A stretch of DNA of 45,761 bases, from assembly GCF_009914725.1 (NCBI RefSeq), contig NZ_JAAAWJ010000011.1, positions 1 to 45,761 on the forward strand, in the 5' to 3' direction. Each line of letters begins with the position of its first letter. Position 1 is the stretch's first letter. The notes beneath the pieces are model-generated. The model was not told the origin of the DNA. It saw only the letters and a program-made list of their open reading frames with translations, and searched no databases. The translations under genes were made by a program, and so were the position numbers. The stretch comes from Methanogenium sp. MK-MG. Its GTDB lineage: Archaea > Halobacteriota > Methanomicrobia > Methanomicrobiales > Methanomicrobiaceae. Of this stretch, positions 1 to 45,761 are shown piece by piece.

Positions 1-183
1 ATGGGAGAATTTAGGTAAAATACTCGCATAGCAGGCATTTTAGATTGGTATTGAGGGGTGAGTCTGAGAGAAAGGGTCTGCCGGATTTTAAAGTACTGTT
101 ACTCTGCAGAACGGTGACGACCAGCCTGCACTATTTTTTTTGCATGGCTAACGCACATGGCCGATCTCCTCCAACGTCAACTA

Positions 184-217
184 CCCATGACTACAGTCGT
201 GGGCTTCCCGCCTGTTT
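184..217 (-). mobile_element. IS200/IS605-type right-end scar with TnpB tail codons
   Basis: The minus strand reads KQAGSPRL followed by a stop at 191-193, which is the usual last peptide of TnpB-type proteins. The stop lies inside a hairpin with arms 184-191 and 196-203 (one G-T pair). Tail plus hairpin is the signature of the right end of an IS200/IS605-family element. No transposase or full TnpB frame is found in 1-396, so this is a relic. The rest of 1-319 holds nothing I can support as coding. Confidence 0.6.
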
Positions 218-319
218 GATCGTGAAGATGCAAAAGGAGTGCCGGCTAAAGGATCGATGCTGCCGGTTTTCAAAAGATTCATATTAATAATTTACTCAAA
301 TAACGATCCAATTGTAAAA

Positions 320-334
320 AAATATAAATAATAT
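320..334 (+). promoter_or_regulatory. TATA box upstream of the J-domain gene
   Basis: An AT-rich block containing ATATAAATA lies about 70 bases before the ATG at 397, in an otherwise gene-free stretch. It predicts a transcript start near 350 and a leader of roughly 45 bases. This is pattern matching to the archaeal TATA/BRE type promoter. Confidence 0.5.
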
Positions 335-396
335 TACAATGATCACCATTTAAATCATCCATTACAGACGATCAAAAATAGTTAGCAGATGACACA

Positions 397-1737
397 ATGG
401 AAACAGAATGTCAATATTATGAGACACTGGGACTGAGCCGTGATGCAAGCCCCTCAGAGATCACCAGAGCATACCAGATTCTCGAAAAAATGCATCATCC
501 CGATGCATCGTCACATCCAAAAGCACAGAAAAACTTCCGAAAAATTCATGAGGCGTATGCAGTTCTTTCAGATGCAGAAAGGAAAGAAGCATACGACACC
601 TCTCTCAACACCCCCGGACAGAACCGTGAGTCAGAGAACGAGGGCATCTGCTTTGAACATGAATTTTATGTTCAAAACGAGAGTTTCAACAATGAAGGGG
701 GAAATTTCGTTGTTGACCATGTTCACCACCTCATCATCAATGGTGAAGAGTTTCTGGAATGTAATGGAGAATTATTTACATACGAAAGAGATAGGATTCC
801 TTTTGATCTCCACGACATCGAAGCTGAGTATTACACAACCAATGAGACCATAACAATCGACGGAGTCGACTACCGCTTCGAAAACGCCCACCATATCGTC
901 ATCAATGGTCGGGAGTATATCGAATATGACGGGGATTATATTCCGTTTAACAGGCCGGGATACCCGGAGCATACAGACAACAACAGGGAAAAGCCCCATC
1001 CGGTGTGGAATACCAGAACGATGCTGGTCAAACTGGTGATCATTTTTGTTGTTGTATTTACGGCCACCCACGGCATTTTAATGATAAAATCATCCGCAAA
1101 TACCGATCTTTCACCCGGCAGTCTTATCCGTATACTTTCCGCCCTGAATATCCCGTCTCAGGAAAAAGAGTGGGCTTTGCAGATTAGGGATGCGATGGAT
1201 GCACAACACCCGACAACAAGGGATTATGCCCTTTCACTGATTGACAAATCCCATACGGGCGAGAGAAACATTGCTCAGCTATGCGACATATGGGAAAAAA
1301 CGCATAAAAAATGGACGTATGTCTCCGACCCGAAAGGACTCGAATACTTTTCTCCTGCAAGCAATACCATCGAACTCGGCCTGAAAGGGGATTGTGACGA
1401 TTTTGCGATTTTAATCGCATCACTGGTTGAAGCAACAGGGGGTGATGCCCGTGTGATTATGGCAGAGGGCGCAGACGGAGGGGGCCATGTCTATGCTGAG
1501 GTCTTTGTGACCGATAATAAACAGGACTTCGAGTCAATTTCACAGTATATATCAGATCGATATAACTGCCGGACCGTGGCATACCGTATCGTATCCGATG
1601 AGAATAAAGAACCTCATTACTGGCTAAACCTTGACGGGCAGTCCCACCATCCCGGGGGAGAGTTCTATGACAGCAACGGGAAACTGACAGCATATAATTC
1701 CAACGGGCAGTATCACAGGCTCAGATCCAACACCTGA
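397..1737 (+). CDS. Membrane-anchored J-domain protein with C-terminal transglutaminase-like domain
   Basis: This 446-residue protein begins with a J domain of about 70 residues, with the HPD motif at residues 34-36 that stimulates DnaK-type ATPases. Residues about 85-190 contain two related units, each with an HH(L/I)(I/V)ING(E/R)E-type core followed by acidic and aromatic residues. A single hydrophobic segment follows at about 209-230. The C-terminal half looks like a transglutaminase-like cysteine hydrolase: Cys333 in GDCDD, His364 in GGHVYAEV and Asp413 in LNLDG are a candidate Cys-His-Asp triad. The end is rich in NG and DSNG motifs reminiscent of MORN repeats. The domain assignments come from motif reading. 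The J domain and protease-like domain would lie on opposite sides of the membrane if the segment spans it once, which is an inference. No DnaK or GrpE gene is nearby. The function is unknown. Confidence 0.82.
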   Translation: METECQYYETLGLSRDASPSEITRAYQILEKMHHPDASSHPKAQKNFRKIHEAYAVLSDAERKEAYDTSLNTPGQNRESENEGICFEHEFYVQNESFNNEGGNFVVDHVHHLIINGEEFLECNGELFTYERDRIPFDLHDIEAEYYTTNETITIDGVDYRFENAHHIVINGREYIEYDGDYIPFNRPGYPEHTDNNREKPHPVWNTRTMLVKLVIIFVVVFTATHGILMIKSSANTDLSPGSLIRILSALNIPSQEKEWALQIRDAMDAQHPTTRDYALSLIDKSHTGERNIAQLCDIWEKTHKKWTYVSDPKGLEYFSPASNTIELGLKGDCDDFAILIASLVEATGGDARVIMAEGADGGGHVYAEVFVTDNKQDFESISQYISDRYNCRTVAYRIVSDENKEPHYWLNLDGQSHHPGGEFYDSNGKLTAYNSNGQYHRLRSNT

Positions 1738-1833
1738 CATCGCGCCCTGCGTTCGGTGCTCACCACACCCATACCATGCTTTTTTTCTGTTTCTTTATCC
1801 AATGTGTGTTCATACAGGAGCGAAGCGTTGCAG

Positions 1834-2979
1834 ATGACAAAGAGAGAGCACCAAACCCCTGCCAGCCAGTCAGGCCACCCGGTCATCCTCTTCTTTGTCT
1901 GCGGAGAAGGGCTGGGACATACCTCACGCTGCCTGAAGGCGGCACAATACTGTGAAGCACAGGGTGCCGTCTGCCATCTCGCCGCCTACGGCCAGTCCCA
2001 CACCTTCCTCACCAAAGCAGGGTGGCCGCGCCTCCGCACCACTCCCCGGGAAGTGACGCTCGCAGGGAACATGGGGCTCTTCTGCATCAGAAAGACGATC
2101 TGGAATTCAAAAAGCGTGCCGCGTGACCTCGCCCGGTCATACCGGCAGGCACGAAACCTGATAGCAGACATACAGCCTGACATCGTCATCGCTGATACGA
2201 TGTATGCGCCTGTTGAGGCGGCCCGGCGTGATGGCGTGCCGGTGCTTTTCATCACCAACCAGAACCGGTTCTCCACCCTCGCAGGCGGCGGAGAGAACGG
2301 ATGGGCTGCCCTGGGCCGGCTGGTCTCATGGTACCTCACCCTGCCGGACAAGGTCATCATCCCCGACTTTGCCCCGCCTGCGGCCGTGAGCCGCTACAAT
2401 ATCGCAATACCACCCGGACATGAGAGCCACTACCGGTTCATCGGCCCCCTCATCGACATCTCCCGTGACGAGTATCCGTGTAGAGAGAAGACCATCTTTG
2501 CATCATTCGGCGGCGAACCGTTCAAAATCCCCCTCTACCGGCACCTGGCAGAGATTGCCGGACGGCACAGTGACCTCTCCTTTGAAGTCTTTGCCCAGGC
2601 GCCGGGACTGCCGGATACAACAGACAACTTCCACACCCATGGCTATGTGCCGGACCTCTTAGCCCATCTCTGCTGTGCCGAAGTTGCCATACTCCACGGC
2701 GGACTCACCACCCTGCACGAGGCACTCTTCTTTCAAAAACCGGTGGTGATGGTAATCGACCCGCACCACCCCGAACAGGGCAATAATGCCCGTGCCATCA
2801 CCGAGATGGGGGCAGGGGTGATGATCCGCGGGGATGAGGCGGACACAGAGCGGCTGGAAGCGGCCATCGAAGAGGCACGGAGACTCTCTGTGCCGGACTT
2901 CTCCCCACGGTATGCGGCAGAGAACGGAAGAATGCTTCTCTGGAACGAGATTCAGGAAACCCTGCGTCATCCACGGTGA
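1834..2979 (+). CDS. GT28/MurG-like glycosyltransferase (GT-B fold)
   Basis: The protein has the two-domain layout of MurG and UDP-glucuronosyltransferase-like enzymes. Near the N-terminus GEGLGHTSR matches the GxGHxxR donor/acceptor loop, and late in the protein HGGLTTLHEA followed by a P(V)VMVID stretch matches the nucleotide-sugar binding half. It probably transfers a sugar from a nucleotide donor onto a lipid or surface glycan; the substrate cannot be read. The frame is open from 1756, but AGGAG at 1816-1820 points to TTG 1828 (7-base spacing) or ATG 1834 as start; the residues before these are not conserved-looking. It follows the J-domain gene with a short gap and its stop overlaps the GTG of the next small frame. 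Confidence 0.8.
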   Translation: MTKREHQTPASQSGHPVILFFVCGEGLGHTSRCLKAAQYCEAQGAVCHLAAYGQSHTFLTKAGWPRLRTTPREVTLAGNMGLFCIRKTIWNSKSVPRDLARSYRQARNLIADIQPDIVIADTMYAPVEAARRDGVPVLFITNQNRFSTLAGGGENGWAALGRLVSWYLTLPDKVIIPDFAPPAAVSRYNIAIPPGHESHYRFIGPLIDISRDEYPCREKTIFASFGGEPFKIPLYRHLAEIAGRHSDLSFEVFAQAPGLPDTTDNFHTHGYVPDLLAHLCCAEVAILHGGLTTLHEALFFQKPVVMVIDPHHPEQGNNARAITEMGAGVMIRGDEADTERLEAAIEEARRLSVPDFSPRYAAENGRMLLWNEIQETLRHPR

Positions 2980-3197
2980 CGGGTGGCAGACGGCACGCTC
3001 ACTGTTGCCATCGGAACATATCAGTCATCCGGAAACTGCCGGGCAGCACCATAACCATTTTTTCCTGCGTCAACCAACGCTGGTGTATGGACCGCGATAC
3101 GATCATCCGGGTTGAGGCAGGGGACGCATTCTGCACCTGCCCAAACTGCCATTCCCGCTTTGATATCGGAATGAAGACACGCGAACCATTTATCTAA
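2976..3197 (+). CDS. Possible small cysteine-rich (zinc-binding?) protein
   Basis: The GTG start overlaps the stop of the preceding glycosyltransferase as GTGA, an arrangement that suggests translational coupling. The frame gives 73 residues. The second half is the protein-like part, with Cys-x5-Cys, then CTCPNCHSRFD, which resembles half of a zinc ribbon. The first 30 residues look less convincing and an internal start is possible. No good ribosome binding site was found. I do not recognise the family. The cysteine motif could be fortuitous, so this is listed with moderate doubt. Confidence 0.42.
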   Translation: MTGGRRHAHCCHRNISVIRKLPGSTITIFSCVNQRWCMDRDTIIRVEAGDAFCTCPNCHSRFDIGMKTREPFI

Positions 3198-3255
3198 CCC
3201 CCCATGACCAAAAAAATACCCGAAACAGAAAGGCCTGCAATGAGGAGATACCAGA

Positions 3256-4284
3256 ATGCCTGAAGGCTGCACCATCATCGCCCACGGGCCGGAGGTCTTT
3301 GATGCGGGCGACATCGAGATGGTCAGCGCCGCACTTCTCCCGGAAGAGATGATCGTGGCAGGCGTGATGGCCCGGACAGCAGCAGAGGAATCCGGGTTTC
3401 CCTGCCGTTTCAATACCCGGCCGCCGTCGCTTGTAATCCGGCACCTGCCCCCCGGAACGGATGCATGGCTTCTCAACCGGGGCAAAACACCTGCTTCAGG
3501 CGAGGAATTCGGACGAATTGTGGCAGCACGCTGTGACCGGCCGGTGTATCATATCGAATGCAGCAGCAGGATTGTCTTTGGGTGGAACGGGACGGACCCA
3601 CGCCGCACAGAGGAGGCAGCACGCCGCCTCGGGTTTTCCGCAGTGTTCCGGACCGCAGACGTCAGGGTGCAGAAAGACTGCATACGGGAAATCCGCGGGT
3701 GCATACCGGGGGAGCCTGTCTTTGTCAATGGCATCGTCATCGGCCATGCCACTGCAGAGACAGCCGTACTTGCACCGGACAAGGAAGGGATACAATCCGT
3801 ATCCGGCATCACTCTCAAGGCCCACGGCATCGAAAAACTCCTCAGGAACGGGCCTGTTGACATCTCCCGGGCATGGTGCAAGTCAGGCCCTGTCCGGTCA
3901 CAGAGAGCACAGGTGGCAGAGAGACGAAAACCCTCCGGGCGCATTGCAGTCATCGACCACGCCGCCTGCGACCTATACGCCCATGTGGATACCACCACCT
4001 GTGGTGTTGTCTCCATCGGCGATGACACCACAGCAGTCTGCGGCCACATCTGTGCCCACCTGGGCATTCCCATATTCGGCGTGACCGACGGTGACGCAGA
4101 CACCGTTGTTGATCACTCCTGCTGCAGGGGTTCTGTCATTGTGGAGGTGACCGAGGGCAGGGATGATGAAAAAGGGCTTGAGATTGCAGAGACAGTTCCC
4201 ACAGCACCGTGCCACTGGGACCACTGGGTGACAGCCACACTCCGCACCCGCCGGGACATCCGCATCGTGAGGGATGCCCGGTGA
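3256..4284 (+). CDS. DUF2117 family protein
   Basis: The 342-residue product starts TIIAHGPEVFDAGD and continues with a GVMARTAAEESG block, which matches the N-terminal pattern of DUF2117, a family of unknown function that I know only from methanogens. The middle and C-terminal parts have several histidine- and cysteine-containing motifs, such as HVDTTTCGVVSIGDDT, CGHICAHLGIP and DHSCCRG, which could form a metal or nucleotide site. GAGGAG at 3242-3247 lies 8 bases before the ATG. The stop overlaps the GTG of nreA as GTGA. No biochemical role is established to my knowledge, and the coupling to a DNA repair gene is the best clue. Confidence 0.78.
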   Translation: MPEGCTIIAHGPEVFDAGDIEMVSAALLPEEMIVAGVMARTAAEESGFPCRFNTRPPSLVIRHLPPGTDAWLLNRGKTPASGEEFGRIVAARCDRPVYHIECSSRIVFGWNGTDPRRTEEAARRLGFSAVFRTADVRVQKDCIREIRGCIPGEPVFVNGIVIGHATAETAVLAPDKEGIQSVSGITLKAHGIEKLLRNGPVDISRAWCKSGPVRSQRAQVAERRKPSGRIAVIDHAACDLYAHVDTTTCGVVSIGDDTTAVCGHICAHLGIPIFGVTDGDADTVVDHSCCRGSVIVEVTEGRDDEKGLEIAETVPTAPCHWDHWVTATLRTRRDIRIVRDAR

Positions 4285-5444
4285 GACCCGGCCAGCTCTG
4301 CTCACAGTGCAAGGGCAAGGGTATGTGCGGCCTCCCCCGGTGCCCTGTGATGTCACGGTTCCATGCCTCCATCCGGGTGAAAGCCTCTGACTCCTATATG
4401 GGCGGGGCACCGTCGGTCTTTGTCGGGACACATGCCTATCCAAAGATGGCCGGGGGGCCGCTCCTCATCGGTGAGAGCGACAATCCGGAAGTATGGGTGG
4501 AGAAGGCATACAGCATTGATGACATCGTCAGCGTCCGGTCCCGGACCATCCGGGGGAATACCGCCGCCACATCCCGCGGGGCGGATGCCATGCAGGAGAT
4601 TGCCCTATCTGCTGTCCCCCTTGATGTGGAGGTCGCGTTCACACGGCCGGTCGCATTCGACCTCCGGTTTGACGGGACGATTGCCCCGGTCGGCCTCTCG
4701 GGGGATATGAGAAAGATAGATGTCCTGGATAATGCCAGGACCCCCCGCCCGGTCGAAAAAGCAGTGGGCGACACCGATCTGAAGGCAGCCGATGCGGTAT
4801 GGGACCTCTACCAGGACGGTGTGGGCGTGCATCAGGTCTCCCAGCTGTTGAGTGCCGGCCTTCTGGGCAGACAGCGGAAGGTGGTCCCGACCCGGTGGAG
4901 CATCACCGCAGTCGACGACATGCTGGGAAAGGCAGGCAGGGCAGCCGTCTCCCGGAACACGGCACTCGACGAATATCTCGTCTTTACTGCCACCCTGCAC
5001 GGGAACACCATCGTCTGCATCCTCACCCCCGGAGATTTTCGCTATGAGATGATCGAGCACTGGCAGGCGGGCAGTATGTGGGGCGGCACGACGGGCGCCG
5101 TCATGACAGACGGGGAAAGCAGGAAAGGGAAATCCGGGTATTCCCCCATAGCCGGTGCCTACTACTCCGCACGCCTCGCTGTCCTCGACTATCTGCGCAC
5201 CACCGGCAGATCAGCCCGGGCCATCGTCATCAGGAGTGTCGCCGGTTCATACTGGGCCCCCCTCGGCACCTGGGTCATCCGGGAGGCGGCACGCCGGGCG
5301 ATGGCACAGCCTCCCGCAGCCTTTGAAGACCTCGCAGGGGCACAGGGATATGCCACCGCCATACTGGGCACGGAGGCATGGGCAGGTCACAGCACCCTGC
5401 TCCGGGAGATTACCACCCAGAAGAACCTCTTCGATTTCGTCTGA
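4281..5444 (+). CDS. nreA: DNA repair protein NreA
   Basis: NreA proteins act in archaeal DNA repair together with PCNA. The start is taken as GTG 4281, overlapping the DUF2117 stop, because the reading begins directly with the family's N-terminal zinc finger: cysteines 7, 10, 16 and 21 in a CxxC-x5-C-x4-C arrangement followed by Pro. The body has the conserved VGTHAYP, YYSARLAVLDYL and SYWAPLGTWVIREA blocks. The last eight residues, QKNLFDFV, form a PCNA-interacting PIP peptide exposed at the extreme C-terminus, as known for this family. The length of 387 residues is normal. The frame is open further upstream (to 4209) inside DUF2117, but that region does not look like NreA. Confidence 0.9.
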   Translation: MRPGQLCSQCKGKGMCGLPRCPVMSRFHASIRVKASDSYMGGAPSVFVGTHAYPKMAGGPLLIGESDNPEVWVEKAYSIDDIVSVRSRTIRGNTAATSRGADAMQEIALSAVPLDVEVAFTRPVAFDLRFDGTIAPVGLSGDMRKIDVLDNARTPRPVEKAVGDTDLKAADAVWDLYQDGVGVHQVSQLLSAGLLGRQRKVVPTRWSITAVDDMLGKAGRAAVSRNTALDEYLVFTATLHGNTIVCILTPGDFRYEMIEHWQAGSMWGGTTGAVMTDGESRKGKSGYSPIAGAYYSARLAVLDYLRTTGRSARAIVIRSVAGSYWAPLGTWVIREAARRAMAQPPAAFEDLAGAQGYATAILGTEAWAGHSTLLREITTQKNLFDFV

Positions 5445-5456
5445 ATAAATCACGAT

Positions 5457-5466
5457 AATTAAATAC
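5457..5466 (+). promoter_or_regulatory. TATA box of the 5490 membrane-protein gene
   Basis: AATTAAATAC is centred about 28 bases before the ATG at 5490. That spacing puts the transcript start at or next to the start codon, so the mRNA is probably leaderless, in keeping with the lack of a ribosome binding site. Confidence 0.5.
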
Positions 5467-5489
5467 CTAAAACCTGAAGCATAATTTAT

Positions 5490-6251
5490 ATGAATATGTG
5501 TTGGGGAACACTATTTGGGTCCGGGGTGGCAGCAGCGATTGCTGTGCCCGTCCGGGCAGCAGGGGTACATCAGGTCTACGACGGCCTGAGTGCAAACCAG
5601 TATCTGGAGATCATGATTGCAGCGCTCATCCTGGTGGCCGTCTTCATCGGTATCTTCTACTTCATCGGTAAGAGAAACACCCGGCGGACAAAAGTGAACC
5701 CGGTCGCAAAGAGTCTGGCTCTGATTCTTGCTATTCTCTACCTGATTGTCGGGACATTTCTCCTGATAACAGACTTCATTGTGCTCATTGAACCGTATGT
5801 GGCAACAGATGCATTCGCCTATGTTGTTCAGATATTCCGGTATTATTTTCCCGAACCGGTCTTTGGCATCATCATCGTCGGTGCGGCGGGTCTCCTGCTC
5901 TATCTGGTCGGTTTCTACATCATGATCTTTGTGCGGGACTCGACAGGAATAGTAAAAGATGCAGAATCCTATCACATCCAGACCTCTTCTGCGGTGGATA
6001 TGGATGCGGGCAGGGAGAGGGCGGACCACACCAGACTTGCGTTTCGTGTCACGGACTGGGAAAACGGGGAACCACTCTCAGACGGTAAAATCTGTCTGGA
6101 GACAAAAGATGGCACCCTGATGATGATCAAATACAGTGATTTCACGGGAGAGGTGGACTTCGGCAAACTCCGTGGCCATGAGGATGACTACTATGCCTAT
6201 GTCGAAGGTGATCATGAGCGGCAGGAATACCGCATCGTCACTCTCACCTAG
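5490..6251 (+). CDS. Membrane protein with C-terminal soluble domain, function unknown
   Basis: This 253-residue protein has a hydrophobic, alanine-rich N-terminus ending in a possible signal cleavage region near residue 24. Three clear membrane segments follow at about 39-61, 74-96 and 115-145. The C-terminal 90 residues are hydrophilic and beta-rich, with a pattern (FRVTDWENGEPLSDGKI, then alternating hydrophobics) that recalls the Cna-B/carboxypeptidase regulatory-like sandwich fold. Start is ATG 5490, or ATG 5496 two codons later. Its last 8 bases overlap the 3' end of the convergent DNA ligase gene. I do not recognise the family. Confidence 0.75.
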   Translation: MNMCWGTLFGSGVAAAIAVPVRAAGVHQVYDGLSANQYLEIMIAALILVAVFIGIFYFIGKRNTRRTKVNPVAKSLALILAILYLIVGTFLLITDFIVLIEPYVATDAFAYVVQIFRYYFPEPVFGIIIVGAAGLLLYLVGFYIMIFVRDSTGIVKDAESYHIQTSSAVDMDAGRERADHTRLAFRVTDWENGEPLSDGKICLETKDGTLMMIKYSDFTGEVDFGKLRGHEDDYYAYVEGDHERQEYRIVTLT

Positions 6252-7890
6252 CAGACTGTGCGGCAAACCGTTCTTCAATCATCCGGAGGGATTCAATCTC
6301 CTCCGGGCTTTTATCATCACGCAGACGGATAAAACGTGGGAACCGGAGGGCAAATCCACCGGCATAACTGGGGCTCTTCTGAACTTCCGCATACCCCACT
6401 TCCACCACAATCTGCGGTTCAACATGAACCTGTTTTCCTTCCTCTGAAATAACAAGACCGGAGAGGGCCGCATACATATCCTGCAGGGCCTCGTCCGAAA
6501 ATCCGGTCGCCACCTTGGAGAGCGGTATAAACGACCCGCCTTCACCCAGACAGGAGAGAAGGAATGACCCGAAGACATGCGCCCGTTTTCCTTCACCCCA
6601 CTCCGCACCGGTGACCACCAGGTCGATGGTGTCCACCGCTGGTTTGATCTTCACCCAGAATTTGCCCCGGACACCCGGCGTATACGGGGAGCGGGGGTCT
6701 TTGATCATGATACCTTCATGCCCGTCGTCGAGGGCCGTGCGGTAGAGAAGATCAATCTCATCTTCATCCCCGCTCACCAGCTGCGGGGCGACATATGTGT
6801 CAGATACGGCTGCCTCCAGACGCTGCCTGCGCTCGGCAAAGGGCAGGTCGATGAGCGTCTCACCGTCTATCCAGAGCATGTCAAAGATATTCGGTTTGAG
6901 GGTTATCTCTTCAATGTGCGAGGCGATGTCATGTTTGCGTCTGAATCTCCTGAGCACATACTGGAAGGGCAGGGGACGACCGTCACGAACAGCGATGACC
7001 TCACCGTCAAGGATGATATCATGCGGTGTGGCCGCATCGAGCATTGCCACGACATCAGGAATCGCATGCGTCACCTCTTCCAGTCTCCGGGAGTACATCC
7101 GGCAGGTGCCGCCCACTTTATGGAACTGAAACCGGGTGCCGTCATATTTGTATTCTGCTGCAAGAACCCCAGTCTCACTGAGCATACCGGTCACCGTCCC
7201 CTGTTTGGCAAGCATCATCTTCAGCGGCCGGAATGGCTCGACATGAACCTCATTCAGGGCATCCTCACCACTGCGTGCGATGAGTGCCACCTCACCAAGG
7301 TCATTTGATGCCTGACAGGCATGCTCCACGGCAGCGGGGCTGACTCCAAAGGCCCCTGCGATCGCATCCCGCATCGTCCCTTCGCCGATGCCGATCCTGA
7401 GCTCACCAAGGAGGAGACGGGCAAGATACCGCCCTTCGAGAGGGGAGGCGTTCGCAAAGAGCCTGCGCAGCACCCGGTCCTTCTCCTTCTGTGACTTATT
7501 GCCGCCGGTTGCGGCAAGGAGAGTGAAATCACGCCCGATGTCAGCAAGTGTCAGGGACTCTGTAAAAAAGGACGTCTGCTCTTTTTTTGCGAGCAGAGAC
7601 TCAACTGTTTTTCCGGGATCACCGCTGCGGTTGACTGCACTGACAACCGCCCGGCGGTCCCTGCCTGCCACATAGGCCACCGCGTCATAGACACTGCCCG
7701 GCCCGACACCGATCTTCTCCTGGCCCCAGTCAGGGAAGGGCCGCCCCATCAGGTAGCGGATGAAAAGCGGGATGTCCGCCTCATCCAGAGACGAGAGGGC
7801 GTCCCGGACAAGAGCTGTCATGGCAATTCTGCCCGGGGTATCTTCCAGTGTCTCACAGATCTGGGAAAATTCCAGAAAATCCATCGGCAT
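6244..7890 (-). CDS. lig: ATP-dependent DNA ligase
   Basis: The 548-residue enzyme seals nicks in duplex DNA during replication and repair. The adenylated lysine is Lys248 in the EYKYDGTR motif I. LDGEV corresponds to motif III, EGIMIKDP to motif IV and WVKIKP to motif V. The N-terminal 240 residues form the helical DNA-binding domain with the LLLGELRIGIGEG signature of archaeal ligases, and the C-terminal part is the OB domain. Length is typical. A purine-rich GAGGTG precedes the ATG, which lies 3 bases after the stop of the upstream metallohydrolase, so the two are probably co-transcribed. Confidence 0.95.
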   Translation of the reverse strand: MPMDFLEFSQICETLEDTPGRIAMTALVRDALSSLDEADIPLFIRYLMGRPFPDWGQEKIGVGPGSVYDAVAYVAGRDRRAVVSAVNRSGDPGKTVESLLAKKEQTSFFTESLTLADIGRDFTLLAATGGNKSQKEKDRVLRRLFANASPLEGRYLARLLLGELRIGIGEGTMRDAIAGAFGVSPAAVEHACQASNDLGEVALIARSGEDALNEVHVEPFRPLKMMLAKQGTVTGMLSETGVLAAEYKYDGTRFQFHKVGGTCRMYSRRLEEVTHAIPDVVAMLDAATPHDIILDGEVIAVRDGRPLPFQYVLRRFRRKHDIASHIEEITLKPNIFDMLWIDGETLIDLPFAERRQRLEAAVSDTYVAPQLVSGDEDEIDLLYRTALDDGHEGIMIKDPRSPYTPGVRGKFWVKIKPAVDTIDLVVTGAEWGEGKRAHVFGSFLLSCLGEGGSFIPLSKVATGFSDEALQDMYAALSGLVISEEGKQVHVEPQIVVEVGYAEVQKSPSYAGGFALRFPRFIRLRDDKSPEEIESLRMIEERFAAQSAR

Positions 7891-7893
7891 CTT

Positions 7894-8670
7894 TCACACC
7901 TCAATGGTCCGGGTCACGGCATGCTGCAGGCCGACTTCCAGTTCCACGTCATGAGAAAAGAGCGAGAGTGTCTCGCGGGCTGTCGCAAGGGCCTTCTCCG
8001 GCGTATTGTTCTCCTCTGAGAGATGGGCAAGCACCGCTACAGAGAGATCGGGGCAGAGTTCACTCAACACATTGGATGCCGCCCGGTTGGAGAGGTGGCC
8101 CCGGTTTTTGTCTGCAATCCGCTGTTTTAGAAATACCGGATAGGGACCGTTTTCAAGCATCACCGGGCAGTGGTTGCTCTCGAGGACGAGGGCATCACAA
8201 TGGGAGAGAAATTCCATCATCACAGGGGTCACCATCCCGGTATCGGTGCAGACACCCATGGTCACCTCACCGTCTGATATACAGAACCCGGTCGGGTCTG
8301 CTGCGTCATGGGAGGTGGAGAACGGGGTCACCGAGAACGTGCCGGTATCAAACACCTCCCCCGGTATGACCCGGTTAAGGGAGGTTGTTCCCGGGGATTT
8401 CAGGGTCTCTTTCACCCCGGCAAGCGTGCCCCCGGTGCCGAAGACTGTCATCGGACACTGGCGGGTGAAGACATCAACGCCACGTATGTGATCGGAGTGC
8501 TCGTGGGTGATACAGAGCCCCTCCACAAGAGAGATGTCCCCCCCGCAGGCCTCAACAGATGACCGGATACGGCGGCTGCTAATGCCTGCATCCACCAGAA
8601 GGGCACCTCCGTCACCTTCGATATAGATGCTGTTTCCTTTGCTGCCGCTCGCAAGGACGGTTACCTTCAT
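7894..8670 (-). CDS. Metallo-beta-lactamase-fold hydrolase
   Basis: The protein opens with KVTVLASGSKGNS and carries the HEHSDH metal motif at residues 56-61, with further ligands in TSHDA, DTG and a late HLSEENN. This is the pattern of the PhnP/YycJ (WalJ) branch of metallo-beta-lactamase-fold phosphodiesterases and nucleases. It sits directly upstream of DNA ligase, which suggests a nucleic acid role, though this is inference. ATG 8670 gives the usual family N-terminus. A TTG two codons upstream (8676) has better spacing from GGGAG and may be used instead. Confidence 0.85.
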   Translation of the reverse strand: MKVTVLASGSKGNSIYIEGDGGALLVDAGISSRRIRSSVEACGGDISLVEGLCITHEHSDHIRGVDVFTRQCPMTVFGTGGTLAGVKETLKSPGTTSLNRVIPGEVFDTGTFSVTPFSTSHDAADPTGFCISDGEVTMGVCTDTGMVTPVMMEFLSHCDALVLESNHCPVMLENGPYPVFLKQRIADKNRGHLSNRAASNVLSELCPDLSVAVLAHLSEENNTPEKALATARETLSLFSHDVELEVGLQHAVTRTIEV

Positions 8671-8754
8671 TGTCAATATGTTGTCTCCCGCAGATGGTAA
8701 AAGTCACCTCTTTGCACCCGCTGTCACCCGGCGAAGAAAAAGAGATGGGCGGGC

Positions 8755-8886
8755 TTAATCCGCCGTGATCAGAGTGCCGGGATTTTCACCGTTGAGGGCA
8801 CGTTCCAGTGTGCCGCGCTCATGGCCGTTTATGATACGTACCTCCCTGATATTTTTTACTGCAGAGAGACAGTGATACCACAATAC
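8755..8886 (-). pseudogene. C-terminal fragment of an amino-acid-kinase family protein
   Basis: The minus strand between a TAG at 8887-8889 and a TAA at 8755-8757 encodes 43 residues without a start codon. About 30 of them look like the end of an amino-acid-kinase fold protein: EVRIINGHERGTLERALNG followed by ENPGTLI. That resembles the closing NG-x-n-Ge-x-GT-(L/I)-I pattern of UMP kinase, glutamate 5-kinase and related enzymes. The rest of the gene is absent, because the promoter of the molybdate transporter begins just beyond. This looks like a deletion or rearrangement scar. The exact subfamily cannot be told from the tail. Confidence 0.5.
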
Positions 8887-8897
8887 CTATGATAAAA

Positions 8898-8908
8898 AAA
8901 ATATAATA
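8898..8908 (+). promoter_or_regulatory. TATA box of the MOT1-type transporter gene
   Basis: An A-rich run leading into AATATAATAC lies about 42 bases before ATG 8945. It predicts a short leader that contains the TGAGG element near 8930, a likely ribosome binding site. Confidence 0.5.
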
Positions 8909-8944
8909 CTACTTTGATTTCCCCGGGAATGAGGCGTAGACTAC

Positions 8945-10129
8945 ATGAATATTCTGACACAACACCCTGATAATGCAGACAAACTCCCGAAACCTGCCTT
9001 TACCCTGAGGGAGGCTGCAGGGTCGGTTGGCGACTTCGGGACCATTCTTCCGATCGTCTTTGGGGTGGCCCTCGTCTCAGACATGAATATCAGCCATATC
9101 CTCTTCTTTTTCGCTGTCTGGTTCATCATTTCCGGGTTATACTATCGCCTGCCGGTACCCATTGAGCCGATGAAGGCTATCGGGGCCGTGGTTATTGCAG
9201 GCTCACTCACACATGACATCATCGCTGCGTCAGGCATCATCATCGGTATCTTCTTTCTTCTGGCCGGACTGATGCGGTGGATGGAGGCACTGAAGCGATA
9301 CATACCGCAGAATGTCATCCGGGGTGTGCAGGCGGCCCTTGCACTCCTGCTGCTCCGCTCAGCCTTTGGGTTTGCGACAGGGGACATCATTCCGTTTGCT
9401 GTGGCCACGCTTGTCATCGGACTCTTCTGGGTCGGTGCGAAGTACACCCGGATACCGGATATCTCGGCACTCCTTGTGGTCTTCGGCGGTGTGGGAGCAG
9501 GAATTCTCATCTCCGGAATGCCGGAATTTATCATTCCCGCCCTTCCCAGGTTCTTCCTGCCCTCACCGGAGGTGTTTTTCCCGGCATTCACTGACCTTGT
9601 CCTCCCGCAGGTGCCGCTCACCATCACCAATGCCATTCTCGCGACATCCCTGCTGACCCTTGACCTCTTCCGTCACGAAATCAAACCGGACCGCCTCTCT
9701 GCAACCATTGGAGTGATGAATCTGGTCACTGTTCCGTTCGGTGGATTTCCCATGTGCCACGGCGCAGGCGGTATGGCCGGACAGTACCGCTTCGGTGCAC
9801 GCACCGGCGGGGCAAATATCATCGCAGGCATCATCCTGCTGGCCTTTGCCATCTTCTTTGCATCAGCCGGCGTGCTCTCAATCATTCCCACCGGCATATT
9901 CGGTGCCCTCCTCCTGTTCGTGGCGATTGAGCTGGGCATTCACGCAACCAAAACAGACTCGCTCGCCGTGACCGGCATCATGGCGGTCATCTCCTTTGTG
10001 GGCAGCATCACCCTCGCGTTTGTGATCGGCATGATACTTGCATGGGGCCGAATCTGGTACCGGAGACGCAACGGGCTCGAAACAAACGCTGAGAAGAGCA
10101 GTGCTGCAGAAGATGAAACGGAAGAATAA
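8945..10129 (+). CDS. MOT1-type molybdate/sulfate transporter
   Basis: The 394-residue membrane protein carries the hallmarks of the MOT1 branch related to SulP carriers: EAAGSVGDFGTILP near the N-terminus, PVPIEPMKAIGA, and the later PMCHGAGGMAGQYRFGARTG block. About ten to twelve membrane segments fill most of the length, and the C-terminus is a short charged tail. Family members import molybdate, and some may move sulfate, which cannot be told apart from sequence alone. Methanogens need molybdenum or tungsten for formylmethanofuran dehydrogenase, so molybdate is the more likely cargo. It has its own promoter and no ABC-type molybdate genes are nearby. Confidence 0.85.
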   Translation: MNILTQHPDNADKLPKPAFTLREAAGSVGDFGTILPIVFGVALVSDMNISHILFFFAVWFIISGLYYRLPVPIEPMKAIGAVVIAGSLTHDIIAASGIIIGIFFLLAGLMRWMEALKRYIPQNVIRGVQAALALLLLRSAFGFATGDIIPFAVATLVIGLFWVGAKYTRIPDISALLVVFGGVGAGILISGMPEFIIPALPRFFLPSPEVFFPAFTDLVLPQVPLTITNAILATSLLTLDLFRHEIKPDRLSATIGVMNLVTVPFGGFPMCHGAGGMAGQYRFGARTGGANIIAGIILLAFAIFFASAGVLSIIPTGIFGALLLFVAIELGIHATKTDSLAVTGIMAVISFVGSITLAFVIGMILAWGRIWYRRRNGLETNAEKSSAAEDETEE

Positions 10130-10833
10130 CAGAGGAACCGTCGTATGGGTGCAATATGTCAGAGACACCCGCTATGACGGAAGGCCACCAAGGACAGAGC
10201 CGGAATGAGCGGGCCGGTTCAGGCTGAAAAGAACTCTGCCTGAATACAAAAACCACCTGGGCCGCTCACCGGGTTTGTGGAAAGCATGGTGTCACTGGAG
10301 CGGTATATATCCTCTGCCCTGTCCCACAAGGGGGCCGGGTGCGAGAGAATCAGGCCTTATGATACGGCCGCAGGTTGTGAACCCCTGTCCCTGAGATTGA
10401 TTTTTCTCCCATACGGGAAGAGTTGATGATTCCACATTGGATAAATGGGACAGGGGGGCACAGGTTCGTGCAGGGCGGAAGAGGGAGGAAAACACCAGAG
10501 ACAGCCCGGCCGGAGGAGTGAGAATACGTTGAATGAGCGTATGGGCGAGTATCCCGTAAACGGCCGGGGTGTCTGCATGAGGCACGAAAGACACGAGGTG
10601 TGGTTCTGTGCCGCCGTACCTGCGATACCCGAAGCCCCCTTCCGCAGGGCCTTCGGCATCCGGTTCAGATATCCTCACCAGAGCATCGGGCGTGTCTGAA
10701 TATAATCCTTTACATTTGCATGAATGTTAATCTCAATCACTTGACCAGACCCGACCAGTCTGCCGGGTTTTCATGCAGCAGGAATACCTGCCAGACGTAG
10801 TATTATGACATTCTGAAACGAACGCATCTCCAT
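10130..10833. other. 0.7-kb gene-poor region with inverted repeats
   Basis: No convincing protein gene is seen; the open frames here have atypical composition. Three features stand out. TTCAGGC/GCCTGAA arms at 10218-10224 and 10238-10244 may form a terminator-like hairpin after the transporter gene. CCCTGTCCC occurs at 10317 and 10383 and its complement GGGACAGGG at 10447, so either upstream copy can pair with the downstream one. A TATATAT element at 10303-10309 could start a transcript through this block. A small GCAGG/CCTGC palindrome lies at 10778-10791, just before the hisD promoter. Confidence 0.4.
10797..10807 (+). promoter_or_regulatory. TATA box of hisD
   Basis: GTAGTATTATG lies about 30 bases ahead of the hisD ATG at 10834, with no ribosome binding site between. 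This spacing suggests a nearly leaderless transcript. A 5-bp-arm palindrome at 10778-10791 lies directly upstream and could be an operator, though this is only positional. Confidence 0.4.
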
Positions 10834-12081
10834 ATGTTAAAACCGCTGCAGGTCGGGGCCTGGGTGCAGTCCCGCCGGTCCGACATTGATGGTGTACGTG
10901 AGCCGGTTGAGGCGATCATCCAAGAGGTGCAGGAGGGGAAGGACGCCGCTCTGCGTGACCTGACTGCCCGGTTTGACGGAATCGATATCGAAGATTTCCG
11001 CGTGACAGAAGATGAGATTGAGGCGGCCTATGATGAGGTCGAAACCGAGATCACAGAACGCCTCATCGAGGCAGAGGCCCGTATCACCCAGTTCCACGAA
11101 CTCCAGAGACGCACCGGTATGTGGCTGCAGGAGACCGAGCCCGGCATCACCCTCGGTGTGAAGACGACGGCGCTCTCCCGCATCGGCGCCTATGTGCCGG
11201 GCGGGCGTGCTGCATACCCGTCCACCGCCCTGATGACCGCGGTTCCCGCACGGGTGGCAGGGGTCAAAGAGATCTGCTGCTGCACACCGCCGCCCATCCA
11301 CCCCCTGACTCTGGTGGCTCTCGATATCGCAGGCGTCTCTGAGATATACCGCCTCGGCGGGGCGCAGGCCATCGCAGCAATGGCCCTCGGAACCGAGTCT
11401 GTGGCACCGGTCCAGAAGATTGTGGGACCGGGGAATATCTATGTGACAGCGGCAAAGATGCTCCTGCGTGACCATGCAGAGATTGACTTTCCGGCCGGTC
11501 CCTCTGAAATAGGCATCATCGCAGACAGAAGTGCTGTCCCCGAGTATATCGCAGCAGACATCCTCGCCCAGGCGGAGCATGACCCGAAGGCCGCCTGTAT
11601 TCTCATCACCACCGACCCTGCCATTGCAGAGGCAGCATCAGCGGAAGTGGCCCGGATGTTTGAAAAGAGCCCGCGTCAGGAAATAATCCAAAAAGCACTG
11701 GATAACTCCGGTTACATCATCGCGGAGACGCTGGACGAGGCCGTCAACCTGATGAATGAGATTGCACCCGAACATCTCTCCATCCAGGTGGCGGACACCT
11801 TTGCGGTGCTCTCGAAAATAGAGAACGCAGGCTCCATCTTCGCCGGTCCCTTCACCGCGGTTGCCTGCGGGGACTATGCATCAGGGACCAACCACGTGCT
11901 CCCGACGGCAGGATACGCACGCATGTATTCGGGCCTCAATGTGGATCACTTCTGCAAAACCTCGACGATTCAGATGATCGACAGGAAGGGGCTTGAGGCG
12001 ATCGGGGATATTGTCGAGACGCTCGCGGATGCCGAAGGGCTGCATGCCCATGCAGAGTCGGTGCGGGTGCGGCGGAAATAA
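10834..12081 (+). CDS. hisD: Histidinol dehydrogenase
   Basis: This enzyme carries out the last two steps of histidine synthesis, oxidising L-histidinol to L-histidine with two NAD. The 415-residue length is normal. Visible family blocks include PGGRAAYPSTALM, the GPGNIYV segment, DFPAGPSEIGIIAD, the zinc/catalytic AEHDP and APEHL motifs, and GTNHVLPT near the C-terminus. It stands alone here; the other his gene in the window, hisC, is over 30 kb away, so the pathway genes are scattered. A hairpin with a T-run follows the stop. Confidence 0.95.
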   Translation: MLKPLQVGAWVQSRRSDIDGVREPVEAIIQEVQEGKDAALRDLTARFDGIDIEDFRVTEDEIEAAYDEVETEITERLIEAEARITQFHELQRRTGMWLQETEPGITLGVKTTALSRIGAYVPGGRAAYPSTALMTAVPARVAGVKEICCCTPPPIHPLTLVALDIAGVSEIYRLGGAQAIAAMALGTESVAPVQKIVGPGNIYVTAAKMLLRDHAEIDFPAGPSEIGIIADRSAVPEYIAADILAQAEHDPKAACILITTDPAIAEAASAEVARMFEKSPRQEIIQKALDNSGYIIAETLDEAVNLMNEIAPEHLSIQVADTFAVLSKIENAGSIFAGPFTAVACGDYASGTNHVLPTAGYARMYSGLNVDHFCKTSTIQMIDRKGLEAIGDIVETLADAEGLHAHAESVRVRRK

Positions 12082-12100
12082 AAACAACCCCTTGTTTTTT
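12081..12100 (+). terminator. Hairpin plus T-run after hisD
   Basis: AAAACAA at 12081-12087, a CCCC loop and TTGTTTT at 12092-12098 form a perfect 7-bp stem followed by further T residues. It starts at the last base of the hisD stop codon. The U-rich end fits an archaeal terminator. Confidence 0.55.
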
Positions 12101-12140
12101 GAACCATTTGTATGCGATCTCCTGAAATGAGAGCAAAGAC

Positions 12141-12200
12141 GAATAATCATCTCATTAATAGACACCGAATAATCATCTCATTAATAGACACCGAATAATC
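12141..12200. repeat. 26-bp tandem direct repeat (two full copies and a partial third)
   Basis: A 26-base unit beginning GAATAATCATCTC occurs at 12141-12166 and is repeated without change at 12167-12192; the first 8 bases recur at 12193-12200. The array lies between the hisD terminator and the HicBA genes and ends about 79 bases before hicB. Iterated sites in this position could bind the HicB antitoxin for autoregulation, or could be a simple replication-slippage duplication. Confidence 0.85.
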
Positions 12201-12278
12201 CGCATAAATCAGCATCCTCACAAAAAGCTAATACCTACGCGACAAATACCAGGATACCAATACGGGGACATATTATTC

Positions 12279-12494
12279 ATGAAACTCGATATCGTTCTTG
12301 AAAAGGAAGAAGACGGAGGATATTCAGTCCACTGTCCGGCCCTGAAGGGCTGCCATTCTCAGGGAAAGACCCGTGAAGAAGCACTCGAAAATATGCAGGA
12401 AGCCATTGAACTTTATCTTGAGGTCGCCCACGATATTGCCTCCCGGAAGGTAACATCACAGCCGGGTTCAATCCTCGTTGATCTCGCAGTATGA
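12279..12494 (+). CDS. hicB: HicB family antitoxin
   Basis: The 71-residue protein has the HicB partial RNase H-like fold signature: an N-terminal VLEKEEDGGYSVHCPALKGC strand-turn-strand block, then GKTREEALENMQEAIELYLE. HicB proteins neutralise the HicA mRNA interferase and usually repress their own operon. It lacks a long C-terminal DNA-binding extension, so any operator binding would need the core or a complex. The stop overlaps the hicA ATG as ATGA. Its order (antitoxin first) is one of the two found in this family. Confidence 0.85.
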   Translation: MKLDIVLEKEEDGGYSVHCPALKGCHSQGKTREEALENMQEAIELYLEVAHDIASRKVTSQPGSILVDLAV

Positions 12495-12904
12495 GTACAA
12501 AGCGTCTTCTTCCGATATCTGGGAGTGAGATGGTTCGTGTCTTTTCAAAAGTAGGGTTTGAGATTGAACGCAAAAAAGGCAGTCACATCATTATGAGCAG
12601 GGGTGTTTGCAATGTTACAACCACTTTGCATAAAAAAACAGGAAATATTGCAAAGTCAGACAATGGCCGGAATACAACGTATTCTACAAAAGAAGAAGAA
12701 TGTACAGAGATATGTACAGAGAATAGAGAGACTTCGCGTACTTTACATGAGTCATACAGCAATCCGGGTGAAGGGGCCCTCTCTGATGGGTACGTGTGTG
12801 ACCCAAAAAATATTGTAAACCGATCAACAAATTCTATGCAGGAGAGGCAAATTGACAATTCAGATAGGGAAATGCGCCCAAACAGTTTGCAAACCGGATT
12901 GTAA
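12491..12904 (+). pseudogene. hicA: HicA toxin gene, apparently frameshifted
   Basis: The first 37 residues match HicA (YcfA) toxins: PISGSEMVRVFSKVGFEIER followed by KKGSHIIM, including the catalytic histidine in GSH. HicA proteins are normally 60-80 residues, but this frame runs to 137 with an unrelated, Ser/Thr/Glu-rich tail. A run of seven A lies at 12632-12638 inside the expected TTxLHKK segment. Removing one A would continue as QEILQSQTMAGIQRIL, which resembles the usual GTLrsIlrqAGI end. The gene is therefore probably inactivated, subject to slippage, or affected by a sequencing error at the homopolymer. Confidence 0.65.
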
Positions 12905-13129
12905 AGTGACTGCTAACTATCTAAATGCAGAGAAAAAACAGCAGTGAGGGGGCCACCCTCACGCTCCACGGAATCTCCAACCACCCACTGCTGCAGAGAT
13001 ATCTGACCCTCCCACTATTTAGTAACAATTCCTTAGTACCAACACCGGTAATATCCAAAATCCTTTTGCAGGAAATAATCCAAAAACGGCTGCCACCGCA
13101 GTAATGTATCCGTTTCCGCACGTCCCTGT
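12905..13129. other. Intergenic region with a hairpin
   Basis: GTGAGGG at 12944-12950 and CCCTCAC at 12956-12962 form a perfect 7-bp stem, extended by two G-C pairs around a small loop, probably ending the HicBA transcript. An 18-base string at 13068-13085 also occurs inside hisD near 11677. I see no gene. Confidence 0.4.
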
Positions 13130-14533
13130 TCACGGCAGATACCCGTCCACCAACACCAGAAACTCCTCGACCGTCTCCCCCGAATACGGCCCCTCCTCAT
13201 AGGCCGTGACAATCGTCATCGCATCGCGGAAGGTGGAAAGAGACATCAGAAAGCCATACGGCCAGCAGACACACGGGAGAAAGCTGATATCCCGGAGACT
13301 GAGGGGGCGACCGTCAGTTCCGGCTGTTTCATCCATTCCATCCATTCCATCTGTTCCATCTGTTCCTTCCTGTGGAAGAAAATCATCTTCCCGGAATATT
13401 CCGACATTCGAGAAGACCGGGTTTTTCTGGCCGATTGTTTCGTAGCCCTGCATCATCCCGTCAAAGAACTCCCTGACCGCAGGCATCCCACCCGCACAGA
13501 TCTCCTCGTAGAAGAGAATGCAGCCAAGCCCCATCCCCAGACCCTCCGCCTTCCGCTGTTTCGTCACCGCGGTCACCTGACCGATGACATCCTCAAGTTG
13601 TGCGTCTTCACCGGCGGCGAGGGTGACTTCAAAGGCGACCGAGCGGTTCATCGGCAGAGATGTGTCCGTGCGGGATGCGTTTTCCTCCGGGCCGCACGGA
13701 ATGTCGAGGAAACGCCGGAGGTCTGCCGAGGTCAAGAGGGAACGGGGCGCACCGATATCCGTGGGATCGTTGCGGATCTTCTGGAAGGCAAGGAAGAACG
13801 CAGCGATCATGATGTCGTTTATCGTGGCCCCGTGCGTTTTCCCGAATCTTTTTGCCCGCACCAGGCGTGCGGGAGACAACGTCCGGGAGGCAATCCGGGG
13901 CGTTCCCCTCCCCGTTCTCTCACAGGGGAAATGCCAGCGGTCAACGAAGGGCTCCTCGTTTTTCTGTGCCGCCTGCATCTCCTCTGCGCTGAACCGGGCA
14001 AGAACCGGCGCCATGCTGCGGTCGTACCACCCGGCGGAAGCGGGCCGGAAGTCCGGATCGGTTTCAATTTCCCGGCAGGTGGCAAAGAGCTGCCGGGCCA
14101 GATCCCGGAGCCCGCCTGCGTCACAGAAGCCGTGATGGCAGGTGACCGTGACCTGATCGCCTTCCTCTTCTCTCAGGAGTGTGACCCGCAGCTGCGGCCC
14201 CTTCCGGACATTGAGCGGTGCGGGAGGAGTTTCGGGAGGAAATGAATGGGCATTTATCTCTCCGCCCTCCCCATCGGAGGGGATAATAACAAAGGCCCGC
14301 TCCCACTCCACTTTTGGGATCTCCTCCCAGCGGGGCATACCTGCTCCTTCGGTAAACCGCGACCTCAGACAGGGGTCGGATTCAAGCAGCCGGAGCGTGG
14401 CCGTCCGCAGCACCGCTTCATTAAGGTGCCCGTCGAAGGCAAAGACTAGGTGCATCGTCGGGTCATAGATACGCTCGAAATAGACATTGAAGAGGTCGAA
14501 GGCAGGGGCGGGATGGCCGGAGGGGAGGGTCAT
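13130..14533 (-). CDS. Condensation-domain-like acyltransferase
   Basis: The 467-residue protein resembles the chloramphenicol acetyltransferase/condensation superfamily, including alcohol acetyltransferases, PapA-like enzymes and wax ester synthases. The active site motif HHxxxDG appears as HHGFCDAGG with His133, His134 and Asp138; Ala replaces the usual first Gly. The N-terminal PAFDLFNVYFER and the later THGATINDIMIAAF and SADLRRFLD blocks fit the two CAT-like halves. It should transfer an acyl group from a thioester to an alcohol or amine; the acceptor is unknown. Near residues 390-410 is a low-complexity TDG/MDG stretch made by 9-base repeats at about 13320-13370. It lies alone on this strand. 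Confidence 0.7.
   Translation of the reverse strand: MTLPSGHPAPAFDLFNVYFERIYDPTMHLVFAFDGHLNEAVLRTATLRLLESDPCLRSRFTEGAGMPRWEEIPKVEWERAFVIIPSDGEGGEINAHSFPPETPPAPLNVRKGPQLRVTLLREEEGDQVTVTCHHGFCDAGGLRDLARQLFATCREIETDPDFRPASAGWYDRSMAPVLARFSAEEMQAAQKNEEPFVDRWHFPCERTGRGTPRIASRTLSPARLVRAKRFGKTHGATINDIMIAAFFLAFQKIRNDPTDIGAPRSLLTSADLRRFLDIPCGPEENASRTDTSLPMNRSVAFEVTLAAGEDAQLEDVIGQVTAVTKQRKAEGLGMGLGCILFYEEICAGGMPAVREFFDGMMQGYETIGQKNPVFSNVGIFREDDFLPQEGTDGTDGMDGMDETAGTDGRPLSLRDISFLPCVCWPYGFLMSLSTFRDAMTIVTAYEEGPYSGETVEEFLVLVDGYLP
13318..13370 (-). repeat. Short tandem repeat inside the acyltransferase gene
   Basis: Nine-base units of the type CCATTCCAT and CTGTTCCAT (plus strand) are repeated in tandem and encode alternating (T/M)DG triplets. 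All units keep the frame. This is a slippage-prone insert in a surface loop, probably variable between strains. Confidence 0.75.
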
Positions 14534-14751
14534 ATCACATACTATTCTTTCAGAGGAGGATATGTGCTTTCACCCACCGGTTCGCTTTTTTCACCGGGAA
14601 ACAAAAAAGAATACCGGAATCCATCCTGTTTCCAGATACCACGGAGGAAACGGCAAACAGGGATGAACGGTGCGATAATATCCATCGTAAGATTACCTTT
14701 TTCGTGAACGGTGCTCTATTCTCAATATGAAGCGACTCCCGAAGGCGGCTG

Positions 14752-16320
14752 ATGACTGACAAACATCCTGCCTTTTACAGTGCCATCATCGGTATCATTG
14801 CCGGGGTAATTATCACCGGGCTCATATCCCTCTTCTCCAAAGGCTGGTGGGATCTCATTTCATATAACCAGAATCTCATGGGAATAGAAATCGTCCACAT
14901 GTTGATATCCCTTCTGCTGGTGCTCTTCGTTGCCGGATGCTGCATTCCCTTCATGCTTCATACCGATTCCCGGCGCACGATTCTCCTGCATGCCGCCATG
15001 ACCGGCCTCATCGCCGCGGCCGTGGCCCGTGTCCTGCCGTTTATCGGGAATCCTGCCTATATTATCTCCTCACTTCTCTCAACCGTGCCACAACTGCTCA
15101 TCATCCTCGCCTGCGGAGTACTGGCGGCCACCTTCGGGGCACTCTTTGCCTCATTCATCGGAAAAGATGAGGAACAGGGATTCGCCCCTCTTCTCCCGGT
15201 GGCCATTGTCACCGTCGCCGTGATCGTTCTTCCGCTGCTTCTGGCCGCAGGGGGCGTATCCACGGGCATCATTCCCCCCGCTCCGTATTCATGCGGCCCG
15301 TCTGAACAGCCAACCGACCTCTCTGTAATCAAACTCTCCCCTGGTGACAATCTCGAATGGAAAACAACCGTGGACATCAGCACCTACGACGGAGCAGACA
15401 CCCTCACCGAATATGCAGACGGCTACGCCATCGCAACGACAGAATACCGTCAGGAGTCCGGTCTCGTGCATCTGATTCTGTTTGACCGGGAGGGGAACTA
15501 CTCCCGGCAACCGGAAGTCAGAACCGGATTAGGTCAGGTATCAGCCATCGTCCCCGCCCCGAACGATGGATTTATCCTCGCAACAGGAAGACCGGGTATC
15601 CTCCGCATCGATCACAAGGGAGAAACCATCTGGACAAATTCTCTGGGATACGAGAGTCATAGCGTGCCGCCCGTCTCCCTTCTGGCCCGTGCAGACGGCA
15701 GCTTCGTTGCTGCCTGGGCGAACCAGACCGCCTGCCTGACCGACAACAACACCGTGCTCTGGAACACCCCCCTTAACACCAGCAGCGGGCCAGAGGAAAT
15801 ATTCCTCTCACCGGCGGATGCAGACGGCATCCTCGTCTGCACCGCGGGGAAACACATCTTTACCGGCGAACATTTTGAGATTCCCCTAAAGGCAATTCGT
15901 CTGGATACAGACGGCACGATACTCTGGGAACAGACCATCGCCACCGGGATTGGAGATACCCTGCTGGGCGTCTGGCAGAACCCACCGGGCCACACAATTA
16001 TCTACCGGACAACCACATCCGGGACTGATCTCTGGGGCAAATTCGTGCACACATATACTCTTCACCTCATCACTCTGGATGACGCAGGCACCGTAACCGG
16101 ATTATATGAAGTGGAGGACATCGGCAGGGACGTGATCCCGTCACCCGTCAGAGGATACCTCTCAGTTGACATCGGTGAGGAGAGCATCGCCGTTACCGGA
16201 TATGAACTCGGTCAGAAGGCCTGGGAAAATGAGTATGATTTACAGGCCAGACCATATTCTCTCAAAGGCATCGGAACAACTGACGGCGGGTATCTCATCG
16301 CCTTCTCCTCTCCCCGCTAA
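14752..16320 (+). CDS. Membrane protein with extracellular beta-propeller-like domain
   Basis: The first 170 residues hold about five membrane segments (near 8-28, 45-67, 75-95, 103-133 and 142-170). The remaining 350 residues are hydrophilic and contain repeated strands of the form (I/L)D.(D/K)G.(T/E)(I/L)W followed by a turn, for example IDHKGETIWTN, LDTDGTILWEQ and LDDAGTVTGLY, with a final TTDGGYLIAFS. This pattern is found in PQQ-like or related propeller proteins that are common on the surface of Methanomicrobiales. The propeller probably faces outward. AGGCGG lies just before the ATG. Substrate and partner are unknown. The next gene, also a membrane protein, follows after about 85 bases. 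Confidence 0.75.
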   Translation: MTDKHPAFYSAIIGIIAGVIITGLISLFSKGWWDLISYNQNLMGIEIVHMLISLLLVLFVAGCCIPFMLHTDSRRTILLHAAMTGLIAAAVARVLPFIGNPAYIISSLLSTVPQLLIILACGVLAATFGALFASFIGKDEEQGFAPLLPVAIVTVAVIVLPLLLAAGGVSTGIIPPAPYSCGPSEQPTDLSVIKLSPGDNLEWKTTVDISTYDGADTLTEYADGYAIATTEYRQESGLVHLILFDREGNYSRQPEVRTGLGQVSAIVPAPNDGFILATGRPGILRIDHKGETIWTNSLGYESHSVPPVSLLARADGSFVAAWANQTACLTDNNTVLWNTPLNTSSGPEEIFLSPADADGILVCTAGKHIFTGEHFEIPLKAIRLDTDGTILWEQTIATGIGDTLLGVWQNPPGHTIIYRTTTSGTDLWGKFVHTYTLHLITLDDAGTVTGLYEVEDIGRDVIPSPVRGYLSVDIGEESIAVTGYELGQKAWENEYDLQARPYSLKGIGTTDGGYLIAFSSPR

Positions 16321-16404
16321 CGGGTATCGTATGATGATAGGCAGGGAGATCTGCCCAATCAATCCTTCCCCCGCATGTGCCGGTAATGCAATATCGGCAG
16401 ACAT

Positions 16405-17325
16405 ATGGACACAGACCTGATATCTGCAAAACAGAGAACAAATATGAATATTATACAAACCATCTTCGACGATTTCTTTCATTCATTCGCTCTGGTCAGT
16501 GTTGCCTTTGCATTGTTTTCGGTTCTGATATACCTGATAGTACGGAAGATCAGGAATGAGAACTACCAGTTCATTACCGCAATTGCAGGCGGTTTTTTCC
16601 TGGTGGCAGTCTCCGGCTTTGTTTCCGGTGTCGATTTAACCAGTGATATTACCCGGACGATTGGGACTGTGCTGATACTCATCGCACCCCTGATTGTCTT
16701 TAAACGATATCTGCATACAAAAGACGAACTGATAGCAGTGTTTCTCATATCTGTCCTCTACCCGGCATACTTTCGCTCCTCACAATACCAGTGCGGAGGC
16801 CCTGCCATGGTCGGATACTACCCGTGGTACGTCGCGGTTCTGGGAGACTGTATCGGCCCCCTCATTCTTTCACTCGCTGCGGTAAGCACTCTGATTGTTA
16901 TCAGACAGGTCTATGAAAAACTGAAGCCGGAAAAATACCAGTTGATTATATTGGGGTTACTCATTCCCACCACAATATGGTTCACCTACTCCGTCGCATC
17001 AGCCTCGGTTGCAGTGCTGATACTCATCATTCTCAATGCATGCATGAAAGATGCAGGGAATCACCGTGATTTCAGGATTTCAGCAACAATGGTCATCTCA
17101 GCGGTAGTGATCGCTCTGCCCTGGCACTTCGTGGCAGAACTTCCGTGCATCCGGAATGTTTTCCCAATATGGATTATTCCTGTTCTTGCGGTATCCGTTG
17201 GAGCCGCTGCTCCTCTCTCCTGCATACGATCAAAGATACCGGAAAAATGGATGGAAATCTCTGCCTTCACATTCTGTTTCATCGTTTCAGTGTTGATATT
17301 GCCTTTTACCGGTCTGATCAGCTGA
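16405..17325 (+). CDS. Polytopic membrane protein, function unknown
   Basis: The 306-residue product has about eight to nine hydrophobic segments spread over its whole length and short loops. A loop near residues 125-145 contains SSQYQCGGPAMVGYYPWY, the most distinctive part. I do not recognise the family. ATG 16405 is the first start, but ATG 16444 (MNIIQTIFDD) lies closer to the first membrane segment and may be the true start; neither has a good ribosome binding site. It follows the propeller membrane protein in the same direction and may belong to the same transcript. It is convergent with trpA, with only 25 bases between the stops. Confidence 0.72.
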   Translation: MDTDLISAKQRTNMNIIQTIFDDFFHSFALVSVAFALFSVLIYLIVRKIRNENYQFITAIAGGFFLVAVSGFVSGVDLTSDITRTIGTVLILIAPLIVFKRYLHTKDELIAVFLISVLYPAYFRSSQYQCGGPAMVGYYPWYVAVLGDCIGPLILSLAAVSTLIVIRQVYEKLKPEKYQLIILGLLIPTTIWFTYSVASASVAVLILIILNACMKDAGNHRDFRISATMVISAVVIALPWHFVAELPCIRNVFPIWIIPVLAVSVGAAAPLSCIRSKIPEKWMEISAFTFCFIVSVLILPFTGLIS

Positions 17326-17350
17326 TGTTCAGAGAAATATCTGTGCTGTC

Positions 17351-18169
17351 TCACACAGAATTCTGATCTTCATCCGCCGGGACGGAACCCACCACTGCTG
17401 CCTTCATCCGCGAGATGTAGTCCGAGAGTTCCCGTTCCATGCCCTTTGCATCCCCGACATGTCTCTCCACAATCTCCACGATGGCGCTGCCGACGATGAC
17501 TCCGTCAGCGCCTGCCGCCACCGCCTGCCGGGCATGGGTCTCGGTGGCAATCCCGAAGCCGAGGGCGAGTGGCATATCCGTCTCTTCCCGGACGCTTTGG
17601 ATCAAAGGAAGGGCAGCCTCCGAGAGCGTCTCACGTTTCCCAGTCACCCCGGAGAGGGAGACGAGATACAGAAACCCGCCCGCATGCGCTGCAATCTTTT
17701 TTACCCGCTCGGGCGGGGTGGTCGGGGTCACCGTGAATATCGGCGCAATCCCGGTCTCTGTTGCATACGCCAGCACCATATCCGCCTCTTCGATTGGCAT
17801 ATCAACAATTAATATCCCGTCCACACCGGCCTCTTTTGCTTCCCGGTAGAAACGTTCCGGCCCGCGGGCAAAGACCGTGTTGCAGTAGACCAGCAGCACA
17901 ACCGGGACATCCGACTCCCTGCGGACATCCCGCACCAGTGCAAAGGCCGAGTCAGTCGTCGCACCGGCACAAAGTGCCCGTTCATCGGCCCGCTGGATAA
18001 CCGGCCCGTCACCCACGGGATCAGAGAACGGGATGCCCAGCTCAAGGATATCCGCTCCGGACTGGATGAGCGTCTGCGCCACCACACGCGAGGTCGCCGG
18101 GTCAGGGTCGCCTGCCACCGTAAACGCGATGAACGCCGGCCGCTCAAAGACCGTTTCAAATCTGTTCAT
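17351..18169 (-). CDS. trpA: Tryptophan synthase alpha chain
   Basis: The enzyme cleaves indole-3-glycerol phosphate to indole and glyceraldehyde 3-phosphate. The catalytic Glu43 lies in [10 protein letters not shown] and Asp54 in VGDGP, equivalent to Glu49 and Asp60 of the Salmonella enzyme. The [11 protein letters not shown] and GFGIAT blocks also fit. The start is ATG 18167-18169 ([11 protein letters not shown]), with GGAGGTG just upstream. The frame is open further, but that upstream region is trpB coding. It overlaps the end of trpB by 14 bases and is the last gene of the operon. The length of 272 residues is normal. Confidence 0.95.
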
Positions 18170-19322
18170 GCACCACCTCCCGTGATATATCCTTGTCACC
18201 CCTCCCCGAGAGGTTGATGATGACAATGTCGTCTCTTTCAAACCGATCCTGCTCCCGGATAAGATAGGCCACCGCATGCGCCGACTCCAGAGCCGGCACG
18301 ATGCCCTCCCTGCGTGAGAGGTAGCGGAAGGCCTTCAGGATGTCAGCATCCGGCACGCTTTCATAGTGCACCCGGCCGGCATCTTTGAGCATGCTGTGCT
18401 CCGGCCCGACCGCGGGGTAATCCAGACCCGCTGCCACCGAATGGGTATCGATGACCTGTCCGTCATCGTCCTGTAGCAGGTAGGAGAGGGCGCCGTGCAG
18501 AATCCCCGGACGGCCGCTCTCCAGCGAGGCACCGTGCTCACCGGGTGCGTTGCCCCGGCCCCCGGCTTCGACACCAACAAGCCTCACATCATCCTGCAAA
18601 AAGGGATGAAACATGCCGATGGCATTGGAACCGCCGCCCACACAGGCGATCACCTCATCCGGGAGACGCTCCTCCCGCTCAAGAATCTGCCGCCGGGCCT
18701 CGGTTCCGATCACGGTCTGGAAATCCCTGACCATCTCCGGGTAGGGGTGCGGGCCGACGACAGAACCGAGGATATACGCCGAATCCCCGCTGCTGGCCGC
18801 CCATTCCCTCATTGCCTCGTTGACCGCATCCTTGAGGGTTGCCGTGCCGCCCTTCACCGGGATGACCTTTGCACCCATCAGCTCCATCCTGAAGACGTTG
18901 AGCTGCTGGCGTTTACAGTCAGTCTCCCCCATATACACCTCAACCGGGAGGTTCAGCACGGCGCCTGCTATCGCTGTCGCCACACCGTGCTGCCCGGCAC
19001 CGGTCTCGGCAATCAGTCGTTTCTTGCCCATATGGCGTGCAAGAAGACCCTGCCCGAGAGTATTGTTGAGTTTGTGTGCCCCGCTGTGAAGGAGGTCTTC
19101 CCGTTTGAGATAGACTTTGCAGCCCATATCGTCAGAGACATTCCGGCAGAAGGTGAGAGGTGTTTCCCGTCCGGCATACTCCTTCAGGTAGAACGAAAGC
19201 TCGTCCCGGAACTCCTGCGTCGGACATATCACGTTCCGGCCTTTTTCCAGCGCCGTTACCGCAGCCATGAGAGTTTCGGGGACAAACTGTCCGCCATAGT
19301 CACCAAACCGTCCGTTGCTCAT
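18156..19322 (-). CDS. trpB: Tryptophan synthase beta chain
   Basis: This PLP enzyme joins indole and serine to make tryptophan, working with TrpA. The PLP lysine is Lys84 in GAHKLNN, in the [12 protein letters not shown] block (usually KREDLNHTGAHK). [13 protein letters not shown] binds the PLP phosphate. Start ATG 19322 ([13 protein letters not shown]) has GGAGGT a few bases upstream and overlaps the trpF stop as ATGA. It is the conventional TrpB1 type expected in a complete operon. Length is 388 residues. Confidence 0.96.
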
Positions 19323-19888
19323 GGGAACCTCCTGCATGCACTGACGAATGCACGCACCAGTCTGAGATCTTTTACTCCGGGCCGGCTCTCGACGCCTGAC
19401 GCCACATCAAGGGCATAGGGGCCAAGGGCCGCTGCCGCCCCGACATTGTCCGGGGTCAGCCCTCCGGCAAGAACAGCCGGGAGGGGACAGTTCTCCAGCA
19501 CCTGCCGGGCAAACTCCCTGTTGAAGGGCAGTCCCTTCCCCCTGCTTGCGTCGATGACAACGGCATCGCAGTGTCGGGATGGTCTCTCTCCGGGGCCCAC
19601 CATGCGCAGGACACGGGCAGGGGTGCGGGGGATGGAGACATCTGCCCCCACCTGCACGGCCGGGGGCCGGAGTGCGAGCATATCATCTATTTCTTCAGTG
19701 TTTTCTGTTGCCGTCACACAGACCCCGGTGATGAAGGGGCCAAGGGAGTCAAGAATTTCTCCCGCACGCTCCACTGCTACCGAACGCGGCGAATCGCTGA
19801 AGACGACGATACCCACCGCATCGGCACCCGCCTCTTCTGCAAGACAGGCATCCCCGGGTGAGGTCACCCCGCATATCTTTATGCGCAT
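19319..19888 (-). CDS. trpF: Phosphoribosylanthranilate isomerase
   Basis: The enzyme performs the Amadori rearrangement of phosphoribosylanthranilate. [11 protein letters not shown] at the N-terminus contains the general base Cys6, and LDVASGVE near the C-terminus contains the general acid Asp. The protein is short at 189 residues, as is common in archaea. The usual VQLHG strand reads VQVGAD, a mild deviation. It overlaps trpC by 10 bases and trpB by 4 bases. Confidence 0.92.
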
Positions 19889-20628
19889 ACCAGTTCCTCC
19901 AGCACCGTTTTCGGATCCTTTGCTGACATCAGGGCCGTCCCTGCAAGGAAGGCATCGGCATGGGGGGCAAGCCGCCGGATATCCTCCGGCCCCCCGATGC
20001 CGCTCATCGAGACAACGAGCCTGCCGGCATCGCGTATGGGTTTTGCCAGTGCGGCCGTTGTCTCCGGCCGGACCTCCATCGTGCGAAGGTCACGGTTGTT
20101 GATGCCGATCATCTCCGCACCGGATGCAAGCGCCATATTCGCCTCATCGGGTGTGTGCACCTCGACGAGGGGTTCAAGCCCTGCGGCACAGGCAGCGGAG
20201 ACAAAGTCACTGAGCCGTTCTTCGAGCAGACCGGCAATCAACAGCACGGCATCCGCCCCGAGGGCTCTCGTCTCTGCAATCTGGCGTTGATCGATGATGA
20301 AGTCCTTTCTTAACACCGGAAGGGGGACGGCGCTCTTCACCGCTGCAATATCTTCCGGCCTTCCCCCGAAGAAATCAGGTTCGGTGAGAACCGAGAGAGC
20401 CACACAACCGCCCTTCTGGTATTCTTCTGCTATCTCCCCCGGACTGATCCGCTCCCGTATCCGGCCCGCAGACGGTGAGGAGAACTTGATCTCGGCAATC
20501 ACCGCGTGCCTGCCCTGAACAGACGTGATCGCCTTTTTCAGGCTCAGCGGGCTGTTGCTTGTCTCTGTGTCCTCTTCAGGCTCCCGGATGCGAAGCTGTG
20601 TCGCCCGGATAATATCATCCAGTATCAT
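19879..20628 (-). CDS. trpC: Indole-3-glycerol phosphate synthase
   Basis: The TIM-barrel enzyme closes the indole ring by decarboxylation. AEIKFSSPSAG holds the first catalytic Lys, VLRKDFI the second, and GINNRDL with the SMSGIGG phosphate loop follow in order. The length of 249 residues is normal for a monofunctional enzyme. It overlaps trpD by 4 bases (ATGA) at its start and trpF at its end. Confidence 0.95.
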   Translation of the reverse strand: MILDDIIRATQLRIREPEEDTETSNSPLSLKKAITSVQGRHAVIAEIKFSSPSAGRIRERISPGEIAEEYQKGGCVALSVLTEPDFFGGRPEDIAAVKSAVPLPVLRKDFIIDQRQIAETRALGADAVLLIAGLLEERLSDFVSAACAAGLEPLVEVHTPDEANMALASGAEMIGINNRDLRTMEVRPETTAALAKPIRDAGRLVVSMSGIGGPEDIRRLAPHADAFLAGTALMSAKDPKTVLEELVCA

Positions 20629-21638
20629 GGTGTTTCTCCTGTCATGGTAATCAGTGACGCCAGTTTTTTCCGGGCCCGTCCCGAATCAATCGCATCCTCC
20701 GCACGGCGTATACCCTTTTCAAGCGAATCTGCCTCTCCGCCGATGCAGATCGCGGCCCCGGCATTCATGAGCACGATGTCGCGTGCCGGGCCCTCGTCTC
20801 CTCTGAGCACATGCCTGAATATCGCTGCATTCTGTTCTGCATCGCCTCCCCTGAGCATCGCCGGGTCGGCTTTGGGGATGCCAAAGTCACGGCACTGAAT
20901 CTCGTAGTGTTCTATCGTTCCGTTCTTCAGCTCTGATACCCGGGTTGTCCCGGTCGTGGTGATCTCATCCAGCCCGTCACCGTGGACGACCATCGCCCGC
21001 TCTGTGCCGAGCATCTTCAGGGCTTCGGCGACGGTCTCCGTCAGTTCAGGGCGGTAGACGCCAACAAGCTGGGCCTCTGCCCCGGCAGGGTTTGCCAGCG
21101 GCCCGATAATGTTGAAGAGGCTGCGTGTCCCGATCTCCCTTCTGGGCCCCGCCAGCGTTTTCATGGCCGGGTGGTGAAGGGGTGCATACAGAAAGCCGAT
21201 GCCAGTCTCTTCGATGATACGGCACGTCCGCTCTGCCGGGATGGAAAGGCAGACGCCCAGCTTCTCCAGCAGATCCGCAGAACCGCATTTGCTGCTCACA
21301 CCCCGGTTTCCGTGTTTGACAACAGGGACACCTGCACCGGCGGCGACGAACGCGGCCGTCGTGCTGATATTGAAGGTCCCCCGCATATCCCCGCCGGTGC
21401 CACAGGTATCAACAAGCGTGCCCGCCACCTGAGGGTGTATTGATGCGGCATGTTCTCTGAGCACACGTGCACAGGCGGCAATCTCTGCTGTTGTCTCTCC
21501 CTTCATGCTCATTGCGGTCAGAAAAGCGCCGATCTGCGCATCGGTGGCACCGCCGGTCATCATCATATGCATGGCGGATGCGGCTTCACCCGCAGTGAGG
21601 TCAATCTGAGCCGCGGCCTTTGCGATGCTCTCCTGCAT
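20625..21638 (-). CDS. trpD: Anthranilate phosphoribosyltransferase
   Basis: The enzyme transfers phosphoribose from PRPP to anthranilate. CGTGGD at residues 79-84, NIST at 90-93 and KHGNRGVSSKCGSADLLE from 108 are the PRPP and anthranilate sites. ATG 21638 shares its A with the trpG stop (TGATG), so coupling is likely; a GTG three codons upstream (21647) is the alternative. Length is 337 residues. Placement directly after trpEG is the bacterial-type order. Confidence 0.95.
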   Translation of the reverse strand: MQESIAKAAAQIDLTAGEAASAMHMMMTGGATDAQIGAFLTAMSMKGETTAEIAACARVLREHAASIHPQVAGTLVDTCGTGGDMRGTFNISTTAAFVAAGAGVPVVKHGNRGVSSKCGSADLLEKLGVCLSIPAERTCRIIEETGIGFLYAPLHHPAMKTLAGPRREIGTRSLFNIIGPLANPAGAEAQLVGVYRPELTETVAEALKMLGTERAMVVHGDGLDEITTTGTTRVSELKNGTIEHYEIQCRDFGIPKADPAMLRGGDAEQNAAIFRHVLRGDEGPARDIVLMNAGAAICIGGEADSLEKGIRRAEDAIDSGRARKKLASLITMTGETP

Positions 21639-22213
21639 CACCGGCACCCACTCCCGAGGAAGTTCTCCATCAAATGCATGCCCTGTTCTGTGAGTATGCT
21701 CTCCGGGTGAAACTGGATGCCCTCCACCGGATAGTCACGGTGCCGGACGCCCATGACGTAGCCGTCATCACAGCTGACCGCGGTCACTGCCAGTTCATCG
21801 GGCAGCGTCTCCTTATCCGCGATGAGGGAATGGTACCGGGTCGCCGTAAACGGATTATTTATTCCCGAAAATATGCCTGCTCCGTCATGCGATATTTTGG
21901 AGGTCATCCCGTGCATCAGGTGCTCTGCCCGGACTATTTCCCCTCCAGAGTTCAGGCATATCGCCTGATGCCCGAGACAGACCCCGAGTGTCGGAATATC
22001 CTGTGAAAATGTGTTGAGTGCGTGCAGACAGAGCCCGGATTCCTCAGGGCGGCCGGGCCCGGGTGAGAGGATGACCCGCTCGACATCCCGGAGACTGACC
22101 TGTTCCGGCGAATGGTCATTGTGCACAACCACCGGTTCTGCCCCCAGGTGGCCGATCATCTGGCAGAGGTTGTAGGTGAAACTGTCATAGCAGTCAATCA
22201 CAAGCACCTTCAT
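21638..22213 (-). CDS. trpG: Anthranilate synthase glutamine amidotransferase subunit
   Basis: This subunit supplies ammonia to TrpE by hydrolysing glutamine. Cys79 in GVCLGHQ is the nucleophile, with His169 and Glu171 in QFHPES completing the triad. LSPGPGRPEE forms the oxyanion-hole loop. The 191-residue length is that of a stand-alone TrpG/PabA. It overlaps trpE by 4 bases. The same gene could also serve aminodeoxychorismate synthesis, but the operon argues for tryptophan. Confidence 0.95.
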   Translation of the reverse strand: MKVLVIDCYDSFTYNLCQMIGHLGAEPVVVHNDHSPEQVSLRDVERVILSPGPGRPEESGLCLHALNTFSQDIPTLGVCLGHQAICLNSGGEIVRAEHLMHGMTSKISHDGAGIFSGINNPFTATRYHSLIADKETLPDELAVTAVSCDDGYVMGVRHRDYPVEGIQFHPESILTEQGMHLMENFLGSGCR

Positions 22214-23700
22214 GATCCCTCCTCCACCATCCTGATCGCTGCAAGCATGGCCCCGGCCTTCATCGTGGTCTCGGCAAACTCCTTTTCCGGCACGGAATCT
22301 GCGACGATGCCCGCTCCTGCCTGGACAAAAGCCTTTCCGTCTTCAATGATGACGGTCCGGATGGCGATGGCAAGGTTCAGGTCACCGTTCAGCCCGATGT
22401 AGCCTGCCGCTCCGGCATATATGCCCCTCAGGTCGTCTTCGAGTTCATCGATGACCTGCATCGCCCGTATCTTCGGCGCACCGGAGACGGTTCCTGCGGG
22501 AAAACAGGAGACAAAGGCATCAAACCGGTCGCAGTCATCCCGGAGTTCGCCGCTCACCCGTGAGACGATATGCTGGACATGGGAGAACTTCTCAACTGCC
22601 ATGAAGGTTTCCGGAGCGACCGAGCCATATGTGCAGACCCGGCCAAGGTCATTGCGTGCGAGATCAACAAGCATGAGGTGTTCTGCACACTCCTTTCTGT
22701 CGGCGAGCAGGTCTCTGGCAAGTTCGATGTCCTCTTCACCATTCCGACCCCGTGGACGGGTGCCGGCGATGGGGACGGTCGTGACCGTGCGTCCTTCCAC
22801 TCTCACCAGCATCTCCGGGCTGGATCCGATTATTTGTCGCTTCCCGAAGTCGAGGAAGTACATATAATTGCTCGGGTTTACTTCCCTGAGGGCGGAATAC
22901 AGGGCGAAAGGCGGTGCAGTGAAGGCACATGTCATTCTCCGGGAGAGGACTGCCTGGAGAATCCCGCCCGCGTGGACGTAGTCCCTTGCCTGTGTTACCC
23001 GCTCTTCAAAGATTTCCTGTGTGAGGTTTGCGGACGGCTGTATCTCTACATGCTTTACGGGTTGATTCTCCTGTATTGCAGTTTTTTCCTGCATTGCTGT
23101 TGGAGACGCCCGTTCCCGGATGCGTTGTTCTGCCTTTTTGTATTCCTCTGAAGGGGTTGAGTCTTCCGTGATCAGCGGATAGCTGAAGAGATAGCTGTTG
23201 TTCTCATCGTGATCGGTGACGATGCTCTCACGGGTGAGCATAAACTCAGCCAATGGCGTTTCGCTCTCTCCTCTCCGGCACTCCGGGAGCTGGTCAAAGA
23301 GTGAGTAGATGAGATCATAGGCAAAATAGCCGGCAAAACACCCGGTAAAATCCGGTGTGTTCTCTGTGCATACCGTGAAGGCATCAACAACTGAGCGGAT
23401 GGTATCAACCGGTGTCCTGCCCACCGGCGCCCGGCGTGCACAGGCAACATACCGCTCGTCACCGGTCAGGCTGAGTGTGTCTCCGATTGATATGGTTAGA
23501 ACAGGATTGATACCCATCACCGAGTAGCGTGCATCCCGTCGCTTCGTATTAAGGGATTCAAGGATAAACCCATATTCACTTTCGGGAAGGAAACCTTCCG
23601 GCAGGGCTGTACAGAGAGGAATGATCAGGGGCTTTGTGCAGTTTTTTGCAATCGTTTCGAATGCTTCCAGATTTATGTTCAGTTTTATTGCGGTTTCCAT
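22210..23700 (-). CDS. trpE: Anthranilate synthase component I
   Basis: The subunit converts chorismate to anthranilate. The chorismate-binding half shows SSPEMLVRVEGRTVTT, PIAGTRPRG, DLARNDLGRV, and SGAPKIRAMQVIDELE with GYIGLNGD. An LES-type motif near the N-terminus (FILESLN) fits the feedback site for tryptophan. Start ATG 23700 is preferred over ATG 23724: AGGTGAT lies about 9 bases before it, and the likely transcript start from the TATA box at 23739-23746 lies downstream of 23724. It is the first gene of the operon. Length is 496 residues from this start. Confidence 0.95.
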   Translation of the reverse strand: METAIKLNINLEAFETIAKNCTKPLIIPLCTALPEGFLPESEYGFILESLNTKRRDARYSVMGINPVLTISIGDTLSLTGDERYVACARRAPVGRTPVDTIRSVVDAFTVCTENTPDFTGCFAGYFAYDLIYSLFDQLPECRRGESETPLAEFMLTRESIVTDHDENNSYLFSYPLITEDSTPSEEYKKAEQRIRERASPTAMQEKTAIQENQPVKHVEIQPSANLTQEIFEERVTQARDYVHAGGILQAVLSRRMTCAFTAPPFALYSALREVNPSNYMYFLDFGKRQIIGSSPEMLVRVEGRTVTTVPIAGTRPRGRNGEEDIELARDLLADRKECAEHLMLVDLARNDLGRVCTYGSVAPETFMAVEKFSHVQHIVSRVSGELRDDCDRFDAFVSCFPAGTVSGAPKIRAMQVIDELEDDLRGIYAGAAGYIGLNGDLNLAIAIRTVIIEDGKAFVQAGAGIVADSVPEKEFAETTMKAGAMLAAIRMVEEGS

Positions 23701-23725
23701 TCCACCGGCATCACCTGTGTGCATA

Positions 23726-23746
23726 TTTGTACTTCATTGTATAAAT
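23726..23746 (-). promoter_or_regulatory. Promoter of the trp operon, with repeated TACA motif
   Basis: On the minus strand a TTTATA element lies at 23739-23746. Just downstream are two spaced TACAA motifs (TACAATGAAGTACAAA). Methanothermobacter TrpY binds TGTACA-type boxes around trp promoters, so these half-similar sites could be operators, but neither is a full match. The TATA call is stronger than the operator call. Confidence 0.4.
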
Positions 23747-23794
23747 ATGTCGAGTAGATTTCACTTGTGTTTTGTCGGTGAGAATTGATTCCAG

Positions 23795-23931
23795 AGAGAA
23801 ATTCCATTACAGAAAGGGCACCAACAATGCCCTGACAGAAGCATTGCCCTCATTGAGAGGTTGTATTCCGCTGAGACTGGTATTGCTACTTACGAAAAAA
23901 ACAGGCAGAAAGTCCACGACTTTAGTCGTGG
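23795..23931 (+). mobile_element. Decayed tnpB 3' end with IS605-type hairpin
   Basis: The codons KQAESPRL and a TAG stop at 23899-23925 are the characteristic end of TnpB-type proteins. They run into a hairpin with arms CCACGAC (23914-23920) and GTCGTGG (23925-23931), as at an IS200/IS605 right end. About 100 bases before it, in a different frame, a TNNALTEALPSLRG peptide may also be a remnant. No intact TnpB or TnpA exists here, so this is a scar between trpE and serS. The rest of 23747-23995 holds nothing else I recognise. Confidence 0.6.
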
Positions 23932-23974
23932 GAGTATGTCAGCAGTTGGTCTTTTTAGAAAAGGTATGAGATAT

Positions 23975-23992
23975 TAAAAAGATTGAAAAAAA
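23975..23992 (-). terminator. T-rich terminator after serS
   Basis: On the minus strand two T-runs (seven and five T) follow the serS stop within 20 bases, typical of U-rich archaeal termination. Confidence 0.5.
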
Positions 23993-23995
23993 GTA

Positions 23996-25285
23996 TCAGA
24001 GTGTCTCTGCGCCGTTCATATACGGCCGCAGTGCTTCTGGAATGACAACCGTGCCGTCTTCCTGCTGATAATTTTCCATAATCGCCCGAATCGTGCGTGT
24101 TGTTGCAATCGCTGTGCTGTTGAGGGTATGAACGAAATTTTTGGTCTCGAAATCGTGGGCCTCACGGGACTTGATATTCAGCCTCACCGACTGGTACGCC
24201 GTGCAGTTGGAGCATGAAACAACCTCGCGATACATCTTTTCGCGTGGCATCCAGACCTCGATATCATATTTCTTTGCAGCAACGGTTCCGATGTCTCCGG
24301 TGCAGATGTTCACCACCCTGTAGGGGAGACCGAGTATCTGGAGGAGCTCCTCTGAGTTTTTAAGGAGCTCTTCATGCATCGCCCACGAATCCTCAGGTTT
24401 GCAGTAGACGAACTGCTCGACCTTGTTGAACTGGTGAACCCGGAAGAGACCACGTGTATCAAGCCCGTGCGATCCGATCTCGCGCCTGAAGCAGGGGCTT
24501 ACACCCGCAAGTTTTAACGGGAGGTCTTTCTCCTCAAAGATCTCGTTCATGTACATCGCGGCCATGGGATGCTCGCTTGTGGCAATTAAAAACTCGTCCT
24601 CGCCGTCAATCGCGTACATCACGTTCTCAAAATCCCCAAGATCGGTAACACCCTCGTATGCGGCACGGTTCATCATATAGGGCGGGATTACCGGGGTGTA
24701 ACCGCGTTCGCCAAGGACGTCAAGGGCCAGACGCTGGAGGGCGAGGTCCATGAGCGCCAGGTTTCCTTTCAGCATATAAAATCCTGAACCGGAGATCCTG
24801 GCCGCCCTCTCGAACTCTGCCAGGCCCTTTTCGACCGCAAGCTCACCGTGATTTTTCAGCTCGAAGGAAGGAACGACAGGCTCACCCCATCTTTTTACCT
24901 CCACATTCTCTGAATCGTCGCTACCGACGGGAACACTCTCATGAAGAATATTGGGAATCCGCATCTGGTAGAACTTTATTTTTTTGTTTATCTCCTCAAG
25001 CGCGGCTTCGTCTTCCTTTATCTTGCCGGGAAGGGATTTTGCCTCATCAAGGAGCCCTGTGATATCCTGTTTTGCCTTTTTGGCTTCCTTTATCTCCCGG
25101 CTGATGATATTGCGCCGGTTTCGCATGGTATTAATTTCGATCTGCATATCACGCGATTTTATATCTTTTTCCAGCAGATCGTCTATCCAGGCAAGCTTTT
25201 CGTCATCTCCCCTCTTCGTGAGATCAGCCCTGACGACATCCGGGTTGTTTCGAATAAACTTCAGTTCAAGCATAAGTTCATTCAT
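23996..25285 (-). CDS. serS: Seryl-tRNA synthetase
   Basis: The class II enzyme charges tRNA-Ser and also supplies Ser-tRNA-Sec where present. Residues about 25-105 form the long antiparallel coiled coil that grips the tRNA variable arm, rich in Lys and Glu. FRREIGSHGLDTRGLFRVHQF covers motif 2 and NSTAIATTRTIRAIMENYQ motif 3. This is the common SerS, not the rare methanogenic type, which lacks this coiled coil. ATG 25285 gives 429 residues; ATG 25273 (MLELKFIRNNPD) is the canonical family start. There is no ribosome binding site, and an AT-rich box near 25305-25313 would make the transcript leaderless. Confidence 0.95.
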   Translation of the reverse strand: MNELMLELKFIRNNPDVVRADLTKRGDDEKLAWIDDLLEKDIKSRDMQIEINTMRNRRNIISREIKEAKKAKQDITGLLDEAKSLPGKIKEDEAALEEINKKIKFYQMRIPNILHESVPVGSDDSENVEVKRWGEPVVPSFELKNHGELAVEKGLAEFERAARISGSGFYMLKGNLALMDLALQRLALDVLGERGYTPVIPPYMMNRAAYEGVTDLGDFENVMYAIDGEDEFLIATSEHPMAAMYMNEIFEEKDLPLKLAGVSPCFRREIGSHGLDTRGLFRVHQFNKVEQFVYCKPEDSWAMHEELLKNSEELLQILGLPYRVVNICTGDIGTVAAKKYDIEVWMPREKMYREVVSCSNCTAYQSVRLNIKSREAHDFETKNFVHTLNSTAIATTRTIRAIMENYQQEDGTVVIPEALRPYMNGAETL

Positions 25286-25388
25286 TTATGCCCATCATAT
25301 GGGATTATTGTTACGAGCACCTGTTCATGACTGCAACCAGAGCCTTCAGTATTCACAGGGGAGATATGAACCATCCTGAATATCTCCT

Positions 25389-25769
25389 CTATTCATCACA
25401 CGGCGAGGTCTGCCTCCCGGTCTTTCCCGAAAGAATCGGGACGGCGCAGATCATCTTCAGTATGCCCGTTCCGGTATTCATGAACAGGTGATTCTCGCAG
25501 GGGAGGGTTGAGATTACATCGCCTGCACGTACAGCAGTCTTCGTTTTGTCATCACCGACGACGACCCCTTCCCCTTCGAGCAGGTATATCTGGTGCTCTT
25601 CCTGGTGACGGTGCCAGTCGGTGGACCCGCCCGGACGAAATTCCAGAAGCCAGAGAGCAGATCGCGGGTTGTCATCGGCGGAGGTCACGAGAAACCGGGC
25701 GGTCATGCCGGAAAAACCCGCCCATTTAATCTCTTCGGCGGGGACATCATCTGCGTGTCTGATGATCAT
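25389..25769 (-). CDS. Cupin domain protein
   Basis: A single small cupin barrel of about 126 residues. WHRHQEEHQIYLLEGEG matches cupin motif 1 with metal-binding His residues and Glu, and NHLFMNTG matches motif 2. Such proteins bind a metal and act as isomerases, dioxygenases or sensors; the substrate cannot be assigned. ATG 25769 (MIIRHADDV) is chosen because the 24 codons open upstream do not resemble cupins. No ribosome binding site is present, so a leaderless transcript is likely. Confidence 0.8.
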   Translation of the reverse strand: MIIRHADDVPAEEIKWAGFSGMTARFLVTSADDNPRSALWLLEFRPGGSTDWHRHQEEHQIYLLEGEGVVVGDDKTKTAVRAGDVISTLPCENHLFMNTGTGILKMICAVPILSGKTGRQTSPCDE

Positions 25770-25940
25770 ACACGGAACTGGCAGTAATGGAATAAAAGGT
25801 ACTCCCCAACAGGCTGTAGCCGCACTGCAGACAGCCATCATATGTAATTGGCATATGCAACCTTCATCCGGCTGTTCGCCTTATAAAAATACAGGAGATT
25901 ATAGATTTTATTCCGGATTGTGTGGCCATATAAGGAAATT

Positions 25941-26510
25941 TCAGAGACTCAGAGGAATATCTGCGACAATAGTGTCCTGGTGATCTTCTTCGGTGATAAT
26001 CATCCGCCAGGTGCCGTGAACAGGGAAGGGCTCGACATGATACCCTGGTCCGTATATCCGCTTCAGGTCATTTGTGATCCAGTAATCCGCCTCCTGGGAA
26101 TTTGCCAGATCGTAGTAAAAGATGTAAAAATCTTCTGCAATGTCAACGGTATCGCCCTTCATGGTGATAGACTGCACAACTTCATGACCATTGCCATCAG
26201 GATCATACAGTATTATTTTCATACCTTCAATGCCGCTGTGCGTCCCCTCCGTGTAGCGCTGTTCTAAGTCATCTCCATGAGCCCGGTGCATTCGTATTAC
26301 CGGGACATTCTTCTGCCCGTCATTTCCCAGTCCCCCAATTATTTCGGTGGAAAAAAATACAAATGCCGGTTCCTGCAGATATGTCTCATCAACGGAACTG
26401 AAAATGTATACCCCGACAACCAGGGCCGCTGCGATTACCAGAAAAACAATAAGCATTGAGGAAATGACTTCTGATACCCCGGAATCGTCCTTCATATCAT
26501 AACCAGTCAT
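25941..26510 (-). CDS. Archaeal type IV pilin-like protein (second of a pair)
   Basis: The N-terminus carries a class III signal: a short charged stretch, then DDSGVSEV followed by a hydrophobic helix (SSMLIVFLVIAAALVVGVYI). Prepilin peptidase would cut before or near VSEV, leaving the helix to build the pilus core. The rest is a beta-rich head of about 150 residues with a GMKIILYDPDGNGHEVVQSI block shared with the next gene. The ATG overlaps the stop of the upstream paralog (ATGA). Length is 189 residues. These could form pili or a pseudopilus; no ATPase or membrane platform gene is in the window. Confidence 0.75.
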   Translation of the reverse strand: MTGYDMKDDSGVSEVISSMLIVFLVIAAALVVGVYIFSSVDETYLQEPAFVFFSTEIIGGLGNDGQKNVPVIRMHRAHGDDLEQRYTEGTHSGIEGMKIILYDPDGNGHEVVQSITMKGDTVDIAEDFYIFYYDLANSQEADYWITNDLKRIYGPGYHVEPFPVHGTWRMIITEEDHQDTIVADIPLSL

Positions 26511-27070
26511 ATCACCACCTCTTCGTCTGCAATGAGAACTCCCATCGTGTCATCCTTGATCTGGACCCGCCATGTTCCGCCTGCAAAGGGCTTCATATAT
26601 GACCAGCCGCCCCCCCATGTGCTGTCATCTGCAATTCTGGAGTAGGCGTTTGTGATATAATACCGGTCGTTTATATTGGATGATACGGTAAAATAATAGA
26701 ACTCCGCACCCGGATTAATCTTCTGCCCCTGCATGGTTATGGACTGCATCGCCTCATGCGACCCGCCGTCCGGGTCAATGAGCATGAATTTAATGCCTTC
26801 TGTTCCGGCATACACCCCTTCATCATACTGCAGATCAAGTTCATTTCCGGCAGTGAATCGAATTTTTATTGAATCCGCATCCCAGGTGTCAGGCGCCGAG
26901 AGTGCGGGTACAACCTTAGCATCCACAATGGCATACTGGGGAGTATAGTCGCCGATGGAACTGTCCTCCTCGATATTCATCACATATACGAAAGCCACAC
27001 TGGCAAACAGCACCACGAGAAATATCATGAGAAGATTTCCGATATTCTGTGACACACCCGAATCATCCAT
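26507..27070 (-). CDS. Archaeal type IV pilin-like protein (first of a pair)
   Basis: The 187-residue protein starts MDDSGVSQNIGNLLMIFLVV, a class III prepilin-like signal followed by a hydrophobic helix to about residue 32. The head domain shares GIKFMLIDPDGGSHEAMQSITM and a C-terminal GTWRVQI block with the downstream protein (GTWRMII there), so the two are paralogs from a tandem duplication. The TATA box at 27095-27106 places the transcript start almost at the ATG. Two related pilins in one coupled unit suggest a heteropolymer or major/minor pair, which is inference. Confidence 0.75.
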   Translation of the reverse strand: MDDSGVSQNIGNLLMIFLVVLFASVAFVYVMNIEEDSSIGDYTPQYAIVDAKVVPALSAPDTWDADSIKIRFTAGNELDLQYDEGVYAGTEGIKFMLIDPDGGSHEAMQSITMQGQKINPGAEFYYFTVSSNINDRYYITNAYSRIADDSTWGGGWSYMKPFAGGTWRVQIKDDTMGVLIADEEVVI

Positions 27071-27094
27071 GATGTTTTTGTTGGTATGATGGAG

Positions 27095-27106
27095 TATATA
27101 AATATT
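27095..27106 (-). promoter_or_regulatory. TATA box of the pilin pair
   Basis: On the minus strand ATATTTATATAC lies about 25-35 bases before ATG 27070, a strong archaeal TATA element giving an almost leaderless transcript. Confidence 0.6.
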
Positions 27107-27225
27107 TAATAGAACATGGATTGTAAGAAAAAATGGGAAATACCATGGGAACAGGGGGGATAAACCCAGAGGACAACACCCATCCTGTCCCGTCTGATTA
27201 GATATCAGGTATTACAGACACCAGA

Positions 27226-27804
27226 TCAGGCATCATGCTCTTCAACAATTTTCTGCATCCAGTCCGGAATCCGTACATCATCCTGTGGATAGAAGTCTGT
27301 GACATATGGCTTTATGTCAATGACCGGGCTCCGGTCAATCGCATCCAGACCTGCAACGGCAAGGACATTCCCTCTGACCTGTATGAGACGGACGACTTTT
27401 GTCAAAACAGGATTCGGACGTGCCGGACTGCATGTGCAGAAGAGTCCGGTAAGGGGATTGGTTGCGACACCCATCGGATGAACCTTCCTGAGCGAGCGTC
27501 CTTCCTCTGTAATTTCATGGCCCCAGTAGATGATGACCAAATGGGAATACTGCTCAATGTCTTCAAGAAGTTCAGTGTATTCCTCTTTCAGAGTAATCTC
27601 TGATACTGCATCATGAACTTCACTGAATTTCTTCATTGCCTCTTCTGATTCACCGCTAATTTTCAGACCGTCCTTTCCGGCGACAAGGAGGGGTGTTGAG
27701 ACATTGTTTCTGACGATACCGATTGGCCGGAGAGTGATATCCCCAAGTTTCTCAATTTCGGAATCTGATGCATTTTCATATGTTTTTTCAGATTTGTTAT
27801 CCAT
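27226..27804 (-). CDS. trmO: TrmO/TsaA-type tRNA methyltransferase
   Basis: TrmO uses S-adenosylmethionine to N6-methylate threonylcarbamoyladenosine at position 37 of certain tRNAs. The family signature SPARPNP is present in CTCSPARPNPVLTK, preceded by HPMGVATNPLTGLF and followed by the GLDAIDRSPVIDIKPY block. Residues 1-20 are a charged extension. The length of 192 residues is within the family range. GGAG lies about 8 bases before the ATG. Some archaeal relatives methylate other substrates, so the exact target is inferred. It stands alone on its strand. Confidence 0.85.
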   Translation of the reverse strand: MDNKSEKTYENASDSEIEKLGDITLRPIGIVRNNVSTPLLVAGKDGLKISGESEEAMKKFSEVHDAVSEITLKEEYTELLEDIEQYSHLVIIYWGHEITEEGRSLRKVHPMGVATNPLTGLFCTCSPARPNPVLTKVVRLIQVRGNVLAVAGLDAIDRSPVIDIKPYVTDFYPQDDVRIPDWMQKIVEEHDA

Positions 27805-28110
27805 AATAAGCTCCGGTATATCTCAAATGATCTTATGAAAGTATATTGATATTAAATCATTAAGAAGGCTGGTATCTCCACAGAAGTAGTCAGTTGTTTT
27901 TTTCCAGCCGTCAAACTGACGCTGTAGTTCATCCCCGTCGGGATTTGAGGGTGTGGATTCCCAAACACCCCGGATGAACGGTTCAGCCCGTCGCAACACG
28001 AACAGGCCATTACCAAATCCCGTCTGCCTGGTTCCGGCGGGGTGCCCGTGGCGGGGCAGTCTCTGCATTATTTTCTTCCCGGCCCGGAGAACATTTCACC
28101 CTTTCACCCG

Positions 28111-28307
28111 GTTTTCACACGCAAAGTGAAAATACAGAGACAAAAAATAATGCCCGTATTGATGCGTATTCTTCTCAATAAGCATAGTATAGAGATATAT
28201 GTACAGATAGTAAGGGATGTTTTCATGCGATCGGAGGAACATACAGCATGTCTGATTACTTTGCGGGTATGTGTCTGCGTCTCTGTGATTCCGGGAAGAG
28301 TGAAAAC
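28111..28307. mobile_element. Possible MITE-like element with inverted ends
   Basis: The left end, GTTTTCAC...ACAGAGAC (28111-28118 and 28134-28141), and the right end, GTCTCTGT...GTGAAAAC (28279-28286 and 28300-28307), are inverted copies of each other in both 8-base blocks, with similar spacing (15 and 13 bases). The 137-base interior is AT-rich and carries no gene. The total of about 197 bases fits a small non-autonomous element. No target-site duplication is obvious. Confidence 0.4.
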
Positions 28308-28570
28308 GAAGAGACGGATGTAATATGCACGTCAAAACAAGCAGTTAAAGGTCTTAAACGGGGGATTTACCCATATTTACACGGAATGATAAACAAAGAA
28401 ACCGTATGAAAAGGTGAAAGACCACCGGCTGAATATTGGAGACGGGGCCACCCTTTTTTATTCACGTGACAGGGAAATCGGGGGGCAGAGCCACCATATT
28501 TTCGGTTCATAGTTACAACCCGAAAAACACGGGCGCAGTGCCATTCGTCTGCTCAGATATCAATTCATTA

Positions 28571-28735
28571 CAGACTATCAAGGGGTCTCTATTAGCGGAT
28601 ATTATTGGAGGATGTATTGGTTGTCTCAACGGAGAACGGCCCGCTCCGGGCTGCTGTGTGAATATTTTTTCCGGGGCACAGAACAGCGGAATCGATTATT
28701 TATGTGTTGTTTGCCGCAGACATCAGGATTAACCC
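28571..28735. repeat. Dispersed element, copy A
   Basis: This 165-base stretch aligns over its whole length with 30342-30510 in the same orientation, at roughly three quarters identity by eye. Shared blocks include GGTTGTCTCAA, CTGTGTG-(A/T-rich)-GGGGCACAGAAC and a GCCYG/CRGGC hairpin. On the minus strand it can be read as FCAPEK...PGAG...LRQPI, but copy A has a stop just before. The plus strand reads PAPG.CV.IFSGAQN. Coding ancestry, structured RNA and a mobile-element end are all possible. Confidence 0.75.
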
Positions 28736-28952
28736 ATACATGGCAGGGATACGGTCGCGGACGGCTTTGGGATATTCTTTGTGTGTGGTGATGGCTCATG
28801 CCCCCGTGATCCGGTAACCCGGTGTCCCGATAAGAGTTTGGAATGTGTTCACTGCCTGATGATACATCCGTAGGGCAGCCGGTCATATGCTGCACCGGCC
28901 ACCCACCCAAAGAAGAGAGAGAGACCTGAACTTCCGGCAGGGCGGCTTCCCC

Positions 28953-29159
28953 TCAGTGTGCCATCACCCGGGCCGGATTCCAGCCGCCCGTCATCCGCTC
29001 CGCCCTGATGAGTCTGGATATCCGGTGCAGTGAAGAATGCACCTTCCGGTACCTGAGGTTGGCCAAAACCTCCTCATTCAGAAAGAGACCGATGATCTCT
29101 CCCTCGCTGGTCAGAATCTCTTCGGCAAGGATGAGCGACAGATCAAGGCGACGGCTCAC
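28953..29159 (-). CDS. Small hypothetical protein
   Basis: The 68-codon frame starts with GTG 29159, with GAGGA about 8 bases upstream. The product is amphipathic and looks protein-like: SRRLDLSLILAEEIL, then GEIIGLFLNEEVLANLRYRK, and a basic end. It suggests a small helical protein, but I recognise no family. It is divergent from the 331-codon gene, with 69 bases between their starts, and both lie between the two dispersed element copies. Confidence 0.5.
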   Translation of the reverse strand: MSRRLDLSLILAEEILTSEGEIIGLFLNEEVLANLRYRKVHSSLHRISRLIRAERMTGGWNPARVMAH

Positions 29160-29228
29160 AGATTAGTCCTCATGCTTCGCTTGTTGTGTTACTCTGACAA
29201 AACGGGGTGAAATCCGGAGAATAAAAAT

Positions 29229-30224
29229 ATGGATACCATTACCAATAATAGTATGATACTTGAGGAAAAGATATCCTTTGATGAGGAGTTTACTGCCCTT
29301 GAATTTATAGACTGGCTTACTGAGTTCGGGTGCAAGGCCAAATTACATAAAACGTTTGAATATTTTACCGAGGATGTCATCAGCGGCAGTATTGATGACA
29401 TTGACAGCTGGTGCAGTGAAATGAGCACTGATGATCCGGAACTGTCTCTTGAGTATCTGGACATTAAACAGAAGAATTTAAACGTAAAATATGCCATGCA
29501 AATCATCCTTGAAGGTCGTTCTGTCGGAGATCTGATCTATACCCGTAAGGATTGGAAATTATCAGATGTAAAACTCATGTCAGCAATAACAAAAAGTCCG
29601 GTCGTAGACATACTGGATTTTTCATCAGAGAGATTCAATAACGAGATTTTCAATAAATTGCCCCTGTCCTATATTCATCTGCTCATCAAAGATAGCGATT
29701 GCATTTCTGAATCTGAGGATGGTTTTACGCTTACCAGGGACATAACTCCTGGGGAGATAATAAATGAAATGACCATTGATTCACTGAATTTGTCTGATCA
29801 GGTGGAATACCCGGGATTATGCAATATATTCAATTACATCCCCGATATCAGCTATGAAGTGATATTTTCACTGCCATCACACATTCATCTGGAACCTCTC
29901 CATCTTGCCCGTAAATTGGGTGAACTGGGTATTCATCAAAAGGACATCCGGGAATTAATTAACCCGTTTTCATTAAAACGCCAGATTATTCTAAAGATTC
30001 TTGAAATTATTGAAGACAATAAGGTGATATCCACTGAAGAATTAACAAATAAGCTTAGGGATGTCCAGCTGGGCGGTGCTGATGAATGGGGACATTCCAT
30101 TTTATTAATCGATATCATCGTAACACAGCAGTTTGTTTTTGAGCTACGCAAGGCAGGATACATTACCGGAAATGATCAAAAACTTAGAATCCCGTCAAAA
30201 CCGGGAAAGAGACGAAGAAATTAA
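29229..30224 (+). CDS. Hypothetical protein, AT-rich gene in an accessory segment
   Basis: The 331-residue product is soluble, acidic in the first two thirds and basic at the end (KPGKRRRN). It has no membrane segment. The first 110 residues are helical and acidic (FTALEFIDWLTEFGCKAKLH and following). Residues about 245-325 (SLKRQIILKILEIIEDNKVI, then LRKAGYI) have the helix pattern of a winged-helix domain, which could bind DNA, but this is a guess. Base composition is clearly more AT-rich than neighbouring housekeeping genes, and it lies between two direct repeat copies, both suggesting transfer. GGAG lies about 11 bases before the ATG. The family is unknown to me. Confidence 0.75.
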   Translation: MDTITNNSMILEEKISFDEEFTALEFIDWLTEFGCKAKLHKTFEYFTEDVISGSIDDIDSWCSEMSTDDPELSLEYLDIKQKNLNVKYAMQIILEGRSVGDLIYTRKDWKLSDVKLMSAITKSPVVDILDFSSERFNNEIFNKLPLSYIHLLIKDSDCISESEDGFTLTRDITPGEIINEMTIDSLNLSDQVEYPGLCNIFNYIPDISYEVIFSLPSHIHLEPLHLARKLGELGIHQKDIRELINPFSLKRQIILKILEIIEDNKVISTEELTNKLRDVQLGGADEWGHSILLIDIIVTQQFVFELRKAGYITGNDQKLRIPSKPGKRRRN

Positions 30225-30273
30225 GCAACTGGTCAATCAGACCTTCATGAAATATATTCAGGAACAAGGATGA
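30172..30273 (+). CDS. Short overlapping reading frame of 33 codons
   Basis: Starting at ATG 30172 inside the end of the 331-codon gene, a second frame encodes a highly charged, protein-like peptide (IKNLESRQNRERDEEIKQLV, then NQTFMKYIQEQG) and stops at 30273, 12 bases before the IS605-type hairpin. It could be a small coupled gene, or the true C-terminus of the 331-codon gene displaced by a frameshift. There is no clear ribosome binding site. Confidence 0.35.
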   Translation: MIKNLESRQNRERDEEIKQLVNQTFMKYIQEQG

Positions 30274-30278
30274 CTCGC

Positions 30279-30307
30279 TTACATCCCCTTGGCTAAAGAC
30301 CAAGGGG
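30279..30307 (-). mobile_element. IS200/IS605-type end hairpin with TnpB-like tail
   Basis: CCCCTTGG at 30285-30292 and CCAAGGGG at 30300-30307 form a perfect 8-bp stem with a 7-base loop. On the minus strand the hairpin is read as RKTPWSLAKGM and a stop, a form that I associate with TnpB C-terminal tails. The frame is open back to about 30647 on the minus strand, across repeat copy B, but contains no recognisable TnpB catalytic domain. It is probably the right end of a lost element. Confidence 0.5.
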
Positions 30308-30341
30308 TTTTACGCTTTATTTGTAAATAGTCAACGGATTT

Positions 30342-30510
30342 CGGACTATTAAGGCGCCGCCATTGGCGAATATTTTGGGAGGACATTATCGGTTGTCTCA
30401 AATGAGATCCGCCTGCTCCAGGCTTCTGTGTGGACATTTTTTCAGGGGCACAGAACTGCGGGAGATATAATTTATGCGTTATTTTGACGCAGATACCAGA
30501 ATTACTCCCT
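30342..30510. repeat. Dispersed element, copy B
   Basis: The partner of 28571-28735, 169 bases, in direct orientation. It begins 35 bases beyond the IS605-type hairpin. The hairpin GCCTG-CTC-CAGGC here corresponds to GCCCG-CTC-CGGGC in copy A, with both sides of one pair changed. A TCTC/GAGA stem keeps its arms while the loop differs. Closing arms CTGCG/CGCAG in B correspond to GCGG/CCGC in A. The minus-strand frame is open in this copy; the plus-strand frame has a TGA. Confidence 0.75.
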
Positions 30511-30603
30511 AAATGACGGGAATCGGAATCCGTAGCTGCATCATTCATCCTCCACATAATGATCCCCCTCTCCACCGCCGCACATGATTCAAAAGCCCCG
30601 ACC

Positions 30604-31953
30604 TTACCGGTTCTTCCGCCTGCCGGCATACAGATAGTATACCGCAAGCAGCACTATCCCCGCAATCACCGCAAGGGAGACCGGGTTCACCAGTGCGTCT
30701 CTGATTGGATTACCGGCCGTCCCGTCCACCTGCAGCACAATCTGGTCAGAGAGAATCAGGGTATCCCGTGCATCCCGGTATTTAATCTCAGCATTCAGGC
30801 CGTATGGCACTTCAAGCGACCCCGATGCCAGCGTAATCGTAAAATCGGCTGTCTTTGTCTCGTTTGGTGCCATGTCGCCGAGAATAGCCGTATCCACCGG
30901 TGCAGTCAGTGGTTTGCCCGGCACAATCCGTGCCCGTGCATCATACGCCGGTGCGTCACCCGTATTTCTGAATGTCACCCGGACGGCCTTCGTCTCACCG
31001 GGTACGATTTTGATGGGGCCTGAAACGATGGCAAAGGATGCCCCCTCACCGACAGGTATACCAATCCTCTCAGATACCGACTGCTGCGGCTCACCGTATT
31101 CATCGGTGTAGAGAATCACCACTTCCTCCGGGTAGGTGCCTGCACCGACCGCGTCATTCACATAGGCAGAAAAGGTGACATCCGTCACTGCACCCGGGGC
31201 CAGATCACCGATGTAAACCCCGCTGTCCACCAGCCGGAAGACACCGGATATACCGCTCAGTTCAGCAGCAGAGGCAGTGCCTTTCGCATACCCGACATTC
31301 TTCAGGGAGACAATGATACTTCCAATCTGACCGGGATTGAGGTTCTCTGCCCTGAGGGAGAGAATTTCCGGCTTCACTTCCCCTTTAATCCGCACCGGCA
31401 CATCCAGACTGACGGTCTTCTCCTCATAGGTATACTCCCACTGCCCGGAGGGGAGCATGTGCTGGGCCGCCGCATAGTGATAATTCGTGCTGACGATGAG
31501 CGTATACATCCCCGCGGAGGCATTCTCATCCACATGGGCATACACCGTAAACGAACGGCTCACTCCTGCCGGAATATCACCGATGAGATACGGTTCAGAG
31601 TGAACAGAGACGGGCGCTCCCGCAGCATCAAGCCCGGCAATTGTGCCCAGTGCAGTGGTCGGGTTAATGGAGAAGGGAGTATATTCCAGACCCAGCAGGA
31701 CGTCATTGTCCACCCCCTGATTCTCGACGACGAAGTCCAGCCGGATATCACTACCGGGAGAAAACTCATTTGTCCCCTGAAGCGTCGCATAGAGTGAGGG
31801 TTCACTCCGGAGAAACCCCTCGCCAGCACCACAGACCGGGCCAAAGAGTGCACAGAGCAGAAGACCTGCGAGGATACAGCACAGAACAGCCCGCCTGATT
31901 TCCTTGTTTGTCCTGCCCGCCACGGAAGGGGACAGGAGACGCTCATGCCTCAC
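30604..31953 (-). CDS. COG1361-type surface protein (second of a pair)
   Basis: The 449-residue protein has a signal peptide (hydrophobic core AVLCCILAGLLLCALFGPV), several beta-sandwich units, and a C-terminal membrane anchor (AVIAGIVLLAVYYLYAG) with a basic end. Repeated phrases such as VENQG(V), LKNVG, FRNTGDAPAYDARARI and GDMAPNETK mark CARDB-like repeats of the COG1361 S-layer-like family. Its GTG start overlaps the stop of the upstream paralog as GTGA; the open frame further upstream is inside that paralog. The proteins are probably exposed outside the cell and anchored by their C-termini. Proximity to the divergent RND exporter suggests an accessory role in export. Confidence 0.78.
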   Translation of the reverse strand: MRHERLLSPSVAGRTNKEIRRAVLCCILAGLLLCALFGPVCGAGEGFLRSEPSLYATLQGTNEFSPGSDIRLDFVVENQGVDNDVLLGLEYTPFSINPTTALGTIAGLDAAGAPVSVHSEPYLIGDIPAGVSRSFTVYAHVDENASAGMYTLIVSTNYHYAAAQHMLPSGQWEYTYEEKTVSLDVPVRIKGEVKPEILSLRAENLNPGQIGSIIVSLKNVGYAKGTASAAELSGISGVFRLVDSGVYIGDLAPGAVTDVTFSAYVNDAVGAGTYPEEVVILYTDEYGEPQQSVSERIGIPVGEGASFAIVSGPIKIVPGETKAVRVTFRNTGDAPAYDARARIVPGKPLTAPVDTAILGDMAPNETKTADFTITLASGSLEVPYGLNAEIKYRDARDTLILSDQIVLQVDGTAGNPIRDALVNPVSLAVIAGIVLLAVYYLYAGRRKNR

Positions 31954-33248
31954 GGTTCCTGCCTTCCGTTCTGCTGTTTCCTGCGGTACATACAGAACCC
32001 GCCGCCTGCGACGCACAGCACACCAATGACCGCAATGATGCAGGTCACAGTGTTGTCGGCCGGCCGGACATCGACGATGACCTTCACGGTGTCAGAGACA
32101 TAATTGTTGTTCAGGGCGTCATTGTAGCGTATCTCAGAGTCCAGTGAATATGTCTTGATGGTCGCATCCTTATTCACCAGGATCCGGTAGACAGCCTCCG
32201 CCGACTCTCCGGGTTTCAGGTCACCGAGATAGACATTGGAATCACTGCTGGAGAAGGGGTCGACGACACTGATTCTGCCCTGTGCCTGGTATGCGGTGGC
32301 AGCACCCGTATTCTGATAGGTCACATGAACCAGATTCTCTTTGCCAACGATTGCCACCGCAGGGTCACTCACCGCAGCAAAGCTTATTTTGCCCAGGAAA
32401 TCCACACCGATGAGCACCGGACTGGTCATGGCATCCTGCCCCTCATAGTCCTTGTAGAGACCAAAGACCGTCAGCGGGTAGTGCTGGGTCTCATCCGCAT
32501 CCTCTGATACCGATACCTTCACCCGCGGAGTGATTATCTCCCCTGCGGCGAAGTCTCCGACATATATATTACCCTCAACGGGGGTGAGCGGGCCTTTTCC
32601 ACCCGGTTCAATATAAAGGGCAAAATGAGCGGCGTCATCGCTTCCCGTGTTTTTAACGCTCATCGTGACATAGCCCTCGCCCCCGGCATTGAGAGCAGAG
32701 GACTGCACATCAGTAATCTCAAGGATGACAGACGGTGTCACGACAACCGTCACCGGAATGTCTTCTGTGACCGTCTTGAAATGATAGGTGATGGCATTCA
32801 TCCCTGACTGATCATACGACTGCATAAACTCATACTCCACCCGGGCCGTCATCTCATAGGTGCCGGAGGCGGCATCTGCCGGGATGTGAATATCAAAGGT
32901 GGGCCGCTCCACAATCCCTGACGGAAGAATGCCAAGCACCTGCGTGTCAGACTTCACCTTTAGAGGAGCATCCCCCGGCAGAAGGCTCACCTTCACCGAC
33001 CGTGCCGTATTGGGCAGGTAATCAGGAGTCAGATAGTCTAACTGGACCAGTTTCATATCAATCAGCCCCCTGTTTTCAACGAGAAGGGGCAGTTGTGCAT
33101 CCTCGTCGGGACTGAACTGATTGCTCCCGGATACCGAGACTGATATGACAGGTCCTTCGGTGAAGAATTTTTCTCCCGCAAGGCCGGGCGATACTGCCAG
33201 TGTCAGGATCAGAAGACAGGCAGTCACAAAGAGATATATTGATTTCAT
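31950..33248 (-). CDS. COG1361-type surface protein (first of a pair)
   Basis: A paralog of the next gene: signal peptide (SIYLFVTACLLILTLAVSPGLAG), beta-sandwich repeats with VENRGLIDMKL, VKNTGSDDAAHFALYIEPGG, YQNTGAATAYQAQGRI and LGDLKPGESA motifs, and a C-terminal membrane anchor (CIIAVIGVLCVAGGGFCMY) with a basic tail. Length is 432 residues. The upstream region holds a 41-bp inverted repeat at 33266-33306, between the probable TATA box and the start codon, so the pair is probably regulated. The role is inferred from the family and from the divergent RND gene. Confidence 0.8.
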   Translation of the reverse strand: MKSIYLFVTACLLILTLAVSPGLAGEKFFTEGPVISVSVSGSNQFSPDEDAQLPLLVENRGLIDMKLVQLDYLTPDYLPNTARSVKVSLLPGDAPLKVKSDTQVLGILPSGIVERPTFDIHIPADAASGTYEMTARVEYEFMQSYDQSGMNAITYHFKTVTEDIPVTVVVTPSVILEITDVQSSALNAGGEGYVTMSVKNTGSDDAAHFALYIEPGGKGPLTPVEGNIYVGDFAAGEIITPRVKVSVSEDADETQHYPLTVFGLYKDYEGQDAMTSPVLIGVDFLGKISFAAVSDPAVAIVGKENLVHVTYQNTGAATAYQAQGRISVVDPFSSSDSNVYLGDLKPGESAEAVYRILVNKDATIKTYSLDSEIRYNDALNNNYVSDTVKVIVDVRPADNTVTCIIAVIGVLCVAGGGFCMYRRKQQNGRQEP

Positions 33249-33265
33249 AGATACACCAGCGTTTA

Positions 33266-33306
33266 CCGGAACAATTCATTTTGTCAGAACAAAATGGTAA
33301 TTCCGG
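33266..33306. promoter_or_regulatory. 41-bp imperfect inverted repeat, probable operator
   Basis: CATTTTGT (33277-33284) and ACAAAATG (33289-33296) are perfect arms around a 4-base centre. Outside them CCGGAA (33266-33271) pairs with TTCCGG (33301-33306), with 5 and 4 unpaired bases between. It sits 18 bases upstream of the COG1361 start codon and downstream of a TTTAAAGA TATA-like element at 33328-33335 (minus strand). The position suits a repressor operator or a leader hairpin. Confidence 0.65.
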
Positions 33307-33394
33307 CACTAACATTATCATACGTTTTCTTTAAACATCTTTACATCAGCGAAGCCGGATTCAGAGGATTCTTTTAAGGACAAATCAGGATCAT

Positions 33395-33403
33395 ACTATA
33401 AAT
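33395..33403 (+). promoter_or_regulatory. TATA box of the RND exporter
   Basis: ACTATAAAT lies in the intergenic region, flanked by two copies of AAATCAGG (33382-33389 and 33400-33407). It predicts a transcript start near 33427, well before the exporter reading frame. Confidence 0.45.
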
Positions 33404-33548
33404 CAGGGTTACCGGACAGATACCTCCCTGACACAGGATTTCAGGAAGTATCCGCCGGGAACACACGGGACGGTGCACAACCATCACAATCAGCATTCCT
33501 TCAGTATACAGCAGCCTTGCAGGGGCCATACACCGGCATCACATACCT

Positions 33549-35759
33549 GTGCTTGCAGTCATGGTCATCCTCTTTGCTGCAGGACTCTTTGCCGCAACCG
33601 GCATTCAGTTCGAGTCATCATCTGACCAGTACCTGGACAAATCAACCCCCGCGGGGATACGCTATGACCAGTACAATGAACAGTTTGTCTCTGACACCTA
33701 CATCCTGCTCATCCAGACGGCGGACCCGGCAGACCATACACTGCTACAGGACCTTTTGATACTGGAAGAGGAGATAAAACGCCTCGAATATGTGACAGAG
33801 ACAAACTCGCTCGCAGATGTCCTGAAAAAAGTTAATGGCGGTATGATGCCGCAGAATCCCGAAGTAACAAAAGATATCATATCTCTGCTGCCCGCTGAAC
33901 TGAGAGACACCTTCATCCCCGACAGCCAGACGGGGCTGCTGTATGTCTCAATCAAACAGGGCATATCAACAGATATATCGCAGACCATTCTCCCCAATCT
34001 GGAGACACTCACCAGTGAAGCAGACCTGCCGCCCGGCACCGTCATCGATGTGACCGGGGCAACACCCTACAATGTTGAACTGCAAAATGACATGGTCCTG
34101 TCAGGAGTGGTCCTCATCGTGGGTGCGCTCATATTGATGGCAATTGTGCTCTTCATCCTCTTCTCCAATATGCGGCACTGGTTCCTCCCGCTCATCCTTC
34201 TCTCATTCGGTCTGGTCTATACCTTCGCCATGCTGAGCATGCTGGGAGTGAAAATAAATAACGGCGCCATTGCATCGTTTCCCATTCTTCTCGGGCTGGG
34301 CATTGACTATGCCGTCCAGTTTCACGCACGCTTTGATGAGGAACGGCGGGAAGGGGCCACGATGGAGACGGCCACGCGGAATACCCTGAAAAATACCGGG
34401 CCTGCCGTTCTGCTTGCCATGCTTGCGACCTCGATGGGTTTTATCGCCATGTTCATCTCACCGGTGCCGATGATCAAGACGTTTGCCATCGTCTCCATCA
34501 TCGGGGTCACCTGCTGTTACCTGACCGCACTCTTTGGGTTTCCCGCCCTTGCAGCACTCATCGGGTATATACCGAAATCAGGAAAACCGACACTGATGAT
34601 GCGGATAATGAACCGCTATACCCATTTTCTGGAGGGGCTTGTCGCACGCGTCTCCGCCGCCGCTGTCCCTGTTCTCATCGTTGCAGCGGTCATTGCTGTT
34701 GCAGGCATATCGCTTGACCCCGGAATTCCCATCGACACCGACACCAAATCCATGGCACCGGCAGACCTTCCGGCACAGATTGCCCTTGACAAGGTGCAGG
34801 ATGTACGGGGTTCGGTGACCCCGTTCCCCCTCTATATCCGCGGAGATGACCTGAAAAGCATTGATGCCATACAATGGATTGACACATTCAGCACCCGGGC
34901 CGTCTCTGACCATGACGAAATAACCAAGGCAGACAGTATCGCTGCACTCGTACGCAAAGAGAACAATGGTCTGATACCTGACGATCAGGGGACACTGAAT
35001 GCAGTCCTTGCAAAAATCCCTGAAGCAAAGAAAGACCCCTACCTGAACGGCGACACAGAAGCGGTCATATCATTTACCACGCTTATCCTCACCATCGATG
35101 AACAGAACGAATTAAAAAAGCAGGTAATGGCAGACGTGATCTGGTCTGAACCGCCGCCCCACATCGAAGTATACCCCACCGGGGACTTTGACCTCTACAC
35201 CAACCTGATGGACATGATTGCATCCAGCAAAGAGGCGATGACAAATCTCGGGTTTGTTTTGATATTCCTCTTTTTAATCCTTGCCTACCGGAGAATATAT
35301 GCCATCACACCGGTGGTTCCCATCATCTGCATCGTCGGCTGGAATGCCATCGCCATGATCCTGATAGGCCTGCATTACAACCCGATCAGCGCCTGTCTGG
35401 GATCAATGACCATCGGGGTGGCAGCAGAGTATACCATTCTTGTCATGGAACGGTTCACCGAGGAGAAGGAACTGGCTGATGACCCGTCAGATGCCATCAG
35501 GACGTCGGTGCAGAAGATCGGTTCTGCGGTGACCGTCTCCGGCCTGGTGACGGCAGGCGGATTTTCGGCACTCATGCTCTCGGTCTTCCCGATCGTCTCC
35601 AGTTTCGGCATGTCAACCGTGATTGCGGTGTTATTCTCCCTGGTAGGCGCAATCGTGATCATGCCCGCTGTGCTTACCCTGATGGTAGATGCAGAAAAAC
35701 GGCTCAAAAAAAGGAAGACAGACGGCCATCCCGGCAGCTCTTCAGGCAACCGGGGATAA
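33549..35759 (+). CDS. RND/MMPL family exporter
   Basis: The 736 residues from GTG 33549 form a duplicated RND protein of the MMPL/COG1033 type: a first membrane helix, an outer domain of about 170 residues, a bundle of five helices with LGLGIDYAVQFHARFDEE (the proton-relay region), then a second copy with its own outer domain and a bundle with GSMTIGVAAEYTILVMERFTEE. These proteins move lipids, pigments or drugs using the proton or sodium gradient. Coding-like sequence continues 22 codons upstream in frame (about 33483-33548, ending AIHRHHIPVL), completing the first helix, but has no ATG, GTG or TTG. The divergent COG1361 genes are likely partners. The substrate is unknown. Confidence 0.85.
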   Translation: MLAVMVILFAAGLFAATGIQFESSSDQYLDKSTPAGIRYDQYNEQFVSDTYILLIQTADPADHTLLQDLLILEEEIKRLEYVTETNSLADVLKKVNGGMMPQNPEVTKDIISLLPAELRDTFIPDSQTGLLYVSIKQGISTDISQTILPNLETLTSEADLPPGTVIDVTGATPYNVELQNDMVLSGVVLIVGALILMAIVLFILFSNMRHWFLPLILLSFGLVYTFAMLSMLGVKINNGAIASFPILLGLGIDYAVQFHARFDEERREGATMETATRNTLKNTGPAVLLAMLATSMGFIAMFISPVPMIKTFAIVSIIGVTCCYLTALFGFPALAALIGYIPKSGKPTLMMRIMNRYTHFLEGLVARVSAAAVPVLIVAAVIAVAGISLDPGIPIDTDTKSMAPADLPAQIALDKVQDVRGSVTPFPLYIRGDDLKSIDAIQWIDTFSTRAVSDHDEITKADSIAALVRKENNGLIPDDQGTLNAVLAKIPEAKKDPYLNGDTEAVISFTTLILTIDEQNELKKQVMADVIWSEPPPHIEVYPTGDFDLYTNLMDMIASSKEAMTNLGFVLIFLFLILAYRRIYAITPVVPIICIVGWNAIAMILIGLHYNPISACLGSMTIGVAAEYTILVMERFTEEKELADDPSDAIRTSVQKIGSAVTVSGLVTAGGFSALMLSVFPIVSSFGMSTVIAVLFSLVGAIVIMPAVLTLMVDAEKRLKKRKTDGHPGSSSGNRG

Positions 35760-35782
35760 CCGAAATATAATATTATAGAGTG

Positions 35783-36823
35783 CTAAAACCACTGGGAAAG
35801 GTCTGACTTCCCATCCTCTTTTGCGCCGGGTGCAGGGGCATGCATCTCCGGCATGGCCGGTGGTGCAGGATAACGGTAGACCGGTCCCTTCAATCTCGAA
35901 CCGAACCGCCCCTCCCCCGGATTGGTATCCTCCACATCCGAGGCCACCTCATGGAGGAGGGCACTCGTGTTGTCAGCCTGGTGGACAGCCCACGCCTCCA
36001 CGGTCTGGGGTTTCGGGTCGCTGTATATGCCATGGTGGGTCTGGACGATATGGAGCAGGTGGCTTAAGTCCTGCCCGTCCACCGCCGTCTCTTCTGCCAC
36101 CTGTTCAATGATGGAGATGCCCGGACTGATATGGCCGAGAAGGGAATAGGCAGGAAGCTGAGAGAAGGAGAAGCCCTGCTCTGCAAAACATACTGCCTTT
36201 CCCACGTCATGAAGTAAGGCTCCCGCCACCGCGACATCCCGGTCGGCAGAGATTCCCTCCGCACCTGCAAGGAAGGCATCGGTGTAGCGCACCACCTCCA
36301 GCGTGTGTTCGGCAAGCCCCCCGCGATATGCATGGTGCTTGGCCCGTGCGGCGGGGACCAGGAAGAAGGCGTCATGCGCCGCGAAGACCCGCTCCACCAG
36401 CTCACGCAGTCCCGGACGAATGATACCGGCCGCCGTTTGGAGAAGCTCTTCACGGTTTTTGGTGCAGTCGGCGGGTGAGAAGACAAAGTCACCGGGGTCA
36501 AGCAGGGCATGGTCTGCAGAACCACTAATGAGATGATCGATGCCATCGTTCACGTTCATCTGCAGTTCGCTGTTGTAGACCTGGGCTTTCCCGGCGACCC
36601 GGTGAACCATCCCTTCCCGGATGGCAGCATAGGCTTCTTTCACCAGGGCGTTGAGTCCGTTTTTCCCCCATACCTTGCATGCCATCGTGCCTGTCGCATC
36701 ACTGATGGTGCAGGTGATATACTGCCCCTTGCTCCCTTCCCTGATCTCAGCATTGCTGATGACAAAGAGGGCATCAACCGCATCCCTGTCTGCGATTGAC
36801 TGAATGGTATCCTTCTTCTCCAT
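35783..36823 (-). CDS. OB-fold and HD-domain protein (YhaM-like 3'-5' exoribonuclease)
   Basis: The 346-residue protein has an N-terminal OB fold (about residues 15-100, with GQYITCTISDATGTMACKVWG) and a C-terminal HD hydrolase domain: His163/164, His173 in AEHTLEV, the HD pair 205-206 in LLHDVGK, and later LLGHI and THHG. This order is that of YhaM/CBF1-type 3'-5' exonucleases that act on RNA or single-stranded DNA. Nuclease activity is inferred from that resemblance. The last 40 residues are proline-rich and poorly conserved. It lies downstream of the GT2 gene and may share its transcript. Confidence 0.85.
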   Translation of the reverse strand: MEKKDTIQSIADRDAVDALFVISNAEIREGSKGQYITCTISDATGTMACKVWGKNGLNALVKEAYAAIREGMVHRVAGKAQVYNSELQMNVNDGIDHLISGSADHALLDPGDFVFSPADCTKNREELLQTAAGIIRPGLRELVERVFAAHDAFFLVPAARAKHHAYRGGLAEHTLEVVRYTDAFLAGAEGISADRDVAVAGALLHDVGKAVCFAEQGFSFSQLPAYSLLGHISPGISIIEQVAEETAVDGQDLSHLLHIVQTHHGIYSDPKPQTVEAWAVHQADNTSALLHEVASDVEDTNPGEGRFGSRLKGPVYRYPAPPAMPEMHAPAPGAKEDGKSDLSQWF

Positions 36824-36852
36824 AATATCTGAATATCTCCGTGTATCTGATC

Positions 36853-37575
36853 TCAGTATCTGTCTTCGTTACTCTGTGGCCGGTGCCCGAACCGTATCTT
36901 CATGAGCCCTTTCAGCATGGCAAGACCGGTCGTGCTGCCGACCCGTGAATCCGGCTGGTCCTCCCAGTGGATGGGCACTTCCTCTACCACAAATCCCTGC
37001 CGTTTCATCTGCCACAGGAGTTCAACGTCAAACTCAAATCCCCGTGACTGCACAGACGAGAGGACCGCCTGCACGACTGTTGTCCGGAATACCTTCGCCC
37101 CGCACTGGGTGTCGTGATACGGCAGTCCAAAGAAGAGCCGGACAAAGAGGTTGAAGAGCCGGCTCTGCACCTGCCGCCCCGCACTCTGCCGGACCGGCAC
37201 ACAGGCCCCTGCTATCCAGCGTGACCCGATGGCCCCGTCTGCATCAGTGAGGGCTGCAAAGAGCCGCCTCATCTCCGGGACTGTCGTCGAGTTGTCGGCA
37301 TCCATAAACCCGGCATACGGGGTTTCTGCATGCATCAGACCGGCTGCCACCCCACCGCCCTTGCCCAAGCGCTCTTCGTATTCCCGGCACTTGAGCCGGC
37401 ACGACGGGTGCGCTTGTGAAAATGCAGAAACAACACCTGCGGTATCATCATCGCCGTCACAGACGACGATGACCGGCCCCCGGTATGCTGCAAGCCCGTC
37501 CAGTAATCCCCCAATCCGGCCCGCTTCATTGTAGGCCGGAATGACGATGGTGCAGTCCTCTTCACTGACCGTCAT
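36853..37575 (-). CDS. GT2 family glycosyltransferase (dolichyl-phosphate sugar synthase-like)
   Basis: The 240-residue protein is a GT-A enzyme: VIPAYNEAGRI at the start, a DGDDD metal/nucleotide site at residues 40-44, DADNS at 92-96, and a QCGAKVFR block followed by FEFDVELLWQMKRQGF and EVPIHW, the order seen in dolichyl-phosphate glucose and mannose synthases. It lacks C-terminal membrane helices, so it is the single-domain type. It probably charges a polyprenyl phosphate for N-glycosylation, but the sugar is unknown. It begins 7 bases after the DJ-1 gene ends. Confidence 0.82.
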   Translation of the reverse strand: MTVSEEDCTIVIPAYNEAGRIGGLLDGLAAYRGPVIVVCDGDDDTAGVVSAFSQAHPSCRLKCREYEERLGKGGGVAAGLMHAETPYAGFMDADNSTTVPEMRRLFAALTDADGAIGSRWIAGACVPVRQSAGRQVQSRLFNLFVRLFFGLPYHDTQCGAKVFRTTVVQAVLSSVQSRGFEFDVELLWQMKRQGFVVEEVPIHWEDQPDSRVGSTTGLAMLKGLMKIRFGHRPQSNEDRY

Positions 37576-37582
37576 ATGCCGT

Positions 37583-38098
37583 TCAGCAGGAGAGGGCAGC
37601 GATTACTTCTTCTGCAAATGCAGCAGCAGCAAGCGGGCCGTTGGCAGTGATTATAGTGCCGTCCACCACCACCGGGATGTCGGTGAAGTTCGCACCCTTA
37701 TCGGCAAACGCCTTCTCAGAGAGACGGGTCTTAAAGACTGTTGCCTGCCGTCCCTCAAGTATACCTGCATAGGCGAGGACAACCGGTGCAAGGCAGATGG
37801 CGGCCACCACTTTTCCGTCAGCATACATCGTTTTGACAAGGGCCCGCAGGTCTCTGTCTGCCCAGAGGTACTCGGCAGCACCGGCGCCGCCAACGATCAC
37901 AATACCGTCATAGAGAGATGAGTCCGTCTCTTTGATGGACTGTGTCACCTCAACCGTCTCCCCCAGCATGCCCATGCAGGACCCCGGCTGATCAGTGGCC
38001 ACATCACAGGCAATGCCTGATTCAGCAAAGGCCTGTGCAGGGATCAAATATTCCTCATCCCTGTATTTTTCGTGTGCGATGACCATGAGCAGTTTCAT
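37583..38098 (-). CDS. DJ-1/PfpI family protein
   Basis: A 171-residue member of the class I glutamine amidotransferase-like superfamily. Cys102 in AAICLAP is the conserved nucleophile-elbow cysteine, and Glu16 near EEYLIP fits the conserved acidic residue of DJ-1. Relatives include the PfpI protease, deglycases and chaperones; the activity here cannot be decided. ATG 38098 (MKLLMVIAHEKYRDEEY) is chosen over the 21 extra codons upstream, which do not fit the family. No ribosome binding site is present. It is the first gene of a probable three-gene unit with the GT2 and OB-HD genes. Confidence 0.82.
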   Translation of the reverse strand: MKLLMVIAHEKYRDEEYLIPAQAFAESGIACDVATDQPGSCMGMLGETVEVTQSIKETDSSLYDGIVIVGGAGAAEYLWADRDLRALVKTMYADGKVVAAICLAPVVLAYAGILEGRQATVFKTRLSEKAFADKGANFTDIPVVVDGTIITANGPLAAAAFAEEVIAALSC

Positions 38099-38195
38099 AC
38101 TGTTAGGTCGGCACCACAGGTTCATTAAGCCTGCGCAGGCAATGCGGACGAAAAAGCCCAATACATAAGGGGAAAGACCACAGACATACAGATGA

Positions 38196-38612
38196 ATGAG
38201 TTATCTCGAAGAGATCTCCCTGAGAGGCCAGGATGCCAACCCCTTCTTCCGGATGATGGGAATTGACATCATATCATACGCTGAGGGACAAGCGGTTCTC
38301 TCCATGGACGTCCGGCCCGATATGATGAACGGCGACGGATGGCTGCAGGGCGGTGTATATACCGCCCTTGCAGACGAAGCAATGGCCCTCGCCCTCTTCA
38401 CCGTCCTGAAGGAGAACGAGATCACTGCAACCATCAGTGAAACAACGTCATTCTACCGGGGAGTGCAGGACGGCACCATTGTTGCAGAGGGCACGGTTAT
38501 CCGGAAGGGCAGGAGAGTCGCCTTCACCAGAGGGGTGGTCAGGCGGCCGGGGGAAGACGGTGAATGCCTGGCCGAGTCCTCGGCATCCTTTGCTGTGATA
38601 GAACAGCGGTAA
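38196..38612 (+). CDS. PaaI-type hotdog thioesterase
   Basis: The 138-residue protein has a hotdog fold with NPFFRMMGIDI near the start, then NGDGWLQGGVYTALADEAMALA (the HGG segment is QGG here, but the active-site Asp/Glu is in place), and TISETTSFYRG and GRRVAFTRGVV strands. Such enzymes hydrolyse acyl- or aryl-CoA thioesters. The substrate is unknown. It is divergent from the DJ-1 gene with 97 bases between. Confidence 0.82.
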   Translation: MSYLEEISLRGQDANPFFRMMGIDIISYAEGQAVLSMDVRPDMMNGDGWLQGGVYTALADEAMALALFTVLKENEITATISETTSFYRGVQDGTIVAEGTVIRKGRRVAFTRGVVRRPGEDGECLAESSASFAVIEQR

Positions 38613-38704
38613 TCCAACAATAGATTCCCATAGTATACCGGCACTACCCCCATCATCCCTAATATTTCAAAAACACCCCCGCCAAAAGGCATCACCTCAA
38701 TTAT

Positions 38705-38713
38705 CTTTATACG
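38705..38713 (+). promoter_or_regulatory. TATA box of nfeD
   Basis: CTTTATACG lies about 33 bases before ATG 38742 with no ribosome binding site, so the transcript leader is very short or absent. Confidence 0.5.
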
Positions 38714-38741
38714 ATCCTAACCTGCATTTAGCAGTGTAATA

Positions 38742-39188
38742 ATGGAAATGTTAGCTCTTGGATGGATTCTGATCTCAATCGGAGTCATACTGCTCTTAGT
38801 TGAGGCCTTCAACCCGGGATTCTTCCTCGCAGTCCCCGGCACCACCCTTATCATCATCGGTGCCGTCTCACTGCTCTTCCCGGAGATCTTCAGTTCAAGC
38901 TGGATCATTCTGATAGGCATTGTGACCGCGCTTGTTGCGGCAGGCGGCAGTGTATGGCTGTATGCACGGATTACCCCGGACAAGGTGCCGTCCACGATCA
39001 GTAAGGACTCTCTTGCCGGGAAGACCGGCATTGTAACCAAAACCGTGGTGCAGGATACCATCAAAGGAAAGGTCGTCATCGATAATGTGGACTGGAGCGC
39101 CCGGTCTGCAGACGGCAGTATCGCTATTGGAAAAAAAATCCGCGTCGTGAAATCCGTCGGGGTGCACGTCGTCGTTGAGGAGATATAA
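38742..39188 (+). CDS. NfeD-like membrane protein
   Basis: The short NfeD type of 148 residues: two or three membrane segments (about 5-24, 28-48 and 52-74, with FNPGFFLAVPGTTLIIIGAV), then a C-terminal OB-fold domain (SLAGKTGIVTKTV, GKVVIDNVDW, GKKIRVVKSVGVHVVVEEI). NfeD proteins act with stomatin/SPFH proteins at membrane microdomains; the partner is the next gene. Its stop lies 4 bases before that gene's ATG, and the purine-rich GAGGAGA across its last codons serves as the next gene's ribosome binding site. Confidence 0.88.
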   Translation: MEMLALGWILISIGVILLLVEAFNPGFFLAVPGTTLIIIGAVSLLFPEIFSSSWIILIGIVTALVAAGGSVWLYARITPDKVPSTISKDSLAGKTGIVTKTVVQDTIKGKVVIDNVDWSARSADGSIAIGKKIRVVKSVGVHVVVEEI

Positions 39189-39192
39189 CAAT

Positions 39193-40302
39193 ATGGCATT
39201 AATTGACCTGGGAGAGACCTTCTTCACCATCATTCTCGTGCTCGCAATCATCCTCATCTTTGCAAAAGGTGTCGTGATTGTGCAGCCCTACCAACAGGCG
39301 CTGGAGATCAGGCTGGGCCAGTACAGGGGCCGGCTGAACCCGGGATTCCGGTGGGTGATTCCCTTCATCACGGATATCATCAAGATTGACCTGAGAACAC
39401 AGGTGATGGACGTCCCACGTCAGGAGGTCATCACCAAGGATAACTCACCCACAAACGTGGACGCCATCGTCTACGTCCGGGTGGTTGACCCGGAGAAGTC
39501 CGCCTTTGAGGTAGCCAACTTCCGTATGGCCACCGTGGCCCTTGCCCAGACAAGTCTGCGTGGCATCATCGGTGACATGGAACTTGATGAGATACTCTAT
39601 AACCGCGAACTCATCAACAACCGTCTGCGTGACATTCTCGACCGCGAGACCGACCAGTGGGGGGTAAAGGTCGAGCGGGTCGAGATCAAAGAGGTGGACC
39701 CGGTCGGTGCCGTCAAAAAGGCGATGACCGAACAGACGGCAGCAGAACGTGAACGCCGTGCTGCCATCCTGCGTGCGGATGGTGAGAAGCGCTCAGCGAT
39801 TCTCTCCGCAGAAGGAAAACGCCAGTCCATGATCCTCGAAGCAGAGGGTGACCGCCAGAGCAAGATTCTCCGGGCAGAGGGTGACCGGAAATCCCGTATC
39901 CTGCAGTCCCAGGGTGAGGCACAGGGTCTGCGCATCCTCTCTCTCGGGTCGCGGGCGCTTGACAGGAAGGCCATCACGGTGCTCTCCCTTGATGCCCTCA
40001 AGCAGATGTCTGACGGGCAGGCAACGAAGATTATCTTCCCGTTCGAACTTTCAGGACTCATCAAACAGAGTGCAAAGTTCCTCGGTGAAGAGGCAGAACA
40101 GCTCATCGACGAGGACTGGAAGGATATTGAACTGGACGAATCCATCCTCGGAAAGTCCCCGGCAGAAGAGGGCATTGAGGATGCGACAGAGTATGTGAAA
40201 GAAATCGAGAAGAAGATTCAGACGCTGGAAGACCCGACCACCCCGGTGAATCTGGATGCGACCGTCGAACCGTCAAAACCCCCACGGACAGAACGGGAAT
40301 AA
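39193..40302 (+). CDS. Stomatin/SPFH-domain protein
   Basis: The 369-residue protein has an N-terminal membrane hairpin (about 10-30), an SPFH domain (VQPYQQALEIRLGQYRGRL, then VDAIVYVRVVDPEKSAFEV), and a long helical region. From about residue 190 it contains five tandem 11-residue repeats of the form (I/L)(L/S)xAEGxRxS, such as ILRAEGDRKSR. It probably oligomerises into rings or domes on the membrane with NfeD. ATG 39193 has GAGGAGA upstream. The C-terminus is acidic and proline-rich. A T-rich stretch follows. Confidence 0.9.
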   Translation: MALIDLGETFFTIILVLAIILIFAKGVVIVQPYQQALEIRLGQYRGRLNPGFRWVIPFITDIIKIDLRTQVMDVPRQEVITKDNSPTNVDAIVYVRVVDPEKSAFEVANFRMATVALAQTSLRGIIGDMELDEILYNRELINNRLRDILDRETDQWGVKVERVEIKEVDPVGAVKKAMTEQTAAERERRAAILRADGEKRSAILSAEGKRQSMILEAEGDRQSKILRAEGDRKSRILQSQGEAQGLRILSLGSRALDRKAITVLSLDALKQMSDGQATKIIFPFELSGLIKQSAKFLGEEAEQLIDEDWKDIELDESILGKSPAEEGIEDATEYVKEIEKKIQTLEDPTTPVNLDATVEPSKPPRTERE

Positions 40303-40307
40303 CTCTC

Positions 40308-40330
40308 TTTTTACACATTTTTTTCGTTTC
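40308..40330 (+). terminator. T-rich terminator after the stomatin gene
   Basis: Runs of five and seven T occur within 25 bases of the stop codon with no strong stem, typical of archaeal U-tract termination. Confidence 0.5.
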
Positions 40331-40462
40331 CAAAGAGATGTCCGCCTGACACAGACCACTCACCGCGCTGACATATTTCCGGTTCACCGCCCTTCATCCG
40401 TAAGCTCCTCATACTACAAGACCAGCCCCGGGCAACCTCAATGATAAAGTGCGGTTACATTC

Positions 40463-40472
40463 AATAATATAG
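40463..40472 (+). promoter_or_regulatory. TATA box of the pyrG operon
   Basis: AATAATATAG lies about 30 bases before ATG 40497 and about 57 before GTG 40524. The transcript may begin close to the ATG, which bears on the choice of start. Confidence 0.5.
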
Positions 40473-40523
40473 GCAAGGAGTAACAGTCGGCTCTATATGC
40501 TCCGGCCGGGAAGGGGAAATCAG

Positions 40524-42110
40524 GTGAAATATATTGTTGTAACTGGCGGTGTGATGAGTGGCCTTGGAAAAGGCATCACCACCGCATCAATTGGCCGTCT
40601 GCTAAAAAACCGCGGGTATGCAGTAACCGCGGTAAAAATTGACCCGTACCTGAATATTGATGCAGGTACGATGAACCCGGGCCAGCACGGGGAGGTATAC
40701 GTCCTCTCAGACGGCGGCGAGGTCGACCTTGACCTTGGCAATTATGAGCGGTTCTTAGACATTGAACTCACGTCCGCCCATAACATCACCACCGGAAAGG
40801 TATACCGGGAAGTCATCGATAAGGAACGGCGCGGGGACTATCTGGGCGCAACGGTCCAGATCATCCCGCACATCACCGCCCAGATCAGGGAATCTATCGC
40901 AAATGCCGCAACACTACAGGTCACACCGGGTGAAGTCCCGGAGATCTGTCTGGTGGAGGTCGGCGGCACGGTCGGCGACATCGAGAGCATGCCGTTTCTG
41001 GAGGCGGTCCGTGAGATGCGCGCCGAACTCCCGAAAGAGGATATGGCCCTCGTCCATGTCACCCTGGTCCCCGCGGACAATATGGGTGACCACAAGACCA
41101 AACCAACCCAGCACTCGGTGAAGGCACTGCGGGAACTGGGCCTGCAGCCCGATGTCATTGTCGGCAGAAGTGACTGCATCATGAGCGCTTCCACAAAGAG
41201 GAAGATATCCGCATTCACGGATGTGGCAAGCAAGGCGGTGATCAGTGCGATCACGGCGCCTGACATATATCTGGTGCCGATGGAGATGGAAAAAGAAGGG
41301 CTTGCGGAAGTGATCACTGAACAACTCCACCTGAAGGTCAGGGAACCGGAGAACAGTTGGTATACCCTCATCAACCGGGAGAGTACCGCCCGTGTGACCA
41401 TTGCCATCGTGAGCAAGTACGGCATTGAGGATGTCTATATATCCATCAAGGAGTCACTGAAACATGCCGGGTTTGCCCTTGCAACAGAGGTGGATATCCG
41501 GTGGCTGGATGCAGAGACATTCTCCTGTGATGAACTTGCCGATGTGGACGGCATTCTGGTGCCCGGCGGATTTGGCCAGCGGGGCATTGAGGGAAAAATC
41601 AGGGCGATTGAGTATGCCCGGACCCACGGGAAACCCTATCTCGGTCTCTGCCTCGGGTTCCAGCTCGCGGTCATCGAATTCGCCCGCAATGTGGCAGGCA
41701 TCACTGACGCGACAAGCGAGGAGATGGGGCCCGGCAGCCATGTCATCGCCATTCTCCCGGAACAGGAAGAGGTGGAAGATCTGGGCGGCACCATGCGCCT
41801 CGGAAACTGCACCGCAGACCTCCGCAAAGGCACCCGGGTGCATGCACTCTATGACACCGACACCATCACCGAACGGCACCGACACCGCTATGAGGTGAAC
41901 CCCGAATATATCGGACAGCTGGAGGATGCAGGACTCATCTTCTCCGGCACCTGCGGGCCGCGGATGGAGACCTGTGAACTTGATCAGGATGCGTTCTTCC
42001 TCGCGACCCAGTTCCACCCGGAGTTCAAATCAACCCCGACCCGCCCGTCACCCCCCTATGTCGGCTTTGTGCAGGCATGCCGTGAACAAAAAATACAGAA
42101 TCAGGAGTAG
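40524..42110 (+). CDS. pyrG: CTP synthase
   Basis: The enzyme makes CTP from UTP, ATP and glutamine. The synthetase half begins [21 protein letters not shown] with the P-loop. The C-terminal half is the class I glutaminase, with Cys376 in GLCLGF and FHPEFKS at the end. GTG 40524 gives the usual N-terminus, and AAGGGG lies upstream. An in-frame ATG at 40497 would add nine residues and would suit a leaderless transcript. The length of 528 residues is normal. guaA follows after 6 bases. Confidence 0.95.
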
Positions 42111-42116
42111 GCAATC

Positions 42117-43034
42117 ATGGTAAAAGCAGAGAAATTTATTGATGAAGCAATCGCGGATATCCGGCAGAAGGCAGGCGATGACTATGTCGTCATGGCACTC
42201 TCCGGCGGTGTGGACAGTTCAGTCTGTGCAGAACTTGCAAAAAGGGCGATAGGCGACCGCCTGATTCCCATCTACGTGGACACAGGTCTGATGCGAAAAG
42301 GTGAGAGCGAGCGGATTCGTGAACTCTTCAGTGACATCAGTCTGAAGATGGTTGATGCAGGCGATGAGTTCATCTCAGCCCTGAAAGGCGTTACAGACCC
42401 GGAAGAGAAGCGCAAAATAATCGGTGAGAAGTTCATCCGTGTCTTTGAGCGTGAGGCACGCGAGACTAAGGCTGCCTACCTGCTGCAGGGCACCATCTAT
42501 CCTGACATCATCGAGAGTGAAGGCGGCATCAAAAGCCACCACAATGTCGGCGGCCTGCCTGTTGACATCAACTTCAAAGGCATCATCGAACCACTTATTG
42601 ATCTCTACAAGGATGAGGTCAGAGAAGTGGCGGGTGCCCTTGATATGCCCACCGAGATCCAGCACCGGATGCCCTTCCCCGGGCCGGGCCTTGCCGTCCG
42701 CTGTGTGGGCGAGGTGACAGAGGAGAAGATTGCCGTGGTCCGCGAGGCAAACGCCATCGCCGAAGAGGAACTGGTCGAACAGTTCTCCCCGTGGCAGTGC
42801 CTTGCAGCAGTCATCGGTCTGGGGACCGGCGTGAAAGGGGACATCCGCCTCCACGGCTGGATTGTCGCTGTCCGTGCGGTATACTCACGTGATGCGATGA
42901 CCGCTGAACCGGTCGAGGTCCCGTGGGAGAACCTGCACCGCATCGCATCGCGGATAACAGCAGAGATTCCGGGCGTCTCCCGTGTGGTCTATGATATCAC
43001 CCCAAAACCCCCGGCAACGATCGAATACGAGTGA
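42117..43034 (+). CDS. guaAB: GMP synthase, ATP-PPase (synthetase) subunit
   Basis: This subunit aminates XMP to GMP using ATP and ammonia. SGGVDSS at residues 29-35 is the PP-loop, [11 protein letters not shown] and HHNVGGLP bind XMP, and the C-terminal dimerisation domain ends in [12 protein letters not shown]. The 305-residue protein lacks the glutaminase domain, as in archaea with the two-subunit enzyme; the glutaminase gene is not in the window. Its position after pyrG groups two glutamine-dependent nucleotide synthetases. Confidence 0.94.
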
Positions 43035-43062
43035 GATAAATAAAAAAGAGGAAGCGAAAAAA

Positions 43063-44196
43063 ATGGTACAGGATGAATATCGGGATATATGTGAGACATA
43101 CCTGATGCGCAACTTCAGCCGTGATCTGATGATCACGCGTGGGAAAGGAGCACGGGTATGGGACGATAAAGGGAATGAATACATCGACTGTGTGGCAGGC
43201 ATTGCTGTCTGTTCCACCGGCCACTGTCACCCAAAGGTATCAGAGGCCATCTGCCGTCAGGCACATGAGCTTATTCATATATCAAACCTCTTCTACATTC
43301 CCGGACAGGCAGAACTCGCGAAACGGATTGTAGAGAAGGCAGGCATCAAAGGCGGACGCGTCTTCTTCTCCAATTCAGGTAGTGAAGCCGTTGAAGCAGC
43401 CGTTAAACTCGCCCGTGTCCGCACAGGGAAGAAACGGTTCATCGCATTTAAATCCGGTTTCCACGGCCGTACCTACGGCGCCCTCTCCCTGACACACAAG
43501 GAAGACTACCGACTCCCATTTACCCCCCTGCCGTATGAATGCGAATTCGTCGAATACGGCGACATCGAGGGCCTGAAGGCCGCGATGGACGAGACGATTG
43601 CCGCTGTGATACTTGAACCGGTGCAGGGCGAAGCAGGTGTCTTCCCCGCACCGGACGGGTTCCTGGAGGATGTCCGCAACGTATGCAACGAACATGACGC
43701 CCTCATGATCATCGATGAGGTGCAGACCGGATTCGGCCGGACCGGCAAATGGTTCGGCTTCCAGCACGCAGACATTGAGCCTGATATCATCACGATGGCA
43801 AAGGGCATCGCCTCAGGGTTCCCGATGGGCGCCATCGTCGCACGCGAGGGGCTGGAATTCCTTCCCGGCGAGCACGGCGGCACATTCAACGGCGGCCCGC
43901 TCGCCTGTGCCGCGGCACACGCCACCCTTGATGTCCTTGAGGAAGAAATCGACGACATTGAGCGCAAGGGTGAGCGCTTCCGTGACGGACTCGCCGCCTA
44001 CAATCCCCGCCAGAGAGGTCTGATGATCGGCGTCACCCTCGGTGACCGCTGTGCACCGGTGAAGGATTACTGTGAGGAACACGGGGTGCTGGTCAACTGC
44101 ACCAGCGGAAACCTCCGCCTCATCCCGCCGCTCGTCATCACAGACAAGGAGATTGACCAGGCGGTCAGGGTTATCAATGAAGCACTTGATTCGTAA
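43063..44196 (+). CDS. argD: Acetylornithine aminotransferase
   Basis: This class III PLP aminotransferase interconverts N-acetylglutamate semialdehyde and N-acetylornithine in arginine synthesis; some relatives also serve lysine synthesis. The PLP lysine is Lys247 in TMAKGIASG, preceded by IIDEVQTGFGRTGKW. FFSNSGSEAVEAAVKLAR binds the PLP phosphate, and EHGGTFNGGPLACAAA fits ArgD. ATG 43063 has AGAGGAAG about 10 bases upstream. The 377-residue length is normal. hisC starts within its last codons. Confidence 0.92.
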   Translation: MVQDEYRDICETYLMRNFSRDLMITRGKGARVWDDKGNEYIDCVAGIAVCSTGHCHPKVSEAICRQAHELIHISNLFYIPGQAELAKRIVEKAGIKGGRVFFSNSGSEAVEAAVKLARVRTGKKRFIAFKSGFHGRTYGALSLTHKEDYRLPFTPLPYECEFVEYGDIEGLKAAMDETIAAVILEPVQGEAGVFPAPDGFLEDVRNVCNEHDALMIIDEVQTGFGRTGKWFGFQHADIEPDIITMAKGIASGFPMGAIVAREGLEFLPGEHGGTFNGGPLACAAAHATLDVLEEEIDDIERKGERFRDGLAAYNPRQRGLMIGVTLGDRCAPVKDYCEEHGVLVNCTSGNLRLIPPLVITDKEIDQAVRVINEALDS

Positions 44197-45241
44197 GGAA
44201 TTTCTGGAAAAAGGGTATGTCTTTGCGACACGGGCAGCAGAGACTGCCCTGGCTTCCGGCCACACCCGCCCGGCACGTCTGGCAAGCAACGAAAACCCGT
44301 ATCCGCCGTCGCCGAAGGCAGTCAAAGCCGCAGCAGATGTCCTGCCCCACACCAACCGTTACCCGGACGAGACAAACAAGGAGTTCATCGACGCACTGAA
44401 GAAACGGCACGGCGACTACCGGTTTGTCGCGAGCGTCGGCATGGACGGTATCATTGATACCGTCATCCGCACCCTTGTTGCAGACGGTGACCGGGTGGCG
44501 GTGGCAACACCCACCTACTCCTACTACGGGCTTGCGGTTCAGGCACAGGGAGGAGTCACCGTATCCGTGCCACGGAAGGCTGACTTCTCCGTTGACCCGG
44601 CCACATTCTGCAGGGACGCGGCGGGGACAAAGCTTGCCTTCCTCTGCACCCCGAACAATCCGACGGGGACAACAGAGACCCCGGAGACGATCGCTGAGAT
44701 ATGCGAGAACTATGAAGGAGTGCTCTTCCTTGACTGTGCATATATCGAGTTTGACGGGACCGACTACCGCCCCCTGATGAGGAGATACTGGAACCTCATC
44801 ATCGGCAGGACGATGTCCAAGGCCTATTCGCTTGCCGGTCTGCGGGTTGGATACGCCTTTGTGCCGGAATGGTATGGACCAGTTTACCAGCGGGCGGCCA
44901 CCCCCTTCACCCTCAACATGGTCTCACAGGCAGCCGCCGCAGCGGCACTGAGAGACACCGTGCATGTGAAGAAGATCGTATCGGTCGTGCAGGAATGGCG
45001 GCAGCGGTTCATCGATGAATGCCCGTATCCTGTCGTGCCCGGCGGGGCAAACTTTGTGATGGTGGATGTCGCGCCCCAAAAAGCGGATGATGTGGTGACT
45101 GAACTTGCCAAGAAGGGCGTCATTGTCCGGTCCTGTGCCAGTTTCCCCGGCCTGCCGGACCACTATATCCGTGTCTCCATCGGTGAACCGTGGGAGAACG
45201 AAGCCTTCATTGCAGCAATAACCGACATATACCAGCCATGA
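44177..45241 (+). CDS. hisC: Histidinol-phosphate aminotransferase
   Basis: This class I/II PLP enzyme converts imidazole acetol phosphate to histidinol phosphate. ARLASNENPYPPSPKA is the substrate-binding N-terminal arm, CTPNNPTGT the PLP-contacting loop, and Lys215 in SKAYSLAGLRVGY the Schiff-base lysine; an Arg near the C-terminus in YIRVSIG fits the substrate carboxylate. ATG 44177 overlaps argD by 20 bases and has CAGGG 7 bases before it. Length is 354 residues. Its stop overlaps the next gene's ATG. Confidence 0.92.
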   Translation: MKHLIRKEFLEKGYVFATRAAETALASGHTRPARLASNENPYPPSPKAVKAAADVLPHTNRYPDETNKEFIDALKKRHGDYRFVASVGMDGIIDTVIRTLVADGDRVAVATPTYSYYGLAVQAQGGVTVSVPRKADFSVDPATFCRDAAGTKLAFLCTPNNPTGTTETPETIAEICENYEGVLFLDCAYIEFDGTDYRPLMRRYWNLIIGRTMSKAYSLAGLRVGYAFVPEWYGPVYQRAATPFTLNMVSQAAAAAALRDTVHVKKIVSVVQEWRQRFIDECPYPVVPGGANFVMVDVAPQKADDVVTELAKKGVIVRSCASFPGLPDHYIRVSIGEPWENEAFIAAITDIYQP

Positions 45242-45750
45242 TGACTGCACTTACCGGGACACCCGGCACCGGAAAAACGACCATTGCAGAGCTCCTCACC
45301 GCCCGTGGTATGCAGGTGGTATACCAGAAGGAGACGATGGGGCCCTATATCCTTGAACATGACGCTGAGCGCGACACCGATATCATCGACGAGGAGGCAT
45401 GGGTGGACGCCTTTGTGCCGGTGGAGGGCATCATCGAAGGCCACCTCACCCACCTTCTGCCGGCAGACCGGGTGGTGGTTTTGCGCTGCCGCCCGGATAT
45501 CCTCGCCGCACGCCTGAGAGCACGCGGCTACGGGGAAGAGAAGGTGCAGGAGAATGCGGAGGCGGAAGCGCTGGACTGTATTTTTGTTGAGGCACTCGAG
45601 GTGCACCCGGAGACGCATATCATGGTGATTGACACAACAGAACAAAATCCTGAGGTGACCGCGGATGCAATAGAGGCATTTATCCGTGGTGACGCGCCAC
45701 ATCACCTCGCAGTAGCTGACTGGTCAGAATATTTAGGAAGACGTGTATGA
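45238..45750 (+). CDS. AK6/Fap7-like adenylate kinase
   Basis: The 170-residue P-loop protein has GTPGTGKTT (Lys13) at its start, an IIEGHL block and VVLRCRPDILAARLRARGY with KVQENAEAEALD, the lid and nucleotide-binding pattern of the AK6/Fap7 family. In eukaryotes and archaea these act in nucleotide balance and small ribosomal subunit maturation. ATG 45238 overlaps the hisC stop (ATGA), with a second ATG at 45241. The stop overlaps the next ATG. Confidence 0.9.
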   Translation: MMTALTGTPGTGKTTIAELLTARGMQVVYQKETMGPYILEHDAERDTDIIDEEAWVDAFVPVEGIIEGHLTHLLPADRVVVLRCRPDILAARLRARGYGEEKVQENAEAEALDCIFVEALEVHPETHIMVIDTTEQNPEVTADAIEAFIRGDAPHHLAVADWSEYLGRRV

Positions 45751-45761
45751 CAGTTGACAAC
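45747..45761 (+). CDS. Start of an unidentified gene (cut by the window edge)
   Basis: ATG 45747 overlaps the AK6 stop as ATGA and reads MTVDN before the window ends. A CDP-alcohol phosphatidyltransferase often follows AK6 in related methanogens as far as I recall, but five codons cannot show this. Confidence 0.4.

Follow-up and report, generated by a model that had tools for sequence, protein, structure and literature searches.

Repeats A and B, which lie in a 45,761-nt stretch of Methanogenium sp. MK-MG DNA (the window), belong to a large family of dispersed, noncoding elements of about 235-420 bp. Judged from sequence, the family probably consists of noncoding RNA genes in many copies, which spread in the manner of a non-autonomous mobile element. 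In many Methanomicrobiales the short motifs are preceded by the same promoter at an unchanged distance, which argues for a multi-copy RNA.

A (28571-28735) and B (30342-30510) align almost end to end, as the original prediction had stated, and are 76% identical. The repeat is real, but these bounds are too narrow when compared with the family profile (Table 1). B has retained promoter and core; about 80 bp of its far (3') end are missing beside the hairpin at 30285-30307, as seen in the alignment to the family profile. The two copies had been read as direct repeats that bracket a cargo: the repeats are there, but in a phylogenetic tree of 97 family copies A and B are mutual closest relatives (support 96/87), indicating that the pair arose by local duplication, in a family that forms head-to-tail arrays elsewhere.

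Table 1 Positions of copies A and B, of their promoter and core motifs and of neighbouring features in the window
Feature	Position	Strand	Basis or remark
Copy A, full profile match	28446..28785	minus (proposed RNA sense)	nhmmer family profile, positions 27-360, 255.6 bits
Copy A TATA box ATAAATAA	28696..28703	minus	sequence; 45 nt upstream of CACAG motif
Copy A core motif CACAGCAGC-N11-CGTTCTC	28632..28658	minus	sequence, family motif
Copy B	30299..30547	minus	nhmmer family profile, positions 108-357, 199.7 bits
Copy B TATA box ATAAAT	30470..30475	minus	sequence; 45 nt upstream of CACAGAAGC
Copy B core motif CACAGAAGCCTGGAGCAGGCGGATCTC	30404..30430	minus	pattern scan, one mismatch allowed
331-aa ORF between the copies, outside the element	29229..30224	plus	no Pfam/PADLOC family
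Second, rarer repeat adjoining copy A	28017..28440		genome copies
Perfect hairpin CCCCTTGG-CTAAAGA-CCAAGGGG, 7-nt loop	30285..30307		edge of shortened copy B

The genome that holds the window has 41 copies when searched with copy A, 43 when searched with a consensus and about 59 when searched with a sequence model, and the best further matches to copy A in this genome have E-values of about 1e-30, which chance cannot account for; the element is therefore a genome-wide family and not a local pair. It is present in five of the six other Methanogenium genomes, and copy numbers in six genomes of this genus are 59, 58, 37, 24, 61 and 10 (sequence model); named matches include M. cariaci, M. marinum and one Methanogenium MAG. 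The only genome of the genus sample with no copy at all is G004, which is placed in Methanogenium and is 82% complete: loss of the element, misplacement of this incomplete genome or an early branch are possible reasons. Weak matches in other genera share the conserved islands, and a cross-genus pattern was derived from these: CACAGAAGC-N11-CGATCTC, with one mismatch allowed and the reversed pattern as control. Multiple copies of the pattern occur in Methanogenium, in the genus that contains Methanolacinia petrolearia and in one genus of another family (16 matches in genome G093 and 34 in genome G123), and the reversed pattern has zero matches in the genomes in which the forward pattern is multi-copy. 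A cross-genus model, with which no more than 15 matches were counted in any one genome, matches 44 of 199 Methanomicrobiales genomes, representing 19 of 38 genera, with more diverged sequences outside Methanogenium; a scan of 247 genomes of the phylum had no match outside Methanomicrobiales.

On the minus strand of the window, the element carries an archaeal BRE/TATA promoter (consensus (G)TTAAGCAAnnCTTAAATA), followed by about 45 nt and then by CACAGAAGC, which is part of the conserved core CACAGAAGC-N11-CGATCTC with its fixed gap of 11 nt; in both A and B, the distance between TATA box and motif is exactly 45 nt. A TATA hexamer starts at positions -47 to -43 relative to CACAGAAGC in 88% of 33 loci, 80% of 10 loci, 85% of 34 loci and 70% of 70 loci of four genus groups, while the background elsewhere within 75 nt upstream is about 0.5-2% per 5 nt. 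When genera are weighted equally, the information profile has conservation islands solely at BRE/TATA, CACAGAAGCCC, CGATCTC and ACATC-TC; the latter corresponds to a third linear motif, ACATC(C/G)TC, in the first part of the unit. A noncoding core that is conserved and preceded at constant spacing by an archaeal BRE/TATA is what a promoter-driven noncoding RNA gene would show. The functional strand is probably the minus strand of the window. It was assigned from the side of the conserved core, because a TATA box reads almost alike on both strands, and a motif model built from the genome's own tRNA promoters could not tell the strands apart, being too weak for an assignment.

In the mechanism that we propose, the BRE/TATA promoter that each complete copy carries would drive a transcribed unit of some 200-250 nt, the core of which lies 45 nt downstream of the promoter. 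This unit bears CACAGAAGC, CGATCTC and ACATC(C/G)TC in its first part, and an RNA would be its likely functional product. No clear 3' end or terminator was found for the proposed unit. The element yields exact predicted start sites: on the minus strand, transcription would start near 28675 in A and near 30447 in B. Copying would take place at the DNA level in genus-specific bursts, like that of a non-autonomous mobile element, and units would also duplicate head to tail behind a single promoter; in the arrays, the promoter segment is found only on the unit predicted to be transcribed first. Copies that have settled behind the 3' ends of genes would then be kept by vertical descent, either the RNA or transcription itself being useful or tolerated.

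The original prediction had offered a structured RNA, the relic of a small gene and the right end or omega RNA of an IS605-type element as explanations. Among these, an RNA appears best supported, by its promoter and linear motifs, but covarying hairpins fail. The arms GCCCG/CGGGC versus GCCTG/CAGGC, TCTC/GAGA and CTGTG/CACAG are all present in A and B, and the compensated change is a genuine difference between the two copies, but not a family-wide pattern: across about 100 copies, the stems GCCCG/CGGGC, CTGTG/CACAG and CGTATTTT/AAAATACG pair as expected for independent columns, and covariation fails on both strands. APC-corrected statistics, tried as a source of covariation signal, recovered only two promoter subtypes. 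The GCCCG stem lies in the 11-nt spacer, whose sequence varies from genus to genus (CCGGAGCGGGC, CCTCAGACGGC, CCCAGAATCCA); this stem is therefore not general and is absent in other genera. Folding energies are not distinctive, with a mean z of about -1 on both strands, and Rfam searches were negative, both at the gathering score for the window and at E-values as high as 0.5 for six loci of the family. An H-type pseudoknot was rejected: several copies carry uncompensated mismatches that disrupt its first stem, and its second stem is weakly supported. The one observation in favour of an RNA held by hairpins or by a pseudoknot is a Methanolacinia-type stem between the segments that follow CGATCTC and GAAAA, whose pairing slightly exceeds that of permuted partners (p of about 0.02); however, the antisense control gives a signal at least equal to the sense one, and there is none in Methanogenium or in the genus g28. 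We consider such a structure improbable, and the conservation consists of short linear islands.

Neither of the two other proposed origins is supported by the family data. Long open frames occur in some copies by chance, but no frame is kept: core lengths show no preference for any of the three frames, no single frame is open in more than 9 of 91 copies, conservation lacks a three-base period, and each sense frame of the Methanolacinia copies contains 2.7-3.8 stops. The perfect hairpin that adjoins copy B looks like a transposon end and resembles an IS200/IS605 end, making this a candidate for its origin only. It was identified in 2 of 341 loci, most of which are family copies, and both cover the same spot of the window; an IS605 right end or omega RNA as the identity of the family is not supported among these loci. 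Descent of the family from a small protein gene or from the end of a transposon is, in our view, hardly credible. Viral spread was also considered and rejected: two matches of the pattern in IMG/VR lie inside GC-rich genes of tailed phages and were judged to be chance.

Within the copy tree, species are interspersed, with 36 changes compared to the least possible number of five, and strongly supported pairs are often formed by copies that occupy one gene junction in different species, as expected of copies inherited vertically at these sites. Examples that are syntenic at both flanks are L005/L102, L009/L063/L082, L010/L093, L013/L074, L054/L086 and L076/L084/L090. Syntenic copies are 79% identical in the core, 71% in the promoter-side tail and 61-65% in the adjoining spacers; the lower divergence of the core suggests selection, with the reservation that the difference may be inflated since the core anchored the alignment. 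In the head-to-tail arrays the unit repeats roughly every 225-255 bp, and the longest arrays have four units. One locus (L010/L096, G000:C94:1950-2674) and its counterpart in M. marinum (L093) are arrays of three and four units between the same two flanking genes: the number of units varies at a site that is kept.

Copies favour the 3' ends of genes. Of 50 Methanogenium placements in which both neighbouring genes are near, 25 are in convergent, 22 in tandem and 3 in divergent spacers (genes were called as longest open frames, uncurated), and the T-rich end of the element faces the stop codon of the neighbouring gene. In other genera the bias is weaker (9:8:7:4, with crude gene calls). A tRNA gene lies within 400 bp of 7 of 43 copies, and the copy always faces the tRNA 3' end. 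Copy ends are ragged, with variable truncation at both ends, and neither terminal inverted repeats nor target-site duplications were seen at the ragged ends that were inspected. No mobility enzyme or partner transposase was seen.

Some of these data would also fit a purely selfish, MITE-like DNA element that is tolerated behind the 3' ends of genes and whose promoter and motifs are remnants or serve as binding sites for its own replication. The family is multi-copy, noncoding and dispersed, as MITEs are; its genus-specific sequence, the truncations, the strong excess of convergent over divergent spacers and the proximity to tRNA 3' ends all point the same way. However, copies stay at the same junctions together with promoter and motif across species, motif spacing is conserved across families and neither inverted repeats nor target duplications were seen at the ends inspected, and we regard a purely selfish element as rather unlikely. 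Alternatively, the element could be a DNA site that works without an RNA of its own, for example a terminator, an insulator or a nucleoid or supercoil element between convergent genes. The preference for tail-to-tail spacers in Methanogenium, the orientation of the T-rich end and the lack of a supported RNA structure would agree with such a site, but the element is directional, a terminator would not be expected to have a TATA box at constant spacing and the placement bias is weak outside Methanogenium; this explanation too has a low probability. A multi-copy RNA gene that spreads in the way of a mobile element is the explanation that we prefer.

Several known systems share features with the element. 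MITEs and other non-autonomous mobile elements of archaea are short, noncoding and multi-copy and have no enzyme of their own; all of this is also true for the element, but it has a promoter at strict spacing, and neither inverted ends nor target duplications nor a partner transposase were seen. Bacterial REP/BIME sequences are palindromic, favour convergent spacers and can form arrays, and roles as terminator, insulator or in the nucleoid have been proposed for them. The element has the same preference for convergent spacers and also forms arrays, but it is much longer, not palindromic, bears a promoter and comes from an unrelated lineage. The trans-acting alpha-r14 or 'cuckoo' small RNAs of alpha-proteobacteria have many promoter-driven copies per genome, some with UCCUCC-like motifs. 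Many promoter-bearing noncoding copies per genome and, in Methanogenium, a UCCUCC-like motif are found here too; however, there is no sequence relation, the promoter is archaeal, and in other genera UCCUCC is replaced (ACATCGTC). An anti-Shine-Dalgarno role of UCCUCC was rejected, as the motif is not conserved outside Methanogenium.

The nearest published family are the repetitive potential G-quadruplexes (rPQS) of Methanomicrobiaceae, dispersed multi-copy intergenic repeats with short G-runs and a C-rich flank; about half of them lie in tail-to-tail spacers, while head-to-head spacers hold few (PMC8044849). The element resembles them in being dispersed and intergenic, in its preference for tail-to-tail genes and in its occurrence in the same order; its Methanogenium copies have two G-runs, in contrast to the four G-runs and C3TC3 flank of rPQS. 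The idea that rPQS are the far end of the element was convincing at three loci, but was rejected as only one of 12 sites in Methanolacinia petrolearia adjoins the element: the two are mostly separate repeats. The 12 M. petrolearia sites (G008, L327-L338) are exact matches to GGGTT(C/G)AAGGGAGGG, and two pairs of them are about 270-290 bp apart.

A literature search that covered few subscription journals identified no published description of the element, and it appears to be previously undescribed. Methanomicrobiales are major methane producers, and we found no account of a repeat or RNA family of comparable size in the order. With its exact promoter-to-motif spacing across genera, the element would represent a large RNA regulon that has escaped discovery, or else a clear example of an archaeal noncoding gene that is mobile. 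More speculatively, the copies could be order-wide archaeal RNA genes that were amplified anew in each genus like eukaryotic SINEs and whose products, tens of promoter-driven, mutually similar RNAs with the shared short motifs, act together in trans, a possibility that we raise tentatively.

The AT-rich 331-aa ORF between A and B has no homologue in the six other Methanogenium genomes and was probably acquired recently. The second repeat, adjacent to copy A, has eight genome copies; the best four directly adjoin copies of the main element, with which they form a composite of about 0.8 kb.
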